A DNA stretch of 64,000 nucleotides from positions 1,674,001-1,738,000 of the forward strand of contig NZ_CP044285.1 in the NCBI RefSeq assembly GCF_008728635.1, given 5' to 3'. A model generated the notes under the pieces. The model searched no databases. It saw only the letters and a program-made list of their open reading frames with translations, and was not told the DNA's origin. Positions 1 through 64,000 of this stretch are shown in pieces. The stretch is from Hymenobacter baengnokdamensis (GTDB lineage: Bacteria; Bacteroidota; Bacteroidia; Cytophagales; Hymenobacteraceae). Both the position numbers and the translations under genes were made by a program. Within the stretch, counting starts at the first letter, position 1. Every line of letters begins with the position of its first letter.

Positions 1-2227
1 AAGCGCTGAGCACGGCATCGCCGCTGATGGCCGTGGGGCCCGCGAGCGAAGCCGGCGTGGCCGCGATAGCCGCGCCACCGGTAATGGTGAGGCTATAGTC
101 CTCCGTTTCGCCATAGGTGTAGCTGCCGCAGCTGGTGGTAGCCGAGTTGTCGCTCATCACTACGCGCATCCGGGTAGTACCATTCTTGGCCGTAGTGGGC
201 ACCGTAAACGTGCTGGCCAGGGTGCCGCTGCTGCTGCTGCTGCCGCTTACCACCAGCTCACCGGTATCGGTGAAGACGCCGTTCTGGTTGTAGTCGATGT
301 AAATCTTCCAGTACTCGGTATAAGCCGAGCCCGTGAAGCCCGCCGAGAAATTAATGGTCTGGCTTGAGCCGGCTGCCACGCTCGTGCTGCTGGCCGAGCC
401 GTCGTAGTAGCCACCATCGGCCCCGCTGGTGCGGTTAATGGTGCCCAGCTTCACGAGGTCAACGTACTCGTAGCTCTGGGTGCTGCCTTTGCTGGTGCAG
501 TACGTAGTGCCGGTGGGGGGAGGCGTAGTGCCACCGTAAGCCGCGCCCACGCCCACGGCGTACCAGGCGTTGGTTACGGCCTGCACCTGCGTCGAGCCCG
601 CGCCATACAGGTCGGTAGCGGCCTGTATAGAGTAGCTGCGGGCGTTGGCGTAGGTTGAAGAGGCCGTCATGTACACGCTTTCGGTACGGAAGAGAATCTT
701 CGCCGCGGCAGTAATGCCCAGCGCGGCCACCGAGTAGCTGCTGCCTGCTTCATTAGTGCCGGTTTTGCCCACGCTGATGAGGTAGTACCAGTAGTTGAGC
801 ACGCCCGAGTTGGTGTGCACCCCACCATTGTCGCTGGTGCCGGTGTACCAGTATTTGCCTTTGTACAAAGCCGGCTGGCTATACAGGTTAGGATTGCTCA
901 TCGAGCGCAGCGCGCCGCCGGCCTTCATAATGTCCTCGCCAATATCCCAGGTCGATTTGGTGAGGCCCAGGTTGGCGCAGGTATACTGCTCTACGCTGGC
1001 GCCCCAGCAGTCGGAGAGGCCCTCGTTCATAGCGCCCGACTCGTTGGAGTAAGTCAGGTTGGCGGTGCTCTGGCACACGGCGTGGCCAATCTCGTGGCCG
1101 CACACGTCCAGCGCCGTCAGGGGCTTAAAGGTCGTCGCCCCGTCGCCGTAGGTCATTTCGGTGCCGTCCCAGTAGGCGTTCTCGTAGCTGGTGCTGTAGT
1201 GCACGTAGCTCCTGATTTTGGCGCCCGCATTGTCGTAGCTGTTGCGGCCGTGTACGCCCTTCCAGTAGTCGTAGGTACTTTGGGCGCCAAAATGCGCGTC
1301 GCCGGCTACGTTGTCGTAGTTCGAGTTGTTATACTCAGCGGCCGTCCAGTTATTGTCGGCATCCACAAAGTCGACGGCAGCCGTGTAGCTGGTGCCTTTC
1401 TTCATGTTGTACGTTTCGATGCCCTGGCCGCGGGTGTACTCGCGCAGGTGGTAGCCGCCGGTGGTAGTTTCATCGGCCAGCGAGCGGGTGCCGCTGTAGG
1501 CGGTGGCAAACGTGGCCGTGCCGCCGGTAGCGTGCTTAATGATGGCATCGCGCAGCACCACGTCGCCCGTATTGGCATTTACGTAGTAGTAGGCGCGGCT
1601 CACCGGCTGCTGGGCGTACACGTTAAATTTCCAGGCCAGCACCAGCGGGCCGGTGTTGTCGGTGCTGGTGCGGTTGTCGCGCACCAGCACCAGCTCACCC
1701 TGGGGCTTGTAGGTGGCGGCCGGGTTGCTGTCGCGTACCTTCAGGCCGGCTTCTTCGGCGGCATCCTGCCACATATACTTCGGGGCCCCGATGGCGGCCA
1801 GCGCCCGGCTCAGGGCTGCCTCGGCGCTCAGGGTGGGCTGCACGCTCAGCTCGGGCACGGCCTCAAAGTCGCCGCTGAGGCTTTCAATCTGGCCGCCGCG
1901 CGAGTGGGCGGTGTACGTAGCGTGCTCCACCTTCACGCCTTTGTAGTACTGCTCAAACTTCTGGTGGCTGAAGCCAAGCTGGTCGGTTTCGACGCGGGCC
2001 GGCTTGAGGTCGTCGCTGGCTTGCAGCGGCAGGTGCTGGCGCAGCACCTGGGCCGCATCGGCCGAGCGGAAGCGGGCCCGGCCCGCCGGGGAGAACTGCA
2101 CGAGGGTCGGCTGGCCGTCGGTGCCTATTTCTTTGGCCTGCACCAGGTTATCCTGAGCATTGGCTACATGGGGGAAGGCCGCAACACCCAGGACGAGCCA
2201 GGCTGCTGCATGGTACTTGTGGAACAT
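1..2227 (-). CDS. Secreted M4 (thermolysin-like) metalloprotease, C-terminus cut off by the window edge
   Basis: My own translation of the minus strand gives 742 codons without a stop from ATG at 2227 to the window edge. The protein starts with a hydrophobic signal peptide ending near HVANA. A long propeptide (FTP/PepSY type) follows to about residue 280, and then the M4 catalytic domain. The zinc motif HEIGH lies at about residues 378-382, and the third ligand region reads MNEGLSD about 25 residues later. After the catalytic domain comes a Thr/Pro-rich linker and a GEVED-like beta domain (IYIDYNQNG, ETEDYSL). The end is not visible; a T9SS sorting domain is likely there but not seen. It should act outside the cell as a broad-specificity neutral protease, activated by removal of the propeptide. 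Confidence 0.93.
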   Translation of the reverse strand, partial: MFHKYHAAAWLVLGVAAFPHVANAQDNLVQAKEIGTDGQPTLVQFSPAGRARFRSADAAQVLRQHLPLQASDDLKPARVETDQLGFSHQKFEQYYKGVKVEHATYTAHSRGGQIESLSGDFEAVPELSVQPTLSAEAALSRALAAIGAPKYMWQDAAEEAGLKVRDSNPAATYKPQGELVLVRDNRTSTDNTGPLVLAWKFNVYAQQPVSRAYYYVNANTGDVVLRDAIIKHATGGTATFATAYSGTRSLADETTTGGYHLREYTRGQGIETYNMKKGTSYTAAVDFVDADNNWTAAEYNNSNYDNVAGDAHFGAQSTYDYWKGVHGRNSYDNAGAKIRSYVHYSTSYENAYWDGTEMTYGDGATTFKPLTALDVCGHEIGHAVCQSTANLTYSNESGAMNEGLSDCWGASVEQYTCANLGLTKSTWDIGEDIMKAGGALRSMSNPNLYSQPALYKGKYWYTGTSDNGGVHTNSGVLNYWYYLISVGKTGTNEAGSSYSVAALGITAAAKILFRTESVYMTASSTYANARSYSIQAATDLYGAGSTQVQAVTNAWYAVGVGAAYGGTTPPPTGTTYCTSKGSTQSYEYVDLVKLGTINRTSGADGGYYDGSASSTSVAAGSSQTINFSAGFTGSAYTEYWKIYIDYNQNGVFTDTGELVVSGSSSSSGTLASTFTVPTTAKNGTTRMRVVMSDNSATTSCGSYTYGETEDYSLTITGGAAIAATPASLAGPTAISGDAVLSA

Positions 2228-2544
2228 AGAGAATTGGTTTGGTAAAAGAGAGAATGATTGTTGCCCGAAGGCCGTGCAAGGTAGCAAGATTACATGACCT
2301 GCCTAATTTATTGTTTATGAATTAAAAATGAAGTAATGTAGCAACCCGATTCCATTGATGTTCAGTCTATTCGACTAGCTGACACAAAAAAAAGTCCCTT
2401 TTCACTTCGGAAAGAGACTTTTTAGATGATGCTTGGCTGAAGAAAATCAGGCCAGGCCAGTTACTGCGGCTGGTTGGCCCAGAAATTGATAATCATGAGG
2501 AATAGCATAATATCAAGAAAATAATTTCTGATAAAGCCCGAATC
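2228..2544. other. Non-coding stretch between the protease and the permease gene
   Basis: This is 317 bases of A/T-richer DNA holding the start region of the protease gene and, at 2389-2423, a hairpin. I see no convincing gene. A 15-codon frame on the minus strand (MLFLMIINF..., ending at 2462) is too short to call. Confidence 0.6.
2389..2423 (-). terminator. Intrinsic terminator of the permease gene
   Basis: AAAAAGTCCCTTT pairs with AAAGAGACTTTTT across an 8-9 base loop. On the minus strand the single irregular pair becomes a G-U wobble and the arm ends in a T-run. It lies about 120 bases past the stop of the AI-2E permease gene. Confidence 0.6.
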
Positions 2545-3663
2545 TTATACATTTTTTGGGTCCTGAACGCGTTGTCGGCGGCCTCTGGCGGTGGGTTCCT
2601 CGTCGCCGAGCAACAGGCCCCAGGGGCGCAGGCTTTCGATACGGTCAAACACTATTTTAAGAATGGCGATGATGGGCAGGGCCAGAAACATGCCGGCTAC
2701 CCCGCCAATGGCATTGCCCACCAGCACGCCCACGATAGCCACCAGCGCATTTACTTTAATTTTGGAGGCCACGATGCGCGGAATGAGGAAGTGGTTGTCG
2801 ATGAATTGAATAGCCGCGTACACCGCCACCACGCCCAGCGGATAGCCGTAGCCCTGCTTGCTCACAAAGGCCATGAGTACCGGCAAGGCAATGGCAATAA
2901 GGCCCCCGATGTACGGAATAAAGTTGAGTAGCGCGCCCAGCACGCCCAGCAGCAGCGCATACGGAATGCCCAGCGCCAGCAGCCCCACCACGTTGAGCAC
3001 CGCCACAATGCCGCCCTCAATGAGCAGCCCCACCATGTAGCTCTGAATGGCAGCCTTGCTTTCGCGCAGCACTTCGGCCACGCCGGTATCGCGCCGCCGG
3101 CCCGAAAATACCTGGGTCAGAAAATCGACCAGCCGCCGCTGATAGAGGAACAGCAGAAATATATAAACCGGAATAAGTGTAGCCATTACCAGTAAGCCCG
3201 ATATGGCGGCCAGCGTGCCGCCCAGCAGGCCCGCCGCCCGACTGCTGGCCTCGTTCACGTAGCTCATCAGCTTCTGGTTGGTGAGGCCAAAGCGGGCATT
3301 GAGCCACTGCGTAAGCTGGGTAGTAAGCGCCAGCAGCTTGGTTTTGAAAAGCGGAAGCTGGCTGGAGAACTGAACTGCCTCTATATAGATAAAATAAAAC
3401 AGGCCCAGCGTGACGGCCACACCCAGCACCACCGTGAGGCCGATAGCCAGCAACTGGGGCACCCGGTGCCGCAGCAGCCACTGCTCTACCGGATGCAGCA
3501 TGATGGCAAAGATGGCGGCAAACAGCAGCGGGAAAATAAGGTCGGCGGCCAGGTGCAGCGTTAGCACAAGCAGCGCCAGCCCGAGCAGGATAAGCGGGGC
3601 TTTTACGTAGAGGGGCAGCGCCAGCTCGGTAGGCTGCTTGGGGGCGGGTGGGAGGGGTGTCAT
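2545..3663 (-). CDS. AI-2E family transporter (PerM/TqsA/YhhT-like permease)
   Basis: This 372-residue integral membrane protein has about eight hydrophobic helices: two near residues 20-75, one at about 75-95, one at about 155-180, and the rest in the second half. The second half carries the Gly-rich NFIPYIGGLIAIALPV segment typical of the family (DUF20/AI-2E). The C-terminus is short, charged and cytosolic. Family members have been linked to export of signalling molecules or Na+/H+ antiport, but substrates are mostly unknown, so no substrate is claimed. It is a single gene with its own downstream terminator. It diverges from the glycine-zipper gene at 3806 across about 140 bases that must hold both promoters. 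Confidence 0.88.
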   Translation of the reverse strand: MTPLPPAPKQPTELALPLYVKAPLILLGLALLVLTLHLAADLIFPLLFAAIFAIMLHPVEQWLLRHRVPQLLAIGLTVVLGVAVTLGLFYFIYIEAVQFSSQLPLFKTKLLALTTQLTQWLNARFGLTNQKLMSYVNEASSRAAGLLGGTLAAISGLLVMATLIPVYIFLLFLYQRRLVDFLTQVFSGRRRDTGVAEVLRESKAAIQSYMVGLLIEGGIVAVLNVVGLLALGIPYALLLGVLGALLNFIPYIGGLIAIALPVLMAFVSKQGYGYPLGVVAVYAAIQFIDNHFLIPRIVASKIKVNALVAIVGVLVGNAIGGVAGMFLALPIIAILKIVFDRIESLRPWGLLLGDEEPTARGRRQRVQDPKNV

Positions 3664-3805
3664 AAGAAGAAGCCCACCTGGTGGCCGGCCGGCGAAGCTA
3701 CGCGTCAGGGGGCAGCAGGTTGCGTAACTAAGCTCGGGTATTCGCCGTTACGGCACGGTGCTTGTGAGTGAGAAATTACCGCGAGTACTTACTCCTTGCC
3801 AAACC

Positions 3806-4324
3806 ATGAAAAATAACCGGTTCTTTCTCGCCTTTCTTTTGGTGGCTGCCCTTCTCGGCAGCACACTCACCGCCCAGGCCCAGCGTCGCTTCAGCCCAGA
3901 GGCTAAGGGTACTGTTATCGGGGCCGGCAGCGGCGCTATCCTGGGCGCCGTTATCGACAAGCATAACCGAGGCGTGGGGGGCATCATTGGGGGCGTGGTA
4001 GGGGCTGGTGCCGGCTACGCCGTGGGAAAGCACATCGACAATCGCCAGAAAAAGCGCGCAGCTGCGGCTTCCGAAGCTGAGCGGGAAGCTGCTTACCGCG
4101 AGGAGGCTGCCCGCCGCTCGGCCGTTGCCAGCCGCACTACCACCCGCGAAACCGGGGTGCGGAGCTATGGCCCGGCTGCCGGCGTGGCCGGTGCCACGGC
4201 CCTGGCGGCAGGGGCCGCCGGCACGTCGCTAACGGCCTCGGCAGCTAACTACCTGCCCAACCCTGCTCCGGCGGACCCCGCCAATCCTTATGCCGGCTCA
4301 CCCTATCGCCAGCGCAGCTGGTAA
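3806..4324 (+). CDS. Exported glycine-zipper protein (YMGG-like)
   Basis: The protein has 172 residues. I chose ATG 3806 over an in-frame ATG 48 bases upstream because it begins directly with a clean signal peptide (MKNNRFF..., cleavage near AQAQ). The mature part has a glycine zipper at about residues 28-75, with regularly spaced Gly (GAGSGAILGAV, GGIIGGVVGAGAGYAVG). A charged Arg/Ala segment and a Pro-rich tail follow. Glycine-zipper segments pack into membranes, and such proteins usually sit in the periplasm or outer membrane as stress- or envelope-associated factors. The exact role is unknown. The gene is monocistronic, followed at once by a strong terminator. Confidence 0.7.
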   Translation: MKNNRFFLAFLLVAALLGSTLTAQAQRRFSPEAKGTVIGAGSGAILGAVIDKHNRGVGGIIGGVVGAGAGYAVGKHIDNRQKKRAAAASEAEREAAYREEAARRSAVASRTTTRETGVRSYGPAAGVAGATALAAGAAGTSLTASAANYLPNPAPADPANPYAGSPYRQRSW

Positions 4325-4337
4325 GCTTTTATAGGGT

Positions 4338-4377
4338 AAACCAAAAGCCCAGACCATTTGGCCTGGGCTTTTGGTTT
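4338..4377 (+). terminator. Intrinsic terminator after the glycine-zipper gene
   Basis: AAACCAAAAGCCCAG (4338-4352) pairs perfectly with CTGGGCTTTTGGTTT (4363-4377). A-rich and T-rich flanks on both sides could make it work in either direction. Confidence 0.85.
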
Positions 4378-4416
4378 AGTCTTCCTTCCCTCATTCTTCT
4401 TAAAAACACCTCAATT

Positions 4417-4893
4417 ATGCGTATTTCCCTGGCCCGTTTTGTGTTAATAGGGGCACTGCCGCTGCTGGCTGCTTGCAGCAAGTCGGCCGGCACAACGGCT
4501 ACTGCCGCCACTGCTGCCGACCTCGACCGCGAGTTCATTATGGCCTGGAACAATAAAGACCTCGAGAAAACGCTTGGCTTTCTGGCCGATGATGTGCAGT
4601 TTTTGCAGGGCAATGCTCATTTCAGCGGCAAAGCGGAAGTAAGTGATAAGTGGGTGCGGGCAACCCAGTCGAGCATCAGCAACCTGAAAACCAGCGTGGT
4701 AAGCTCTGAGTCGAGCGATAAGCTGGCGTATGAGGCGGGCACGTTTTCGGTCGATGTGCTGCCGGTGGCGGCGGGCCAGCCGGCCGGCTACGGCGAAGGC
4801 AATTTTCTGCTGCTCTGGAAGCCCGCTGCCGATGGCACCTGGAAGCTAAGCTATGCGCAGCTCGAAGACCTGCCGGTGCAGCGCCGCAACTAG
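4417..4893 (+). CDS. Lipoprotein with SnoaL/DUF4440-like (NTF2-fold) domain
   Basis: The protein has 158 residues and an N-terminal lipoprotein signal with lipobox LLAAC (Cys at about residue 21). The mature region begins with DLDREFIMAWNNKDLEKTLGFLADDVQFL, the pattern of the SnoaL/DUF4440 fold in which an early helix is followed by a cone-shaped beta sheet. It ends in strands such as GNFLLLWKPAADGTWKLSYAQ. Such domains bind small hydrophobic ligands or act as isomerase-like folds, and no catalytic role can be assigned here. It sits alone between two strong terminators, probably anchored to the inner leaflet of the outer membrane. Confidence 0.75.
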   Translation: MRISLARFVLIGALPLLAACSKSAGTTATAATAADLDREFIMAWNNKDLEKTLGFLADDVQFLQGNAHFSGKAEVSDKWVRATQSSISNLKTSVVSSESSDKLAYEAGTFSVDVLPVAAGQPAGYGEGNFLLLWKPAADGTWKLSYAQLEDLPVQRRN

Positions 4894-4918
4894 CCGGCCC
4901 CGTAAGCAGCACGTTACT

Positions 4919-4966
4919 AACCGTACAAAAAGCCGCTGGGGTATCCCGGCGGCTTTTTGTACGGTT
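4919..4966 (+). terminator. Intrinsic terminator after the DUF4440-like lipoprotein gene
   Basis: An 18-base perfect stem, AACCGTACAAAAAGCCGC with its complement GCGGCTTTTTGTACGGTT, encloses a 12-base loop. It is symmetric enough to act on both strands. Confidence 0.85.
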
Positions 4967-5033
4967 AGCCTGTACCGGGCCGAAAGGGCAATGCCGGCTT
5001 TTTAATATATTAAAAATTTAATATTATTAACAA

Positions 5034-5672
5034 ATGCTTTCGACTACTGATTACACGGCCCTGCCACCCGCCGCCGACTTGCAGCGTCTGTGCAAGGCGC
5101 TGGCCGCCCTCGATGCCATAAACTCGCCCGATGAGGAGTACCGCTACTTTTCCTATAACCCGGAATGGAGCGAAAATGAGGCAGCTTTTGCGCTCAATGA
5201 TGGCGAAGGCGACCAACTGCTGGTTTTATTCCGGCCCGAGGGCTGCGTTATGAATGGTTTTCTGGCCGGGTACGACCAGCCCGACAAGGCGCTGGCCACG
5301 CACGGCCTGCCGGCGGCCTTTGGGGAGTTTATGTTTGGCGAGCCGGTGGCTTCCATCGGTACTACTTTCTGCCTGTGGTATACGCCCGCTCACGGCTGGC
5401 AAGGCGGCGCGGCCGCGGCCGATGATGGCTCGGAGGAGCTACTGTTTATACTGGACAACCAGCCAGCCACCTATGCCGCCTGGGCCACCGAATACTATAC
5501 TGAGGAAACTGATAAGAAGCCGGTTAGCGCCAGCGCAGTGGCCCCGGTGTACCGCCATGAGGTGCTGACCAGGGCCAGGGTGCTGGCGTTGGTAGACGAA
5601 CTGGAGGACTGGCCGCAGCTGGCGGCCGATTTGCAGCAGATTGGCTATCCGTATGATTTTGAGGGCGTGTAG
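5034..5672 (+). CDS. Hypothetical protein, 212 residues
   Basis: I do not recognise this family. The protein is acidic, soluble-looking and free of signal peptide or membrane segments. It contains many aromatic residues (YRYFSYNPEW, FCLWYTPAHGWQ) in a pattern reminiscent of SMI1/KNR4-type or immunity-like intracellular proteins, but this is only a resemblance. It starts at ATG 5034 after a very A/T-rich leader (TTAATATATTAAAAATTTAATATTATTAACAA), typical of Bacteroidota translation starts without a Shine-Dalgarno sequence. It is a single gene, converging on the T9SS gene on the other strand through a shared terminator. Confidence 0.7.
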   Translation: MLSTTDYTALPPAADLQRLCKALAALDAINSPDEEYRYFSYNPEWSENEAAFALNDGEGDQLLVLFRPEGCVMNGFLAGYDQPDKALATHGLPAAFGEFMFGEPVASIGTTFCLWYTPAHGWQGGAAAADDGSEELLFILDNQPATYAAWATEYYTEETDKKPVSASAVAPVYRHEVLTRARVLALVDELEDWPQLAADLQQIGYPYDFEGV

Positions 5673-5688
5673 CCTTCGTAGAAATAAA

Positions 5689-5719
5689 AAAGGGAGCCGG
5701 CCCGCGGCCAGCTCCCTTT
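5689..5719. terminator. Bidirectional terminator between convergent genes
   Basis: AAGGGAGCCGGCC pairs with GGCCAGCTCCCTT around a CGC loop. It has A-rich sequence before and TTTC after, and serves the plus gene at 5034 and the minus gene ending at 5743. Confidence 0.75.
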
Positions 5720-5742
5720 CTACTCCTGTTGCGGGGGGGCAA

Positions 5743-8370
5743 TTAGTTCAGCGTCAGGCGCTGGCTCAGCTGGCCGCAGCGCAGCATGTAGAGGCCCGCG
5801 GGCAGGTTATCGAGTGGCAGCGTGGCTTCGGTGCCAGGGGCCGGGGCGGCTTGCGAGCGCACCAGGCGGCCCAGCGCATCGAATAGCTCCAGCGGTGCCG
5901 AGGTGGTAGCGCCAAGTACCTGCACGTGCAGGGCCTCACGGGCCGGGTTGGGATAAGCCACCAGCTGCAACGGGCTGGCCTCGCCGGCCAGCGATACGGT
6001 CCGGATGGGCGAATACGTGCTGATACCGTTCAGGTCGGTCTGGCGCAGGCGGTAATAGAGCTTGGTAGCGCCGGCCGGCAGTCGGGTATCGAGCAGCGAG
6101 TAGCTGTGGGTGCTGGCGCTGGTGCCCGCGCCGGCTACGTTACCCACGCTGGTAAAGTCCTGGCCGCTTGTGCTACGCTCCACCACAAAGCCGGCATTAT
6201 TGAGCTCCGAAGCGGTGGTCCAGCTCACCCGCACGGCGGCACCCTGTAGCTGAGCCAGGAAGGTGCTCAGGCCCACGGGCAGCGGCTGCGAGCCCGGCAG
6301 CAATGCCCCGAAGACGGTTGACTGAGCCGGGCTCTTGTAGTTCTCGGCGTTGTTGATAAACGTCGTTGAGTTCGGGTTGGTGCTGTTGTAGTCGAATACG
6401 TACGCATAATAGTTGGTATTCGAGTTGAGGTTGGTAATGGTGGCGGGGCCGCCACCGGTAAACACCACGTAGTAAACGTTGCCCTTGCTGTCTTGCAGCG
6501 TGCTTTGGCCCGTGCCCTGGAAGCTGCCGTTGCTGGAGTTGTAATCCGTTGCGTTTACCGGCTGCACGTCCGGAGTGGTGAGGCTGGAGCTGGTGCTTAC
6601 CAGCACAATGTGAAACTGACCGTAATCGCTGTATTGATTATCGGGGTTAAACGTGATGGAAGCCGATGAGTCTCCGGTGTTGCGGGTGGCTGTAAACGGC
6701 GTGTCGCGGGTGGGCGCTACGGCAATCGTCGTACCAAGCAGCTTATTGGCGTCGGTAGTCGAAAAGCTGCTCACAACGGGCGTGAGCGTATTGGCCGGCG
6801 AGGCCGTTACGTCGGGCGTCAGGTATTGCAATACTGCCTGCGCCGCCCCTACGCGGGTGGGGGCATACACCACGTAGATATCCTGGTCGATAAGGTTGGT
6901 GCTGGCATCGGGCGTGAGCACCAGGTAGCTGGTGCCGGCCGCGGTGGGGTCGGTGTAGGTAGTGCCGTCCAGCGAAACCCGGAACTGGGCATAGCCCCTT
7001 GGGTTACCCAGTGCCCCGGCCGATTCGCTCGATACCGAAATGCGCATGGGGCTGCTTACCAGCTCCGCATGAATGTGAATGAGCTGAGCCGTGCTCCGCA
7101 CGCCGGGCCCGATAACCAGCGGGCTCGGCTTCACATAGATGGTCCGCGATTGCACGCTGCCGATGCTGTTGGCCTGCACAATGGTCGCGATGGAAGTGGC
7201 GGGCGAGCTATCGAAGGTGATGCCGGTGCCGCTTTCCGTGCCGGCCACCTGGGGCACGTAGCGCACATACAGCGTCTGGTTATTGATGGTGCCATTCGCG
7301 GCCGGACTGATGCTGATGGTGTTGCCCGTGGTGGTACCGGCGCTGCCATCGCCGAGGCCGGGGAAGGCTGGGTCCAGCGCTATCTGAAAGTTGTTAGGTG
7401 CCACCACCGTGATAGGATTTACCAGAAAGCTGCCGCTTACCAGCAGCTGCTGGCTGGCGGAAGCTTTGCCGGGCACCGTACTGAATGGCAGCAGCGGCTG
7501 GCCGCCGCTGGGGTTGCTGACGGTAAACGTTGAAGAAGTGTTGCTGCCCGTAAAAGGATTGTTTCCCGTTACCTGCACCACATTGTTGGGTGCGGCTACG
7601 GCACTGCCGCTGCTAGCCGTGATAGTGCCCGTAAAGTTGCTCTGGCTGGCAATCGGCCCCACGATGCGAACTTCAATCGTCGTTTCCGGAACCTGCCCGT
7701 TGACAGGGGCAATGGTGAGCGAGGTGGCAAAAGTGCCCGAAACGGCCACGTTACGCAGCTGAATGGCTCCCGACGTTGTGCCTCCCGTGAGGGCAGACGC
7801 AAGCGTGATGGCTGTAGTGCCCAGGTTGCCGCCGCCCACCACGAAGGTTTTGGTCTGGCCCGAGCCGCTGCCCGATACCTGCCCAAACGGCAGCGTAGCC
7901 GGGTCCACGAACACATAAGGCCCGGCCGGCGCATTGCCCGTTACGGCTGCCGACTGCGTTGCCGCGCCACTAGCCGTGGCCGTAATGCTGCCGCTGTAGT
8001 CGCCGGTGCCGTCGGGGTGGGTGCCGGAGGGCACCGGGGCCAGGCGCACGTCAATGCTGGTAGCGCTAACCGTGCCCGCAGATGGTGCCAGCGTGATGGC
8101 AGCCGCCGAGAAGCTGTTGCTGCCAACCCGCATCTCGTAGCCGGCCGGTGCCGTTACGGTCACGTTGTCGGCCAGGTTTTGGCCGCTCACCTGAAACGTT
8201 TGGCTAGCCGAGGTGCGGTTAACGGGTATGGTGCCAAACCCTTGCAGCGAGCCCTGCAAGACAATAGTCTGGGCTTGCAGCAGAACCGGAGTCAGCAACC
8301 CCAGCAAGCAGAAGCACAGGCGTATCCGAAGCAAAAACCCAGTAAACGGCCTTCGATAATTGTTTTTCAT
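5743..8370 (-). CDS. T9SS-secreted surface protein with repeated beta-sandwich domains
   Basis: The 875-residue protein has a signal peptide (residues 1-33, ending VLLQAQ). Four tandem beta-sandwich units of roughly 110-130 residues each follow to about residue 540; each has an 'ITV/VTVTAP..FQI....' strand and a 'T..I.VR..P....G...G.I' strand. A fibronectin-like stretch comes at about 545-690. Another domain at about 700-795 (VSWTTASELNNAGFVVERS...YYRLRQTDLNG) is the usual penultimate domain of T9SS cargo. The last 75 residues are a T9SS type A sorting domain (YPNPAREALHV ... LPAGLYMLR). It should be carried across the outer membrane by T9SS and attached to the surface or released. No catalytic motif is visible, so an adhesive or structural role is inferred. 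Confidence 0.85.
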   Translation of the reverse strand: MKNNYRRPFTGFLLRIRLCFCLLGLLTPVLLQAQTIVLQGSLQGFGTIPVNRTSASQTFQVSGQNLADNVTVTAPAGYEMRVGSNSFSAAAITLAPSAGTVSATSIDVRLAPVPSGTHPDGTGDYSGSITATASGAATQSAAVTGNAPAGPYVFVDPATLPFGQVSGSGSGQTKTFVVGGGNLGTTAITLASALTGGTTSGAIQLRNVAVSGTFATSLTIAPVNGQVPETTIEVRIVGPIASQSNFTGTITASSGSAVAAPNNVVQVTGNNPFTGSNTSSTFTVSNPSGGQPLLPFSTVPGKASASQQLLVSGSFLVNPITVVAPNNFQIALDPAFPGLGDGSAGTTTGNTISISPAANGTINNQTLYVRYVPQVAGTESGTGITFDSSPATSIATIVQANSIGSVQSRTIYVKPSPLVIGPGVRSTAQLIHIHAELVSSPMRISVSSESAGALGNPRGYAQFRVSLDGTTYTDPTAAGTSYLVLTPDASTNLIDQDIYVVYAPTRVGAAQAVLQYLTPDVTASPANTLTPVVSSFSTTDANKLLGTTIAVAPTRDTPFTATRNTGDSSASITFNPDNQYSDYGQFHIVLVSTSSSLTTPDVQPVNATDYNSSNGSFQGTGQSTLQDSKGNVYYVVFTGGGPATITNLNSNTNYYAYVFDYNSTNPNSTTFINNAENYKSPAQSTVFGALLPGSQPLPVGLSTFLAQLQGAAVRVSWTTASELNNAGFVVERSTSGQDFTSVGNVAGAGTSASTHSYSLLDTRLPAGATKLYYRLRQTDLNGISTYSPIRTVSLAGEASPLQLVAYPNPAREALHVQVLGATTSAPLELFDALGRLVRSQAAPAPGTEATLPLDNLPAGLYMLRCGQLSQRLTLN

Positions 8371-8832
8371 AGTAGTATAGAAGGAAAATTACGTTATTGT
8401 CGTAATTCCCAATGTAAAGTTAGCAGCTAGTGTAGCGCATTTATGCTTTTATTGATAGTGAGCATCTTAAAATCTTTTTCTGGCCATTTTAAATAGGATT
8501 ATTATAAGTATAATTTGTCTTCATTTAATCTACATCTTTAGTCAGGCGCTCGTATTCCGTTCTCTATTTTGCGCTCCTTAGTGTAATTTAAACTAGTAAT
8601 AATTTTAAATTATTTATATAGTAAGATTATTATTATTTTAATATTATTTATAATAATTTTTTATATGGCTAGTCTGCCTTCCCATACCCACTGGGTTTTT
8701 CGAACTACCGGGCGTCGGCGCCTGATGGAAGTTGTAGCTGGAGCCCGCCTGGCCAGGTAGTGATAGGTAAGAAGCAGTGAGCTGGCAAAGCCGCTAAAAG
8801 CCCGGTGATGCCCTGGGGGTCAGGCTACTTCT
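8371..8832. other. A/T-rich upstream region of the T9SS gene
   Basis: About 460 non-coding bases. Positions 8430-8680 are very A/T-rich (runs such as TTATTATTATTTTAATATTATTTATAATAATTTTTTATA), in strong contrast to the GC-rich surroundings. It is upstream of the minus gene starting at 8370, so it probably holds its promoter; AACTTTA at about 8415 on the minus strand is a weak -7 candidate. I see no gene or RNA here. Confidence 0.5.
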
Positions 8833-8880
8833 GATAGCGACGCAAAAAAGCAGGCAGCGCTGCACTTTCGCGTCGCTATC
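8833..8880 (-). terminator. Long hairpin downstream of the SBBP propeller gene
   Basis: GATAGCGACGC (8833-8843) pairs perfectly with GCGTCGCTATC (8870-8880), with a second inner stem GCAG/CTGC. It lies about 150 bases beyond the stop of the minus-strand gene ending at 9030 and may terminate it, although a classical T-run is missing. Confidence 0.4.
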
Positions 8881-8915
8881 CGGCTGCCCTGCGCTGTGGA
8901 AGTGGTCGGGATACT

Positions 8916-9034
8916 TAAAGCGGTTTTCAAGTCTGGGTAAAGGCTGTCCGCTCGTCGTAAGAACGACCGGCGCCAACAAAGAGCCGGCAGTCCGCCCCAC
9001 CCAAGCTGTGCCCTGACTTGGAAACCGCTCTAGG
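8916..9034. repeat. MITE-like short inverted-repeat element, copy 1
   Basis: The ends are inverted repeats: AGCGGTTTTCAAGTC (8919-8933) and GACTTGGAAACCGCT (9015-9029), 14 of 15 matching. The interior is about 80 bases, GC-rich and non-coding. A diverged second copy occurs at 22491-22584, sharing both the left end (AGnGGTTTCC-AGTC-GGGTA pattern) and the right end (CCAAGCTGT...GAC-TG-AAAC...CGCT). The right end of copy 1 abuts the stop codon of the propeller gene at 9030. No transposase is inside, so it would need one in trans. Confidence 0.6.
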
Positions 9035-10487
9035 GCTGCGGGACAGACGGCAGCACACTGGCCTGACCCACGTAGAGCTGGGTATAGGACCTGGCCGCCT
9101 GAAGCTGCGAGCTGCCAAATGTGGCTTGAGAGGAGAATTCACCGCCGATATACACCTCGCCGCCAGCCGCCAGCGCCATTGCCTGGGCATCGTCGTCGTC
9201 GGCCCCGCCGGCCGCCGTCAGGCCCAGCCAGTTACCGGCCCGGCTTAGGTAGCCCACGAAGGCATCGGTGTGCCCACGACTAACGAGCTGGAAGCCGCCG
9301 GCCCGAATTTGGTCGCTGAAAGTGCCGGCCACGTAGAGCTTCCCCTGCTTATCGAGCGCGATGCCCACAATACTTTCCAGAAGCGGGCTTGAAATACTCC
9401 TGACCCAATCCCAGCGACCGCTAGCGCTAAGCCGGCCCACAAAGCCATCATCGTTGTCGCCGCAGAGGCGAACGGGCCCAAAAAAGGCATCGCCGCTAAA
9501 CGAGCCCGTTACAAATACGCCGCCGGCGGGGTCTGCGGCCAGGCCCTTGCCATAGGCGGTGTTGGTGCTGGTAGCGGCCGTGGCCCATTGCCACTGGCCG
9601 GTACTGCTCAGCTTCCCTACAAAGGCATCGTTGAGACCCCGGCCCCGCAGCGTGGTGGCCCCAAAGGCAACCAGCGCGCTAAAATAGCCCGTCACGTATA
9701 TATCACCTTTGCCTGATACGGCCAGTGCCCGCGCCTCATCATTGCCCGCGCTGCCGGCAGCCGTGGCCCACTGCCAGCCGCCAGCCGGCGTAAGGCTGGC
9801 TACAAAGGCATCACTGATACCGTTGCTGGTCAGGGCTTTGGGGCCAAATGCAGCGGTGGCGGCAAACTGCCCGGCCACCACCAGCGCGCCAGTGCCGGTA
9901 GTGGCCAGGGCACGGGCCAGGTCGAGGCCGGGGCCGCCGGCCGAGGTAGCCCACTGCCACTGGCCATCGGTACCGATTTGAGCTACAAACACGTCGGTAG
10001 CACCCTGGCTGGTGAGGGTAGTGGCGCCCAGGGCAACCTGGTTGCTGAAGCTGCCCGTAACGAAAATGGCACCTGAGGCATCGAGGGCAATGCCGGCTGC
10101 CTGGTCGCTGCCGCTGCTGCCCGCAGCTACGGCCCACTGCCAGCTGCCAGCGGGCGAGAGCTTGGCTACAAACAGGTCGCTCTTGCCCCGGCTGGTGAGT
10201 GAAATTGTGCCGAAAGTAGTTTTGTCTGTGAAAAATCCTATTGCGTAGGTGTTGCCCTCCTGGTCGGTAGCTACGCCTTTAAGCTGCGAAGTGCCGCTGC
10301 CGGCTGCCTGCACGGCCCATTGCCACTGAGGGCTCTGGCAATAGCCGGCCTGGGCTGCCAGCAACAGCACGGCCACTAAAAGCGTCCGGATAGTCGAAAG
10401 GAGGCGTTTGCTAGTCGCAGCAGCTTGCCCATGTGCGGAGCGGTTGCTACTTGCCAGAACAGATAAAGGAGTAAAGCGTGAATTCAT
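9030..10487 (-). CDS. Secreted SBBP-type seven-bladed beta-propeller protein
   Basis: The 485-residue protein consists of a signal segment (hydrophobic LLVAVLLLAAQAGYCQ near residues 36-51, after an unusually long basic N-terminus) followed by seven repeats of about 60 residues. Each repeat contains a WQWA strand and an 'A...G.IYVTG.FS....FG...L.S.G..D.FVAKL' strand, the SBBP/beta-propeller signature. Seven blades would close one propeller. Unlike the neighbouring surface proteins, no T9SS sorting domain is present: the chain ends at SVLPSVPQP right after the last blade. It may be truncated, or simply periplasmic or released by another route. The stop codon overlaps the MITE-like element, which could have removed an original C-terminal domain (inference). 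Confidence 0.8.
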   Translation of the reverse strand: MNSRFTPLSVLASSNRSAHGQAAATSKRLLSTIRTLLVAVLLLAAQAGYCQSPQWQWAVQAAGSGTSQLKGVATDQEGNTYAIGFFTDKTTFGTISLTSRGKSDLFVAKLSPAGSWQWAVAAGSSGSDQAAGIALDASGAIFVTGSFSNQVALGATTLTSQGATDVFVAQIGTDGQWQWATSAGGPGLDLARALATTGTGALVVAGQFAATAAFGPKALTSNGISDAFVASLTPAGGWQWATAAGSAGNDEARALAVSGKGDIYVTGYFSALVAFGATTLRGRGLNDAFVGKLSSTGQWQWATAATSTNTAYGKGLAADPAGGVFVTGSFSGDAFFGPVRLCGDNDDGFVGRLSASGRWDWVRSISSPLLESIVGIALDKQGKLYVAGTFSDQIRAGGFQLVSRGHTDAFVGYLSRAGNWLGLTAAGGADDDDAQAMALAAGGEVYIGGEFSSQATFGSSQLQAARSYTQLYVGQASVLPSVPQP

Positions 10488-10561
10488 AAGTTGGGCAAAA
10501 AGTATACAGTAAAAGTATCTACTGCTACTACTGCCAACTTAGAAAAATACTACCCTAAATG

Positions 10562-10599
10562 CGGTAGCCTACCTATGCCTGCTTCCAGGTAGGCTACCG
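10562..10599 (-). terminator. Terminator of the kinase-regulator operon, overlapping the stop codon
   Basis: CGGTAGCCTACCT (10562-10574) and AGGTAGGCTACCG (10587-10599) form a perfect 13-base stem. The response regulator stop codon lies inside it. Confidence 0.65.
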
Positions 10600-11025
10600 G
10601 CTTAGGCGGGGCTGGTCGGCTGCCGGGATGGCCCAGCCCAGGCTGCGCAGCTGCGAGGCAATAGCGCGTAGCTCTTGCTCGGCAATAGGCTTGCGGATGA
10701 TGCCGGCTACGAGGCGATGACTGGCGGCGCGGGCCGTATCGGCCTGAGCCAGCGACGAGGTGAGGATGTAAATGCGGGTAGATTTCAACAGGGCTTCTTC
10801 GTGGGGCAGCAAGGCCTCCAAAAAATCCCAGCCGTCCATCACCGGCATGTTGAGGTCAAGGAAAATAACCTGCAGCTCGGGGGCAGGCAGGCGCGGCAGC
10901 AGGTACGCCAGTGCCTCGGTAGCCGAGGGGAAGGTGCAGATTTGAGAGGCAAAGCCTTCCAGCTCCAGCACCTGTTCGGCCAGGTACAGGCTGATAAGGT
11001 CGTCGTCGATTAAATGCGTAAGCAT
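10594..11025 (-). CDS. Single-domain response regulator (CheY-like)
   Basis: The 143-residue receiver domain stands alone. The acidic pocket DDD is at residues 7-9, the phosphoacceptor Asp57 is in FLDLNMPVMDG, the conserved Thr/Ser region is YILTSS, and the Lys is in IRKP. It has no output domain, so it signals by protein-protein contact or passes phosphate on. I chose ATG at 11025; an in-frame TTG lies two codons upstream. The gene begins within about ten bases of the stop of the preceding PAS kinase, so the two are one operon and almost certainly a cognate pair, as is common for Bacteroidota PAS kinases. Confidence 0.88.
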   Translation of the reverse strand: MLTHLIDDDLISLYLAEQVLELEGFASQICTFPSATEALAYLLPRLPAPELQVIFLDLNMPVMDGWDFLEALLPHEEALLKSTRIYILTSSLAQADTARAASHRLVAGIIRKPIAEQELRAIASQLRSLGWAIPAADQPRLSR

Positions 11026-11032
11026 AAGCAAG

Positions 11033-13573
11033 TTAACGGGGGTCGAGATGAATCAGGAAGCGGGTGCCGGCATTAACGGCACTAGTTACCTCAATTTTGC
11101 CACCCATGGCTTCGACGTGGGTTTTGACCAGAAACAGGCCAATGCCCCGTCCGCGCTGGTTGGTATGAAAACGCTTGTAGAGCTGAAAGACATCAGACCC
11201 CGCTTTGTACATATCAAAGCCCGAGCCATTATCGGTAAAAGAAATGCTGATGCCGCCCTGCGCCGTATGCTGCCACTTTATCTCCACCAGCAGTGAGCGC
11301 TCCGCCGAGCGGTACTTGATGGAGTTGGATAGTAAATTATAGAATATACTATAGATAAAAGCCCGGTTGCCGTGAATGCTCAGGTTCTCTTCCGGCTGAA
11401 GCGCTACCCGGCCGCCACACTGCTCCAGGGCCCCGGCCAGGTGCTCAGTGGCTTCCTGGCACACGTCGGCCAGCGCTACTGTTTCGGGCGGCTGGATGTC
11501 CTGGTTGTCGCGCAGCGATAGTATCAGGTTCAGGTCGTGTAGTACGGTATCGACCTGCTTCATGCTCTGGCCCAGCAGGGCCAGCGAGTTGGTAAAGGCC
11601 GCGCTGTTTTTATCAACCTTGGTGAGCACGTCGGCCAGGCCCAGGGCATTGGCCAGCGGAGCGCGCAGATTATGCGAAAGTACGTAGGTAAACTGCTGAA
11701 GGTCGCGATTTTGCCGGTACAGGTCCTGGGTCATTTTGGCCTGGCTCGCCTCAATTTCCTTGCGGTAGGTAATATTCTGCTGAATGGATATATACTGCAT
11801 GAGCTGCCCGCTATCGTCGTAGATGGGCGTAATATCCATAGCAAACCAGAGTTTCTGCCCCGACTTTTTATAGTTCAGGATAGTTACGTGGCAGGCTTTC
11901 TGCTGAAGCAGGCGCTCGCGGATGCGCTCGACGGTGGCAGGGTCGGTTTCGGCGCCTTGCAAGACCTGGCCGGGGGTTTTGCCCACCATATCGGCCAGCA
12001 CATAGCCCGTGTGCTTGGTGAAGGCTGCGTTTACCCACTCCGTAATTCCCTGCGCGTTGGTAATGATAACGGAGTTGTCGGTGCCGCTGGCTACAAGGGC
12101 CAGCTGCTGGAGCTTCTTTTCGGCGCTTACCTGCTCGGAGACATCGGAAAAGTACACGGCCAGGCCATCGGGCGAGGGAAAGACCTTGAACTGAAACCAG
12201 CGGCCCGGCTTTTTTTCAAAAAGCCGAAACTCCACCGTTTGGCCGGTATTCAGAGCCTGCTGATAGCTCGTGCGGTAGATAGGCATAGCGTTGGGGAAGG
12301 TATCCCACAGGTTTTTGCCCACAACTGCTTCGCGCGTCAAGGCAAGAGTCCGCTCGGCTTCGCGGTTGAGGTAAGTAAAGTTCCAGTTCTTATCGAGCGA
12401 GAAAAAGGCATCGGTAATACTCTCCAGAATAGTGGTGAGCTGCTGGGCCTGCTGCTTGATAAGGCGCTGCGCAGTGAGGATGTTTGTGATGTCTTTGGCC
12501 ATTACGTGGACGCCCACTATCTCGCCTTGCACAACCAGGGGCACGTGCTTCACGCGCAGATGCCGCTCCTCACCGGCCTCATTGTTGACGACGGCCAAAA
12601 ACTTTGCCCGGTGGCCACTCACGGCCTTGCGGAAGCTTTGCTCGAAAAGCAGGCCCAGGCCATGGGGCAAAAACTCAGCAAGCTGATGGTTGACCACTTC
12701 TGTTTTCTGCTTCTTAAAGAAGGTGAGAAAGACCGGGTTGGCATCCAGAATAAGGCCCTCAGTGGATTGAAAAACGGCCAGGGCCGGGTTGTTTTCGAAG
12801 AGCAGCCGCATGCGCTGCTCACTTTCGGCCAGCTCAAAGCTGGCCCGCTTCTGCTCCGAAACATCGCGCGAGCTTACCGCATACGCCCGGATGGCCGGGT
12901 TGTGCAGCTGGTTGCTTACCGTCGTCTGAATCCATTTCCATTCGCCATTGGCAGCCTGAAAGCGAAAATCGGATACCAGAATACTGTCCTGGGTGTCGAG
13001 CTGGTTCCAGAGGGCCAGCACCTGGGGCAGGTCGTCGGGGTGAATCAGCGAAAAACAGCTTCTGCCAATAAGGTCTTCGGGCCGGTAGCCAATTGTTTTG
13101 AGCGTGGCGCCACCCACGTACGTGTACACGCCTTCTGCGCTAAGCAGCCCTACCATGTCGAACCCATACCCGATAAATACTTCGTTGAGGGCTTCGTACC
13201 CGTAGGAGGGCGGCGGCTGGCGCTCAGAGGTTGTGTCGCGGCCCACGCACAGCAGCACACCATCGGCAGGAACCTTGAAGACTGACCACGAGATACCTAT
13301 TTCCTGGCCGTCTTTTTTCAGACAGCGGCTATCGAAATACATCGGGGCCGATTGGTAGGCGCGCAGGCACTGAGCCAGGGCCGCCTGGCGGTCGGCGGGG
13401 TGCATGATGTCGCCAAACGACTTGCCGACCATCTCGTCGCTGTCGTAGCCCAGTATACTCAGGCTGGCGGTGCTCACGCGCTGAAACCGTCCCTTAGGGT
13501 CGATAACGCAGATAACGTCGGAGGAATAGCTCATCAAACTCGCTAAAATTCGGGTGTCGTGGGGGGCGGCCAT
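11033..13573 (-). CDS. Multi-PAS sensor histidine kinase
   Basis: From ATG 13573 the protein has 846 residues. In order there are five PAS/PAC units centred near residues 25, 145, 270, 395 and 505 (each with the 'G.....VN.A......GY...E.VG' pattern). A HisKA dimerisation domain follows with the phosphoacceptor His in LSHNLRAPL (about residue 635). The HATPase_c domain has an N-box NLLSNSIKY, a G1 box DNGSGFD and a G2 box GRGIGLFLV. There is no signal peptide and no membrane helix, so it is a cytosolic sensor of redox, light or small ligands; the ligand is not predictable. An in-frame ATG at 13771 would add 66 low-complexity Arg/Ser/Pro residues and is less likely. It forms an operon with the CheY-like gene at 10594. 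Confidence 0.9.
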   Translation of the reverse strand: MAAPHDTRILASLMSYSSDVICVIDPKGRFQRVSTASLSILGYDSDEMVGKSFGDIMHPADRQAALAQCLRAYQSAPMYFDSRCLKKDGQEIGISWSVFKVPADGVLLCVGRDTTSERQPPPSYGYEALNEVFIGYGFDMVGLLSAEGVYTYVGGATLKTIGYRPEDLIGRSCFSLIHPDDLPQVLALWNQLDTQDSILVSDFRFQAANGEWKWIQTTVSNQLHNPAIRAYAVSSRDVSEQKRASFELAESEQRMRLLFENNPALAVFQSTEGLILDANPVFLTFFKKQKTEVVNHQLAEFLPHGLGLLFEQSFRKAVSGHRAKFLAVVNNEAGEERHLRVKHVPLVVQGEIVGVHVMAKDITNILTAQRLIKQQAQQLTTILESITDAFFSLDKNWNFTYLNREAERTLALTREAVVGKNLWDTFPNAMPIYRTSYQQALNTGQTVEFRLFEKKPGRWFQFKVFPSPDGLAVYFSDVSEQVSAEKKLQQLALVASGTDNSVIITNAQGITEWVNAAFTKHTGYVLADMVGKTPGQVLQGAETDPATVERIRERLLQQKACHVTILNYKKSGQKLWFAMDITPIYDDSGQLMQYISIQQNITYRKEIEASQAKMTQDLYRQNRDLQQFTYVLSHNLRAPLANALGLADVLTKVDKNSAAFTNSLALLGQSMKQVDTVLHDLNLILSLRDNQDIQPPETVALADVCQEATEHLAGALEQCGGRVALQPEENLSIHGNRAFIYSIFYNLLSNSIKYRSAERSLLVEIKWQHTAQGGISISFTDNGSGFDMYKAGSDVFQLYKRFHTNQRGRGIGLFLVKTHVEAMGGKIEVTSAVNAGTRFLIHLDPR

Positions 13574-13866
13574 GGCAGTCGGTGCGGAAGTAGAGAGTAT
13601 TTGCCGCAGCCAAGCCGGCGGCGACGGCGGATTACCCGCCCCAAAACAACACGAATAAATACCCTTAGACGAAGCACCTGCCCGCGCTGTTGGGCTGCCA
13701 GATAACAAATTTCGGCTGATTAGGCGGGTGGGACGGGTAAAAGGCCTACCCAATTTTTGGGTCATGGCCAACAGGGAACAGCGTTAAGCTTACGGCTGGC
13801 AAAATGAAGGCTTGGCTTCTTACAGATTGTTAATTATTTAGTAAATAAAAGATTACGGGGCGACAA

Positions 13867-13913
13867 CGGCTCACTAAAAAGCCTCTCTTGGGGAGAGGCT
13901 TTTTAGTGAGCCG
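13867..13913. terminator. Very strong terminator after the 2820-residue protein gene
   Basis: A perfect 21-base stem (CGGCTCACTAAAAAGCCTCTC with its complement) around a 5-base loop. It lies 10 bases past the stop of the giant minus-strand gene. Confidence 0.9.
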
Positions 13914-13922
13914 TTCAATAGG

Positions 13923-16900
13923 CTACTCTTTGAGCAGGCGCTGGATGACTCTCAGGGTAGTATTTTGAATAATAAGCTGGTAGGTGCCGCTGCGAAGACC
14001 AGCTACCGCGAGCTGGTGGGGCAGGCCGCCCGCCAGGCTTAGCACCTGCACCACACGGCCGGTGGCATCGAGCAAGGTTACCTGATACGGCCCGGCCGGC
14101 AGCTGAGTCAGGTCGAGGGTAGTTGAGGCCTGGGCCGGATTGGGGTAAAGCGACACCTGCATCGGGAGCGCGGGCAGGCCAAACGTCACCACCTGTACCG
14201 GGCTGTAGCTGGCTTTGCCACTCTGGTCCAGCTGCTGCAAGCGGTAGTACACGGCACCGGGGTGCTGCTGCCCCACACCGGCATCGTCATAGGCATAGCG
14301 GTGGGCTGGCGCCGAGGTGGCTGCGCCCGCTACGAACGAGAGCGTTTCGAAGCGGAGGCCATCGAACGAGCGCTCTACCCCAAAGCCGCTGTTGGTAAGC
14401 TCCTGGGCCGTGGTCCAGCGTAGCTGCCCATCGACGCCCGCAGCCGTAGCCGTAAAGCTCGTGAGCACCACCGGCAGCGGGTAGTTGCCTATTTGCAGGT
14501 TCACCGTCTGGGTTGTGATACCCCCGTTGGCATCCACGGTCCGGATGCCCACCGGGTACGTGCCGGCCACGAGCAGCTGGCGGTCGAGCACGCGCACCTG
14601 GCCCGTGGCAGCATCCAGTTCAAGGCCGGGGGCCAGGCTGCCGCTGGCTACGCCGGCCGTGCGCACGCCGTTGTCGGTGAGGGCCGCCGCGCTGCTGTAC
14701 GCGCTCCCGTTGGCATCAACCACGTTGGCAATTACGTCGCCGTTCTGGTACTGATTGGCACCGCCTTTGAGCGGAGTATTGGTATACATCGAGGCATTGT
14801 CCTGGCCAATGGCAATCTCATACAGCGCCGGTCTGGATACGCCGCTGAGGTTGTCGGTGGCCGTGAAGGCAAAAAAGGCGTTGCCCACAAACGTAGCGGC
14901 CGGGTCGAAGGTAAGCTTGCTTATATCGGCAAGGGCGACAGACTGCCCGGCTGCGACAGGGGTACCATTGAGAGCCAATACCCCGGCTGCCGCCGCTGGC
15001 AGCGTTGTAACAGTGAAGGAAGCCACGGCGCCATCGAGGTCAATACCGCTGATGGCACTCAGGGGGAGTGCATCGGCGGTATTACCGGCCGGCAATTGCA
15101 GGCGGTTGAACCGGGCGTTGGCTACCGGGAGCTGATTGGCCAGGGTAGTGAGCACCGGCGAGGTGTTGTTGGCCGTTCCCCCAGTTACTTCAGTCGTCGT
15201 TGTGCTGATGGTAGCCGTCAGGGTCTGGGCCGTGGTTGGGAAGGTGAAGGAGATGGTATTAGCTACTGTGCCGGGACCGCCTACTGACTGCTTGGCAATG
15301 CCGGGGAAGGTAACCAGGCCGCGAGTGGGGTCGTAGGTGCCGCCGCCCGAGGCCGTCACGTCGGTGAGGCCGGTAGGCAATTGTACGGTCTGGCTCACGC
15401 TGTTGGCCGGCGAAGGCCCGTTGTTGAGGGCAATCACCTGGTAGGTAGCCACGCTGCCGGGCAGCGTCTGGGCCGGGCCACTGAGCTGAATGGCTACGTC
15501 GGCAACGGGCTGAATAGCGACGCTGACCGACTGCTGGTTATTGCTGGCCACCGGGTCAGAGTACACACCATCGATGAGGGCCGTGGCCACGAGCGGGTCG
15601 TTGAGCGGGTTGTTGACGGTAATGTGGTACGTGCTGCTGGTGCCGCCCATCTGGTTGAGTATACTCGGGAAGGTAACAACTCCCGTGGCGGCATCATAGG
15701 CACCCGCCAGCACGCTATTGGTGGCATCGCGCACTACTACGCTGAGGCCGGCTGGCAGGCTCACGCGCTCCTGCATAGTAGAGGCGACGGTGCCGGCATT
15801 GGTAGCCACTACCGTAAACACCACCGGCTGCCCGGCCTGCTGCGTGGTAATCGGCGCGTTGTTGCTGTCCGTGGCCGTAATGGTGGTCTGCAAATCGACC
15901 TGGGTGCTGGTGGCGGGCTGTACTACGGCAATGGGGCCGCCGGCATTGTTGCTCAGAATAGGGTCGTTGGTGGCCCGCGATACGTTGGCCACCCCGGCGG
16001 CGCCAATAATGGGCCGGTCGGGCACGGTAATCGTTACGGTCTGGGTTACGGTGCCGGCAGCACCCACCGCCTGGTTGGTAATAGTAGGGAAGGTGATGAT
16101 GCCCGTCGTCTGGTCATATACGCCCCCGCCCGACGCCACTACCGTGCCCAGGTAAGTAGTGATGCGCAGCACCGGGGTGATGCTCAGTGCCTCGGCCGGT
16201 CCGTTATTGGTAAAAGACACGGCGTAGGTGGCTGGGTTACCCAGAATAGGCGCCGCGGGGCCGTTCACGCTGACCACAATATCGGTGTTCCACTTCACGG
16301 CGGTTGCTACGGCTACCGTGTTGTTGGTGCGCACGCTTTCGGGCGTGGTAGTGCTGACGGTAGCGGTGTTTGCAAACGTTGTGGAGTTGTTCGTATCCGT
16401 CGATTTAACAGCCGGCATCTTGTAGGTAATCGTATTCGTTACCACGTTGTTCGCGTCCTGTGAGGCGATGGCCGGGAAGGTAATTACCCCCGATGCCGGG
16501 GCATACGTGCCTCCGCCCGTGCTCGTAACCAGCTGGGGGTCGAGGCCCGCCGGAATCGTAACGGTCTGCACCACATTGGTGGCCGGTACCGGGCCGTTAT
16601 TGATGGTGTTCACCGTGAGGGTAACTACCTGGCCGGCTGAGGCGGTAGAAGGCGCAATCAGGGTAGTAGCTACATCGGTCAGCAGATTAACATCTATGGT
16701 AGAGGTGGCCGTATTGTCGCCGGGTACCGGGTCGGAGGTGGCGGCCGAAACGCTGGCCAGCGCCGCGATGGGGCCGGCGGCCGGCGCCGCCAGGGTAATG
16801 GTGTTGGTGACGCTGGTGCCGCTCACGAGCGAGCCGATGGCGAACGTTGCCACACCGGTAGCCGGGGTGTAGGTTCCGCCGCCCGAGAGGCTCACCCCGG

Positions 16901-19900
16901 TAAGGCCGACGGGCAGCGACACCTGCTGCACCACGCCCGTGGCTGCCTGCGGGCCATTATTGCCTGTGGTAATCGTGAACGAGACGGGCGTGCCCGGGGC
17001 TACGTTTTTATCCGAAGGCGCAGCTTTGGTAAAAATGTTGGCCTGGTCGGTAGTGGCCGGGCTGCTGGTAGTAGCCGGCGCCGTGTAGAGGTTGTTGCTG
17101 TTGCTTTCAGCGGTAGCCGTCGTCACGTTGGCGGTGGCTGTAAAGCCCGAAGCCGGCGCCGCAAAGCTTACGGTATTATATATAGTGGCGCCGCTGAGCA
17201 ATACGGGAACGGCTGGAAAGGTAACCACGCCCGACGGCGCGTCGTAGCTGCCGTTGTTTGAGGCAAACACCCCGGCCAGGTTGGCAGGCAGCTGCACGGT
17301 TTGCACGACCGCTGCGGCGGCCGATACCGCCGTGGCCGGGCCGCTGTTGGCCGTAAGCACCGTAAAAGTGGCCAGGTTGCCGGCCACCACGGCCGTGGGG
17401 CCGCTGAGCGTAGTGGTTACATCGGCCACCGGCGTAACACTGATGGTGGCCGTGCCTTGGTTATTATCCGACTGCCCCGAGAAAATCGTGGCATCGTTCA
17501 TGTTCGAGGTTGCCGTCACCGGTCCGCGCGCTGGAGCGGTGAACGTGACCGTGGAAGACGCATTGGCATTAGGGGCGAGGTCGGGGGAGGTCGCGTAGCT
17601 TACAATGCCGGTGGCCGGGTCGTAGGTGCCGCCGTTGGAAGCAGTTACGTTTAGCAGGCCCGGTGGCAGCAGCACGCGCCGCGTTACGCCGGTCGATAGC
17701 GAAGGGCCGTAGTTGATAAAAGTAACGTTGAACGTGCCCGTAGCACCGGCCGTCACCGTGCTGGCCTGCGGCGTCACGATGCTGGCCACGTCGGCCACGC
17801 TGTTAATAGTGGCGCCAATAGACGCATTATCGGGGGCAGTGCCGCTGCCACTGCCAGAATCCTGCTGACTGTCTGTAACGATTGCGTTCTGAACAGTTAC
17901 GCTGGCGCCTTCCGGCAGCACCGGCGCAATAAAGCTCACCCGGTAAAAGCGGGCGTCGCGGGTAGGCATTGATGCTACGCTTGGGAACGTAATAATGCCA
18001 GTGCTCGCATCGTAGGGGTAAGTGGTTCCGTCAGGAAAGAATACGTTGGCCGCAGCGACTCCGGCGGGCAGCGTTGCCGTCATACGCACATTGCTGGCCG
18101 CGGCCGGACCGTTGTTGGCAAATACGAGTGAATAAATTCCCGTCTGGCGGCCGGCATTCATCGTGGAGAGGCCCGATATGCCCGCCACTACATCGGCGTA
18201 GCCCGTAATGGAGGTAGTAGCCGAGCTGGTATTGTTGTCGGTTACGGGCTCACCCGTGGCGGTGGTGATAGCGGCCGTAGTGGTTACGGATGCCGTGCCG
18301 GGCACCGTGAACGAGATGTTGTAGGGCGTGCTGGTGCCCCCGGCCAGTGAGGACTGGGCTGGATAGGTAACCGTTACATTGCCGGTCGTCGGGTCGGGAG
18401 AGCTGATGCTGATGCTGCCCGTGGCTACCACGCCCGTTACAGGCTTGTACTTATCGCCCGTTGCCAGCGTCACAACCTGCGTAACGCTGGCTGCCGGCTG
18501 CCCGCCGTTGTTGGCGAAGGTAACCGTAGCGGTAGCGGTACTAGCTGCCGCCGCCGTGGCCGGTGCCGTCACAACGGCCAGTACATCGGTGCTGCAATTG
18601 ATGCCCGCCGCGCTGTTGGCGATGCTGGTACTGACCTGCGTATTACTCAGGCCAACCGTGCCGGCTTCGGCATTAAAGGCTACGCCGCCGGCGGTAGTGC
18701 CATTGGCGCCGCCCGCCACCGCCAGGCTGCCCGGCGCCGCATTAGTTAAAATAACGCCGCCGCCCCCACCCCCGCCGGGGCCATAAGGACCCTGAGCTGC
18801 AGTGGCCGTGTTGCTGCCGCCGTTGCCCCCGGTAGCCGAAAGCGACAGCTGGCCCAGGGAAGCCGTGTTATTAGCCGTAACCAGAATAGCGCCGCCGGCC
18901 CCGCCGCCGCCGCTGCCATCGTTTGCTACGGTGCTGCTGGCGCTGGCCCCATTGGCCAGGATGCTGCCGAAGCCCGCTACCGAGCCCGTGCGTACCAGCA
19001 CAATGCCGCCGCCGGCGGCCCCGCTACTGGCGTAGCCCGTCAGCGAGCCGTCGCCGGTACCGTCGTTGCTGGAGCCCGCGCCCCCGCCGCCACCCAGAAT
19101 CAGGCGGTTGGTGCTGACCAGGTCAAGGGGCAGGCCCGACTCGCCGCCGGTGGCCGCGTTGCTGCTCCAGGTGTTGCCGCCGTGGCCCCCGCGGGCCCCG
19201 TTGCCGCCGCCGCCACCGCCGCTGTTCATGGTGTTGGCGGTGGCATCCCCATCGGTGCCGCCGCCGCCCGCGTTGCCAGGGCCGCCTCGTGCCGAGCTGC
19301 CGTTGGGGTAGCCATCAACGCCCGTATCGAATAAGGACGTGCCATTGTTTACGTAGCGGGGTGTGCCAACTATGCCTTCTCCTTTCATGGCGTGGGCACC
19401 TACCTGCGTGGTGCCGCTTGCGGGCGCCGGCGCCCGATAATCGAGGTTGGTAGTGCCAGTAGTGCCCTTAAGGCGCTGGCCGGCCCCGCCCCGGAAGCCC
19501 TTGCCCGAGGCATCGAGCCGGGCGCCGGGCGCAAAGCTGAGCTTGCCGGTAATGTCGAGGGCCAGCAGGCCCCCCGTTTTACCATCCCAGGCTGCGGGGG
19601 CAATAGTGCCGCTCACGGTCAGGTTCTGATACTGCGGAATGCGCACTACCTGAAAGCGGCGCTGGCCGGCCGAGGTAGTGGCATCGGCATTCTGGTAGCT
19701 AAACTTAAGGCCGGTGGCCAGCTGAATGGTGCCGCCCGCGGCAGCGGTTACGGTGGGGGCCGAACCAAGCACTTTTACGTACTCGTACTGGCCGGCCGTG
19801 AAGTTGGTGCTCAGGTTGCCAAAGCCGCCGCTGCCGGGCTGGCCGTCGCCGTACGAGTCCGTATTGGTAGCATCAATGTCGGCCCCCTGCATCTGAATAA

Positions 19901-22385
19901 CGAGCAGCAAATCGCCGGGCTTGATGTCGGTGGCCGCCCCCGTAGCCGCCCCAACCGCGATGGACGTGGCGTTCACGGCCAGGGTCTGATTGGCCGCGGG
20001 GTAATAAGCGTTGGGGTTGGTGCTGATGGTTGGCGACAGGTCCTGCCCCGGCGTGGCGCACGCGGCGGCTAGGCCGGCCAGTCCCGTACGCGTAATAGTA
20101 GTAGCAACACTCGCGCTGTTATTGGTCAGGTCCTGGTCCGGGATGCTGGCGCTGCTGCTGTTTGCCGTAATCGTAATAGAGCTGGGAGAGCCCTGTGCAA
20201 CCAATGAAAAGCTGCTAATAGTGCTGGCCCCGGCTGCCAGGGCAAGCGTGTTGAAGGTAATTACGCCCGTGGTGGCATTGTAGCTGCCATTTGTCACCGA
20301 AACGCTGCTAAATGGCGGCTTGCTCGAAAGCGTTACCGTGGCAGCTACGTCGCTCACGGCGGCCCCGCTGCGGTTGGTAGTCGTTGTGTTATAAAAGCGC
20401 GTCTGGCCCTCCGCCGCCCTCGCCGGGCCCGAGATAAGTGTGGCCAGGTCGGCCCCGGCCGTCACGGGTATGGTATAGGTAGCCTGGTTGGAGGTGGCCC
20501 CCACATCGTCGGTAGCCAGGTAGCTAAAGGTAGCATTGCCTGCAAACGAGCCCACCGGCACAAACGTGAGTTGGTAGCCGGGACTGCTGGTTGTGGCCGA
20601 CGTCGGCACCGGGAAGGTGGTACCTGCCGTGGCGGCTGTGGTGCTGCCGTTTATATAAACAGAGCCTTGCGTGCTCGGGTTCGGCACGCTCACCAGTGTG
20701 TACGAAACGATAGTCGTGTTGCCAGTGCTCGCATCGGCGTCGCTGGCATTGAGCGGGGCAATGGCGGTGGGCGTGGTAGTACTGCTCAGAATAGCCGTCG
20801 GGTTGGTTACGGCGTTGGCTACCGGGGCAGTATTCTGAGTGGTGCGCGTAGCCGCCTGGTTGTTGGCCGTGTTGGGGTCGAGGGCGGTAGCGCTCACGTT
20901 GCTGATGGCGCTTACGCCGCCCGCACTGGCCGGCGGCATGGTAAAGCTCACCACGTTGGCGACCGAGCCGTTCACGGCCAGGTTGGTGCTGGTGGGCAGC
21001 GTCAGCACCCCCGTTGTGCTGTTGTAGGCAGCGCCGGCCGCTACGCCGTTCAGCAGCACATTGGGGGTGTAGCCCGACGCCGTGGGCAGCGTCAGGGTCA
21101 GCGTGGGCGTCACGCTCGTAGGCACGTCAGTGTTGCCGTTGTTGGTGGTCGTTACGGTGTAGCTTACCGAGGTGCCGGCCCGCGCCCGGGGCTGGTTATT
21201 AGCGATAGTGGTCTGAATATCAGCCTGAGCGCACCAGGCCATCGATGGAAATACAATCAGCTGGCTGGCCGGGTCCGACTGGGTAGTGGCCGTATTGCGG
21301 TACGTCATCACGAGCCGGGTAATCGGCTGCGGAAATGAGGCCAGCACGTCGGTAGCGGCCGAAGCGGCACTATTAGCCGTGCCCGTAAAGATATTGTTGC
21401 TGTAGGTGTTAGTGCTGCCCGTCGAGACGTTGGCCGCCGGAATGGTAACCAGGTTATTGCTGACATCATATCCCTGCAGCGTCAGCTGGTCGATGTAGCC
21501 CGTGCCGTTATCAATATCGCCAATCGAGAGCGTAAAATTGGCCAGCGCCCGGCTGAAGGTAAAGGTGGTCGTGGTCGTGGTCGCGGCCGTCGAGGTATAA
21601 TCCTCAGCCCATACCAGACCCTTGCCCGGCATGGCCGCCTGGTCCGATACAAAGAAAATATCGGTCGTGGTCGGCGAGGCAGCGTAGGGCGTCCCGGTTG
21701 GGTTGGCGGTAATCGTTACGCCATCAATAACAACCGAGCGGTTCACCTTCCAGTCTTCGCCCTCCGTGCGGGCGTAGTAGCTCAGCACGTTGGCCTGGCC
21801 CGTGCCCGCACCACATACTGCTTTACTCACCGGCACCCCGTAGGTAGTAGCCGTTGAAACGTTGCCGAGGTTGTCTTTGGCCTTGTACTGAAACACGGCC
21901 GTGCCAAAGTAGCCCGCTACCGGCTTGAACGTAAGGTTACCGGCATTGGCGGCCGCAATCACCGTGGTAGTCGTAATGGCTGTGCCATTCAGCTTCAGCA
22001 CCCCCGCCGCTGCGGGCGGTAGCGTCGATACTGTGTACGATACAATTGAATTGCCGGCGTCGGCCGTGGCGGCCAGCGGCACGGCCAGCGGTGTATCACC
22101 GTACGTGTTCAGCACAATCTGGCTGGTGCGGGCCAGCGCTACCGGCACGGCCTGTACGCTGGCCGTGCCATTCAGCCCCTTGGCAGAAGTGGCTTTGGGG
22201 CCCGCGACGCGCACCACCGTCTTATCAGACGGCGTGAATACGTCGGCTCCGCCCGATTGCGCACGGGCTAGTTGGCTAATAAGCCCGAAGGCGAGTAGCC
22301 ACCAGGCGCCGCGTAGTCGCCGGCGTCGGTTGGCCCCCCGACTAGCCCAGGCTGCTGGGCAAAGAATATGTAGTAATTTCTGCAT
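13923..22385 (-). CDS. Giant T9SS-secreted protein with DUF11-like repeats and a glycine-rich domain
   Basis: The protein has 2820 residues. The signal peptide spans residues 1-43 (WWLLAFGLISQLARAQ). A cadherin-like unit is at about 95-185 and a C-type 'choice-of-anchor' region at about 190-385. Eleven DUF11/conserved-repeat units follow: two before the glycine-rich part (about 390 and 650) and nine after it (about 1260-2400). Each opens with '.AD....I.GP' and contains 'NNGP..A..V..T..LP.G.....' and 'G.YD..TG.VTFP'. The glycine-rich part (about 1020-1230) reads GGGGGGNGARGGHGG and similar. Near 2410-2520 lies another cadherin-like unit, near 2640-2740 the usual pre-sorting domain, and at the end a T9SS type A domain (YPNPAQASTTLDL...LRSGTYQLII). 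It is an exported surface fibre or adhesin (inference); no enzyme motif is seen. Confidence 0.88.
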   Translation of the reverse strand: MQKLLHILCPAAWASRGANRRRRLRGAWWLLAFGLISQLARAQSGGADVFTPSDKTVVRVAGPKATSAKGLNGTASVQAVPVALARTSQIVLNTYGDTPLAVPLAATADAGNSIVSYTVSTLPPAAAGVLKLNGTAITTTTVIAAANAGNLTFKPVAGYFGTAVFQYKAKDNLGNVSTATTYGVPVSKAVCGAGTGQANVLSYYARTEGEDWKVNRSVVIDGVTITANPTGTPYAASPTTTDIFFVSDQAAMPGKGLVWAEDYTSTAATTTTTTFTFSRALANFTLSIGDIDNGTGYIDQLTLQGYDVSNNLVTIPAANVSTGSTNTYSNNIFTGTANSAASAATDVLASFPQPITRLVMTYRNTATTQSDPASQLIVFPSMAWCAQADIQTTIANNQPRARAGTSVSYTVTTTNNGNTDVPTSVTPTLTLTLPTASGYTPNVLLNGVAAGAAYNSTTGVLTLPTSTNLAVNGSVANVVSFTMPPASAGGVSAISNVSATALDPNTANNQAATRTTQNTAPVANAVTNPTAILSSTTTPTAIAPLNASDADASTGNTTIVSYTLVSVPNPSTQGSVYINGSTTAATAGTTFPVPTSATTSSPGYQLTFVPVGSFAGNATFSYLATDDVGATSNQATYTIPVTAGADLATLISGPARAAEGQTRFYNTTTTNRSGAAVSDVAATVTLSSKPPFSSVSVTNGSYNATTGVITFNTLALAAGASTISSFSLVAQGSPSSITITANSSSASIPDQDLTNNSASVATTITRTGLAGLAAACATPGQDLSPTISTNPNAYYPAANQTLAVNATSIAVGAATGAATDIKPGDLLLVIQMQGADIDATNTDSYGDGQPGSGGFGNLSTNFTAGQYEYVKVLGSAPTVTAAAGGTIQLATGLKFSYQNADATTSAGQRRFQVVRIPQYQNLTVSGTIAPAAWDGKTGGLLALDITGKLSFAPGARLDASGKGFRGGAGQRLKGTTGTTNLDYRAPAPASGTTQVGAHAMKGEGIVGTPRYVNNGTSLFDTGVDGYPNGSSARGGPGNAGGGGTDGDATANTMNSGGGGGGNGARGGHGGNTWSSNAATGGESGLPLDLVSTNRLILGGGGGAGSSNDGTGDGSLTGYASSGAAGGGIVLVRTGSVAGFGSILANGASASSTVANDGSGGGGAGGAILVTANNTASLGQLSLSATGGNGGSNTATAAQGPYGPGGGGGGGVILTNAAPGSLAVAGGANGTTAGGVAFNAEAGTVGLSNTQVSTSIANSAAGINCSTDVLAVVTAPATAAAASTATATVTFANNGGQPAASVTQVVTLATGDKYKPVTGVVATGSISISSPDPTTGNVTVTYPAQSSLAGGTSTPYNISFTVPGTASVTTTAAITTATGEPVTDNNTSSATTSITGYADVVAGISGLSTMNAGRQTGIYSLVFANNGPAAASNVRMTATLPAGVAAANVFFPDGTTYPYDASTGIITFPSVASMPTRDARFYRVSFIAPVLPEGASVTVQNAIVTDSQQDSGSGSGTAPDNASIGATINSVADVASIVTPQASTVTAGATGTFNVTFINYGPSLSTGVTRRVLLPPGLLNVTASNGGTYDPATGIVSYATSPDLAPNANASSTVTFTAPARGPVTATSNMNDATIFSGQSDNNQGTATISVTPVADVTTTLSGPTAVVAGNLATFTVLTANSGPATAVSAAAAVVQTVQLPANLAGVFASNNGSYDAPSGVVTFPAVPVLLSGATIYNTVSFAAPASGFTATANVTTATAESNSNNLYTAPATTSSPATTDQANIFTKAAPSDKNVAPGTPVSFTITTGNNGPQAATGVVQQVSLPVGLTGVSLSGGGTYTPATGVATFAIGSLVSGTSVTNTITLAAPAAGPIAALASVSAATSDPVPGDNTATSTIDVNLLTDVATTLIAPSTASAGQVVTLTVNTINNGPVPATNVVQTVTIPAGLDPQLVTSTGGGTYAPASGVITFPAIASQDANNVVTNTITYKMPAVKSTDTNNSTTFANTATVSTTTPESVRTNNTVAVATAVKWNTDIVVSVNGPAAPILGNPATYAVSFTNNGPAEALSITPVLRITTYLGTVVASGGGVYDQTTGIITFPTITNQAVGAAGTVTQTVTITVPDRPIIGAAGVANVSRATNDPILSNNAGGPIAVVQPATSTQVDLQTTITATDSNNAPITTQQAGQPVVFTVVATNAGTVASTMQERVSLPAGLSVVVRDATNSVLAGAYDAATGVVTFPSILNQMGGTSSTYHITVNNPLNDPLVATALIDGVYSDPVASNNQQSVSVAIQPVADVAIQLSGPAQTLPGSVATYQVIALNNGPSPANSVSQTVQLPTGLTDVTASGGGTYDPTRGLVTFPGIAKQSVGGPGTVANTISFTFPTTAQTLTATISTTTTEVTGGTANNTSPVLTTLANQLPVANARFNRLQLPAGNTADALPLSAISGIDLDGAVASFTVTTLPAAAAGVLALNGTPVAAGQSVALADISKLTFDPAATFVGNAFFAFTATDNLSGVSRPALYEIAIGQDNASMYTNTPLKGGANQYQNGDVIANVVDANGSAYSSAAALTDNGVRTAGVASGSLAPGLELDAATGQVRVLDRQLLVAGTYPVGIRTVDANGGITTQTVNLQIGNYPLPVVLTSFTATAAGVDGQLRWTTAQELTNSGFGVERSFDGLRFETLSFVAGAATSAPAHRYAYDDAGVGQQHPGAVYYRLQQLDQSGKASYSPVQVVTFGLPALPMQVSLYPNPAQASTTLDLTQLPAGPYQVTLLDATGRVVQVLSLAGGLPHQLAVAGLRSGTYQLIIQNTTLRVIQRLLKE

Positions 22386-22490
22386 AAAAATTTATAAAAG
22401 GGGAATACTAGAAGGGCAATAGCTCGGTAGTGGCTTACACTGCGCGTTAGCAGTTGAATAAATAGCGGTTTTAATTCCGCTTTTTCTCCT

Positions 22491-22584
22491 AGAGCAGTTT
22501 CCGAATCCGGGTACCGGGCGGGCGGCCGGGGTTGAGCCGGCAGCCGGCACCAGCCAAGCTGTACACAGACCTGAAACTTGCGCT
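22491..22584. repeat. MITE-like short inverted-repeat element, copy 2
   Basis: The left end AGAGCAGTTTCCGAATCCGG and the right end CCAAGCTGTACACAGACCTG plus AAACTTGCGCT match the two ends of the element at 8916-9034 with several differences. Its own ends are imperfect inverted repeats of each other. It lies about 110 bases upstream of the giant gene (start 22385), between that gene and the LuxR regulator. Confidence 0.5.
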
Positions 22585-22630
22585 TAAAGCACAAATTTCC
22601 AAAGCGTTTCGCCGGTGCCTCCTACCTATA

Positions 22631-22818
22631 CCTACCCTATTTGCGGGTCATGGGCCGCCGGGCCGCACCAGGCAGGCTCAGGCGCTCCTTGTCGCTGTTC
22701 CCGTCGCTTTTATTCCGGATCGCGGTTGAGCCTCAGTCAGCTGGCTGGGCCCGCCGACCTTGGCCGGCAAAAAGTATTTTTAGGCAATTCCGGGCCTTAG
22801 ACCCGCAAATAGGGTAGG
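22631..22818. repeat. 188-bp unit bounded by perfect 19-bp inverted repeats
   Basis: CCTACCCTATTTGCGGGTC at 22631-22649 recurs exactly inverted at 22800-22818. The 150 bases between are GC-rich and show no gene. It could be a second small mobile element or a long-range structure in the leader of the LuxR gene. No clear target duplication is visible. Confidence 0.6.
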
Positions 22819-22991
22819 CGCTACGCCCGGCGCCTGGCTACCTATTAGGTACTTTTGCCCTTATAATACCTATCTACCGTACATAATCTATCCACTATTT
22901 TCCGTGTCCAGGTGGCTCTGGCCGGGCCCTTGCTGCAGGGCCGGCTTTGCCGGATGCGCTGAGTGAAGCATCTTCTATTATTAGCAAAAAT

Positions 22992-23624
22992 ATGATATCT
23001 CTATACCTTGCCATAGTTGAAGATGATTCGACCGTCCTGAAAGTCCTCAAAGCTTATTTCCGGCAGCAGCCCGAGATTCACGACATTCTGGCAGCCGACT
23101 CAATTGAGGACTTGCTGGAGCAGCTCGAAGATTCGCTGGTGCCACACGTAATGCTGCTGGATATCGGGCTGCCCGGCATCAGCGGCACCGAGGCCCTGCC
23201 GCTGCTCAAGGAAAAATTTCCGACTATGGAAGTTATTATGCTCACCGCCTACGAAGACGTGGAGCATATATACCAGGCGCTATGTAGTGGGGCCACGGGC
23301 TACATGGCCAAGTACACGCCCTTGCCTCAGCTCAAAGAAGCGGTGCTGGAGGTGGCGCGGGGCGGGGCGCCCATGAGCCGCAATGTAAGCCGCAAGGTGC
23401 TTTCGCACTTCCGGCCCACGCCCACTACTCATTCCGAGCTGCTGACCCCGCGCGAGCGCCAGGTGCTGCAAGGCATAGTAGATGGCCTCAGTGACAAGGA
23501 GATATCGCAGCGACTCGATTTGTCGACCCTCACTATCCGTACCCACGTCAAGCACATTTACCGCAAAATGAGGGTCAATAGCCGCACGCAGCTGCTGAGT
23601 CAGCACCTGCGCGGAATCATTTAA
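22992..23624 (+). CDS. NarL/LuxR-family response regulator
   Basis: The 210-residue protein has an N-terminal receiver domain with the acidic pair E10-D11-D12, the phosphoacceptor Asp57 in LLDIGLPG, Thr in MLTAYED and Lys in AKYTP. A GerE/LuxR helix-turn-helix follows at about 145-205 (LTPRERQVLQGIVDGLSDKEI...TIRTHVKHIYRKM). It binds DNA once phosphorylated. I chose ATG 22992 over an in-frame ATG at 22947 because the receiver fold begins directly at ISLYLAIVEDD. No kinase is adjacent, so it is an orphan; a cytosolic kinase elsewhere probably drives it. TACTTTTG at 22850-22857 is a weak -7 promoter candidate. Confidence 0.9.
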   Translation: MISLYLAIVEDDSTVLKVLKAYFRQQPEIHDILAADSIEDLLEQLEDSLVPHVMLLDIGLPGISGTEALPLLKEKFPTMEVIMLTAYEDVEHIYQALCSGATGYMAKYTPLPQLKEAVLEVARGGAPMSRNVSRKVLSHFRPTPTTHSELLTPRERQVLQGIVDGLSDKEISQRLDLSTLTIRTHVKHIYRKMRVNSRTQLLSQHLRGII

Positions 23625-23837
23625 ATCTCTAAAGCAGCAGCGGGCCGGCGGGTAGTGCGTAGCTAATAGGCCTTGCCGGTAGCTGCCAGGCGCGCCCGAG
23701 AGTGCCAATGCCGACGATGTGCTGCTGGCGGCCCCGGGGCGTGGCTCCGGAGCCGGGTTCAAAACGAAGCGGCCCCAGCTGGCTTCAGCCTTATGCGGCC
23801 GGCGCACGTACTACCTGCCGGTAGTTTATCTTCGCCA

Positions 23838-24023
23838 ATGTCCGACTCTGCTCTTGCTGAATGCGTCGCCGTGCCGGCCGCCACCCTGCCGCTGCCCATT
23901 GGCCACTGGCTCGCGCTTACTATTGCCGAGGAAAGCCGGTTTGGGGGCATGTTGCGGCCCTGCGTGACCCCGACTCCGTTTATGCCGTATGAAGCTTTAA
24001 CACTCTCCAAGTTCTTGCTATGA
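23838..24023 (+). CDS. Small hypothetical protein, 61 residues
   Basis: ATG 23838 opens a 61-residue frame (MSDSALAECVAV ... ALTLSKFLL) that ends in an ATGA overlap with the following GAF gene, which suggests translational coupling. A -7-like box TATCTTCG ends about four bases before the ATG, so the message may be leaderless. The family is not recognised and no domain is visible. It could be a small partner of the GAF protein. The 210 bases before it hold nothing recognisable. Confidence 0.45.
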   Translation: MSDSALAECVAVPAATLPLPIGHWLALTIAEESRFGGMLRPCVTPTPFMPYEALTLSKFLL

Positions 24024-24591
24024 CTGTGACTTCCTCCGAAGCCGCCCGCCTGGCTGCGCTCAGGCGCTACGACATCCTGGATACGCCCCCGATGGCAGCC
24101 TAAACCGCCTGGCCGCGCTGGCAGCCAAGCTATTCAATATGCCTATCGCCATCATCAGCATGGTAGATGAAGACCGCATCTGGTTTAAGTCGCACCACGG
24201 CCTCGAGGCAGAGCAGATTGAGCGGGGTGGGGGCTTGTGCGACTCGGCTATTCTTTCTGAGGAAGTATACCTGGTGGAAGACACCCGGCGCGACCCCCGC
24301 ACGCTGACCAATCCACTGGTGGCGGGCGAGATGGGCCTGCGCTTTTATGCCGCGGCTCCGCTTACTACCCACGACGGCTACAAGCTGGGCACTTTCTGCC
24401 TCATCGACCAGAAGCCGCGCTACCTGAACCAGGACCAGAAGCTTATGCTGCAAGACCTGGCTACCATTGCGATGGATGAGATTGAGCTGCGCCTGGCGGC
24501 CCGCAACACGCTGGCGGCCAGTGCGCGCCGCATACAAGAGCTGGAGCAAGAGCTGTCCGCTACCCGCCCGGCCGCTCCGCAGAAGAAATAG
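24020..24591 (+). pseudogene. GAF-domain protein gene with a frameshift
   Basis: ATG 24020 starts MTVTSSEAARLAALRRYDILDTPP and then reaches a stop at 24101. Shifting by one base at the C-run 24086-24090 (five C where six would restore the frame) gives the expected DGSLNRLAALAAKLFNMPIAI and an uninterrupted GAF domain to 24591. That domain contains VDEDRIWFKSHHGLE, FYAAAPLTTHDGYKLGTFCLID and LATIAMDEIELRLAAR. Intact, it would be a roughly 190-residue single-GAF sensor of the kind that often precedes a kinase or regulator. It is either a true one-base deletion or a homopolymer sequencing error. The first 27 codons overlap the preceding small gene by ATGA. Confidence 0.75.
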
Positions 24592-24626
24592 CGCCCGCTT
24601 TCGGCCCGCCAGGCCCGGGCGGCTGG

Positions 24627-25628
24627 TCATTTTTGAGGCTCGGCGGCATCCAGGGCATCCTGGGCCCTTTGCAACTCCCGCTCGGTGTGGGCGCGATTTT
24701 GCTCGATTAGCCGCACCTTGCCGTGCTTGCTCGCCACCTGCACCGTCTGCACTACCTGGGCATAAGTATCAGCTTGTATCTCATCGCCATATGTTATGGT
24801 GTAGTACTTGGTAAACTCGGCACCTACGTAGAGTATGAGGGCCGAATAATAAACCCACACCAGCAGCACTACCAGGGTGCCAGCGGTGCCATAAGCCTTG
24901 TTCAAGTTGCTGTGGCCGAGGTAGTACGTAATACTGAATCGGCCCAGCATGAAGAGAGCAGCCGTGAACAGCGCACCCACGGCCACATCCCGCCATCGAA
25001 TGCGCGCATCGGGCAGCACTTTAAAGAGAATAGTATACAAGCCGCTGGTAAACAGTAGGCTAAGCACCAGGTCTGTCGCGTAGACGAGCCCGACCGACAC
25101 GTTGGGAGAATAAGTGCGCAGCCTGGCCAGCAGGCTCGCCAGCAGCAAGCTTAACCCCAGCGAAGCCAATAGAAGTACGCCCAGGGTAATGACTAGGGCG
25201 AAGGACAGCAGCCGGGTTCTGACTATCTGGAGCCAGCCTGCATCCGGCCGAAGCTTCAGGTGCCAGATGCTGTTTAGCGAGTCCTGAATTTCGGTAAATA
25301 CCGAAGTGGCGGCGAGAAGCAGCGTAACCAGGCCGATACTGGCGCCCAGCGGATGGTGGCCGTCCAGCGCGGCATACTGCATTATTTTGCGAAGCTGAAG
25401 TGCTGCCGCAGGCCCTATCACTTTCTGTATCTGCACAAAGAGCCCGCTTTCCACGCGTTGGCTGCCCCCAAAATACCCGCATACAAATACCACCACCAGC
25501 AGCATTGGCCCGAGGGAGAATAGGGTGTAATAGGCCAGCGAAGCACTAAGCCGGGGCACATTGTCGCGCAGAGCGCCCGCTGCCGTTTGCCGTAGCAGGT
25601 GCCAGACGCGCGTTGCCACTTTCTTCAT
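24627..25628 (-). CDS. YihY/virulence factor BrkB family membrane protein
   Basis: The 333-residue protein has six hydrophobic helices, the N-terminal pattern LSASLAYYTLFSLGPMLLVVV, and the later motifs TSVFTEIQDSLNSIW and GTAGTLVVLLVWVYYSALILYVGAEFTK that define the YihY/BrkB (formerly 'ribonuclease BN') family. The C-terminal 60 residues are a charged cytosolic helix. The function of the family is not settled; inner-membrane transport or flippase-like roles have been proposed. It is monocistronic and convergent with the GAF gene. Confidence 0.9.
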   Translation of the reverse strand: MKKVATRVWHLLRQTAAGALRDNVPRLSASLAYYTLFSLGPMLLVVVFVCGYFGGSQRVESGLFVQIQKVIGPAAALQLRKIMQYAALDGHHPLGASIGLVTLLLAATSVFTEIQDSLNSIWHLKLRPDAGWLQIVRTRLLSFALVITLGVLLLASLGLSLLLASLLARLRTYSPNVSVGLVYATDLVLSLLFTSGLYTILFKVLPDARIRWRDVAVGALFTAALFMLGRFSITYYLGHSNLNKAYGTAGTLVVLLVWVYYSALILYVGAEFTKYYTITYGDEIQADTYAQVVQTVQVASKHGKVRLIEQNRAHTERELQRAQDALDAAEPQK

Positions 25629-25829
25629 GAGCAGTGTGGATAGCGGAATAGCCTGGGTGCGCCGCTTCGCCGCAGCCGCGGAGCAGACCTGTCGAGGCTA
25701 ACCCAGGTTTCAGGAGTGGTTTACTCCGTACCCGCTATCCGTGTTACTGCTGCCTGGCTCATTTGGCGTGGTCCTGGTTGGCAAATGCCTTCGGCTTCGG
25801 GCACCGCCGCTTATTCGCGGAGCGCCGGA

Positions 25830-25857
25830 GCGGGCGACCTGACTTCTCGCCCGCCGC
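25830..25857 (-). terminator. Possible terminator hairpin after the amylase gene
   Basis: GCGGGCGA and TCGCCCGC form a perfect 8-base stem about 25 bases past the amylase stop codon. There is no T-run, so it is a weak candidate. The rest of 25629-25829 shows only an imperfect long inverted repeat (GGATAGCGG near 25638, CCGCTATCC near 25731) and no gene. Confidence 0.35.
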
Positions 25858-25880
25858 CGGTACTCTTCAGGCTTTCCGAC

Positions 25881-27776
25881 TCAACGCAGCTCCCATACCA
25901 GGGCCGTATAGGCCGGTACTGTGGCCGTTTGCAGGGTGGGTACTATAGCTTGCGTCAACACATCCATGGCCGAGGTGTAGCCGTGCAGGCGCTCCGCAAA
26001 GCGCGTCAGCGGCACCTTTTTCGCCGCCGGGTTGCAGTTGAGCATCACCAGCACGGTATGGCCCTGGGCATCGTGGCGGAAGTAGGTATATACCCCATCC
26101 TCGGGTACGAAGTGCGTCAGCTGGCCGGTTTGCAGCACTGGGTGGGTTTTCCGGTAGTTGGCCAGCTGACGCACGTACTCGTGCACGTCTTGCTGGGCGG
26201 AGGTACGGCCGGCGGTCGTAAAGGCATTGCGCGGGTCGCCGGGCCAGCCACCAGGAAAGTCTTCTCGCAGGAGACCGTCGGGGCAGCTGAAATTCTTCAT
26301 AAGTATCTCGGTGCCATAGTACAGCTGTGGGATGCCGCGCTCGGTGAGCAGCCAGGCCAGGGCCATCTTCTGCTTGCGCACGTCCTCACCCAGCACCGAG
26401 AACACCCGGTCTACATCGTGGTTGTCCAGGAAAATGACGTTGCGGCTCGCATCCTCGTACATCCAGTCGCCCTGTACCGCATAATAGAGCTTGCCCACGC
26501 CCTCGGCAAAACCAGGCGGCTTGGTGAGGCCCTCCAGTAGCGCATAGCGCAGCATAAAATCGATGGCCCCGGGCAGGTTGCTTTTGAAGCCGTTGATGGG
26601 CGGAAACACGTTACGGGTCCAGAACGCCTGCTGGGCTACGCCTTCAGCTTCCTGCATCCAGGTTTCGCCAAACATTCCCAGCTGCGGGTATTCATCGAGG
26701 ATAGCCTTGCCCCAGTTCATCAGAAAGGTAGGGTCGGAATATGTATAGGTATCCACGCGGTAGCCGTCCACGCCGGTGTACTCTACCCACCACAGAAAAT
26801 TCTGGATAAGGTAGGTGGCCACCAGCGGGTTTTCCTGGGCCGGGTCGGGCATGGTGGTGTCAAACCAGGTAGTGCTGAACAGCTGGCGGTCCAGCGCCGA
26901 AACGTGCGGGTCGTTCACCGTGCCGTTGCGGTAGTTGCCCCGCGTAAAGGTCGGCCACTGGTGAAACCAGTTTTTGGCCGGCTGGTCGAGCCACAGGTAG
27001 TTGAAGCTGCCCAGGTGGTTGAGCACCACGTCATGAATCACTTTCAAGCCTTGCTCATGGGCGTGCTGCACGAAGCGCACATAGTCCTCGTTGCTGCCGT
27101 AGTGCGGGTCTACGGCGTAGTAATCGGTGAGGGCATAGCCGTGGTAGCCCGCCTTGGGCATATTGTTATCGACCACCGGCGTGGGCCAGATAGCAGTCAC
27201 TCCCAGCTCTTTCAGGTAGCTAAAGTGTTGCTCAATACCCCGCAGGTCGCCCCCATGGCGGGCGTACATGGAGTCGCGGGCCACGCCGGGGGCGCGGTTG
27301 CCCGGCACCACGTCGTTGGCGGGGTCACCGTTGGCAAAGCGGTCGGGCATGAGCAGGTAAATAAAGTCGGCGCTGGTAATACCCTGCACCTTCGACCTGT
27401 CGCCGGGCGTAGTGCGGGCCCGCAGTTCGTAGGCATAGGTAAATTTCTGCCGGCCCCGGAATAGCAGCCGTAGGCGGCCAGGCTGGGCAGTGGGGCTGAT
27501 GGTGAGGTTGACGAGCAGATAATTGGGGCTTTCCAGGCGCTGAAAGCCATCCAGTATGACGCCGGGGTAGCCGGCCAGGCTTACCTGGCTGGCCGCTACG
27601 CCCGGCCCATGCACCAGCAGCTGTAGCTTCGGATTTTTCATACCTACCCACCAGAAGGTTGGGTCGATGCGGCTGATGGGTGGGCTGCCGGGGCTGGCTG
27701 CCGGGGCAAAAGCGGTAGCCGCCGGGCAGCAGCCCACGAAAAGTACCAGCACGAGGAGTAGTTTGGCAAAAGGCAT
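25881..27776 (-). CDS. GH13 alpha-amylase family enzyme (cyclomaltodextrinase/neopullulanase-like)
   Basis: The 631-residue protein has a signal peptide with a possible lipobox (LFVGC, Cys16-17). An N-terminal beta domain of about 110 residues (cyclomaltodextrinase-N type, FWWVGMKNPKLQLLVHG) follows, then the catalytic (beta/alpha)8 barrel. Conserved GH13 regions: I DVVLNH (about 249), II GYRVDTYTY with the nucleophile Asp (about 341), III FGETW with the acid/base Glu (about 370), IV FLDNHD (about 451). A C-terminal all-beta domain closes the chain. It should cleave alpha-1,4 bonds of maltodextrins or cyclodextrins in the periplasm or at the outer-membrane inner leaflet, as SusA does in Bacteroides. 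The neighbouring AraC regulator with a starch-binding-like domain supports a starch role. No SusC/SusD pair is in view. Confidence 0.9.
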   Translation of the reverse strand: MPFAKLLLVLVLFVGCCPAATAFAPAASPGSPPISRIDPTFWWVGMKNPKLQLLVHGPGVAASQVSLAGYPGVILDGFQRLESPNYLLVNLTISPTAQPGRLRLLFRGRQKFTYAYELRARTTPGDRSKVQGITSADFIYLLMPDRFANGDPANDVVPGNRAPGVARDSMYARHGGDLRGIEQHFSYLKELGVTAIWPTPVVDNNMPKAGYHGYALTDYYAVDPHYGSNEDYVRFVQHAHEQGLKVIHDVVLNHLGSFNYLWLDQPAKNWFHQWPTFTRGNYRNGTVNDPHVSALDRQLFSTTWFDTTMPDPAQENPLVATYLIQNFLWWVEYTGVDGYRVDTYTYSDPTFLMNWGKAILDEYPQLGMFGETWMQEAEGVAQQAFWTRNVFPPINGFKSNLPGAIDFMLRYALLEGLTKPPGFAEGVGKLYYAVQGDWMYEDASRNVIFLDNHDVDRVFSVLGEDVRKQKMALAWLLTERGIPQLYYGTEILMKNFSCPDGLLREDFPGGWPGDPRNAFTTAGRTSAQQDVHEYVRQLANYRKTHPVLQTGQLTHFVPEDGVYTYFRHDAQGHTVLVMLNCNPAAKKVPLTRFAERLHGYTSAMDVLTQAIVPTLQTATVPAYTALVWELR

Positions 27777-28019
27777 GGCGGTAAAAACAACGCGGCACCA
27801 GCGGCCGCCCGGTGAGAAAAAGAGGGCATCCCGCTCCGGTAGCCTGTAGCCTTACCGAATTGGGTTGGCAAACCTCGACCCTGGCTGTTCGGGCCGCGCG
27901 CCACTTTGCAAAGCCGGCACCTATAAGCTTAAATTTTTGTATAAGGCGTTGTTTTTTTGATAATTATGCTTTTGTAAAGATGGTGTCTTCCTCCGAAAGC
28001 GGTACGCCGGCAGCTATCC

Positions 28020-29669
28020 CTATTCCTCACGGATGCCGCTGAAGTACTCGCGCGGTGTCTGGTCGGTTTGCTTTTTGAAGGCGCGGTTGAAGGCCGTTTT
28101 AGAATTGAAGCCTACCTCCAGCGCCAGCGCCAAGAGCGTATAGTGACGGGCCTGCGGGGTAGCCATTAGCAGTTTGAACTCGTCTACCCGGTACGCATTG
28201 ACGAAGTCAAAGAAGTTTTGGCCGAAGCCTTCATTAATGACTTTGGATAGCACATGCGGCGGTAGCTGAAGGCCGGCGGCCAGCTCGTGAATCGTCAGGC
28301 TGGGGTTTAGGTAGGGCTTGTGCTGCTGCATATAGCCAGCCACCGCAGCCTGGGCAGCGGGAAGGTCCAACGCGCCCAGGGCGCGCGGCGGGCGCGGCAC
28401 TGCCGCAGGCACCTCGGGTGGCAGCGCCTGTGCGGGCTGCTGCTCGGCGGCCTCCACCGCTACTGGGTGCGCCGCCGCGGGGGCCGGCACCAGCCGAAAG
28501 ATTTCGGGCTGATGCAGCACAACGTAGCCCAGAAAATAAGGCAGCGTGGAAAACACAAGCCAAATCAGTGCCTCGTCTCGTGCGGCAAGCGTGTACACGT
28601 CGAACGCGGCCCAGCGGCTGGCCAGCACTATGCCAAACAGAAAGCCCCATACTACCAGGCACACTGCCTGAATACCCAGTACCGTAGAGAGGTAGCGCAG
28701 GTTCTGGGCATAAGACACGCTGGCCTCGTACTGCCGGGTGTAGGCCCGGATAACCCGGCGGCATGCCAGCCAGTAGGCGCCGCCCACCAGCAGCGCCGCC
28801 AGCCCGGTAGCCAGCAGCACGGCCCGCAGCCCCGCCTCATGGCTCACCAGCCGCAGCTGAAACTCGTAGCTATCGAGCAGAAAGTAGGGCAGGTAAGCCA
28901 GCAGCTGCAGCGCCGAGGGTATAAAATGCAGCCACTGCCGCGGCGGCGGCGCCTCATTGAACAGCAGCCGGCGGATGTAGCCATAAAACAGCGGCCCGTA
29001 GAGAAACCAGATAAAGTCCGGCAGCAGCGTCAGCTGCGGGTAGGCATTGGCCACGGTGCGGTAGCTGCTGACCACCGTGAGCAGCGTGCAGCCGGCGCCC
29101 AGCCCCAAAAGTCCGAGCAGCCAGCGATTGGCCGTCCGGTTGGCCTGCTGAATGCTCGGAATGGCAATTAAAAGCAATACTGCCTGAAAGCACGAAAAAA
29201 GCAGCAGCAGGTCGTAGAGCGAATAGAACTGAAAGGTGCCGCTCAGGTCTTCCCAGCTTTGTACGCGCACTTCTATGTCGCCGGCCTGCGCCTGCTGGCG
29301 CGTAGCTACGCGGTTGGCCCGCACCTGCCCGTGGCCGCTCCCCTCAATGGCGGCCCAGCTGCCCCGTGACACTTTGTATTCAAACCGGGCCTGCGGCGTG
29401 CGCAGCGTGAGGCCAAGCAGGCCGCTGGCCTGCCGGCGAAATCGGAAGCGGGCATCAGCTGGCTGCCAGTGATTAAACGACCCGGCCAGGTAAAGCGCCG
29501 CATCGACGGGCGTATTGGCCGGTAAGCTGGTCAGAACGAAATGATAGGGCAGCGTATCGCCGGAAACCGGGGCCAGTAAACGGGGAGCAGCGGCGGCCCG
29601 TTCCGCCAGAGACAAGTTCGCCAGTAGCAAGAAGGCGAAGAAAAAACTAAACCGAGCTCGGGCAAACAC
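28020..29669 (-). CDS. Membrane-bound AraC-family regulator with extracytoplasmic CBM48/AMPK-like domain
   Basis: From GTG 29669 the protein has 549 residues. A signal peptide (FARARFSFFFAFLLLANLSLAERAAA) is followed at about 55-130 by a glycogen-binding-like beta sandwich. Its strands ALYLAGSFNHWQPAD, GLLGLTLRTP and RFEYKVSRGSWAAIE match the AMPK/CBM48-type pattern 'GSFN.W......G.W...L.L..G.YEYK...G.W'. Seven membrane helices span about 150-390. A Pro/Ala linker leads to an AraC helix-turn-helix pair at about 455-545 (LTIHELAAGLQLP..., ALEVGFNSKTAFNRAFKKQTDQTPREYF). It likely senses alpha-glucans outside the membrane and acts on DNA inside. I reject an upstream GTG at 29735 because it lies in the preceding gene's terminator hairpin. 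It lies upstream of, and co-directional with, the amylase gene, its probable target. Confidence 0.82.
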   Translation of the reverse strand: MFARARFSFFFAFLLLANLSLAERAAAAPRLLAPVSGDTLPYHFVLTSLPANTPVDAALYLAGSFNHWQPADARFRFRRQASGLLGLTLRTPQARFEYKVSRGSWAAIEGSGHGQVRANRVATRQQAQAGDIEVRVQSWEDLSGTFQFYSLYDLLLLFSCFQAVLLLIAIPSIQQANRTANRWLLGLLGLGAGCTLLTVVSSYRTVANAYPQLTLLPDFIWFLYGPLFYGYIRRLLFNEAPPPRQWLHFIPSALQLLAYLPYFLLDSYEFQLRLVSHEAGLRAVLLATGLAALLVGGAYWLACRRVIRAYTRQYEASVSYAQNLRYLSTVLGIQAVCLVVWGFLFGIVLASRWAAFDVYTLAARDEALIWLVFSTLPYFLGYVVLHQPEIFRLVPAPAAAHPVAVEAAEQQPAQALPPEVPAAVPRPPRALGALDLPAAQAAVAGYMQQHKPYLNPSLTIHELAAGLQLPPHVLSKVINEGFGQNFFDFVNAYRVDEFKLLMATPQARHYTLLALALEVGFNSKTAFNRAFKKQTDQTPREYFSGIREE

Positions 29670-29697
29670 GTTGGAAAGCTGTTTAAAAGAAGCAAAA

Positions 29698-29742
29698 TAA
29701 GCGGGTGAACCGGAGCTTTCCGTTACCGGGCTCACCCGCTTA
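29698..29742 (-). terminator. Terminator between the lipoprotein gene and the AraC regulator
   Basis: On the minus strand TAAGCGGGTGA and TCACCCGCTTA form a perfect 11-base stem, with an inner CCGG/CCGG pairing, followed by TTTTGCTTCTTTT. It serves the gene ending at 29797. Confidence 0.75.
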
Positions 29743-29796
29743 CTTTACTTCCCCTAAAAGCGGCTCGCGTCATTTTTTGCCCAGTAGAGCAGCTGT

Positions 29797-30366
29797 TTAG
29801 TCGGCCGTAGCCACTTCGGTGGCGTTGATAGTGAGGTCAAATTTTTCGTGGGCGGCGGTTTCGCCCGTCAGGTGCGTAGTGGCCGGGCCTTTGCCGCCGC
29901 CATACGTCAGGCTGAGCTGACCTTTGCCCTCGGGCCGGCTGGCATCACGCAGGGTATTGACGTTGAGCGAGTAGCCACCCAGCAGTGGGCCGAAGGAAAT
30001 AGTGGTCTGGAAGCCCGAGGTAGCGGTTTTGTCGCCTTTCACATCGTCTACCACCAGCTGCACGCTGCTCAGCTCGTTGGGCTTTTTATCATTTTCGGAG
30101 TATTGGTTGCCAAACTGGCCTTTGCCGGCAAAGCCGTAGCTGGCGCCGCCCTCGTGCATCACGGCATCGTAGGTGCCGGCGTGCGGGCCGCCCGCGACTA
30201 CCAGGTGAATGGTACCCTTTGAATCTCCGGCGGCGGCGGTCGGTGCCGGAGCGGCCGCCGATGTGGTATTGGCCGCGCTCGCAGTCTGGCTGGCCGGGTC
30301 GGCGGCAGTGGAGCAGGCAGCCAGCACCAGCAGTGTGAGCGGGTAAATAGGAGTGATAATATTCAT
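29797..30366 (-). CDS. Hypothetical lipoprotein, 189 residues
   Basis: The lipobox VLAAC places the modified Cys at about residue 18. It is followed by an Ala/Thr/Pro-rich linker of some 30 residues and a beta-rich domain (GTIHLVVAGGPHAGTYDA, SVQLVVDDVKGDK, GYSLNVNTLRD, FDLTINATEVA). The family is not recognised, but the pattern suits a small outer-membrane lipoprotein of eight or more strands. It is transcribed in the same direction as the VCBS gene 52 bases upstream of it and is closed by its own terminator at 29698-29742. Confidence 0.72.
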   Translation of the reverse strand: MNIITPIYPLTLLVLAACSTAADPASQTASAANTTSAAAPAPTAAAGDSKGTIHLVVAGGPHAGTYDAVMHEGGASYGFAGKGQFGNQYSENDKKPNELSSVQLVVDDVKGDKTATSGFQTTISFGPLLGGYSLNVNTLRDASRPEGKGQLSLTYGGGKGPATTHLTGETAAHEKFDLTINATEVATAD

Positions 30367-30418
30367 TTTTTACTATATTAAAAAGCTATTTGTTTAATGA
30401 GTGTGGGCAATGCTGCCC

Positions 30419-31885
30419 CTAGCGAACTACCAGGCGCTGAAGCGGCAGCAGGGTAGGGTCTCCGTGGTCGGTGTGCGTGGCAATGCGCACCAGGTAGCTG
30501 CCGCTGGGCAGGCCCGTGGTGGGTAGGGCCGCGCGGCCCTGGCCCTGGGCAACGGCCAGCGTGGTGTGGGCTACCACCTGGCCCAGGCTATTGAGCAGCG
30601 TAGCTTCCAGGCTGCGTACTTCGGCAGGCAGGCTGCTGGCCAGCAGGGTGCTGCCCTCAGCTGCCGAAGCCGGGTTGGGAAACACCGTGGCCTGGGGCTG
30701 CCCCGCCGCGGCTGGCTGGGTAGCCAGCGTGGCCGTGCGGTTGAGGAGCACACCCACCGTATTGTCACCGGCATTGGCGGCCACAATGTCCAGCTTACCG
30801 TCTTTGTTAACGTCGCTGACCGCCACGTTGTAGGGCTGCTGCTGGCCGGCGGCCGCCCGGCCGCTGGTAGAGAGCACTAGCGCCGTCGCGAAGGTGCCGT
30901 TTTGCTTGTTCAGCAGCACGCTGGCAGTACCGTCATCTTCGTTGGCCGTAATGATGTCGGGGTAGCCATCGCCATTCATATCGCCGAGTACCACGCCGTA
31001 GGGCGCACTTTTTGGCCCGGCCGGGTAAGCCGTACCGGCTTTAAACGTGCCATCCTTTTTGTTGAGCAGCACATCGGCATTGCCTACGTTGTCGGCCGTA
31101 ACAATATCCGGGTAGCCATCCTTATCGACGTCGCCGACGGCTACGCCGACCAGGCTGCTGTTGGCCCCGGCCGGATACGCCACGCTGGGGCCAAACGTCC
31201 CGTCCTTTTTGTTGAGCAGCACCGCCGCGCTGCCCGAAAGCAGGGTAGTTACGATGTCGGGGTAGCCATCCTTGTTTACATCGCCCAGGGCCAGGCCGGT
31301 GGGGAGGGTACTTTTACCGGTCGGGTAAAGGGCCACGCTGGTAAATGTGCCGTCTTTCTTATTGAGCAGCACGCCGATATCGTCGGTATAGAAGTTGGCC
31401 GTAACAATATCCGGGTAGCCATCGCCATTCACATCGCCGGCTGCCAGAAACTGCGGGAAGCTGCTGGCTTCGGTAGAATACGTGACAGCCGCGGCAAAGG
31501 TGCCATCCTTTTTATTCAGCAGCACGCTCACCGAGCCACTTACCTCGCTACTCGCTACAATGTCACTATAGCCATCTTTGTTGAAGTCGCTGAGTGTCAC
31601 GCCGAGGGGAGTAGCGAAGCCCGCTGCATCGGCCACATACGTGACGGGTGCCCCGAACGTGCCGTCTTTCTGGTTGAGCAGCACCGCGATGTTATTGCTC
31701 GTAAAATACGTGGTGACTAGGTCGGGGTAGCCGTCGCCGTTTATATCGCCGGCCGCGATGCCGCTGGGGCTGCTGTTGGCCCCGGTAGCGTAGAGTGCTA
31801 CCGGCGCAAACGTCTGGGCCTGTGCCACGCGGGCCGGCTCTGTCAGCAGCGCCAAGGCTGCTACGAAGAGAAAACGCTGTATCAT
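30419..31885 (-). CDS. T9SS-secreted VCBS/FG-GAP repeat protein
   Basis: The 488-residue protein has a signal peptide (cleavage near RVAQAQ). Seven repeats of about 55 residues follow, each with a calcium-binding-like loop D.N.DGYPDIV and the strand VLLNKKDGTF, matching a seven-bladed FG-GAP/VCBS propeller. The C-terminal 85 residues form a T9SS type A sorting domain (FPNPASAAEGSTLLA ... LPSGSYLVRI). It should be placed on the cell surface by T9SS, where such propellers act in binding or adhesion. No catalytic residues are evident. The seven near-identical repeats suggest internal duplication. Confidence 0.88.
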   Translation of the reverse strand: MIQRFLFVAALALLTEPARVAQAQTFAPVALYATGANSSPSGIAAGDINGDGYPDLVTTYFTSNNIAVLLNQKDGTFGAPVTYVADAAGFATPLGVTLSDFNKDGYSDIVASSEVSGSVSVLLNKKDGTFAAAVTYSTEASSFPQFLAAGDVNGDGYPDIVTANFYTDDIGVLLNKKDGTFTSVALYPTGKSTLPTGLALGDVNKDGYPDIVTTLLSGSAAVLLNKKDGTFGPSVAYPAGANSSLVGVAVGDVDKDGYPDIVTADNVGNADVLLNKKDGTFKAGTAYPAGPKSAPYGVVLGDMNGDGYPDIITANEDDGTASVLLNKQNGTFATALVLSTSGRAAAGQQQPYNVAVSDVNKDGKLDIVAANAGDNTVGVLLNRTATLATQPAAAGQPQATVFPNPASAAEGSTLLASSLPAEVRSLEATLLNSLGQVVAHTTLAVAQGQGRAALPTTGLPSGSYLVRIATHTDHGDPTLLPLQRLVVR

Positions 31886-31943
31886 AGCTTAAAAGTCAAA
31901 AAGTTAGGGAGACAGGAATTTGAAAAAGCAAAAGCCAGGGGAG

Positions 31944-31991
31944 CCCGGTTTTAGCCGGCCGCCCGGCTGTTGGCTACCAGCTAAAACCGGG
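31944..31991 (-). terminator. Hairpin at the end of the barrel-protein gene
   Basis: CCCGGTTTTAGC (31944-31955) is the exact inverse of GCTAAAACCGGG (31980-31991), the second of which contains the stop codon of the minus-strand barrel gene. A T-rich stretch (GGCTTTTGCTTTTTC) follows on the minus strand. Confidence 0.6.
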
Positions 31992-32715
31992 CGGCTAAAC
32001 CCACTTTGAGGTAAGACTGGTCGTAGCCCAGCTCCGCAAAAGCCCCGATGCCAGGCGTGAAGAAGTAGCGCCCGCCCACGAACACGCCCATTGTGCCGTA
32101 GCCCGACCCATCCGAGCCACTGCCGCTCAGGCTGCCGTCGTAGCTGGTGTGCAGGTAGCGCAGCCCCAGTCCCAGCCCGGCGTAGCCATCCAGCTTCTCC
32201 GACACGGGGTAGTGGAAGGCGCCGCGCGCCAGCAGCACCACGTCGCTGTAGTGCCACTTATCGCCGCCGCCCAAGTCGTAGGTTGCTCCCTGGTAGCCAA
32301 TTATGCCACCCAGGCCCAGGTAGCCCGGCCCCAGGGCCAGCACACTGCGCTCGTACGAAAGACTCACGGCCGGCGATTGCGAGGAACTGCCCCCAAACAG
32401 CCCGGCCCCGTAGTCATAGCGGCTGCCCACCCCGACGCCCAGGCTCACTACGCTGCTGCCAACTGCAAAGGGTACAGCGGCCGCCCTGGGGCTGGTCACC
32501 TGGGTCGTAGCCACCGGGGCTGTCGGGGTAGGGGCTGGCTGGGGCGCTGCTACCGGCTTGGCCGGCGTAGCGGCGGCTACTGGTTTGGCCGGCACTTTGA
32601 GTGGCGTTTTAGCAGTCGGCTTGGCTACCGGCTTGGGGCTAGCCTGGGCCGAAGCCTCCAGTGGCAGGCAAAAGGCGGAGGCCGTAGCCAGCATCAGAAG
32701 GGAAAGTGTTTTCAT
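31981..32715 (-). CDS. Outer-membrane beta-barrel protein with Pro/Ala-rich N-terminal linker
   Basis: The 244-residue protein has a signal peptide (residues 1-24, EASAQA) and a Lys/Pro/Ala-rich linker at about 25-80 resembling the periplasmic linkers of TonB or peptidoglycan-spanning proteins. From about 85 to the end it shows alternating hydrophobic/polar strands with many Gly and Tyr (VVSLGVGVGSRYDYG, GYAGLGLGLRYLHT, GVFVGGRYFF, GAFAELGYDQSYLKVGLAARF). It ends in Phe, as expected of an outer-membrane barrel recognised by BAM. Eight strands are plausible. The function is unknown. Confidence 0.78.
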   Translation of the reverse strand: MKTLSLLMLATASAFCLPLEASAQASPKPVAKPTAKTPLKVPAKPVAAATPAKPVAAPQPAPTPTAPVATTQVTSPRAAAVPFAVGSSVVSLGVGVGSRYDYGAGLFGGSSSQSPAVSLSYERSVLALGPGYLGLGGIIGYQGATYDLGGGDKWHYSDVVLLARGAFHYPVSEKLDGYAGLGLGLRYLHTSYDGSLSGSGSDGSGYGTMGVFVGGRYFFTPGIGAFAELGYDQSYLKVGLAARF

Positions 32716-33307
32716 TTTGTAAGCTGTTTATAGTGAAGAAGATGAACTGAAGTGGTAGTAAGATTTCGCTCGGAATAAGATATAGATATACCCTCGTTCA
32801 GCGCGGGGCAGTAGGGTAGGGCAAAGGTGGCCGACCCGCCTACTCCGACGTTAGCACTTCCGTAACAATTAGTGTGATTATCGTAACAGCGAGGACTTGC
32901 CTCAGCCGCTGGCAGCTGGTTGGAGCGAGGCTAGGGCGCGGGACGCCGGGTAGTCGGGGCAGGTCGAAGCTGCCGTTGCGGTAAAAGCAGCCGTAGGGGG
33001 CCGGCACATCGGCGAACACGTCGCGCAGATGTACCGCCTCATTCAGGTGGCCCGGCCCCGAAAAGACGCAGTGGATTTGGGTGGCCACGTGGCGCTCGCT
33101 GCTCGGCGTAGCCGCGTGGCGCTGGAGGGAGCCGGGGGAGCGGCGGGGCCGCCGCCAGCACCGGCTGCCCACTCAAAAGCACCCCAGGCGGCGCGTACTC
33201 GGAACGTAGAAACGTGGCTAAGCAGGTTCATAGCAGTGAGTTGATTACGCTGCAAACCTAGCCTTTTGCCCCAGGGGCTGTCAATAGAACAAACGTGGGG
33301 GTAGCCC
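32716..33307. other. Intergenic region between the barrel gene and the LuxR regulator gene
   Basis: About 590 bases. The first 120 are A/T-richer and should hold the promoter of the barrel gene. The remainder includes a possible broken minus-strand gene (see 32840-33231). I see no RNA gene or repeat. Confidence 0.5.
32840..33231 (-). pseudogene. Possible frameshifted remnant of a small gene
   Basis: ATG 33231 opens MNLLSHVSTFRVRAAW and runs to a stop at 33043. The overlapping frame that ends at 32840 has GC-rich third codon positions and protein-like content (VFSGPGHLNEAVHLRDVFADVPAPYGCFYRNGSFDLP). The two could be parts of one gene separated by a frameshift near 33090-33170. No family is recognised, and chance open frames are common at this GC content. 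Confidence 0.25.
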
Positions 33308-33940
33308 TCAGCGGTCGAAGAACTTGTTGAGCGCTTCGGTCCGGTTTTGTACGTGCAGCTTCTGGTAGATGCGGTGAATGTGCTGGCGCACGGTATGCAC
33401 GCTGATGCCCAGCTGCCCGGCAATTTCCTTGTAGAGCAAGCCCTTGGCCAGCGCCGCCAGCACGTCGTGCTCGCGGGGCGAGAGCTCGCCGGGCATCTCC
33501 TGGGGGGTGGGGGCGGGCTGAAAGGTGGCCACCAGCTTGCGGGCAATGCTGGCACTCATGGGCGAGCCGCCGTCACGCAGCTCCAGCAGGGCATCTACCA
33601 GCTTGTGGGGTGGCGTACGCTTCAGCAGGTAGCCGCTGGCCCCGGCCGCCAGGGCCGCAAACACCTGGTCGCTATCCTCATACACGGTAAAGACCACAAA
33701 CTCCAGCTCGGCAAAGCGGCGCTTGGCTTCGCGGATGCAGGCAATGCCGCCCATGCCCGGCAGGTTGAGGTCCATGATAACCAGGGCCGGCAGCAGCCCC
33801 GGCCGCAGCTCGTCCAGAAATGCCTCGGCCGAGTTGTAGGCGGCCAGGCAGCTAAACTCCGCCGTTTGATTGAGCAGAAAGCGCAGGCCCTCACGAATGT
33901 CGGGCAGGTCTTCGACCACACTGATGCGGGTTTTTTCCAT
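33308..33940 (-). CDS. NarL/LuxR-family response regulator, partner of the TPR kinase
   Basis: The 210-residue protein has an N-terminal receiver with E10-D11, the phosphoacceptor Asp57 in IMDLNLPG, Thr in FTVYEDSD and Lys in LLKRTPP. A LuxR/GerE HTH follows at about 150-208 (LSPREHDVLAALAKGLLYKEIAGQLGISVHTVRQHIHRIYQKL). It lies 46 bases after the stop of the TPR histidine kinase on the same strand, so the pair forms a two-component system in which the kinase phosphorylates Asp57 and the HTH acts on DNA. Targets are unknown; the surface-protein genes downstream are possible. Confidence 0.92.
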   Translation of the reverse strand: MEKTRISVVEDLPDIREGLRFLLNQTAEFSCLAAYNSAEAFLDELRPGLLPALVIMDLNLPGMGGIACIREAKRRFAELEFVVFTVYEDSDQVFAALAAGASGYLLKRTPPHKLVDALLELRDGGSPMSASIARKLVATFQPAPTPQEMPGELSPREHDVLAALAKGLLYKEIAGQLGISVHTVRQHIHRIYQKLHVQNRTEALNKFFDR

Positions 33941-33986
33941 ACCGTGAAGTTGGGTAGTTGAAGCCTGGCCGGCAATAGCACGAAAG

Positions 33987-35975
33987 TTAGGCCGGCAGCG
34001 GCGACCAGAGGCGCACGCGGGTGCCGGCGGGCCCGCTTTCCAGGCTTAGCTGCCCGGCCAGCTGGCTCATGCGGGCGTGCATGTTGGTCAGGCCGTTGCC
34101 GAGGCGGCAGTTCGCCGGCGCTGCCGCCTCGGCAGGCAAGCCCTGCCCATCGTCGTGCACGCATACGTGCAGGCCACCCCGAAAGTGTATTTGGATGGCT
34201 ACGCGCCGGCAGGCCGCGTGCTTGATGGCGTTGTGAACGGCCTCCCGCACCACCAGGTACACGTTGCGCCGCACCTCTTTAGCTACGCGCAGGCCCGGCA
34301 CGGGCTCCTCAATGTCAAAGTGGTACTCGAGGCCGGCATCATCGAGCAGCTCGGCCGTGTTGGTACGCAGGTACAGCACCAGCGATTCGAGCGTATCGTG
34401 GGCGTCGTTGAGGGTCCAGATGACCTCGTTCATCTTGCCCACCAGCTGGCTGGCCGCCTGACTAATGCGGGCCGCCGCCGACAGCGCCTGCGCGGGCGGC
34501 CCCTGCAAAGCATGGCTTAGGTAAAGGATAGCGGTGAGGCCCGCTCCCAGGTCGTCGTGCATTTCCTGGCTGATGCGCTGGCGCTCCTGCGCCTGGCCGT
34601 CGAGCAGGGCTTTGAGGCGCTGGGCCTCCGCTTCGGCGCGGAGCGTTTGCAGGCGCTGGGCGTCCAGCTTATGACGTTGGCGGTAGTAGCGATAGGTGCT
34701 AAGCAGCAGCAGCCCCAGCAGGCCGACGCCCACCCCGGCGGCCAGCAGCCAGCCGCGCTGCTGGGCCACCTGGTGTTGGCGCAGCAGCAGCGTGCGGCGC
34801 TGCTGGGCCAGCGCAGCACGCTGCTGCTGCACACGGTAGCGGGTTTCCACTTCCTGAGCGCTTTTCTGCACGGCTGCGCCGAGCAGCGTCTCTGCCAAGG
34901 CATCGGCCTGGCGGCGCAGGCGTTGGCCCGCAACCAGCCGGCCCTGCGCCACGGCAACGTCGGCCAGCACATCATAGCAGTCGCGCTGTACCTTCTTAAT
35001 ACCATGCCGGCTCGCCAAGTTCAGGCCCTGGCGGGCATATTGTTCAGCCTGCCCATACTGCTGGGCCAGGTAGTAGCTGAGGGCCATACCTTTACGGGCT
35101 TCGGCCTGCCCTTCCACATCATGAATCGAATCGGCCAGCTGCACTGCCTGTTGGTACAGCGGCCGGGCTCGGGCCGGGTCCTCAAGCTGCACATACAGGT
35201 CGGCCAGGTTAAAAACAATACTTTTTTGGGCCTCCACTACACGCAGCTTTCTGGCCAGGACATAGCCGCGCTGGTAAGCAGCCAGCGACTCCCGCAGGTG
35301 CCCGGTAGCCTTATAGGTGTTGCCTAGCTGTATGCAGGCCAGGGTTACCAGATAGTCGTCGTGCATCGTCTCGCCCAGGGCCAGCGCCTGCCGGCCGCAG
35401 CGCAGCGCCTGCGCATTCTGGTGTAAGTTATCGTAGCACACACTCAGGCTGTTGTAAAGTAATGACAACGAAGATTGGTCGTGCAGTGCCTCGAGCAGGG
35501 GCCGTGCCTGTAGCATGGTAGCAATGGCCAGCGGGTAATTTTCCTGGCGCAGGTACACGTTGGACAGGTTACCAAGCGACACCGCCAGGTAGCGCCGTAA
35601 ATGGTAGCGGCGGCTTAGCGCCACTGCTCGCTGGTTGAGTTGTGCCGACTCGGCAAACCGCCCCTCTACGTTCAGCACGGAAGTATAATTAGCAATGTAT
35701 TTTGCCACGCCCAGCGGGTAGTGCAAGCGCTCGCTGAGGCGGCCCGCCCGCTGGTAGAGTGCCTTAGCCGAGTCGGGCTGACTACCTTCATACAGCTGGC
35801 CCAGCTGAATGAGGCGCAGCACCCGGTTGGTGTCGATGGGCTGGGCATTGAGCAGGGCGCGCAAACTGTCGCGCTGCCAATGCATATTCAGGCCCATCTG
35901 CCCGTGGCTGTGTTGCGGCAGCAGCCCGAGTAGCCCCATGATGATAAAAAAGCTTTTACGGAAGAACGCCTGCAT
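33987..35975 (-). CDS. TPR-containing sensor histidine kinase (HisKA_3 type)
   Basis: The 662-residue protein has a signal peptide or N-terminal anchor (FFIIMGLLGLLPQHSHG). About seven tetratricopeptide repeats follow at about 40-360 (for example ALYQRAGRLSERLHYPLGVAKY). Then come a coiled segment (QQQRAALAQQRRTLLLRQHQ), one membrane helix at about 408-428, a cytosolic coiled coil, and a HisKA_3 domain with the phosphoacceptor His in QRISQEMHDDLGAG (about 472). The HATPase_c domain has an N-box VREAVHNAIKHA and G-boxes DDGQGL and GNGLTNM. The TPR region is extracytoplasmic and presumably binds a peptide or protein. This layout is common in Bacteroidota and pairs with LuxR-type regulators such as the adjacent gene. 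Confidence 0.92.
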   Translation of the reverse strand: MQAFFRKSFFIIMGLLGLLPQHSHGQMGLNMHWQRDSLRALLNAQPIDTNRVLRLIQLGQLYEGSQPDSAKALYQRAGRLSERLHYPLGVAKYIANYTSVLNVEGRFAESAQLNQRAVALSRRYHLRRYLAVSLGNLSNVYLRQENYPLAIATMLQARPLLEALHDQSSLSLLYNSLSVCYDNLHQNAQALRCGRQALALGETMHDDYLVTLACIQLGNTYKATGHLRESLAAYQRGYVLARKLRVVEAQKSIVFNLADLYVQLEDPARARPLYQQAVQLADSIHDVEGQAEARKGMALSYYLAQQYGQAEQYARQGLNLASRHGIKKVQRDCYDVLADVAVAQGRLVAGQRLRRQADALAETLLGAAVQKSAQEVETRYRVQQQRAALAQQRRTLLLRQHQVAQQRGWLLAAGVGVGLLGLLLLSTYRYYRQRHKLDAQRLQTLRAEAEAQRLKALLDGQAQERQRISQEMHDDLGAGLTAILYLSHALQGPPAQALSAAARISQAASQLVGKMNEVIWTLNDAHDTLESLVLYLRTNTAELLDDAGLEYHFDIEEPVPGLRVAKEVRRNVYLVVREAVHNAIKHAACRRVAIQIHFRGGLHVCVHDDGQGLPAEAAAPANCRLGNGLTNMHARMSQLAGQLSLESGPAGTRVRLWSPLPA

Positions 35976-36263
35976 AAATAAAAGCCGCGGGATACTTACT
36001 GGTAAATACTGCGTAGTTACAAATAAATCAGCGAATTAGCGCGCTATTTCGCTCCGCCCTAAAATAAACGCTCCAGGCCGCTCTGCAATCGCTAGCGCGC
36101 CCGTAAAACCCTCTTGCCGCTGCCGTAAGGGCCAGCCCGGTAGGTTACCCGCCAGGGTGTAGCATCAGCTATAAGCTGCTGGCGGTAATTATACCTGGGA
36201 AAGACTGAAATATGCCTCTGCAAATACTTGAGGCGCACTTGTTTGTAGGTCGGCGGCTACTTA

Positions 36264-37188
36264 GAGTCTATCCGGAAAATAAGAGGGAGTGTCGCCAGAT
36301 GGTGTTGGCGCAGGCCAGGTGCAGGAAAGCTTCGTAGTGGGCGACTTTCTTTTCCCAGCGGATGAGCAGGCGGCGGAATCGGTGGAACCAGGCGTGGGTG
36401 CGCTCGACGACCCAGCGGCGGGCGCGGTAGCCGGGGGTGCGGCCCTTATCAGCCTCCTGGCCCCGGCCCAGGATGTGCACCCGGTAGCCCCACTGCGCCA
36501 GCAGCCGGCGAATAGCCTCGGCATCGTAGCCTTTGTCGGCGCAGAAGCCCGGCGCAAAGTCACCTTCGGCGGGCGGGGGCAGCACGGGCATGGAGTCGAG
36601 CACGGTCTGTACTTGCGTGGCTTCATGCACGTTGGCTCCGGTGACGGCCACGCCAATGGGCAGGCCTTGCGCCTCGGTCAGCATGTGGCGCTTGACGCCG
36701 CCCTTGCCCCGGTCGGTCGGATTAGGGCCAACGGCCTCGCCGCCGAGCGAGGCTTTGGTCTGGCAGGCATCGAGGCATTGCCAGTCCCAATCCAGGCGGC
36801 CCTCGGCCTGCAACTGGACCAAGCCGCTGGTCCAGAGCTGCTTAAACACCCCGGCACGGGCCCATTCCTGGAATCGCTCGTGCCCCGTGGAGGCAGCCCC
36901 CAAACACCGCGGCAGCGCCTTCCATTGCATTCCAGTGACCAAAATATAGTACATGGCATAAAACATCTGGCGGTTGCAACCCCGAGGACGGCCGCGCTTG
37001 CCCGTACCACTGAGCGCCTCGGGGAGCAACGGTTCAGCCGCCGCCCAAAGCAGGGGAGAGGGCAAGAAATCAGCGTGAATCGTAGCTTCGTACTCTGTTG
37101 TAGTCGGGCGCAAGGAGAAACTTGTCAGGTGTGGTAACCCCAAATTTCTCGCGCCTGGCTACAACTTCTTTATTTTCCGGATAGGCTC
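36264..37188 (-). mobile_element. Complete IS5-family insertion sequence (IS1031-like)
   Basis: The element is 925 bp with 19-bp terminal inverted repeats, GAGTCTATCCGGAAAATAA on the left and GAGCCTATCCGGAAAATAA inverted on the right (one mismatch). It is flanked by a 3-bp direct repeat TTA (36261-36263 and 37189-37191), fitting the TNA duplication of the IS1031 subgroup. One intact transposase gene fills it. Intact ends and frame suggest recent arrival. Confidence 0.93.
36268..37143 (-). CDS. IS5-family (IS1031-like) DDE transposase
   Basis: The 291-residue protein has an N-terminal DUF4096-like DNA-binding part with PEALSGTGKRGRPRGCNRQ and the 'LVTGMQWKALP' helix. The RNase-H-fold catalytic domain has Asp in LDACQTKAS (about 127), Asp in CADKGYD (about 203) and Glu in VVERTHAWFHRFRRL (about 245), which together make the DDE triad. 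Its stop codon lies inside the left terminal repeat. It cuts and rejoins the element's own ends. The frame is intact, so the element could be active. Confidence 0.94.
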   Translation of the reverse strand: MGLPHLTSFSLRPTTTEYEATIHADFLPSPLLWAAAEPLLPEALSGTGKRGRPRGCNRQMFYAMYYILVTGMQWKALPRCLGAASTGHERFQEWARAGVFKQLWTSGLVQLQAEGRLDWDWQCLDACQTKASLGGEAVGPNPTDRGKGGVKRHMLTEAQGLPIGVAVTGANVHEATQVQTVLDSMPVLPPPAEGDFAPGFCADKGYDAEAIRRLLAQWGYRVHILGRGQEADKGRTPGYRARRWVVERTHAWFHRFRRLLIRWEKKVAHYEAFLHLACANTIWRHSLLFSG

Positions 37189-37191
37189 TTA

Positions 37192-37740
37192 GTCGTTATC
37201 GTTTTGTCGGCTGGCAGCGTGCCAATTACCATGTGCGGCACATCTGGTAGGGGGGTGGTATATAGAAAGAATATATATATATTATTTCTATAATGAGCTA
37301 CGAATAGTAAGAGCTCACGTAGGAAGTGGTGCTAAACCAAACACTGCCGACCTGTAATGACTACTACTGTTAGGGTATTTCTTCGTGCAGCAGAACTAGC
37401 CAGGGCGCTGCAAGCACCAGCTCCTCATTTTGCACATCACTGAGGCAGGGCGGAATAATTGCTGGACTCTAAATTGCGCTGCTACCGCATTCCCAACTCG
37501 GATTTCAGCTGCACTGGCAGACTTGCGAAGACAAGTTTTAACGGCAGCGCTCCGGTATTAAATTCCTATGGAGCAGCTACATATCAAACGCCGAAAAAGA
37601 ACTAACCCTGGCGGGCTCCTATAGTTCTTTTTCGGCGTTTTTAGCACATTGAGAATGTATTCTAGTACCCAGAGCCGGGGTCCCAACCTGTATTGGAAAT
37701 GAGGCTCTTAACTCCCTTTTGGTCAGTAAATGGTCAGTAG
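37192..37740. other. Non-coding stretch between the IS element and the prophage left arm
   Basis: About 550 bases without a convincing gene. It holds an A/T palindrome at 37261-37292 (TATAGAAA ... TTTCTATA around alternating AT), a strong terminator at 37586-37640, and the short tandem GGTCAGTA at about 37720-37737. The host-prophage junction probably lies here, but no tRNA or attachment core can be recognised. Confidence 0.5.
37586..37640. terminator. Strong terminator at the prophage left boundary
   Basis: AAACGCCGAAAAAGAACTA (37586-37604) and TAGTTCTTTTTCGGCGTTT (37622-37640) form a perfect 19-base stem. On the plus strand TT and T-rich sequence follow; on the minus strand it would end the left-arm transcript. 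Confidence 0.8.
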
Positions 37741-38271
37741 CTAAAGGTCACTGCCCGCTTTTTTAGCTGAGGCTTCTTTATCCTTTGCTTTTTGCGCCGT
37801 TATAGCTTCGGATGACATGGTTACTTTAGCTGAACCATCAAGACTATTTTCGCTATAGCTCATAGTCATTACTTTACCTAGCCAGAAGTACTCTTCAATG
37901 TATTGGTTCGACCGATAACCGCGACCATACTGGGCCTCCAATGCAGCTTTCAGCGCTCGACTATTACTTAAGCTTTCTGTTTTTATGATAATAAAGTATA
38001 GCTTGTCTTTGTAAAAGCCATAATTAATGCTCTTTAAATCAGCCTCACCAATTTTTAGATTCTCGTCTGTGCGTTCATAGTATTTGCTATCACCCCTTGC
38101 TTCAACTAGCTTGGCAGTAGGCATTTGGGAAATATCATCGCCAAAGTGAAGGGTTCGAAATCCGTTTTTTTCATCTAGGACCTTTATCGACGGTTTCGAG
38201 GTATTGCCTTGGGCATGAGCAGCTGATGTAGCGCTGAGTAGCATGAGGGCGAGAAGTAAGGGCTTGTACAT
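37741..38271 (-). CDS. Exported hypothetical protein in the prophage left arm
   Basis: The 176-residue protein has a clear signal peptide (residues 1-20, ATSAAHAQG) and a mature alpha/beta domain (FRTLHFGDDISQMP, LKSINYGFYKDKLYFIIIKTES, ALKAALEAQYGRGYRSNQYIEEYFWLGKVMTMSY). It has a Lys/Ala-rich tail. The layout resembles small periplasmic proteins that Bacteroidota encode in many copies; the function is unknown. It lies downstream of the repressor and so may be expressed in the lysogen, as lysogenic-conversion ('moron') genes are (inference). Confidence 0.7.
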   Translation of the reverse strand: MYKPLLLALMLLSATSAAHAQGNTSKPSIKVLDEKNGFRTLHFGDDISQMPTAKLVEARGDSKYYERTDENLKIGEADLKSINYGFYKDKLYFIIIKTESLSNSRALKAALEAQYGRGYRSNQYIEEYFWLGKVMTMSYSENSLDGSAKVTMSSEAITAQKAKDKEASAKKAGSDL

Positions 38272-38311
38272 AGGCGTTGATGTGAGGTGGTGGTTGATGA
38301 GAAGAAGTTAT

Positions 38312-38650
38312 TCAGTGGCACTCTTTGCACAGTTGCATTTTGCTTTTAGCCTCCCCCAGGGGCATGGATTTTATTGTAGCGCCACAGCGCTTTAGCTCGA
38401 AGCAGGCAGCATTGGTGTGGTACTTCACGGCGTGGTGGCTAGCGCAGTAGTAGACCGGGCGGGCGTTGAGCTGCGTGGTAACCAGGGTGCCACCGAGGCC
38501 CAGCACAGCGGCCGCACCGGCTAACCAGCCCCACCGACCTAGGCGAAATGGCTGACGGGGTGGGGTAGCCCCCGCTTCGTAGTAGTTGTAGGTGGCGTTG
38601 CCTTTCACCCGCTTGATACGTGGGCTCTGTTGGAATTCGTCGTTTGGCAT
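38312..38650 (-). CDS. Small membrane protein with extracytoplasmic Cys/His-rich domain
   Basis: The 112-residue protein has a cytosolic basic N-terminus, one membrane helix at about 43-62 (WGWLAGAAAVLGLGGTLVTTQ), and a C-terminal domain with YYCASHHAVKYHTNAACFEL, KRCG and LCKECH. The spacing (YHxxxxC...C...CxxC) resembles the Ada-like/zinc-ribbon motif seen in other small phage and bacterial proteins. Metal binding is therefore likely but not proven. It lies between the repressor and the exported protein on the same strand and is probably co-transcribed. A role in superinfection exclusion at the envelope is only a guess. Confidence 0.6.
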   Translation of the reverse strand: MPNDEFQQSPRIKRVKGNATYNYYEAGATPPRQPFRLGRWGWLAGAAAVLGLGGTLVTTQLNARPVYYCASHHAVKYHTNAACFELKRCGATIKSMPLGEAKSKMQLCKECH

Positions 38651-38679
38651 AGCTGGGTGGGTAGAATAATGCAGATGGG

Positions 38680-39132
38680 CTATTTACCCTGTTGATTCAA
38701 TAGGGCTTGAATGAATCGCTCTTTCTCAGCAACTATTCGCTCCTTCTCGGCAATAAGCCGCTCCTTATCATCCAACTGCGCACGCAGTTGCTCAATAAGG
38801 GCTTCACTTCCCTGGTTCTGGGTAGCGTCACCGCCGACATGACCCACTACCATACTCTTGGAAATTTTTTTCTGAGTTTGGTAGATAGCTCCTAATTCTG
38901 GCGATTCTTCTATGAAAGCCGGGCCAATACCCGTGAGCAGCCACCATGGATTGATGCTTTGGAAGTGAAGCACTACTCGCTCTAGGTAGTCCGCTTTAGG
39001 CAAGGCCGCTTTAGGGCCTAAGTAGTTCTGGGTATTGTTGTCAGGTACTCCAATGGCTCGGCTGAAAGACCTAGCACTCATGTTGAAGTGTTCAAGCAAA
39101 AATTTTATTCGCTGACTGATAGCGGTTTGCAC
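38680..39132 (-). CDS. Prophage repressor (HTH, CI-like) with C-terminal coiled coil
   Basis: An N-terminal helix-turn-helix of XRE/phage-CI type (SQRIKFLLEHFNMSARSFSRAIGVPDNNTQNYL) is followed by a short linker and a coiled coil at about 105-150 built of EKER repeats (DDKERLIAEKERIVAEKERF) that would drive oligomerisation. There is no S24 autoprotease domain, so induction is unlikely to occur by RecA-stimulated self-cleavage. I chose GTG 39132 (150 residues): the -7 box TAGCTTTG (39139-39146 on the minus strand) overlaps the alternative TTG at 39141, which could not be within the transcript. The GTG would sit at or next to the transcription start, giving a leaderless message. It faces the rightward arm across the operator region. 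Confidence 0.8.
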   Translation of the reverse strand: MQTAISQRIKFLLEHFNMSARSFSRAIGVPDNNTQNYLGPKAALPKADYLERVVLHFQSINPWWLLTGIGPAFIEESPELGAIYQTQKKISKSMVVGHVGGDATQNQGSEALIEQLRAQLDDKERLIAEKERIVAEKERFIQALLNQQGK

Positions 39133-39204
39133 TATTTCCAAAGCTATTTCATCGGTTATGCTTTAGAAATATGGTCTATTTCCAAAGCTAGTACGTTATG
39201 TTTG
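39132..39204. promoter_or_regulatory. Prophage switch region: two divergent promoters and three operator-like sites
   Basis: CTATTTCCAAAG occurs at 39132-39143 and 39176-39187, and an inverted near-copy CTTTAGAAATAT at 39161-39172. Leftward promoter (minus strand): TTTC-N19-TAGCTTTG, with the -7 box inside the first site. Rightward promoter: -7 box TATGTTTG at 39197-39204, with the third site covering its -33 region. A repressor bound to these sites would block or tune both promoters. Confidence 0.7.
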
Positions 39205-39255
39205 TACCATCTTCACAGCAAGTAAAGCACCCGGCTGTGAAATCGTCCAAACACG

Positions 39256-39495
39256 ATGACCGAGCGAGAGAAATATTTCAGTCTACAAGCCCTCGTCTGC
39301 GAGAAGCTCCCCTACTACGCGGCCCAGCTGGCCGCTAAAGCTGAGGCCGGCACGCTGACCCGGATGCAGAATGTGAAGGCCGGCAAAGTCATCAGCCTGG
39401 CCGACCTCGTGGCCCTGGTGCGCCACGCCCTCCCCGATTTCGAAATACCCGCCCACCTGCTACCCGAAGTGGCTGAGCGGGAAGCTATTGCCTAG
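39256..39495 (+). CDS. First rightward early protein, small, possibly DNA-binding
   Basis: The 79-residue protein contains LTRMQNVKAGKVISLADLVALVRHALPDF, which reads like a compact helix-turn-helix ('R.QNV..GK....L..LV..I...LPD'). It starts at ATG 39256, about 45 bases after the rightward promoter. The position just across from the repressor is that of a Cro- or CII-like protein. The similarity is weak and the assignment is inferred. Confidence 0.6.
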   Translation: MTEREKYFSLQALVCEKLPYYAAQLAAKAEAGTLTRMQNVKAGKVISLADLVALVRHALPDFEIPAHLLPEVAEREAIA

Positions 39496-39532
39496 TATTT
39501 CCCTTTCCCCTTTTACTTTTTTTCATCACCCC

Positions 39533-39895
39533 ATGAAAATCACGCATCGGCGGCCGGTGTCGCTTACCAGCCCGACCGCTACCCGCCGCACCCGTCTGCT
39601 AGGCCTTGTGCCTGGCACCACGCTCATTCCGCTAGGGGCCCCGCTCGACGTAGCGGGCTACTGGCACCAGGGCGACAAGCTCACGGCCTATGTGGCCGGC
39701 ACCATGCCGCCACATCTGCGCACGGCCTGCGAAGAAGGCTGCACCCACGAGGAAGAATGGTTTGGGCCGCTACCGGCCGGCATCCGGGAAATCGACCTGA
39801 GCGAGTGCCGCTACGAGTATCTGGTGCAGCAGCCGGCCTACCCGCTGCCGCTCTTTCCGGGCACTGATGCTAGCCACATCGGTCAGGCCGCCTAA
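39533..39895 (+). CDS. Hypothetical early phage protein
   Basis: The protein has 120 residues from ATG 39533, preferred over an in-frame ATG 45 bases upstream that overlaps the previous gene in a T-rich stretch. It is soluble, with a C..GC.H.EE.W segment (CEEGCTHEEEWFGPLP) in the middle and a Pro-rich end. The family is not recognised. It lies in the early operon. Confidence 0.6.
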   Translation: MKITHRRPVSLTSPTATRRTRLLGLVPGTTLIPLGAPLDVAGYWHQGDKLTAYVAGTMPPHLRTACEEGCTHEEEWFGPLPAGIREIDLSECRYEYLVQQPAYPLPLFPGTDASHIGQAA

Positions 39896-39970
39896 TGGAT
39901 GCCCATTACCGGGCTACGCAGCAAAAAATCAAGGCTCTTCAATCCCAGCAACCTACTCTTTTTTAAGCTC

Positions 39971-40207
39971 ATGGCTACGCTGCTTTCCCCGCCCCAACTG
40001 ATTGAAGCCCTGTTGCGCGACTGCCCTGCGCACAGCCGGCGCGCCACGCTGGAAATGGCCCAGGAGGCCAATCAGCGCATCCTAAAGCAACTCGACGAGC
40101 AGCGCTTGCCCGCCATCGAGCAGGGCTGGGATGACAACTGGCACGAGCGCCACACCCGCACCACCGAAACCCTGGCCCACATCGAGCAGGCCCTGGCCAC
40201 CTGCTAG
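39971..40207 (+). CDS. Hypothetical small early phage protein
   Basis: The 78-residue, mostly helical, charged protein (MATLLSPPQLIEALLRDCPAHS...LAHIEQALATC) starts at ATG 39971. An in-frame start at 39899 would add 24 residues unlike a protein N-terminus. The family is not recognised. Confidence 0.55.
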   Translation: MATLLSPPQLIEALLRDCPAHSRRATLEMAQEANQRILKQLDEQRLPAIEQGWDDNWHERHTRTTETLAHIEQALATC

Positions 40208-40235
40208 TACCTCACTCTTTCTTTCTTATCTCATC

Positions 40236-40304
40236 ATGCTGTATATCAATATCACGCGCTCCGTTCAAGGGCGTGTGTTGGAAAGGGGCCAGCGCAATGG
40301 CTAG
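40236..40304 (+). CDS. Possible 22-codon leader peptide
   Basis: ATG 40236 opens MLYINITRSVQGRVLERGQR plus two residues. Its stop TAG lies six bases inside the start of the following gene, the arrangement of a translationally coupled leader. Too short to be sure. Confidence 0.25.
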   Translation: MLYINITRSVQGRVLERGQRNG

Positions 40305-40551
40305 CCAACTCACCCCCCTGGCTGATGTGTCACGCCAGCCCCTACAGGTGGGCACGCCACCCATCTATATTTTCGACAAAGACGGGGCCCGCTATGACCG
40401 CGACATAGTAGCTCTCAGCGTGCAGCTGCGCATCGCTGAGGCGCTGGAGCGCATCGCTAACGCACTGAACCCAACTTATGTCAAGCTATCAACCCTGGAG
40501 CCTTCTCCAGAAGATTTGCTGGACATGGAGAAAGGAGGGCAACAATCATGA
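40297..40551 (+). CDS. Hypothetical early phage protein
   Basis: The 84-residue protein starts at ATG 40297 (MASQLTPLADVSRQPLQ). The middle part RDIVALSVQLRIAEALERIANAL is an amphipathic helix, followed by an acidic tail. It overlaps the next gene by ATGA and is part of the tightly packed early operon. The family is not recognised. Confidence 0.6.
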   Translation: MASQLTPLADVSRQPLQVGTPPIYIFDKDGARYDRDIVALSVQLRIAEALERIANALNPTYVKLSTLEPSPEDLLDMEKGGQQS

Positions 40552-41276
40552 CCTTTCTGCTCAACAAAGAGGTGCAGCTGCGCGACTTGCGGCACCTGGC
40601 CAGCGAAATCTTCGAACTGGTAAAAACCACTGAGTCGGCTCAAGCCCAGCGCCAGCAGGTAGCTGAGCTAGCCCAAACGGCGTGGCACAAGCTGCACGAT
40701 ATCGGGCCCCTGATGGACAGCACCGGGGCTTTCTTCAAGGCGCTAAATAGCGGCCAGATAGAGTATCTGCACTGGGATGAGGTAGACGGCGCTAGCCCTG
40801 CACGTTCCTTCAACATGCTAGATGCCACGCACCAGCTGGCCTATAGCTTGTGGATGCGCTTGGAGGAGGCTGAATTCTGCTCGGAGGCGCTCTACGCCGA
40901 TGTGCGCCACTTCGCGGTAAAAGCGGCCAATGCGCCCCACGAAGCAGCCGCGCGCTGGGATAAGGCCGAGCAGGAGCTGCTGGCCGAGGGCGTGCTGCCG
41001 GTGCAGCTGCTAGCCCCTTCGGCCGTGGGCGGGGCGCGCTACGTGCGCCAGGTGTACGTGCCCGACTACATGGCCAGCGCCTTCCGCGAAACGCTGGCTG
41101 GGTGGGGCGCTTTCATTATCCGGAAGTGGGCGTCGCGGGGCTGCATGGGCCAGGTATTCGCGGCCCACTACTATGAGATTTCGCTGGAAGAGGTGGACGA
41201 CCAGTTTGAAATCGGCAAGTTCACGGTGATGCAGTACTATACCGACCTGGCAGGGGAGGAGCTGACCTCATGCTAG
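40548..41276 (+). CDS. Hypothetical phage protein, 242 residues
   Basis: The N-terminal 90 residues are helical (LRDLRHLASEIFELVKTTESAQAQRQQVAELAQTAWHKL). The C-terminal half has a mixed alpha/beta pattern with VRQVYVPDYMASAFRETLAGWGAFIIRKW. There is no signal peptide, membrane helix or known motif. It starts in an ATGA overlap with the gene before it and ends overlapping the next possible start, so translational coupling is likely. Confidence 0.65.
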   Translation: MTFLLNKEVQLRDLRHLASEIFELVKTTESAQAQRQQVAELAQTAWHKLHDIGPLMDSTGAFFKALNSGQIEYLHWDEVDGASPARSFNMLDATHQLAYSLWMRLEEAEFCSEALYADVRHFAVKAANAPHEAAARWDKAEQELLAEGVLPVQLLAPSAVGGARYVRQVYVPDYMASAFRETLAGWGAFIIRKWASRGCMGQVFAAHYYEISLEEVDDQFEIGKFTVMQYYTDLAGEELTSC

Positions 41277-41329
41277 CCAGCCTGCAATACGACCTCAATC
41301 AGCGGCAACCGCCTTTCACTGAGCCCCTC

Positions 41330-41764
41330 ATGAACCTGAAAAACTACACGTCGGTAGTGCCGGCGATGAATTCGGCGGCGGCCATTGAAGCGCTGCTCGT
41401 GGAGGCCGGCGCCACGTCGGTGTCGAAGTGGTACGTGGAGAAGCAGCTGGGCGGCTTCCTGTTTCAGATGCCTATCAATGGGCTACCGATGGTATTCCGG
41501 CTGCCGGCCAAAGTAGAACTGGTGTACCAGGCCATGCTCAAGCGCGCCCGCAAGCCCGATGCTGCGAAGCGTGCCAGCCTTCGCGCCCAGGCGCAGCGCA
41601 CGGCCTGGCGCACGTTGCACGAGTGGGTGCAGATTCAGGTGACCATGATTCTGCTCGAGCAGATTGACCCGCTCCAGGTCTTCCTCAGCTACCAGTATGA
41701 CGAGAACACCGGTGCCACTTTCTACGACCGCGTGAAAACTGGCACTGTGAAGCTGCTGGGCTGA
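41330..41764 (+). CDS. Conserved phage protein of unknown function
   Basis: The protein has 144 residues from ATG 41330; an in-frame ATG at 41270 would overlap the previous gene and add 20 residues of unlikely sequence. It has the pattern of a family recurring in phages of several phyla: VEAGATSVSKWY, GGFLFQMPINGLPMVFRLPAKVELVYQAM and AQRTAWRTLHEWVQIQVTMILLEQIDPLQVFL. The family looks like a small DNA-metabolism or recombination accessory, but no role is established that I can name. Confidence 0.65.
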   Translation: MNLKNYTSVVPAMNSAAAIEALLVEAGATSVSKWYVEKQLGGFLFQMPINGLPMVFRLPAKVELVYQAMLKRARKPDAAKRASLRAQAQRTAWRTLHEWVQIQVTMILLEQIDPLQVFLSYQYDENTGATFYDRVKTGTVKLLG

Positions 41765-41964
41765 TGGAAGCCTACTCGACCGAGATGCACGCGGCCGTGC
41801 TGCGCGAGGTGCGCCAGGCTAGCGTGCTGCGCTTGGTCGAGTTGGCTGCCTACTACCGGCGCCGGCAGGGGCCGGGCCTGGCGCTCGTCGCGGCTGAGTT
41901 GCGCGAGCGCCAGGCCCGCCGGCAAATCAATTATTCAACTTTTAAAGGTCAACCTAATGGGTAA
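41764..41964 (+). CDS. Small hypothetical phage protein
   Basis: The 66-residue basic, helical protein (AVLREVRQASVLRLVELAAYYRRRQ...RERQARRQ) starts one base into the stop of the previous gene (TGATGG). The basic helices suggest nucleic-acid binding, but this is not certain. Confidence 0.55.
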   Translation: MEAYSTEMHAAVLREVRQASVLRLVELAAYYRRRQGPGLALVAAELRERQARRQINYSTFKGQPNG

Positions 41965-42172
41965 CAAAATCAAGGTCAAAACGACAATCATCGGCACCCT
42001 CGAAATCGATGGGAAAGAAACCGATGTCAAAATCAGCCACACGTCGGTGGTGACGGATGGCGACTACATCGATGCTATCCGCAACGGTGTCATCAACAGC
42101 ATCAGCCGGGCCATCGTCACGGGCTTCGAGACGCTGAAAATGACGGCTCAGGAAGGAGGTGGGCAGAAATGA
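41957..42172 (+). CDS. Small hypothetical phage protein
   Basis: The 71-residue protein opens with a beta hairpin (KIKVKTTIIGTLEIDGKETDVKISHTSVV) followed by one helix (YIDAIRNGVINSISRAIVTGFETL). It overlaps its neighbours at both ends. Its A-rich start context suits Bacteroidota initiation. Family unknown. Confidence 0.55.
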   Translation: MGNKIKVKTTIIGTLEIDGKETDVKISHTSVVTDGDYIDAIRNGVINSISRAIVTGFETLKMTAQEGGGQK

Positions 42173-43143
42173 AAACGGAACAGGAAATCCGCAGCGCCTT
42201 ATCCATGCTGTACTCCCGGCGCGATGTGTATGCCGCCGAATCGGTACGGGGCGAACTGGCCGACCAGTCGCTGCTCGATGACATTTGGGGCAAGATTTAT
42301 GCGCTGCGCTGGGCGCTGGGCCAGAATATTCAGTGTGGCGTTGACTTCCAGCCGCAAGAAGAAGGGGAGGGCGCATTTAAGGACTATCCGCTGAGCAGCT
42401 ACTGCTACCCTGGCTGCCAGGTGCCCACTGAGCCGGTGGCGCTGCCGGTCGGCCAGGAGCACTATCCGCCGCTGGTTTCTACGCATAACGTGCAGGCAGC
42501 CCTCACGTTCTCGCTTGAAAAGGCCACGGCCTTTTCTGCTTATGCCCGACAGAAGTATGGCATCATGGTGCTGAGCGAGCGGGAAGACTGGGCCTTCGAC
42601 GACACCGAGCAAGACGGCCCGCCCATCGTGCGCTTCGTGGTGGCCGCCGATAGGGCCGACAGCCTGTTCTGGCTGGGCCTACACTTTGAGCGGGCACAAC
42701 TGATAGCTGGCTCGTTGACGGACGAGGAGCAGCAGGCCCTGCTGGCGGCTCGCATGAATCCCAACTCGCTGCAAGCCATCGCAGAATTGCGCAAGCTGGC
42801 TACGCCGGGATTTTGGGAACCAGGTGCCCAGGGCATCACGGCCTCCAGCACCTACCACGAAGACGGTGAGGATAAAGAGACGCCGGCGGTGCAGGTGCTG
42901 TTCACTCCCCAAAATCAGCATTACATCTGCCGGATGCATAATGTGCTCCCGCGACTGGAAGCCGGTCTAAAGAATTTGGCGACGCTCTCGGTGCGTGAGC
43001 AGCAAGCGGTCGACAATTTCAACGCAGCCCTCAGCGCTGAAGACGGTGGGCGCGCCTGGTCGGATTGTGGCGAAGTTGATGCGGAGGTGCTGCTGAGCCT
43101 CGTGGCGCGCTTGACTACGCCAAACGTGGAGGGTACAAAATGA
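42169..43143 (+). CDS. Hypothetical phage protein, 324 residues
   Basis: It starts by ATGA overlap and ends by ATGA overlap with its neighbours. The sequence is acidic and soluble, with an N-terminal helical part (MKTEQEIRSALSMLYSRRDVY) and no known motif. The middle contains IMVLSEREDWAFDDTEQDGPPIVRFVVAADRADSLFWLGLHF, a plausible alpha/beta core. I do not recognise the family. Its place among early genes suggests DNA metabolism or host takeover. Confidence 0.6.
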   Translation: MKTEQEIRSALSMLYSRRDVYAAESVRGELADQSLLDDIWGKIYALRWALGQNIQCGVDFQPQEEGEGAFKDYPLSSYCYPGCQVPTEPVALPVGQEHYPPLVSTHNVQAALTFSLEKATAFSAYARQKYGIMVLSEREDWAFDDTEQDGPPIVRFVVAADRADSLFWLGLHFERAQLIAGSLTDEEQQALLAARMNPNSLQAIAELRKLATPGFWEPGAQGITASSTYHEDGEDKETPAVQVLFTPQNQHYICRMHNVLPRLEAGLKNLATLSVREQQAVDNFNAALSAEDGGRAWSDCGEVDAEVLLSLVARLTTPNVEGTK

Positions 43144-43751
43144 ACCAGCAACTTCAATCTGACCCATTTCACGAGGCGATGTGGGCGCTCCTGCGCGAGC
43201 GCGACCAGGCTAATCTGCCCCGCTTTAGCGAGATTACCGACACCTTCTACTACGTCGTGCTGGAGGCGGCACCTCGTTCAGGCTATCAGCACCAGCAGCC
43301 GGTGGGTAATTTCCTGCACCAGCATGACGCGGAGCATTGGGCGCGCAAAGCCTTCGAAGTCGCCCGAGGGCTCACGCCACGCGACCGGGACCAAGATGGC
43401 CCAATTGAGGTCTGCAAAGTGCTGCGTATTGATGACGCGCCTCCTGGCAAACGCGCTGTTGTACTGCACCTGGGACCCAAGCTGTGCGCGGCGGCTGACC
43501 TAATATCTACGGAAATGACCGTGGCCTACGGCCCAAAAAAGAACCGTCGTACGGTTTCCGGCTGGGTGCAGGCCTGGCGCTACACCGGCGCCACCATCGA
43601 GAAGTTTGAGAAGCCGGCGGAGGGCGAGCCCCCTGCCCTTTGCTACCCCGAAGTGGAGCTAAAAATCAAGCCTCGTGACGGTAGCCGGGCCGTGTGGGTA
43701 CGTGGATTCAAAGACTCTAATAATCCACGCCCTAGCGAAATCTGGACATGA
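43140..43751 (+). CDS. Hypothetical phage protein, 203 residues
   Basis: A soluble alpha/beta protein with TFYYVVLEAAPRSGYQHQQPVGNFLHQHDAEHWARKAFEVARG near the start and a basic, strand-rich end (YPEVELKIKPRDGSRAVWVRGFKD). It overlaps the genes before and after by four bases each. No family recognised. Confidence 0.6.
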   Translation: MNQQLQSDPFHEAMWALLRERDQANLPRFSEITDTFYYVVLEAAPRSGYQHQQPVGNFLHQHDAEHWARKAFEVARGLTPRDRDQDGPIEVCKVLRIDDAPPGKRAVVLHLGPKLCAAADLISTEMTVAYGPKKNRRTVSGWVQAWRYTGATIEKFEKPAEGEPPALCYPEVELKIKPRDGSRAVWVRGFKDSNNPRPSEIWT

Positions 43752-44143
43752 TTCTTAGCTTCAAACAGGTGTTCGTGCCGGCCGTGGTGGCCGGCACGAA
43801 ACCGCACACCATCCGCGCCGGCCGCCGGTGGCGCGTGGGCATGAGCATCCAGTTCTACCAGGATTCCCGCCAGAAAACGATGGTCAAGTTTCGGCCCGAT
43901 GCGGTGGCCACTGTGGTGCAGGAAGTTGCCATCCAGCGCACCCGGCTCGCAAACGGCAAGTGGGCGCCTCGTGACGAGTTGGCGGTCTTCGTCGATAACC
44001 GGCAGCTGACTCCACTGGAGTGCCAAGAGCTGGCCCGCCGCGATGGCTTCGACGACTTCGCCCAGCTGCTCGAATTCTTCGCCAATTCCCACGGCTTCCC
44101 TTTCACTGGCCAGCTCATCGGCTGGACTGACTTACGCTACTAG
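43748..44143 (+). CDS. ASCH-domain (PUA-like) protein
   Basis: The 131-residue protein opens with ILSFKQVFVPAVVAGTKPHTIRAGRRWRVGMSIQFY, the recognised start of ASCH/PUA-like domains in phage proteins ('LSF...F...I..G.K..TIR......GD.i'). The last third is helical. ASCH domains bind RNA or modified nucleosides; YqfB, for example, is an amidohydrolase of N4-acetylcytidine. Here a role in RNA or nucleoside handling during infection is inferred. It starts in an ATGA overlap. Confidence 0.72.
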   Translation: MILSFKQVFVPAVVAGTKPHTIRAGRRWRVGMSIQFYQDSRQKTMVKFRPDAVATVVQEVAIQRTRLANGKWAPRDELAVFVDNRQLTPLECQELARRDGFDDFAQLLEFFANSHGFPFTGQLIGWTDLRY

Positions 44144-44146
44144 CTT

Positions 44147-44557
44147 ATGAGCTTCGAAAGTGAAATGAAGGCCCAGCTCGAAGTAGCCTTCAACCAAATC
44201 GGGCTCACGATGATGAGCGAGCACCGGGCCTGCCAGCTGCTGGCCTTTGTGTACGTGCTAGGCGGTGCCTACGAGCCCGTGGTATTCCACACCCGCCTGC
44301 ACTCCGACCTGCTGTTGGCAGCCAAGCGGCTCAACATTGAGGGCGGGGAGGCACCTACCGCCGCAAGCCTATCTGTGCTGCAAGCCTACGTGCAGGAAAT
44401 GGAAGAGTATGGCTGGCGAACCCAGTGGTTGGAGGAATTGCTAGCCGACTACGACTTGAAGGCATCTGCTGGCCAACTGGCTGGCCACTCACCAAATGAA
44501 TTTCATCGTCACCAAGCCGCGACAAGGGCGGCTCACTTCAACCCGAAAATACTATGA
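44147..44557 (+). CDS. Hypothetical phage protein, 136 residues
   Basis: A mainly helical, acidic protein (MSFESEMKAQLEVAFNQIG..., LQAYVQEMEEYGWRTQWLEELLADYDLKA). It ends in an ATGA overlap with the serine recombinase gene, which suggests a coupled product. No family recognised. Confidence 0.58.
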   Translation: MSFESEMKAQLEVAFNQIGLTMMSEHRACQLLAFVYVLGGAYEPVVFHTRLHSDLLLAAKRLNIEGGEAPTAASLSVLQAYVQEMEEYGWRTQWLEELLADYDLKASAGQLAGHSPNEFHRHQAATRAAHFNPKIL

Positions 44558-45207
44558 TTTTTGCTTATATCCGCGTTAGCACTGACAAGCAAACTAACGA
44601 GAATCAGCGGTTTGAACTGAATGGCTTCGCTAAAAAGCGCGGTTGGAAAATAGAAACCTGGGTGGAGGAAACCATTAGCGCACTCAAAAAGCTGGAGCAT
44701 CGCAAGCTTGGTGAACTGCTAAAGAAGCTGCGTGCTGGAGACATTCTGCTAGTGTCAGAAATATCGCGATTAGGTCGCAACCTGATGCAGATTATGAGTA
44801 TTCTGAACCAGCTTTTGGAGCGTGATATTCAGGTGTTCACAGCTAAGGAAGGCTATGAACTGGGCAACAACATCAGCTCCAAGATTCTAGCTTTTGCCTT
44901 TGGCCTCTCGGCCGAGATTGAGCGCAACCTGATTTCGCAGCGCACCAAAGAGGCGCTGGCCCGCAAAAAGGCCGAAGGCGTAGTGCTGGGCCGGCCAAAG
45001 GGCAGCAAGTCGAGCCGACACAAATTGAGCGGCAAAGACGATAAAATCAAGCAGTTGCTGCTCGATGGTATTTCAATATCAGGTATTGGGCGCATCACGA
45101 AAACCCACCGATTGACGGTGGCTGCACATATTATGAATACGCCCGAACTGCTTAAAATCCGGCCATTAGGGTCCGAGTTGAAAGCCGCTTTACGGTCCGT
45201 TGCGTGA
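44554..45207 (+). CDS. Small serine recombinase (resolvase/invertase)
   Basis: The 217-residue protein has the resolvase catalytic domain with the nucleophile Ser9 in YIRVSTDKQ, Arg/Asp residues in LLVSEISRLGRN, and the E-helix pattern LSAEIERNLISQRTKEALARKKAEG. A linker VLGRPKGSK leads to a C-terminal HTH (LLLDGISISGIGRITKTHRLTVAAHIM). The length is typical of invertases and small transposon resolvases, not of the large serine integrases of phages. It is close in layout to the Bacteroides master invertase Mpi. It may invert a phage promoter or resolve phage multimers; integration is possible but not usual for this size. Confidence 0.88.
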   Translation: MIFAYIRVSTDKQTNENQRFELNGFAKKRGWKIETWVEETISALKKLEHRKLGELLKKLRAGDILLVSEISRLGRNLMQIMSILNQLLERDIQVFTAKEGYELGNNISSKILAFAFGLSAEIERNLISQRTKEALARKKAEGVVLGRPKGSKSSRHKLSGKDDKIKQLLLDGISISGIGRITKTHRLTVAAHIMNTPELLKIRPLGSELKAALRSVA

Positions 45208-45629
45208 TGCCGATTAACTACAAAAACTACCCCCCCAACTGGCTCACCGAAATCCGGCCGCGCATCCTGGCCCGCGATGGCCACCGGTGCAAATTCTGCC
45301 AGGTACCGGATGGAGCCGATATCCAGCGCAGCAGCCGCGGCCACTACATGCTGCCCAGTGGCGAGGCCTTCGACGGCACCACTGGGCAACTGCTGGCCGA
45401 TGAGGCCGACTACTGGCCCCCGGAGCGGCAGGTGCGCATCGTGCTCACCATTGCCCACCTCGACCACGCCCTGGTTGACCACGCCGACGACAACCTGGCT
45501 GCCCTCTGCCAGCAGTGCCACCTCCGCTACGATAAGCGCGTGGTGGCTCCCAAAGCAGCCTACACCCGCAAGTATGGCCGCGCGACTACTCCCATTGATT
45601 TTCTGCCTTCCGCGCCGTGTCCGACCTAA
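45207..45629 (+). CDS. HNH endonuclease
   Basis: The 140-residue protein starts at ATG 45207, sharing its first base with the stop of the recombinase gene. The zinc-binding CKFCQ and CQQCH pairs frame the HNH core IAHLDHALVDHADDNLAALCQQCHLRYD: His of AHLDH, Asn of DDNL, His of CHLRYD. It should make nicks or double-strand cuts in DNA. In phages such small HNH proteins assist packaging or act as homing or host-DNA nucleases. It is between the recombinase and the primase-helicase, overlapping the latter by 13 bases. Confidence 0.88.
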   Translation: MPINYKNYPPNWLTEIRPRILARDGHRCKFCQVPDGADIQRSSRGHYMLPSGEAFDGTTGQLLADEADYWPPERQVRIVLTIAHLDHALVDHADDNLAALCQQCHLRYDKRVVAPKAAYTRKYGRATTPIDFLPSAPCPT

Positions 45630-48118
45630 CTCCACCCACCGAATCAACGCCTGGCCCGTCCTGTGCCTGGCCTGAGCCCTACGCCGATAAGCGCTGCCGG
45701 CTGGCTGGCATCCCCGACGAAATATGCCTGTTTCGGGCCCCGCACCCGCGTTCGCCCGACTCGCATATAAAGGCCCAGTGGTCGGTTTTTTCTTCCGATG
45801 ACGAGGATAACCTGGTTATTCTCTACCCGACCATCGGCGGCGACGTGCTCACCTTCGACAACGGCACGAAGAACAACCCTGACAGCATTTTCGAGCGCAA
45901 GCGCCTGAAGGAGCCCCGCACCTACGTCGATAAGGAGGGCAACTCCCAGACGATGAAGTACGAGCAGCCCAAGGGCACGCGGCAATTTCCGTTTTTCATG
46001 CCCGGCCTCGTGGCCAAGTACAAGGCCGGCACCAAAATCCCGACCTTGTACCTGGTAGAGGGTGAGCTGAAGGCGGCGGCCGGCGTAGCTCGTGGCCTCG
46101 ACATCGTGGGGATGCCCAGCAACCAGGTGGTGCGCCAGCAGGTGGGGGCCAACTGGCAATTGGAGAGCCAGCTGCAAGCCCTCATCCGCAAGTGCGAGGT
46201 GGAAACGCTGGTGCTGCTGCACGACGCCGACGCCCGCACCGTGCGCTGGGAGGCCGGCAAGGACTTGGCCAAGCGGCCCAACTCCTTTGCCCAGGCCGTT
46301 ATCAACTTCCGCGAAGCCATTCAGTCGCTGCTCGACGACGAGGCCTGTGCGCTGAAGCGAGCCTTCTACCTGCACGGACGGCGCGAAATGTGCGACAAAA
46401 ACGCTAAGGGCTTGGATGATATGTTCATGGCCTTTCCCGAAGAGCAGGAGGCTATCTTGGCCGACCTGGCCAAGGGCACCGAGGCCAACAAGTACTTTGA
46501 GGGCAAGAATGTGACCACACCGCACTACGACAACGTGCGTAGCTACTTCGCGGTGAATAATAAGGCCAAAGACCCTGAGAAGGACTTTTACCTGCTCTAC
46601 CGCAAAGACATCGGCATCCGGGAGTTTTCATTTCGGGGCCGACGCTACGTGCCCGACGGTGAGGACGTCATCTACCTGGCCCACCAGGATGCCGGCGAGT
46701 TTTGCCGCATCGGGGCCGATTGGTACAAGTGGATATGGCAGCCCCGCCCCGGTGGTGAGCTAGTGCGCGAGTTGGTGCCCTGGAAGGTGGGGGAGATTTC
46801 GCGGGAGTACAAGAATTACCCTGCTTTCCTCGACGAGTGCCCTAAGTTCGACGGCTTCACGGTGGAGCCTAATTTCAACGGCGAATACCAGCGCGTGATT
46901 GCCAAGAACCTGAACCTGATACAGCCGCTGGGCCACGAGGTAGTGAGCGGTTCCATCAAGCATACGTTGGCGTTTCTCAAGCACATTTTCACCGGCACCG
47001 GCACGCTCGTCGAAACTGAGACGCTGAAGAACGGTAAGCCTCAATATGGCACGGAGGAAAAGCCCGTGACGGCCGACCCCTTTACCATTGCGCTCGACTG
47101 GCTTACGGTGCTGCATAACTATCCCAAGCACCAACTGCCCGTCATTATTCTGGTATCGAAGGATAACAAGACCGGCAAAACCACCTTCCTGAACTGGCTG
47201 ACGTGGATTTATGGCTCGAATGCCACCATCCTCAACAACGACCAGTTTGCGATGAAATTCAACTCGCACTATGCTACCAAGTTCGTGATTGGCCTCGACG
47301 AGGCGTTTCAGGATTTGGAAAAGAAAGCGGAAAAGGAGCGCCTCAAGCAGATGGTGACGGCCAAGGAGATGTACGTGGAGCGCAAAGGCGTGGACCTCAA
47401 AGCAGTGCCGTTCTACGGCAAAATCGTCATGACGAGCAACGAGGAGGATAAGGTGATGAAGCTCGACGACAACGATACCCGCTGGTTTGTGGTGAAGGTG
47501 CCGGTGTTTGCGAAGGAAGACCCGGATATGGAGAAGAAGCTGCGCGCTGAGATTCCGGCCTGGCTTCACTTCCTGCACCAGCGCCAGGTGCACCACCCCC
47601 GTGAGAGCCGGCTGTGGTTTAAGCCCGAGGACTTCATCACCGAGCAATTCCGCATCATTGTGAAGGCCACCAAGAACCGCCTCGACCACAACATCGAGGA
47701 ATTCATTAAGGATATGTTCCTGACGTATCGGCTCGGGAAAATCCGCATGAGCGTGAAATGGCTGGTGAAGGCCATCAACGAGACGAGCAAGTACCGCGTG
47801 GATGAGAAGGACGTGCGCGAGTATTTCAAGAATAAGCGGGGGCTGGAGCCCAACCCGAGCCAGCGCATTAAAATCCCGACCAGCGTGAACTACGAGATGC
47901 TGAACGGGCAGGGCTTTCCCGATACGGCCGGCATGACCTTCCACGAGGAGCAGGCCCGCTACTATGAGCTGCTGGTGCATGACTGGCTGAGTGAGCAGGA
48001 GCTGGCTGCCTTCGAGGCCCCCTACGTGTCTGACAACTGGTTGCCGACCTCACCGGCTCAAGTCGCCGCGCCGCCAGCCGTTCCCGGCGTGAAGTTCGGC
48101 AGCGGGTGGGGGAGATAG
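45617..48118 (+). CDS. Phage primase-helicase (D5-type, Toprim plus SF3 helicase)
   Basis: The 833-residue protein starts at GTG 45617. The N-terminal third has a Toprim-like fold (DUF3854 type): LYLVEGELKAAAG near 147 and TLVLLHDADAR near 200. The SF3/D5 helicase core has Walker A SKDNKTGKTTFLNW near 518, Walker B FVIGLDEAF near 558 and a sensor IVMTSNEEDKVM near 610. The C-terminus carries a winged-helix-like part. It should unwind and prime phage DNA, so this region is the replication module. The TGTTTCA-rich non-coding region directly follows and is a natural candidate for its origin. A terminator closes the gene. Confidence 0.88.
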   Translation: MSDLTPPTESTPGPSCAWPEPYADKRCRLAGIPDEICLFRAPHPRSPDSHIKAQWSVFSSDDEDNLVILYPTIGGDVLTFDNGTKNNPDSIFERKRLKEPRTYVDKEGNSQTMKYEQPKGTRQFPFFMPGLVAKYKAGTKIPTLYLVEGELKAAAGVARGLDIVGMPSNQVVRQQVGANWQLESQLQALIRKCEVETLVLLHDADARTVRWEAGKDLAKRPNSFAQAVINFREAIQSLLDDEACALKRAFYLHGRREMCDKNAKGLDDMFMAFPEEQEAILADLAKGTEANKYFEGKNVTTPHYDNVRSYFAVNNKAKDPEKDFYLLYRKDIGIREFSFRGRRYVPDGEDVIYLAHQDAGEFCRIGADWYKWIWQPRPGGELVRELVPWKVGEISREYKNYPAFLDECPKFDGFTVEPNFNGEYQRVIAKNLNLIQPLGHEVVSGSIKHTLAFLKHIFTGTGTLVETETLKNGKPQYGTEEKPVTADPFTIALDWLTVLHNYPKHQLPVIILVSKDNKTGKTTFLNWLTWIYGSNATILNNDQFAMKFNSHYATKFVIGLDEAFQDLEKKAEKERLKQMVTAKEMYVERKGVDLKAVPFYGKIVMTSNEEDKVMKLDDNDTRWFVVKVPVFAKEDPDMEKKLRAEIPAWLHFLHQRQVHHPRESRLWFKPEDFITEQFRIIVKATKNRLDHNIEEFIKDMFLTYRLGKIRMSVKWLVKAINETSKYRVDEKDVREYFKNKRGLEPNPSQRIKIPTSVNYEMLNGQGFPDTAGMTFHEEQARYYELLVHDWLSEQELAAFEAPYVSDNWLPTSPAQVAAPPAVPGVKFGSGWGR

Positions 48119-48135
48119 TTGGCATGCATAACAAA

Positions 48136-48429
48136 TGAAACAGGGGCCTCCGGGCCCCTTTTTTTGGGCCATAAAGGGAGCTTTTGCCGATTTCTTGAAA
48201 AACACTGTTTCTTTTGTTTCAATTGTTTCAAAGTATAAAAAATAGCTCTAGAATGCTGTAGAGGCACTTTTTCACGCCTGTCCGTCTGAAACAAAAAAAA
48301 AGGCCGTGTTTCAAATGTGGTTTTCTGAAACAAACGAAACGCGCGAAACAAGGGGTTTGTTTCAGAATGTTTCAGGGTTATTATATTGATTTACAGTGGT
48401 TGTAAAAGTCAATAGTCGTGTTTGAAACA
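48136..48429. other. TGTTTCA heptamer array, candidate replication origin or control region
   Basis: Nine exact copies of TGTTTCA or its complement TGAAACA start at 48136, 48215, 48224, 48287, 48307, 48326, 48358, 48368 and 48423. Near-copies lie at 48206, 48335 and 48344. The tract is A/T-rich between GC-rich genes and contains no gene. By chance a 7-mer should be found on either strand about 0.04 times in 300 bases. Two further copies lie in the 26-bp repeats at 49059 and 49130. Iteron-like arrays beside a replication gene commonly bind an initiator. Confidence 0.65.
48141..48165 (+). terminator. Terminator after the primase-helicase gene
   Basis: GGGGCC (48143-48148) pairs with GGCCCC (48153-48158), followed by a run of seven T. 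It ends the early operon. Confidence 0.8.
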
Positions 48430-48542
48430 AAAACAACACACTTTTTGAATTTCAGTGAAAAACGAGGAGTTTTAGCCACTGGTGTGAATGTTTGGTGAGT
48501 GGCGCGCGCCGGCTGGTAATTTGCCTTTTTGGGGTGTGCTGT

Positions 48543-48577
48543 GTCCTTGATGCGCTGTCGGGGGTATGCTACCTTCA
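48543..48577 (+). promoter_or_regulatory. Phage promoter of the TGTCCTT family, copy 1
   Basis: GTCC then TTGA at 48547 (-33) and, after exactly 19 bases, TACCTTCA (48570-48577, -7 box). ATG 48602 follows 24 bases later. Spacing equals TTTG-N19-TAnnTTTG, and the TGTCCTT core is shared with the promoters at 51283, 54551 and 59783. Confidence 0.55.
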
Positions 48578-48601
48578 AGTACCCATTCTGGCCACCCCTT
48601 T

Positions 48602-49108
48602 ATGCTGCGCACCTTTACTGTTCCAGTTAAGCCCCACGTTCAGAAATACCTGCTGCACCACCTGGGGCCAGCCTATAAGCTGAGCCAGCTGGACCCTATC
48701 GGGCGCATCTTGCGGTTGCGGCTTCAAGCGCCCCGCACCAACGCATATCTAGACGGGTTTACCGGCCGCTACACGGCTGAGTTTAGCGTGTCTATTGAGG
48801 GTAACCTGCTGTTTCAGAGGCGATTTAAAGCACTTCGATCCACCGATATTATTGATTTTAATAATGACGTAGAGGCCATTATTAAAACCGAGTTTTACGG
48901 CATGGTGGCCCACCGACGCGACTTTGGCCTGAGCCAGTATGGGGCGATTCAGCAGTTCCGAGCCAAGTATAATTTCCTCGACGAGGACATTACCCACGAC
49001 GCGCTGAAAAAAGCCTGGCAACGCTACTGCGCAGACCAGCTAGCGCCGGAAAATGTGCAAAATCGTGTTTCAGTTTGTCCCCTACCTGGCCAGCGTCTGG
49101 CGGCCTGA
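48602..49108 (+). CDS. Hypothetical phage protein next to the heptamer array
   Basis: The protein has 168 residues from ATG 48602. The in-frame ATG at 48566 is excluded if the promoter at 48543-48577 is real. The N-terminus MLRTFTVPVKPHVQKYLLHHLGP is typical of a small conserved family in Bacteroidota phages, and the C-terminal helices GAIQQFRAKYNFLDEDITHDALKKAWQRY look DNA-binding. It could be an initiator or regulator recognising the TGTTTCA repeats that lie on both sides of its gene: the upstream array, and one 26-bp repeat inside its own 3' end. This is inference from position only. Confidence 0.6.
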   Translation: MLRTFTVPVKPHVQKYLLHHLGPAYKLSQLDPIGRILRLRLQAPRTNAYLDGFTGRYTAEFSVSIEGNLLFQRRFKALRSTDIIDFNNDVEAIIKTEFYGMVAHRRDFGLSQYGAIQQFRAKYNFLDEDITHDALKKAWQRYCADQLAPENVQNRVSVCPLPGQRLAA

Positions 49109-49155
49109 AAAAAAACAGGCTTTTTTGGTAAAATCGTGTTTCAGTTTGTCCCCTA
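49059..49155. repeat. Pair of perfect 26-bp direct repeats, each with a TGTTTCA core
   Basis: AAAATCGTGTTTCAGTTTGT followed by CCCCTA occurs at 49059-49084 and 49130-49155, 71 bases apart. The first copy codes for the end of the preceding gene; the second lies 13 bases before the next gene's ATG. Confidence 0.8.
49103..49127 (+). terminator. Small terminator between the 26-bp repeats
   Basis: GCCTG and CAGGC pair around an A-rich loop and are followed by TTTTTT. Confidence 0.6.
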
Positions 49156-49168
49156 ATTTTTTGCCCTC

Positions 49169-49837
49169 ATGCCCGCCCTCAACCCGACCGACCCGCTACC
49201 GCTGCTAGCCCCCATCGGCCAGCCAGTGGGCGACAACGAGGGCGGGGTTCAGGAGATTTACCTGCTGCCCCAGGCGGCGCTGCTGCGCGACCCCCTGCGC
49301 AACGGCTTAGCCGTGCTAGGCAACCTGGCCACGCGCGCCGGGGCGCTGTGGTATCCGCTGCGCGCGACGCTCGACACGGCCAGCTTCGACCAGGCTTTCA
49401 CCGACGACCGGAACGGGGGCCTCTATACCGGCAAGCTGGCCGGCTTCGTGGCTGAAGACACGCCCGCGCTGGCCGCCGCGCTGCTGCGCTATCGGGGCGT
49501 GCGCCTGGTGCTGCTCTACCGGGACGGCAACGGCCGGCTGAAGCTGGCCGGCGATACCACCAGCTGGTACACGCTCAACTACAGCCTGGCCACGCAAGCC
49601 ACCACGGCGGCGCGCGCCGGCTACGCGCTGGAACTGGCTGGCAGCCAGCTGCGGCCCGCGCTGTTTTACGCCGGCACATTTGCCGTGCCTGACGTCGAAT
49701 ACGTGCGCCCCAGCGCGCCGGCTACCGGCGGCACGGTGCAGGTATTCGACGGGCACGGCACGCTGCTGCGGACGGTGCAGGCGGGCCAGCGGCTGATTGT
49801 CACCGGGCCGTTTCGGACCACTCTTCTCGTTCAGTAA
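49169..49837 (+). CDS. Phage structural-like protein, 222 residues
   Basis: A beta-rich protein with an N-terminal PTDPLPLLAPIGQPVGDNEGGVQEIYLLP and strands through the chain (VRLVLLYRDGNGRLKLAGDTTS, LFYAGTFAVPDVEYV, TVQVFDGHGTLLRTV). It overlaps the next gene by one base. The combination with the following fibre-like protein suggests a tail or baseplate component, possibly the adaptor on which the fibre sits. The family is not recognised with certainty. Confidence 0.55.
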   Translation: MPALNPTDPLPLLAPIGQPVGDNEGGVQEIYLLPQAALLRDPLRNGLAVLGNLATRAGALWYPLRATLDTASFDQAFTDDRNGGLYTGKLAGFVAEDTPALAAALLRYRGVRLVLLYRDGNGRLKLAGDTTSWYTLNYSLATQATTAARAGYALELAGSQLRPALFYAGTFAVPDVEYVRPSAPATGGTVQVFDGHGTLLRTVQAGQRLIVTGPFRTTLLVQ

Positions 49838-51231
49838 TGACTCAGCTCAGCCCCACCGCCCTAGTGGCGAAATACAACGCGCCCGTGGTGGGCGTATTTG
49901 CGGACAACAACTTTGCGAAAACGGAAGAAAGCGATTTTCGCGGCCTGGTCACCGATTTTACTGATTCGTTTGCGCCGATGTCGTTGGTCGCGCCGGCCAA
50001 TGTGCGAACTTGGACGGCTAGTATTCAAGATTGGGCGCTGGGCGAGTTGATGAAAATCATCTTCGACGATGAGTATTATTTTTTCATCGCCGGTGTAGCG
50101 GGTGGCCCGTTCCCCGCTCCCGCTGGCGCCAGCGACAATGATACTCCGCCCTGGGTGCCGGCGGCCCCACCTACTTCGCCCGTTGCGTTGTATGGCACTT
50201 ACCTGCTGAGTTTTGTGCAGCGGTACCTGCTTGATGCCAATGGGTATGCGACAGCCGGCATCACGGCCGGGCGGCTCTACGGCATCCCTGGGGCCTGGAA
50301 CGGGGGTGCAGCCGACCAGGTAGTGTACGTGCGTGGGCTGGCCGGCGGGCGCTTTGACGTGGCCGGCACGCTGTGCAGTAGCGGCGCGCTTACGCCGGTC
50401 GCGGTGGATGCCCTGGCTGGTACGGCCACCGCCACCGCCACCACGAGCCTGCTCAGCGGCTATCTGGAAGTCAGCGCGGATAATGGCCTGCGCATTCGCG
50501 AAATTCCGGTACTGCCTGGCTTCACCATCCTGGATGAGGTATTGGACAAGAATGTCTCAGCTGTGCGCTACCAGCTCGATACCCATACGAGGGTAGGCAG
50601 CCGCCAGTATGGCACCGGCGGCCAGACGCTGGCCCAGGTAATGGTACTGCTGGCTGCCCTCACCCCGGCCGACTTTGCGAGCGGGGTGAAGCTCTATATC
50701 CAAACCATTCCGGTCAGCCAGCCGGATGCGTCGCTCATTGGCATTGAGTATAGTAGTACGCGCATCATCTCGCCGGCCCCGGCGAAACTGCCGACGTTCC
50801 CGGTTGACCCCGGCGCTCCGCAGTCCCTCACCATCAACGGCAAGTTTCTCGACCCCTTCACCAGTGACGAAACCACTGGCTGGCGAAGCAGCGGCGGCTG
50901 GTACTGGGATGGCGTAGACCTACTGGCTATTTCACCGGCAGGCGCAAACGCCGGCAGCGGCAATGGCCTGTTCTTATATCAGATAGTGGCCGGCTTTGTC
51001 ACCAGCGCGGCCTACACCGCCGTTATCGTGGTGCAGGACTTGCCGGATGGCACTGCCGTTAGCGGCACGTTATTTCTGTCAGTGGATGGCAACCCACATG
51101 CCATACCAGCTGCACCGGGAGAGTACCATATCAATTTCGTGGCCTCCAATCCGCAGATGGGCATTAGCCTCAACCCGCAGGGGGGCGCTTTTACGGGTGC
51201 AGTGAAGCAATTCGACATCTTCCGCGTCTGA
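49837..51231 (+). CDS. Putative tail fibre / receptor-binding protein
   Basis: The 464-residue protein has an N-terminal mixed domain (about 1-330) with GLVTDFTDSFAPMSLVAPANV and many Ala/Gly/Thr-rich strands. The C-terminal jelly-roll-like domain (about 335-464) reads NGKFLDPFTSDETTGWRSSGGWYWDG, AAYTAVIVVQDLPDG and GEYHINFVASNPQMGISL, a pattern of carbohydrate-binding or tail-tip domains in which a short N-terminal strand 'NG.F......W....W' opens the fold. Host recognition is inferred. A terminator and then the head-gene promoter follow. Confidence 0.55.
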   Translation: MTQLSPTALVAKYNAPVVGVFADNNFAKTEESDFRGLVTDFTDSFAPMSLVAPANVRTWTASIQDWALGELMKIIFDDEYYFFIAGVAGGPFPAPAGASDNDTPPWVPAAPPTSPVALYGTYLLSFVQRYLLDANGYATAGITAGRLYGIPGAWNGGAADQVVYVRGLAGGRFDVAGTLCSSGALTPVAVDALAGTATATATTSLLSGYLEVSADNGLRIREIPVLPGFTILDEVLDKNVSAVRYQLDTHTRVGSRQYGTGGQTLAQVMVLLAALTPADFASGVKLYIQTIPVSQPDASLIGIEYSSTRIISPAPAKLPTFPVDPGAPQSLTINGKFLDPFTSDETTGWRSSGGWYWDGVDLLAISPAGANAGSGNGLFLYQIVAGFVTSAAYTAVIVVQDLPDGTAVSGTLFLSVDGNPHAIPAAPGEYHINFVASNPQMGISLNPQGGAFTGAVKQFDIFRV

Positions 51232-51237
51232 AACCAG

Positions 51238-51291
51238 GGACATTCGTGAAAGGCCTCGCTCTACCAGGCGGGGCTTTTTCGTGTCCTTTTT
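51238..51291 (+). terminator. Terminator after the fibre-like gene
   Basis: AAAGGCCTCGC pairs with GCGGGGCTTTTT (one mismatch and one wobble), extended outward by GGACA/TGTCC. The T-run doubles as the -33 region of the promoter that follows. Confidence 0.65.
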
Positions 51292-51317
51292 CTGCGTTTT
51301 CAAGCCCGCCACCTTTG
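51283..51317 (+). promoter_or_regulatory. Phage promoter of the TGTCCTT family, copy 2
   Basis: GTCC-TTTT (51287) -N19- CACCTTTG (51310-51317). The start codon GTG 51339 lies 21 bases downstream. The 30-base stretch 51268-51297 recurs with one mismatch at 54535-54564. Confidence 0.65.
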
Positions 51318-51338
51318 AGGCACCCTTATGCTATCAAT

Positions 51339-52706
51339 GTGGCCGATTATCAACTACTATCCCAATTAATGCGGGGCGCCTGGCTCATGGAGCTGGGCGC
51401 CGCCCAGGGCTATCTGCCCCTGCTTAACCAGCTGCGCGCCGGCAATTTCGAGCCAGCGGCGGCCCTGTTTAAAGGCCAGAAAAAGAAAAACGCGCCCTAC
51501 GCCGTCGCCCTGACCCTGGAGCCCGGCGCCCAGGTGCACAAGGCCAGCAAGTACAGCTCGTTTGACGAGGCGCCCCAGGGCTCCGTGGCCGTCATTCCGG
51601 TGCAGGGCCCAATGATGCAGCAGGACTTTTGCGGCTCACTGGGCACTCAGACGCTCAGTCGCCTGACCCAGGAAGCCGATGCCCACCCCAACATCGTGGC
51701 GCACGTGTTCGTCTTCGACACGCCCGGCGGCACGGTGGCCGGCACCGAGAATTTCAGCAACACCATTGCCGCCACCCAGAAGCCCGCCGTGGGCTACGTG
51801 CAGAGCATGGTGGCCAGCGCCGGCTACTGGAGCATTTCGGGTACCAACCACATCATGCTCAGCGGGCTTACCAGCCAGGTGGGCAGCATTGGCACGATGC
51901 TTCAGTACACCGACTCCAGCAAGGCCGACAAGAAGGCGGGCTTCGTGGACAAAATGGTGCGCGCTGACGCCAGCAGCGACAAAAATGAGGCGTATCTGCA
52001 ACTGCTGGCCGGCAACGACCAGCCGATTAAGGACCAGCTGCTGAACCCCTTAAACGAGGTTTTCCTCAACGCCGTGCGCCAGAACCGCGCCGGCAAGCTG
52101 CCCAGCGGCAAAAACGCCGAAAACGTGCTCAGCGGCAAGGTTTACCTGGCCACTGATGCCGTGGACTTCGGCCTGGCCGACTCTATCGGCTGCTTTGAGC
52201 AGGCCGTGCAGCTGGCCCTCGACATGGCTTCCGACCCGAAAGCGGGTACCCCAAGCAACACCCCAAACTCCCAAACTAAGATGAATTTTAAACCATCCTG
52301 GGGCGCCCTGCGCGCCCTGGTAGGGCTATCGGCTACGGCCGCGCCCTCCACCCCGCTGACTGAGGCCAGCGTGGAAGAACTCAACGCCAAAGCCCAGGAG
52401 CAGGCTGACCAGCTGGTGGCCGCCAATGGCCTCGTGGCCACGCTCACCACCGAGCGCGACACGGCCGTGGCCACCATCAAGGCGAAGGAAACGGAGCTGG
52501 CCACATCGGCCGGCAACCTGGCCGCGGCCAACACCAAAGTGGGCGAGCTGGAGGCTCAGGTGGCCAAGTACGGCAAGCAGGCCGGCGCGGTACCGACCAA
52601 CCCCCTCAACCCGAGCAGTCAGGAAGGCGACACGACGCCCCCCGTCAACCCCATCGTGGACCCCAACGCAGCTCACAACCGCGCTGCTGCTGCCTACGGC
52701 CTCTAG
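51339..52706 (+). CDS. Capsid maturation protease (S49/SppA-like) with C-terminal scaffold
   Basis: The protein has 455 residues from GTG 51339 (ADYQLLSQLMRGAWLMELGAAQGYLPLL). A longer upstream frame would run through the terminator and promoter. The S49 protease domain spans about 60-300: QGSVAVIPVQGPM, VFVFDTPGGTVAGTENF and the nucleophile Ser in QSMVASAGYWSISG (about 159). From about 315 the chain is a scaffold-like region with a coiled coil (LTEASVEELNAKAQEQADQLVAANG ... GELEAQVAKYG) and a Pro/Asn-rich tail. An in-frame ATG at 52281 (MNFKPSWGALRAL), preceded by an A-rich leader, could give the scaffold alone, as in lambda C/Nu3. It cleaves the scaffold during head maturation. Confidence 0.88.
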   Translation: MADYQLLSQLMRGAWLMELGAAQGYLPLLNQLRAGNFEPAAALFKGQKKKNAPYAVALTLEPGAQVHKASKYSSFDEAPQGSVAVIPVQGPMMQQDFCGSLGTQTLSRLTQEADAHPNIVAHVFVFDTPGGTVAGTENFSNTIAATQKPAVGYVQSMVASAGYWSISGTNHIMLSGLTSQVGSIGTMLQYTDSSKADKKAGFVDKMVRADASSDKNEAYLQLLAGNDQPIKDQLLNPLNEVFLNAVRQNRAGKLPSGKNAENVLSGKVYLATDAVDFGLADSIGCFEQAVQLALDMASDPKAGTPSNTPNSQTKMNFKPSWGALRALVGLSATAAPSTPLTEASVEELNAKAQEQADQLVAANGLVATLTTERDTAVATIKAKETELATSAGNLAAANTKVGELEAQVAKYGKQAGAVPTNPLNPSSQEGDTTPPVNPIVDPNAAHNRAAAAYGL

Positions 52707-52777
52707 GCCTCTCCGCCAGGCAATTACAACTATCAGTTTATCAATTATTTATAACTCTATTTTTAATTATTACTGCA

Positions 52778-53809
52778 ATGGCAGACCTCAATCCTAGTGC
52801 TACCGAACTGGCGACCGAGCTTGGTGCTTACTTCCGCGCCAACAACCGCCAGATTATCGCGGCCCTCTACCAGAAGTCGGTAACGGCCCAGTACATGCGC
52901 ACGATTCCGGCCCAGCAGGGCAAGTTTCCGGCGCTCCAGTCCATCACCAGCGACGTGGTGCAGGGCTTCACGGCCGTGTGGACCCCGATGGGCGTGACCG
53001 AATTCAAGGTGAACCCCCTGGTGGCTTACCAGCAGAAGGTCAACTTCCCAATTACCCCCGCCCAGGTGCAAAACAGCTGGATTGCGTTCCTGTACGAGGA
53101 AGGTAAGAAGGCGGCGGATATGCCTATCAGCCACTACATTATTGACCAGGAGCTGATGCCTAAAGTGGTATCGAACCGCGAAACGCTGATTGGAAAGGGC
53201 CAGTACGACCCTACCAAGCTGGGTGTGTTCGGCCACTCGATGGACGGCATTCAGGCCAAAATCAACCAGGGCGTGGCCGATGGCTCGATGTTCAAGGTGC
53301 CGATTCTGGCCCCTTCTCGCAGCAACATGGTGGACCAAATCGAGGAATTCGAGTTGAACCTGCCTGAAGAGCTGAAGCCGCTGCTGGATAAAATCTACAT
53401 GCCGCAAAACCTGGTGGAGGCCTACCGCCTCGACTACCGCAACAAGCACGGCCTGATGCCTACCTACACCCTGGAGGACGGCATGCGCACGTACCTGGGC
53501 CAGCGCAAGCTTATCGGCTTGCCGTCGCTCAACGGCACCAACATCATTTTCGCCACCCCGGACCAGAATTTCCTGCGTCTGATTGACATCGTGGACACGG
53601 CCGTGATTACGGACGTGCAGGTGCTCGACTACCAGGTGAAGATTTTCATGGAGTGGTGGGAAGGCGTTGGTTTCTGGACCAACCAGATGGTAGTCGTTGC
53701 CGTGCCCGCCGGCACCCTGAAAGGTCTGGGCACCGGGGTTGATGCCGACGCCGACGCGGCCCTGACGACCAAGTATTTCCCCAACGTGTCGGCCCCGCTG
53801 CCGAGCTAG
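52778..53809 (+). CDS. Major capsid protein
   Basis: The 343-residue protein follows the protease-scaffold gene at the position of the major capsid gene. It is rich in Asn/Gln and aromatic residues, has an N-terminal helical arm (TELATELGAYFRANNRQIIAALYQKSV) and beta strands such as YQVKIFMEWWEGVGFWTNQMVVVAVPAGTL at the end. No signal peptide. I assign it by position, length and composition; the sequence itself gives no short motif. An A/T-rich leader (TATCAGTTTATCAATTATTT, 52729-52748) precedes it, which suggests strong translation. A strong terminator follows. Confidence 0.78.
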   Translation: MADLNPSATELATELGAYFRANNRQIIAALYQKSVTAQYMRTIPAQQGKFPALQSITSDVVQGFTAVWTPMGVTEFKVNPLVAYQQKVNFPITPAQVQNSWIAFLYEEGKKAADMPISHYIIDQELMPKVVSNRETLIGKGQYDPTKLGVFGHSMDGIQAKINQGVADGSMFKVPILAPSRSNMVDQIEEFELNLPEELKPLLDKIYMPQNLVEAYRLDYRNKHGLMPTYTLEDGMRTYLGQRKLIGLPSLNGTNIIFATPDQNFLRLIDIVDTAVITDVQVLDYQVKIFMEWWEGVGFWTNQMVVVAVPAGTLKGLGTGVDADADAALTTKYFPNVSAPLPS

Positions 53810-53829
53810 TAAGGGATTACTAGGCACCT

Positions 53830-53864
53830 AAAACCGGCCCCTGCTAACGTAGGGGCCGGTTTTT
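53830..53864 (+). terminator. Strong terminator after the major capsid gene
   Basis: AAAACCGGCCCCT pairs perfectly with AGGGGCCGGTTTT around GCTAACGT and is followed by T. Confidence 0.85.
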
Positions 53865-53868
53865 AAGC

Positions 53869-53890
53869 TATCAATTTATCAATCAATTAG
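53869..53890 (+). promoter_or_regulatory. A/T-rich translation leader with ATCAATTA repeats
   Basis: TATCAATTTATCAATCAATT lies 12-14 bases before GTG 53903. Similar leaders occur at 52729-52751 (capsid), 56869-56888 (small terminase) and 62941-62957 (membrane protein). Confidence 0.5.
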
Positions 53891-53902
53891 CTACTATCTA
53901 CC

Positions 53903-54487
53903 GTGGATACGCAAGATTTAACCCACACGTCGGGCACCGATAACACGCCCGGCATTCAGCAGAAGATTTTCTACACGACGCTGGAGAACATCGTAACCCT
54001 GCCTAAGCCTACCGAGGACGATTCGGCCGCCTCTACTGGCACGTTTGCCGACCTGGTAACGATTACGGCCGACATCGTGGTAAAGAAGCCGCTCAGCAGC
54101 ATCTACGTGACGCTGGAGGATGGCGAGCTGAAGCACAGCGGCCAGGGTGAAACGGACTCGATGTCGTTTAAAAACGAGCTGGAGTTTGCCCACCCCGGCA
54201 CCAAGCCCGAGCAGCTGGGCTTTGCCCAGTGGTGCAAAAACAGCAACCTCATTTTCCTAGTGCCCGAAGTGGACGGCCAAATCCGCGTGCTGGGCACCCG
54301 TGGCTACCCCGCCAAGCTGGCCACCGCGCCCGGTTCGACGGGTAAGAAATCGACGGACGGCCGCAAAACCACCTTCACGTTCCACTCCAGCCGCAAGGGC
54401 CCCGCGCCCGTGTTTACCGGCAAGGTCATGGTAGCTGCTGATGGCGGCGGCGACCCTACTGAGCAGGACCTGGGCCTGGAAGACTAA
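53903..54487 (+). CDS. Probable tail-tube or head-decoration protein
   Basis: The 194-residue protein starts at GTG 53903. The sequence is beta-rich and acidic, with IFYTTLENIVTLPKPTEDDSAASTGTFADLVTITADIVVKK and SSIYVTLEDGELKHSGQGETDSMSFKNELEFAHPG. It contains the 'GK..TDGRKTTFTF' ending seen in tube-like phage proteins. It is expressed from its own A/T-rich leader between two terminators, which points to a protein made in large amounts. Tail-tube is my first choice; a capsid decoration protein is the alternative. Confidence 0.55.
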   Translation: MDTQDLTHTSGTDNTPGIQQKIFYTTLENIVTLPKPTEDDSAASTGTFADLVTITADIVVKKPLSSIYVTLEDGELKHSGQGETDSMSFKNELEFAHPGTKPEQLGFAQWCKNSNLIFLVPEVDGQIRVLGTRGYPAKLATAPGSTGKKSTDGRKTTFTFHSSRKGPAPVFTGKVMVAADGGGDPTEQDLGLED

Positions 54488-54506
54488 AAAAGAAGCTTTA
54501 CGAAGA

Positions 54507-54561
54507 AAGGACACGAAAAACCCCGCTAGCTTCTGGCGGGGCTTTTTCGTGTCCTTTTTTT
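54507..54561 (+). terminator. Long terminator after the tube-like gene
   Basis: A stem of about 21 bases (AAAGGACACGAAAAACCCCGC with GCGGGGCTTTTTCGTGTCCT, one bulge) ends in seven T. The distal arm contains the -33 half of the promoter at 54551. Confidence 0.8.
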
Positions 54562-54585
54562 GCGAATTGCCGGCGGAGAGCTTTG
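54551..54585 (+). promoter_or_regulatory. Phage promoter of the TGTCCTT family, copy 3
   Basis: GTCC-TTTT (54555) -N19- GAGCTTTG (54578-54585); ATG 54614 follows 28 bases later. Same offsets as the copies at 48543, 51283 and 59783. Confidence 0.65.
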
Positions 54586-54613
54586 TAGAGAACCTTTCTC
54601 TAGCCTCTCTCAA

Positions 54614-54949
54614 ATGCCCAAACTGACCCAAGAGCTGCGCGCTGGTCTAACCGCGCTCGCGGCCGAATTGCCGGCCCAAACCTACCTAATCGGTGAAGTT
54701 GTAAGCGGGCAGCAGCTGCTCGACGAGAACCCCGGCAAAACCAAGCTCACCGGCGGCGGCGAAGTGGACCCCAAGCAGACGTATAAGCGCCTAGGCAATC
54801 CGCACCCGGTCAACCACGCGCGCCGGCTGCTGCGCGCCTTTGAGCGCGCCGGCCGCGCCGGCGTGCTGGCCTACTGCAAGCCCCACATCGAGCCGGCAAA
54901 CTTCGGCCTATTCTCTACCAAGCTGAGCGAGCTGGTGCCGGCCAAGTGA
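54614..54949 (+). CDS. Hypothetical phage protein, 111 residues
   Basis: Starts at ATG 54614; an in-frame ATG at 54560 lies inside the promoter and terminator and is rejected. The protein is basic and soluble (LTQELRAGLTALAAELPAQTYL..., NHARRLLRAFERAGRAGVLAYCKPHIEP). No family recognised. It is the first gene of a block of small genes that leads to the terminase, and its GTGA end overlaps the next start. Confidence 0.6.
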   Translation: MPKLTQELRAGLTALAAELPAQTYLIGEVVSGQQLLDENPGKTKLTGGGEVDPKQTYKRLGNPHPVNHARRLLRAFERAGRAGVLAYCKPHIEPANFGLFSTKLSELVPAK

Positions 54950-55143
54950 GCTTCGTGAATTGCTGCTGTCTCTACCTGTTGGTAGGAATGCTGGTTTACA
55001 GCTGGTTTTCTAAGGTAGTAGACGAAATAGCGGCTCAAGTGGCTCAAGAACGTGCCTGGTCTGGCCTGAAGGCTAGAATGACTGTGCTGGTGCTGCTCAT
55101 GCTTTTATGGCCCAAGGTCGTTTACGACGTCTACCTGAAATGA
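54946..55143 (+). CDS. Small membrane protein with two helices
   Basis: The 65-residue protein starts at GTG 54946. Helix 1 is at about 8-22 (CLYLLVGMLVYSWF) and helix 2 at about 45-60 (MTVLVLLMLLWPKVVYDV), with a charged loop between. Size and layout fit a holin, a superinfection-exclusion or an anchor protein. It overlaps the cysteine-peptidase-like gene by ATGA, so they are probably made together. Confidence 0.55.
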   Translation: MSFVNCCCLYLLVGMLVYSWFSKVVDEIAAQVAQERAWSGLKARMTVLVLLMLLWPKVVYDVYLK

Positions 55144-55526
55144 ACCTGGTACGTCAAAAGCCCGGCTCATTCTGCTGCGGCCAGTGCTGCGTGGCGATGG
55201 TGGCCGACCTCGACCGCAAAGCCAGCTGCAAGGTGTTCGGCACCAAGGGCGTAACCACTACTAAATCGGTGCGGCGGGCGCTGACTAAGCTAGGCTACCT
55301 GGCCAACGAGCGCCTGAAGTCCTTTCGCAACGAGTCGGCGCTGCCGGCCACCTGCCTGCTCCGGCTCAGCTATCCCAAGGAGGTGCAGCGCTACGGGCAC
55401 TGGGTTGTGTACCACAACGGCCTGATTTACTGCCCGTCGCTGGGCATTTACCCCTACGCGCAGCTGGGCATACTGGGCGCCCCAAAGAGCAGCTCCTACT
55501 TAGGCTTTACCAAGCAATGTGCTTAA
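55140..55526 (+). CDS. C39-like (papain-fold) cysteine peptidase
   Basis: The 128-residue protein starts at ATG 55140. The N-terminus has VRQKPGSFCCGQCCVAMV: Gln6 would form the oxyanion hole and Cys13, followed by Gly, would be the nucleophile. His in YGHWVVYH and Asn/Asp-like residues in NGLIYCPS complete the pattern of C39-like domains ('Q.....CG.A...M', '..GHW....'). It has no signal peptide and is translationally coupled to the two-helix membrane protein before it. It may process a phage or host protein, or deamidate or transfer acyl groups. Its substrate is unknown. Confidence 0.6.
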   Translation: MNLVRQKPGSFCCGQCCVAMVADLDRKASCKVFGTKGVTTTKSVRRALTKLGYLANERLKSFRNESALPATCLLRLSYPKEVQRYGHWVVYHNGLIYCPSLGIYPYAQLGILGAPKSSSYLGFTKQCA

Positions 55527-56179
55527 TTCAACAGTGGCTCGACAGTCCCCAGGAGTACGAGGCCGGCCGGCTGCTCTATGAGCAGTATGGGCTGAACCGC
55601 ACGCTGAAGCGCACGCTCAGCCACGGCCCGACCGCCTACAACCGGTCGGCCGTGCGCGAAGAACTCACCAAGCTGGCCGGCCGCGTGCACGACGGCGGCG
55701 CGCCCTACCCCGTTGGCTACGTCGGTCAGGCGTTCACCTTCACCAGCCTCAACCAGCCCGGCTGCGCGCCCGCCCCGGCCGCGCAGCCGGCGCCGGCTAA
55801 CCCCCAGCTGCTGCTCGACCTCGATAAGCAGTGGAAACCGCTCTACAAGCAGGCCAGCCACCTGCAAACTCAATTAAAGCACGCCAAGGACGTGCAGCAG
55901 CGCGGCACCTGGTCCCACCAGATTCTGGACCTCATGGATAAGGTGCAGGCGATTTGGGACACCGGGGCCTACGTGAAAGAGCACGGCCAGCTGCCCCCGG
56001 TGGCGGAAGTAGTACCCCCGCCGGTGCTCGACTTGGGCGACCAAGCCGCCGTGCTGAAGCGGCGCAACAACCTGCGTGCCCAGGTGAGCAAGCAGAAGCA
56101 TAATAAGGAGCGGGCCGACGAGGTAGCGGCCTGGAAAATAGAGATTGAACAGCTAGATAATGTATTGCAAACCTTTTAA
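55517..56179 (+). CDS. Hypothetical phage protein with coiled coil
   Basis: The 220-residue protein overlaps the previous gene by ten bases. The N-terminal helical domain (LLYEQYGLNRTLKRTL...) is followed by an Ala/Pro linker (CAPAPAAQPAPANPQ) and a long coiled-coil part (LLDLDKQWKPLYKQASHLQTQLKHAKDVQQ and AAVLKRRNNLRAQVSKQKHNKERADEVAAW). No family recognised. The layout resembles head-completion or scaffolding accessory proteins. Confidence 0.55.
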   Translation: MCLIQQWLDSPQEYEAGRLLYEQYGLNRTLKRTLSHGPTAYNRSAVREELTKLAGRVHDGGAPYPVGYVGQAFTFTSLNQPGCAPAPAAQPAPANPQLLLDLDKQWKPLYKQASHLQTQLKHAKDVQQRGTWSHQILDLMDKVQAIWDTGAYVKEHGQLPPVAEVVPPPVLDLGDQAAVLKRRNNLRAQVSKQKHNKERADEVAAWKIEIEQLDNVLQTF

Positions 56180-56192
56180 TTAACCCTTTTTT

Positions 56193-56651
56193 ATGGATGC
56201 CATTTTCCTGTGTTATTATTTTTCTATCGGTGCCAGCGCGATGCTGTGCGTGATAAACAATATCCCCGCTAAGGGCTGCTGGGATGCTCTTTATAGGCTT
56301 GTCGGGCCGGTGACCTTGTTAAAAGTTATCGCAGTCTACTTGGTCTGGCCCCTGATACTGGTCTGCGTGCTGCTAAGGCTCCTGCGCTTGCAACTGCTGC
56401 CCTGCTTTCGCACGATTGAGATACATGGGCGCCGGGGTAGTCATTACGAGTTACAACGGGCTTGGAAACTGCCCCTGGGCCGCACTCGCTGGCGTCTGGC
56501 TCGTCACGCCAACGGCACCGTGTGGCGCTTTGCTACCAGTGAGGACGCTATGAAGGTGGCATTAGAGCTGCTAGCCCAGGCGCGCGATTGGCAACATGGA
56601 ACAACGCGCACGAAGAGCAGGGTATTCTACCTCAGCCTTTTTAGGGTGTGA
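56193..56651 (+). CDS. Membrane protein with cytosolic domain
   Basis: The 152-residue protein has two hydrophobic helices (about 6-25 and 43-65, LLKVIAVYLVWPLILVCVLLRLL) followed by a basic soluble domain (HYELQRAWKLPLGRTRWRLARHANGTVWRF). Unknown family. Base composition is a little more A/T-rich than its neighbours. It ends with a GTGA overlap to the next gene. Confidence 0.55.
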   Translation: MDAIFLCYYFSIGASAMLCVINNIPAKGCWDALYRLVGPVTLLKVIAVYLVWPLILVCVLLRLLRLQLLPCFRTIEIHGRRGSHYELQRAWKLPLGRTRWRLARHANGTVWRFATSEDAMKVALELLAQARDWQHGTTRTKSRVFYLSLFRV

Positions 56652-56869
56652 GAAACCTAAGTAAAAACAGCCTGAAGCGGCTGCTACGCCCGGCCAACGG
56701 CATGCCGCCCGGCTACGCTCATTTCTACACCAGGTACTGGTTTCACAACCAGGGCGGCGCCAAGGCCTGGGTGCAGAGCAAGGGCCGCATTAACAACATC
56801 GTGGCCGGCGAAATACCGAAAAAATACCTTACCCGAACCCAGCGCGCCAACTGGGATACCTATTATTAG
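56648..56869 (+). CDS. Small basic hypothetical phage protein
   Basis: The 73-residue protein from GTG 56648 is rich in Arg, Lys and Tyr (NSLKRLLRPANGMPPGYAHFYTRYWFHNQGGAKAWVQSKG...). It could bind DNA and act near the terminase that follows, but no motif confirms this. Confidence 0.5.
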   Translation: MRNLSKNSLKRLLRPANGMPPGYAHFYTRYWFHNQGGAKAWVQSKGRINNIVAGEIPKKYLTRTQRANWDTYY

Positions 56870-56890
56870 TCAATTATTAATCAATTAGTT

Positions 56891-57781
56891 ATGAGCCAGC
56901 AGCTTAAACCCGGCGACCGTGCCCTGGTCGTGGGCAAGCACCCCAACGCGGGCCACTTCGTCACGCTGGTATCGTTCGGGCCCTACGGCCTCGACTTCCT
57001 GAAGCTGGTGGGTTGGCACGTGTGCGAAGATGAAACCGGCCTGGAGTATTACGCTAAGGAGCCCGAGCTGGCCCGGCTCGACCGTGACGACCAGGCCCCG
57101 GCGCCCGACGACCAGGTGCTGGTGGTGCAGGCCGAAGACTTGCCCGAGAGCGAGCTGGCCCCTACCGTTAGCCCCGGACGGCGGGAAACGACTCTTGACC
57201 GGCTGCGCGCCTATTTTAAAGCCGTGGGCACCCAGGCGCCCGTGGTGCTCACGACCCACCAGCAGCAGGTGCTCACGCGCCTCGATGCTGCGTGGGGGCT
57301 GCTGCTCGCTGCGAAAACCAACGAGAAAGCCACATCCAAGCTCATAAGTCGGTTTCAGGTGAGCCGGGCCCAGGCCTACCGGGACCTGGCCGACTGCAAG
57401 CAGCTGTACGGCGACGTAGTGAAGTCGAGTAAGGAAGCCGACCGCTACCTGCTCAAGGAAATGGCGCTCGATACCTACAACCGCGCCAAAAAGGCGGGGG
57501 AAATTAAGGAAATGAATTCTGCGGTGGCCACGCTGGTAAAAATCACGGGCCTCGACAAAGCCGACGCCCACATTCCCGACCCGGAATCACTGGAGCCCAG
57601 CAACTACTTGCTGGAGGTGAAAGGCCAGGCGGGCCCCGGCCTCACGCTCAACCTCGAAGCCATTGCCGGGCTGCCCGCCCACGAATACGAGGCCGTCATG
57701 GACGCGATTCAACACCACGGCAACAGCCCGCTGGAAATGCTACAACGAATTCAGGAAGCCGCCCGTGGAATTACCGAATAA
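56891..57781 (+). CDS. Probable terminase small subunit
   Basis: The 296-residue protein lies directly before the large subunit. Residues 1-60 form an SH3-like beta domain (KPGDRALVVGKHPNAGHFVTLVSF), unusual for small terminases. A helical, HTH-like region follows (LISRFQVSRAQAYRDLADCKQLYGDV at about 155-185), and an oligomerisation helix with a C-terminal tail (AHEYEAVMDAIQHHGNSPLEMLQRIQEA). It would recognise packaging sites in phage DNA and load the large subunit. The leader is A/T-rich (GTCAATTATTAATCAATTAG). Confidence 0.68.
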   Translation: MSQQLKPGDRALVVGKHPNAGHFVTLVSFGPYGLDFLKLVGWHVCEDETGLEYYAKEPELARLDRDDQAPAPDDQVLVVQAEDLPESELAPTVSPGRRETTLDRLRAYFKAVGTQAPVVLTTHQQQVLTRLDAAWGLLLAAKTNEKATSKLISRFQVSRAQAYRDLADCKQLYGDVVKSSKEADRYLLKEMALDTYNRAKKAGEIKEMNSAVATLVKITGLDKADAHIPDPESLEPSNYLLEVKGQAGPGLTLNLEAIAGLPAHEYEAVMDAIQHHGNSPLEMLQRIQEAARGITE

Positions 57782-57791
57782 GCCCCTCAGC

Positions 57792-59411
57792 ATGAACGTG
57801 CCGCAACTTCGGTTTGCGGCCGTTCAGCCCAAAGAGTCGGTCAACGTCTGGGGCCGCGCCACCGGCAAATCGACCATCATTGCCTGGCTCATGCACATGA
57901 TTGTGCGCACGATGCCCAGGGCGGCGTGGACCATCACGGGCGCCACCTACCAGGCAATCCTGACGCGCACGCTGCCCAGTACCAGGGCCTCACTGGAGCG
58001 CTTGGGCTACTACCACGGTGTGCACTACTTTATCGGTAAAAAGCCCGATGCCGCCTACGGCTTTAAGGAGCCTTATCAGCCACCGCACAATTACAAGAAT
58101 GCCATTATTTTCCGCAATGGCACCCTGTTTCACCTGGTAAGCCAGGACAAGGGCGGTGGCAGCGCTCGGGGCCTCAACACAGACGGCGCTATTTGCGACG
58201 AGTCGCTGCTGCTCGACAAGGAGCGCTTCGACCAGGAAGTGAGTACCACCATCCGGGGCAACTACTGTTACTTCGATAAGTGCCGCCTGCACGGCGGGGT
58301 GCACCACTTTACCAGTATGCCGTACGGGGCCAGCGCCAGCTGGCTGCTCAAGGCCGGCGACTACTACGACCGGGACGGGGTAGACATCAAGCTGACCCGC
58401 GCGGAGCTGGTGCGGCTTCAGCTGGCCTTTATTGATGAGAAGGACCCCCGCAAGCGCCTGAAGCTATGGCCCGAAATCGACCAGCTGATGCGGCGCATGC
58501 GCTACTACCCGGACAAAAACGGGTTTATGTACTCGGAGGCCAACGTATTTGAGAACCTCACGAACGTGAAGCTCAAATACCTGGAAAACGAGCGCCGTAA
58601 GCTCACCGACTACACCTACAAGGTCGAGCTGCTCAACATGCGCACCGATAAGGTTGAGGGCGGCTTTTACGCCAACCTCGACCCGGCCGTGCACACCTAC
58701 ACGGCCTTCGATAATGAGCACCTACGCCTGGTAGGCCTCGACGGCCAGCAGCTGCTGAAGGAGGAACAGATGGACAGCCGGCAGGATTCGGACTGCAAAA
58801 GTCGCCTGCCCCTGCGCGGGGCCGTGGACTGGGGCGCGAAAATCACGTGCATGACCGTAGCACAGCAGGAGCTTCAGCAGCTTAACCTGCTGAAAGACTT
58901 GTACGTAAAGGCCCCGCTCATTCTCGACGACCTGGCTAAGGAATTCTGCCGCTACTACGCCTACCACCTGTGCAAGGAGTTCTACTTTCACTACGACCAC
59001 ACGGGTAACAGTCGCCAGGCTAACAGCGACTTAACGTATGCCGAGCAGTTCGCTAGGATTTTGCGTAACAACGGGTGGAAAGTCTACATGGTGTCGAAAG
59101 GCGCCGCCCCGGAGCACAAGGACAAGTACCTGCTTATTTCGCGCCTGCTCAAAGAGTTAGACCCGCGCTACCCTAAGCTGCGGTTTAACAAGCACAACTG
59201 CAAACACCTGCTGCTCTCGATGTCGCTGGCCCCGGTGACGGAATTAATGGGCGTAGTGAAAAAAAACAAGAGCAGCGAGCGCTCCAGCACCGTGCCGGCC
59301 GAGCAGGCCACCCACCTGAGCGACACGTTTGATATTCTGGTTTGGGGCCTCTACCAGCACTACCTGGCCACGATGCCCGCCTTTCAGGATAACGTCTACG
59401 GCAAAACCTAA
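57792..59411 (+). CDS. terL: Terminase large subunit
   Basis: The protein has 539 residues from ATG 57792; a GTG at 57765 in the same frame would overlap the previous gene by 17 bases. The ATPase domain has Walker A GRATGKST (about 21-28) and Walker B GAICDES (about 133). The RNase-H-like nuclease domain has Asp residues in GAVDWGAKITCM (about 345), in FHYDHTGN, and in HLSDTFDILVWGLYQH near the C-terminus. It drives DNA into proheads and cuts it. It clearly matches the terminase fold, although the spacing is that of the Bacteroidota phage branch. A terminator follows. Confidence 0.88.
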   Translation: MNVPQLRFAAVQPKESVNVWGRATGKSTIIAWLMHMIVRTMPRAAWTITGATYQAILTRTLPSTRASLERLGYYHGVHYFIGKKPDAAYGFKEPYQPPHNYKNAIIFRNGTLFHLVSQDKGGGSARGLNTDGAICDESLLLDKERFDQEVSTTIRGNYCYFDKCRLHGGVHHFTSMPYGASASWLLKAGDYYDRDGVDIKLTRAELVRLQLAFIDEKDPRKRLKLWPEIDQLMRRMRYYPDKNGFMYSEANVFENLTNVKLKYLENERRKLTDYTYKVELLNMRTDKVEGGFYANLDPAVHTYTAFDNEHLRLVGLDGQQLLKEEQMDSRQDSDCKSRLPLRGAVDWGAKITCMTVAQQELQQLNLLKDLYVKAPLILDDLAKEFCRYYAYHLCKEFYFHYDHTGNSRQANSDLTYAEQFARILRNNGWKVYMVSKGAAPEHKDKYLLISRLLKELDPRYPKLRFNKHNCKHLLLSMSLAPVTELMGVVKKNKSSERSSTVPAEQATHLSDTFDILVWGLYQHYLATMPAFQDNVYGKT

Positions 59412-59438
59412 TTGCCGCGTGCACGTGCTCCAGTGGCG

Positions 59439-59467
59439 AAAGCCCCGCCTCACCAGGCGGGGCTTTT
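59439..59467 (+). terminator. Strong terminator after the terminase gene
   Basis: AAAGCCCCGCCT pairs perfectly with AGGCGGGGCTTT around CACC and ends in TTTTT. Confidence 0.88.
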
Positions 59468-59782
59468 TAGGGCCCAAACAGCCCGTTTTGCCGTCTCAAA
59501 ATGAGGGTGCCAGGCGCTCAGCAAGCCGGTTGTAAACAGGTCGTTACGTGCATACGGCCGGCCGGAGTCGTCTCTTTTTTAACGGGAGCCCCTGTCACAC
59601 GCTGATGGCGACCGGCAATTTTTTAGGGCAATTTTTTAGGATATATGATTAGGGGGTGGCCTGGGGTAGTGGGTCGGCAGCCGGGCACCGCGCCCCCGAA
59701 TTGCCACGTCTGCGGGCCCGGCAGTAGCGCCCTGGCCTACCTGGGTAGCCGGCCGGGCAGCCGGGCACCAGCGCCATTTCCT
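59468..59782. other. Repeat-bearing non-coding region between terminase and portal genes
   Basis: No gene in this stretch. It holds a perfect 13-bp tandem (GGCAATTTTTTAG at 59614-59626 and 59627-59639) and a 14-bp direct repeat (GGCAGCCGGGCACC at 59676-59689 and 59756-59769). The position beside the terminase genes makes a packaging site (cos or pac) possible, but nothing proves it. Confidence 0.45.
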
Positions 59783-59817
59783 GTCCTTTTTTCGGGTTGC
59801 TGGTCGGCGGAATTTTG
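59783..59817 (+). promoter_or_regulatory. Phage promoter of the TGTCCTT family, copy 4
   Basis: GTCC-TTTT (59787) -N19- GAATTTTG (59810-59817), then ATG 59840 after 22 bases. Unlike copies 2 and 3 this one is far from any terminator, so the shared motif is not a by-product of a hairpin. Confidence 0.65.
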
Positions 59818-59839
59818 AGCTACTACTACGCTCACACTT

Positions 59840-60175
59840 ATGCAGCTGATTGCCCTGGCCGACGTGCTCCTGCTAATGGACACCACGTCCGACCCCTTTA
59901 CGGTGGTGTACTCGACGGCCGACCGCCAACGCGGCACCGGTGGCGAGCTGCTGACGCTGGAGGGCTGCGTGTGCACGGGCGGCAAGCCTAAGCCCAAGGC
60001 GCCGGCCCCAGCTGAGCCGGTGAAGTGGACAGTGGTCGCGGGCTTGGCGCTGGGTCGCCGGCCTGGCCACCGGGTCAACCAGACCCGCAACGTGACGGTG
60101 CTGAGCAGTGGTAAGACGCGCAAGCTGCACGTGCGGCTCATCGTGGAATTCAACGGTCAAACAGTGCACTGGTAA
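59840..60175 (+). CDS. Hypothetical phage protein, 111 residues
   Basis: A basic, beta-rich protein (DPFTVVYSTADRQRGTGGELLTLEGCV; VNQTRNVTVLSSGKTRKLHVRLIVEFNG) with a Lys/Pro-rich middle (GGKPKPKAPAPAEP). It overlaps the portal gene by one base. Conserved small proteins at this spot in Bacteroidota prophages are common, but no role is known to me. Confidence 0.6.
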   Translation: MQLIALADVLLLMDTTSDPFTVVYSTADRQRGTGGELLTLEGCVCTGGKPKPKAPAPAEPVKWTVVAGLALGRRPGHRVNQTRNVTVLSSGKTRKLHVRLIVEFNGQTVHW

Positions 60176-61563
60176 TGTCTACTACTCCCTACATGAACCC
60201 GGCGGCCACCGTCGCCTTCCTGCCTAAGATAAGCGCGGCCGTGCGCCTCAATGCCGGCGCCGGGCTACCCCCGGCTGAGCAGCCCGGCGCCACCCCGACC
60301 GCGCCCTTCGTGCGCGACCTGACCCTGGGCACCGGGCCCATTGCCCGCTGGGGCTACGACAACCTGGAGCCCCAGCGTATCCTGGCCGACATCCGCGACA
60401 ACACTATTCTGCTCTCGGGCCTCGACTGGAAAGCCCGCGCCCTGTACGGTGGCGGGCTCATGTACGGTACGTTCACCTACGGCGACGACGGCGCCGAAAC
60501 GTTCAAGCCCCTGCGTTTGCCCCAGGTCGAGAACTTCGTGCGCCGCAACCAGCTGCACCGCTGGGCAATGGGCACGGCCCAGGACGTGGTGACGTTCGCC
60601 AACGCGTTCCCGGAGCTGATTGTGAGCAAGGACCGGAGCGAGATTACTAACATCACGCGCCAGAAAGTGCCGTTTTGCCGCTGGGCCCGCCAGAACCCAG
60701 CGACGGGCTTTATCGAGAACTGCTTTATAAATGCCAACTGGTTCCATTGGACCAGTGAAAACGACATCTATACCAGCAAGGTGCCGGTTATTCTGCCCGG
60801 CTACGACCTGATAGACTCGCTGCGCGACGACCGCCGGGGCTACAAGTACATCTACCCGCTGAGCTACCCTAGCCACAGCGAGACGTTTTACCAGCTGCAA
60901 AACTGGAACGCGGCCCGCACCAGCGGCTGGCTCAAGGTCGCCAAATCCATCCCGGAATTCAAGCAGCACCTGTTTGAAAACCAGATTTCCATCAAGTACC
61001 TCATTGAGGTCAGCACCTGGTGGTGGAAGTGGAAGTACGGCGAAAACTGGGAAAGTCTGCCCCTGGAGCAGCGCCAGAAGCACATGAACGACGAGCTGGA
61101 GCGGTTCGAGAATTTCATGGTCGGCACCCACGCCACCGGCAACTCGCTGATGGTGACGTTTCACAGTGACCCCATCACGCAAAAAGAGTTTGCGGGCTGG
61201 AAAATCACGGCGGTTGATAACAAAATCAAGGACGGCATTTACGTGGAGGATAGCCAGGAGGCTAGCCTGCACCTGTATTCGACCCTCGATATCGACCCCA
61301 CCCTGCGCGGCATCACGCCCGGCAAGTCAATGGGCGGCGGCTCAGGCAGTGATAAGCGGGTGGCTTTTAACCTGTATATCAGTCTCCAGCAGGCTTTTCA
61401 GGACGTGGTGACGGAAGTGCTGCAATTCATCTGTGACTACAACGGCTGGACCGGCCCGGACGGCATGCCCCTGGTATGGCGCTTTCGCAATGCCCTCATT
61501 ACCACGCTCGACACGGGCAGCGAGATGAAAACGCCTACCAAAACCCCTGTAATTCAGTCATAA
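60175..61563 (+). CDS. Portal protein
   Basis: The 462-residue protein has an N-terminal clip/wing region (LTLGTGPIARWGYDNLEPQRILADIRDNTILLSGLDWKARALYGGGLMYG) of the type found in portals ('A.......sg....k......GgG'). It is Trp-rich in the core (WWWKWKYGENWESLP), and the helices GRGSGSDKRVAFNLYISLQQAFQDVVTEVLQFICDYNGW match the portal crown and stem. It forms the dodecameric ring through which terminase pumps DNA. The start lies in the stop of the gene before it, and DUF6712 follows. Confidence 0.72.
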   Translation: MSTTPYMNPAATVAFLPKISAAVRLNAGAGLPPAEQPGATPTAPFVRDLTLGTGPIARWGYDNLEPQRILADIRDNTILLSGLDWKARALYGGGLMYGTFTYGDDGAETFKPLRLPQVENFVRRNQLHRWAMGTAQDVVTFANAFPELIVSKDRSEITNITRQKVPFCRWARQNPATGFIENCFINANWFHWTSENDIYTSKVPVILPGYDLIDSLRDDRRGYKYIYPLSYPSHSETFYQLQNWNAARTSGWLKVAKSIPEFKQHLFENQISIKYLIEVSTWWWKWKYGENWESLPLEQRQKHMNDELERFENFMVGTHATGNSLMVTFHSDPITQKEFAGWKITAVDNKIKDGIYVEDSQEASLHLYSTLDIDPTLRGITPGKSMGGGSGSDKRVAFNLYISLQQAFQDVVTEVLQFICDYNGWTGPDGMPLVWRFRNALITTLDTGSEMKTPTKTPVIQS

Positions 61564-61564
61564 C

Positions 61565-62572
61565 ATGCCGCTACTTACTACTATCGAAGAATTTCGGGCT
61601 GGCGTACCCGTCAACCTGAGCAGCAGCATTGCGCTGATTACCGGGGCGCTGGCGGCGGCCGAACGGCGCCACATCATTCCCGTGCTGGGCCGGCCCCAGT
61701 ACAAGGAGTTGTGCGACGCCTACGCGGCCAACAGCCTGAGCACGGTGCAGGCCGAATTGCTGGCGGCGGTGCAGGTGGCGCTGGCCAACCTGGCCTACGC
61801 GCCCTATATCACGATTGCCCAGCTCGACCTTTCGGACGCCGGCATTCGGATACAGACCGACGCCAACAACAAAACGGCGTTTCAGTGGCAGATTGACGAC
61901 CTACGTGAGTACCTAACGGAAACCGGCTATACCGCGCTCGATGACGTGCTCAGCGTGCTCGATGAAAACAAGGACGAGTTTCCGCTGTGGAAAAGCAGCG
62001 TAGCGTATACCTACAACAAGGGCCTGCTGCTGAACAACGCCGTCGATTTTGACAGCTACTACCGCATTGCCCAGTCCCGGCGCACATTCCTGGCCCTGGT
62101 GCCGCTCATTAGTCAAGTCGAGCACTTCAGCCTGGAGCCGGTGTTGTCGGCCGAATTCTGCCAGGCCGTGCGCGACGAGCTGGCCACTGGCACCGTGAGC
62201 GACGACACCCAGGCCGCGCTCAAGCTCTTGCAGCCGGCGCTGGCCAACCTAACCGTAGCCGAGGCCGTGCTGGAGCTAGGCGTGGACCTGGCTGAGGGCG
62301 GCCTGGTGGTGAAAGAACTTGACAAGACGACTACCAACAACCGCGTGCGCAAGCAGGCCAGCGACACGATTCTGAGCCTGAAGCGCAGCCAGGCGCTGGA
62401 AAAGGGCCGCGCCTACCTGCGTGACCTACTGGCCCTGCTCCAGGCCAAGGCCAGCGCGACGGTCTACCCCGCATTTTTCAATTCGGCTGCCTTCGTGCCG
62501 CCGCCTCCACCCCCTGACCCCAATGCCCCGCCCATCCACCACCACCGCCGCAGGGTCTATAACGCCTGCTAA
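61565..62572 (+). CDS. DUF6712-like head-tail connector protein
   Basis: The 335-residue, mostly helical protein begins LLTTIEEFRAGVPVNLSSSIALITGALAAAERRHIIPVLGRPQYKELCDAY, the pattern of DUF6712, which occurs next to portal genes in Bacteroidota prophages. It ends in a Pro/His-rich tail (PPPPPPDPNAPPIHHHRRR). It starts one base after the portal stop. A role as head-tail adaptor is inferred from position and helical content. Confidence 0.7.
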   Translation: MPLLTTIEEFRAGVPVNLSSSIALITGALAAAERRHIIPVLGRPQYKELCDAYAANSLSTVQAELLAAVQVALANLAYAPYITIAQLDLSDAGIRIQTDANNKTAFQWQIDDLREYLTETGYTALDDVLSVLDENKDEFPLWKSSVAYTYNKGLLLNNAVDFDSYYRIAQSRRTFLALVPLISQVEHFSLEPVLSAEFCQAVRDELATGTVSDDTQAALKLLQPALANLTVAEAVLELGVDLAEGGLVVKELDKTTTNNRVRKQASDTILSLKRSQALEKGRAYLRDLLALLQAKASATVYPAFFNSAAFVPPPPPPDPNAPPIHHHRRRVYNAC

Positions 62573-62576
62573 GCTC

Positions 62577-62930
62577 ATGTCAGATACTTCGGCTACCCTC
62601 GAAAAACTGGAAATCAGCGAGCACAAGACCCGCAACTGGGCGCTGCTTGGGCTGTGTGGCGCCCTGGTGCTGCTGGTGCAGGGCTTCTTTACCTACGTCA
62701 TCACGTCCACGGCCACCGAGATGCGCGATACCAACCGCACGCTTAACGAGCTAGTGACTAATCAGAAAGTGGCCCAGACCCAAATGGATTTTATCAAGCA
62801 GGAAGTTGCTGACTTGCAAAATGCCAAAAAGGATGCCGCCGCCGTGCACCTGGCCCACGATACGCGCCTAAACTCCGTCGAGCAGCGGCTGGCCCTGCAC
62901 GACCAATGGATGCAAGCCCACACTAAATAA
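62577..62930 (+). CDS. Single-helix membrane protein with coiled coil
   Basis: The protein has 117 residues from ATG 62577; the upstream in-frame region runs inside the previous gene and is rejected. One membrane helix spans about 22-43 (LGLCGALVLLVQGFFTYVI), followed by an extended coiled coil (MRDTNRTLNELVTNQKVAQTQMDFIKQEVADLQ). This is the layout of a spanin- or holin-associated protein, in line with the lysis genes that follow. Confidence 0.62.
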   Translation: MSDTSATLEKLEISEHKTRNWALLGLCGALVLLVQGFFTYVITSTATEMRDTNRTLNELVTNQKVAQTQMDFIKQEVADLQNAKKDAAAVHLAHDTRLNSVEQRLALHDQWMQAHTK

Positions 62931-62958
62931 CCCTTCACCCTTTATCAATCAATACTAT

Positions 62959-63606
62959 ATGTTAGTAACCCTAATCTGGTTTAGCCCCCTTATTTTGCTG
63001 CTACTGGCCCTGCTAGTGCAGCATCTTTCGCCCCCGCTCTACGCCCGCACCTTTGGCCGGGTGCTCGCGAGGGTCGGCGCGGTAAAAGCCCGCGCCCTGG
63101 CCAGACTGGCCAGCCTACACAGCCAGCTGGTAGCCTACTACCAGGCGGCTGATGGCTACCTCAAATTTGCCACTTCCGCGCTGCTGGTAGCCGTGGGCAT
63201 CTTCCTGGTATTGCCGCCCGTGCTGCGCCTGTTCTACCCCACGGCCGGCGGATTCGACCAGGGCACGATTAACACGCTGGCCCTGGCCGCGCTCCAGTAT
63301 TTCGCGGCGGCTCAGCTGGCCCTGTTCACTTACAAGCGCCTGCTGCCTGGCTTTTACGCCTACTTGGTCGATACGCTTCAGGATAAGGTGCTGGAAAACG
63401 TGACGGGCGAATTGGAGGCCCAGCTGCTGCACCCGGAGACGCTCGACACGGGCCTGCTGCCCGTGCTTATCGAACACCGCAAACTCTTAGAATTAAAATT
63501 TACTATCCGATGCAAAAGATTGTATTTCTGCTTCTTGCCTTTGGCCTTTTTCTTCATTGGGGCCCAGCTCGCGCTCACGACGGTACTGACCGTCGTGCCG
63601 CATTAA
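62959..63606 (+). CDS. Multi-pass membrane protein in the lysis module (holin-like)
   Basis: The 215-residue protein has three to four membrane helices, at about 4-22, 70-90, 100-130 and 190-210. It lies directly before and partly over the endolysin gene; its last 97 bases also encode the endolysin's signal peptide in another frame. Holin function is inferred from this position. The family is not recognised. Confidence 0.6.
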   Translation: MLVTLIWFSPLILLLLALLVQHLSPPLYARTFGRVLARVGAVKARALARLASLHSQLVAYYQAADGYLKFATSALLVAVGIFLVLPPVLRLFYPTAGGFDQGTINTLALAALQYFAAAQLALFTYKRLLPGFYAYLVDTLQDKVLENVTGELEAQLLHPETLDTGLLPVLIEHRKLLELKFTIRCKRLYFCFLPLAFFFIGAQLALTTVLTVVPH

Positions 63607-64000
63607 GAAAAGCGTACCTCAGCCAGGTCGGCGTGCGGGAGCGCGGGTTCAATTCGGGCGTAGAAGTGGAAAAATATATTCACTTCGTCGGCGCCCCGGA
63701 GCGTTCGCCCTGGTGCAGCTGCTTTGTGAGCTACTGCCTGCACCTGGCCCACATCGTGACGGCGCGTTTTGGGGCCGCGCGCAGCTGGTTTGACCGCCGG
63801 CATACGGTTTGGGCCAGCGGCCGGCAAGTAGCGGGCCGGCCGTCGCCCCAGCAGGGCGACCTGGTGGGCTACACCTGGGGCGCCGACGAAGTGCACCACG
63901 TCGGCTTTCTCGACGTGTGGGGTACGGGCCCGGCCTGCCAAACAGTCGAGGGCAACACGTCGGGCGGCCGGCAAAGTCGCGAGGGCGACGGCGTGTACGT
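63510..64000 (+). CDS. Secreted CHAP-type endolysin, cut by the window edge
   Basis: The frame is open from ATG 63510 to the window end (163 codons visible). A signal peptide (MQKIVFLLLAFGLFLHW...ARAH) is followed by a CHAP/NlpC-P60-like amidase or peptidase domain: AYLSQVGVRERGFNSG, the nucleophile Cys in PWCSCFVSYCL, His in EVHHVGFLD, and Glu/Asn in VEGNTS. It would cleave peptidoglycan at the end of the lytic cycle. The signal sequence lets it reach the periplasm by Sec, so the preceding membrane protein need not be a canonical large-pore holin. The 97-base overlap with that gene ties their expression. Confidence 0.82.
   Translation, partial: MQKIVFLLLAFGLFLHWGPARAHDGTDRRAALRKAYLSQVGVRERGFNSGVEVEKYIHFVGAPERSPWCSCFVSYCLHLAHIVTARFGAARSWFDRRHTVWASGRQVAGRPSPQQGDLVGYTWGADEVHHVGFLDVWGTGPACQTVEGNTSGGRQSREGDGVY

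What the first reader, a model, noticed from the sequence alone, without database searches (positions are those of the whole stretch)
48136..48429. Dense TGTTTCA heptamer array beside the phage primase-helicase
Nine exact TGTTTCA/TGAAACA copies on both strands in under 300 non-coding, A/T-rich bases, plus near-copies; chance expectation is about 0.04. It lies between the D5-type primase-helicase gene and an unrecognised small gene, and two more copies sit in 26-bp repeats past that small gene. This looks like an iteron-type origin or the operator array of a regulator, and I know of no described element with this heptamer.
Basis: partly seen in the sequence, partly recalled or inferred. Interest (0 to 1): 0.75.

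Follow-up and report, generated by a model that had tools for sequence, protein, structure and literature searches.

The report
Phage replication origin with heptamer repeats
A cluster of short repeated DNA words beside a prophage's DNA-unwinding gene is most likely the site where that phage starts copying its DNA, and many related elements carry the same arrangement spelled with different words.

Summary
The array is real: nine exact TGTTTCA/TGAAACA copies at 48136-48429, the densest 7-mer cluster of the window. Relatives lack TGTTTCA clusters (15 of 15 regions), but most carry their own dense heptamer just 3' of the same helicase gene: 138 of 195 testable 3' flanks are enriched (at most 5 of 100 shuffles as good), against 10 of 192 5' flanks and 9 of 167 control ORF flanks. 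The words differ, the build is shared: same-strand repeats 8-12 bp apart. The neighbouring protein models as DnaG-like primase, superfamily-3 helicase and C-terminal winged helix, nearest to NrS-1 polymerase and SaPI5 primase-helicase. In relatives one winged-helix residue tracks one repeat base: Ser/Thr with TGATG(A/C) in 63 of 63, Gly/Ala with TGTTGA in 27 of 29. Best reading: an iteron origin bound by its own initiator helicase, as in SaPIs, Gram-negative PICIs and SCCmec. The kind is known; my searches listed no paper on this heptamer, its Bacteroidota-wide spread or the residue-base link. Binding and replication are untested.

The parts
48136..48429 (.). heptamer (iteron) array: nine exact TGTTTCA/TGAAACA copies on both strands
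48196..48230 (+). left block: TGTTTCT, TGTTTCA, TGTTTCA at 9-bp steps (48206, 48215, 48224), plus a minus-strand near-copy at 48196
48287..48374 (.). central block: exact copies at 48287(-), 48307(+), 48326(-), 48358(+), 48368(+), near-copy 48344(-); 48358 and 48368 are one turn apart
48419..48462 (-). right block: 48423(-) with near-copies 48419(+) and 48456(-); 48422-48449 is a 28-nt, 79% inverted repeat of 48195-48222
48200..48259 (.). A/T-rich stretch (72-78% in 40-bp windows), candidate melting site
   Evidence: role inferred
48360..48459 (.). second A/T-rich stretch (70-72% in 40-bp windows), candidate melting site
   Evidence: role inferred
48142..48159 (+). terminator-like hairpin after the helicase gene, just behind the first iteron; like hairpins seen by eye in the printed flanks of L026, L027, L030, L031 and pMP1
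45617..48118 (+). primase-helicase gene (DUF5906, 833 aa), the proposed initiator
45665..46597 (+). N-terminal DnaG-like primase domain (residues about 17-327)
   Evidence: rows 1dde, 5vaz
46673..47641 (+). superfamily-3 helicase region (residues about 353-675)
47642..47986 (+). C-terminal winged helix (residues about 676-790), proposed iteron reader
48566..49108 (+). small gene of unknown function, conserved 3' of the array in some relatives
49059..49084 (+). 26-bp direct repeat, copy 1, contains TGTTTCA; inside the small ORF
49130..49155 (+). 26-bp direct repeat, copy 2, contains TGTTTCA

Best explanation
The array is the iteron replication origin of a Hymenobacter prophage. The primase-helicase encoded just upstream is the initiator. 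Its C-terminal winged helix binds the TGTTTCA heptamers, which sit in blocks of both orientations, partly one helical turn apart. This would gather subunits into helicase rings, an A/T-rich stretch melts, the superfamily-3 motor unwinds, and the fused DnaG-like primase primes synthesis. Shown by computation: the array, the position of such arrays beside this helicase family, their turn-length spacing, the predicted fold, and covariation of one winged-helix residue with one repeat base in relatives. Inferred: binding in this phage, melting, and origin function.
Against: 57 of 195 relatives are not enriched in the 900 bp tested; of 22 rescanned along the locus, 6 gave a more distant 3' cluster, one (L245) a cluster straddling the stop codon, and the other 15 no comparable 3' cluster. 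Distant DUF5906 relatives (score under 200) mostly lack one: 9 of 30 enriched. Of six plasmids, one (pMNOD07) has no array and one (L091) a weak one. Over whole domains, motif distance tracks the helicase core at least as well as the C-terminus (r 0.62 against 0.58; partial 0.27 against 0.04), so only the residue-level test points to the winged helix. The sign test on independent pairs is weak (median p 0.031, up to 0.0625). The link was measured in the TGATGA/TGTTGA branch; the window's own TGTTTCA form is a single case. GC skew gives no clear origin signal.
Confidence: 0.82

Rival explanations
1. Operator array: the heptamers are bound by a separate regulator, for example the small gene's product, to control the replication or late genes.
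For: Copies lie on both strands; one promoter-like match lies inside the array and two more in or at the end of the small gene (3 found, shuffle mean 0.6). Three further TGTTTCA copies lie in or just past the small gene. The small gene lies 3' of the helicase and its array in 12 of 12 other loci that have it.
Against: Arrays accompany the helicase in viral contigs, genomes and plasmids where no small-gene homologue was found, although many fetched stretches are short. The motif base tracks a residue in the helicase. A terminator-like hairpin lies inside the array.
Confidence: 0.07
2. The helicase binds the heptamers, but the array is a copy-control or secondary replication site and the true start lies elsewhere, as P4 has more than one cis site (recalled).
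For: The array sits at the end of the replication module; extra TGTTTCA copies lie 0.4-0.7 kb away.
Against: On pMP1, 8 of the 10 TGGAAAA copies in the whole 7.6-kb plasmid lie in the array. No other TGTTTCA cluster occurs in the window.
Confidence: 0.08
3. Structure-dependent origin: what matters is the hairpin-forming potential of inverted heptamers, as in plasmid pRN1, not binding of individual repeats.
For: The strand folds better than 100 of 100 shuffles (z -3.42); long inverted repeats are present; pRN1's origin is a stem-loop 3' of its replication gene (PMC4234260).
Against: Heptamers on both strands create inverted repeats by themselves. Turn-length direct repeats dominate across the family, and repeat sequence covaries with the protein.
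Confidence: 0.03

Closest known systems
SaPI Rep / SaPI5 primase-helicase and its downstream iteron origin
   Different: Staphylococcal satellites; repeat sequences not compared here; the window element is a prophage of a Bacteroidota host with a DnaG-like primase domain
Gram-negative PICI pri-rep-ori
   Same: Iterons flanking an A/T-rich region in a pri-rep-ori module, with allelic Pri-Rep variants; a rep-ori plasmid was maintained in E. coli (PMC6092414 passages)
   Different: Satellites, E. coli examples in the passages seen; the window element encodes a head maturation protease
SCCmec Cch2 and its direct repeats
   Same: D5-type helicase; C-terminal domain binds its putative origin, whose direct repeats lie just 3' of the gene (PMC7581432 passages)
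   Different: Only three 5-nt repeats; primase encoded separately
Phage P4 alpha protein and its cognate origin
   Same: Toprim primase with origin recognition, unwinding and priming, as described in passages of PMC4234260; winged-helix origin-binding domain (recalled)
   Different: P4's repeats and protein were not compared here
NrS-1 phage polymerase
   Same: Closest solved helicase by sequence and fold
   Different: Primase-polymerase domain of another type; two single 8-nt sites in the genome, no array mentioned in the passages seen (PMC7102993)
Plasmid pRN1 ORF904 origin
   Same: SF3 helicase with C-terminal winged helix and an origin 3' of its gene (PMC4234260 passages)
   Different: Origin is a 100-bp stem-loop without iterons

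Membership tests
Initiator-helicase/iteron origin (SaPI/PICI type) | SF3/D5-type helicase with motor motifs | tested here: met
Initiator-helicase/iteron origin (SaPI/PICI type) | C-terminal winged-helix DNA-binding domain | tested here: met
   predicted model only: helices 688-704, 713-723, 730-740, then strands 749-757 and 773-780
Initiator-helicase/iteron origin (SaPI/PICI type) | Multiple short repeats directly 3' of the helicase gene | tested here: met
[quoted passage not shown]
   three blocks and two A/T-rich stretches rather than one clear pair
Initiator-helicase/iteron origin (SaPI/PICI type) | Helicase C-terminal domain binds the repeats | not testable with these tools
   only indirect: residue-base covariation in relatives
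Initiator-helicase/iteron origin (SaPI/PICI type) | Helicase plus array drives autonomous replication | not testable with these tools
   indirect: same arrangement on circular plasmid records
PICI (as an element) | Satellite dependent on a helper phage | not tested
   a head maturation protease (phrog_53) is encoded; the prophage was not delimited
P4 alpha | Toprim/DnaG-type primase fused to an SF3 helicase | tested here: met
P4 alpha | P4-type iteron sequence and cis sites | not tested
   no P4 sequence was fetched
pRN1-type stem-loop origin | One large stem-loop 3' of the replication gene | tested here: inconclusive
   z -3.42, but inverted heptamers can account for much of it

The most novel reading that the evidence does not exclude
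Bacteroidota prophages, integrated elements and plasmids share one initiator-helicase family whose origins are written in a readable protein-DNA code. The residue just after the recognition helix of the winged helix sets one base of the heptamer (Ser/Thr for A, Gly/Ala for T), so heptamers drift by paired changes and give each element its own origin specificity, letting several coexist in one cell.
Probability: 0.45. Interest if true: 0.65.

Novelty: new member of a known kind. Interest (0 to 1): 0.52.

Why it matters
It places a candidate replication origin in a Hymenobacter prophage and gives a simple rule for finding origins of many uncharacterised elements: look 3' of the DUF5906 helicase for the most clustered heptamer. 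The natural pairs that differ by one repeat base and few winged-helix residues make initiator-origin specificity, and replicon incompatibility, directly testable.

Tried and rejected
Chance or low-complexity origin: rejected. TGTTTCA itself as a conserved family motif: rejected, the 15 regions of relatives have at most 2 copies per 300 bp. Close tandem pairs occur in 93 of 204 family genomes, but the reversed-pattern control also hits many genomes, and the 19 loci examined hold at most 4 copies in 300 bp. Known RNA element: one match at 20.1 bits against a cut-off of 50. GC skew: no clear origin signal. Domain-level comparison of motif and protein distance did not single out the C-terminus (110 loci); a first version of that script failed through a length filter and gave no usable numbers. 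Locus scans with the single protein found nothing; alignment scans did. Bases 6-7 gave no column as clean as base 3 (best column 7 wrong of 61). By raw mutual information the key column ranks only 22nd in the list, and in three leave-cluster-out runs 3rd, 2nd and 5th of 393, with some core columns beside it; it stands alone only by misclassification count.

Rows dropped before counts: L001-L025 (shorter copies), L041, L049, L060, L061, L081 (same places as other loci), 5 loci without a helicase hit and 21 loci with identical last 300 residues (227 loci, 222 with helicase, 201 unique). 138 loci passed to motif analysis; those with profile score 270 or more and a TGATGA, TGATGC or TGTTGA consensus could be labelled, 94 in all, five TGATGC loci (L050, L052, L053, L054, L166) being counted with TGATGA. 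Two with truncated helicase ORFs (L053, L207) were set aside, leaving 92. For L168 the residue was set by hand from the printed sequence, because the search expression caught the preceding Asn.

Full report
THE OBSERVATION. Nine exact TGTTTCA/TGAAACA copies lie at 48136-48429, in the gap between the primase-helicase gene (45617-48118) and the small ORF 48566-49108. It is the densest 7-mer cluster of the window. In 200 shuffles of the 900-bp flank no 7-mer exceeded 4 copies in 350 bp, against 9 observed. Near-copies extend the array to 48196-48462. Segments 48195-48222 and 48422-48449 are inverted repeats of each other, 79% complementary. A terminator-like hairpin (48142-48159) follows the first copy. 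The 26-bp repeats exist (49059-49084, 49130-49155; only these two in the genome at up to 3 mismatches), but the first lies inside the small ORF.

RELATIVES. The helicase has relatives in 13 of 200 family genomes, the window's own included. In all 15 fetched regions TGTTTCA is not clustered (at most 2 per 300 bp), but most show another dense heptamer beside the helicase: TGTTACA in L026-L028, TTCTCAC in L030, TCTTACT in L031, TGATGAG in L032-L036, TGTCTAG in L040; L029 and L039, with partial helicase matches only, show none as dense. I added loci from genome searches (up to 30 loci each), viral contigs (best 80 of 207), genome contigs (best 80 of 239) and six plasmid records. Of 227 loci, 222 hold the helicase and 201 are non-identical. 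Enrichment in the 900 bp 3' of the gene: 138 of 195 have at most 5 of 100 shuffles as good, and 115 of 195 beat all 100. On the 5' side: 10 of 192 and 5 of 192. 3' flanks of other long ORFs in the same loci: 9 of 167 and 3 of 167. By profile score: 100 of 120 at 300 or more, 18 of 29 at 250-300, 11 of 16 at 200-250, 9 of 30 below 200. Many loci are related to each other, so these are not independent cases. Of 57 misses, 22 were rescanned along the locus: L028, L101, L112, L116, L181 and L187 have a cluster of 5-11 copies 0.9-3.6 kb further 3', and L245 one straddling the stop codon (no shuffles run there).

ARCHITECTURE. In 58 representatives (under 70% identity), 143 of 215 gaps between same-strand neighbours are 8-12 bp, and 52 of 58 have at least one such pair; opposite-strand neighbours are more spread, 24 of 134 at 16-22 bp. 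The window fits in part: 48206-48215-48224 and 48358-48368.

PLASMIDS. Circular records of Phocaeicola and Bacteroides (15-30 kb), pBUN1, V. vulnificus pMP1 (7.6 kb) and pMNOD07 carry the helicase. L092-L095 have arrays beating all 200 shuffles; L091 is weaker (8 of 200 as good), and pMNOD07 (L096) has none. On pMP1, 8 of 10 TGGAAAA copies of the plasmid lie 3' of the helicase gene; of five of its seven annotated CDS scanned, only the helicase matched a Pfam family.

RESIDUE-BASE LINK. Of 138 loci with arrays, 94 (profile score 270 or more) could be labelled TGATGA or TGATGC (64) or TGTTGA (30); two truncated ORFs were set aside. The residue after a conserved Asn in the winged helix is Ser (44) or Thr (19) in 63 of 63 of the first group, and Gly (22) or Ala (5) in 27 of 29 of the second; L037 and L044 have Ser. 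On a tree of the helicase core without the C-terminus, motif base and residue class each change 11 times; of six independent pairs on supported branches 5 or 6 agree and none oppose (median p 0.031, range to 0.0625). By raw misclassification this column makes 3 errors in 92 (2 when the residue is read by its sequence context), the next best 11, and the ten best of 393 columns are all in the C-terminal part (98 columns). In a close group of 36 helicases the four columns that separate perfectly are all C-terminal. The residue is 365 in L146, between the modelled recognition helix (346-356) and the next strand (367-373). Closest natural pair with intact ORFs: L147 and L146, 95.7% identical over the aligned part. 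Against this, whole-domain distances do not favour the C-terminus over the core, mutual information and leave-cluster-out rankings leave some core columns level with it, and the window's own TGTTTCA is a single case that cannot be tested this way.

MECHANISM. I propose that the helicase winged helix binds the heptamers, assembles on turn-spaced repeats, melts an adjacent A/T-rich stretch and primes with its own DnaG-like domain. Position, predicted fold and covariation are shown by computation; binding, melting and initiation are inferred. The small gene is a less likely binder: homologues (E under 0.001) were found in 12 other loci, and arrays exist in fetched stretches where none was found, although many stretches are short.

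WHAT IS KNOWN. [quoted passage not shown] Passages of PMC6092414 describe Gram-negative PICI origins with iterons flanking an A/T-rich region, a working rep-ori plasmid, and four allelic Pri-Rep variants in E. coli. Passages of PMC4234260 describe pRN1's 3' stem-loop origin and compare P4. PMC7102993 passages: NrS-1 has two copies of its 8-nt site. So the kind is known. The listings of searches (20 of 405 papers shown; 20 of 20; 5 of 5; 2 of 2) show no paper on arrays beside DUF5906 helicases in Bacteroidota. Only open-licence papers are held; DUF5906 occurs in 5 of them, and I read passages of two (PMC10803314, PMC10111431), so a description elsewhere is possible.

Noticed in passing
L262, L263, L264 (other genomes of the same genus), around position 1500: Four TGTTTCA copies in a compact palindromic layout (two TGAAACA then two TGTTTCA, about 52 bp), at two places in one genome (G193); neighbouring genes were not examined; looks operator-like.
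   Followed up: partly
window 49059-49155: Two identical 26-bp repeats 71 bp apart flank a terminator-like hairpin (49102-49121) at the end of the small gene.
   Followed up: partly
window 48566-49108; homologues in L026, L027, L028, L031, L099, L102, L105, L110, L115, L179, L180, L182: A small protein family, whose window member has no Pfam or PHROG match, lies 3' of the helicase and array in these 12 relatives.
   Followed up: partly
L108, about 3.5 kb 5' of the helicase stop: Eighteen copies of AGCATCA within about 350 bp on the 5' side of the helicase, unlike the usual 3' arrays.
   Followed up: no
window 51079-51312 and 54257-54631 (minus-strand ORFs): Two unlikely ORFs share a stretch reading KKDTKKPR, suggesting a dispersed repeat in the structural-gene region.
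   Followed up: no
L094 (pBUN1), 7938-13173: Helicase, array, toprim gene and mobV relaxase lie beside an annotated beta-lactamase gene (blaMUN-1).
   Followed up: no
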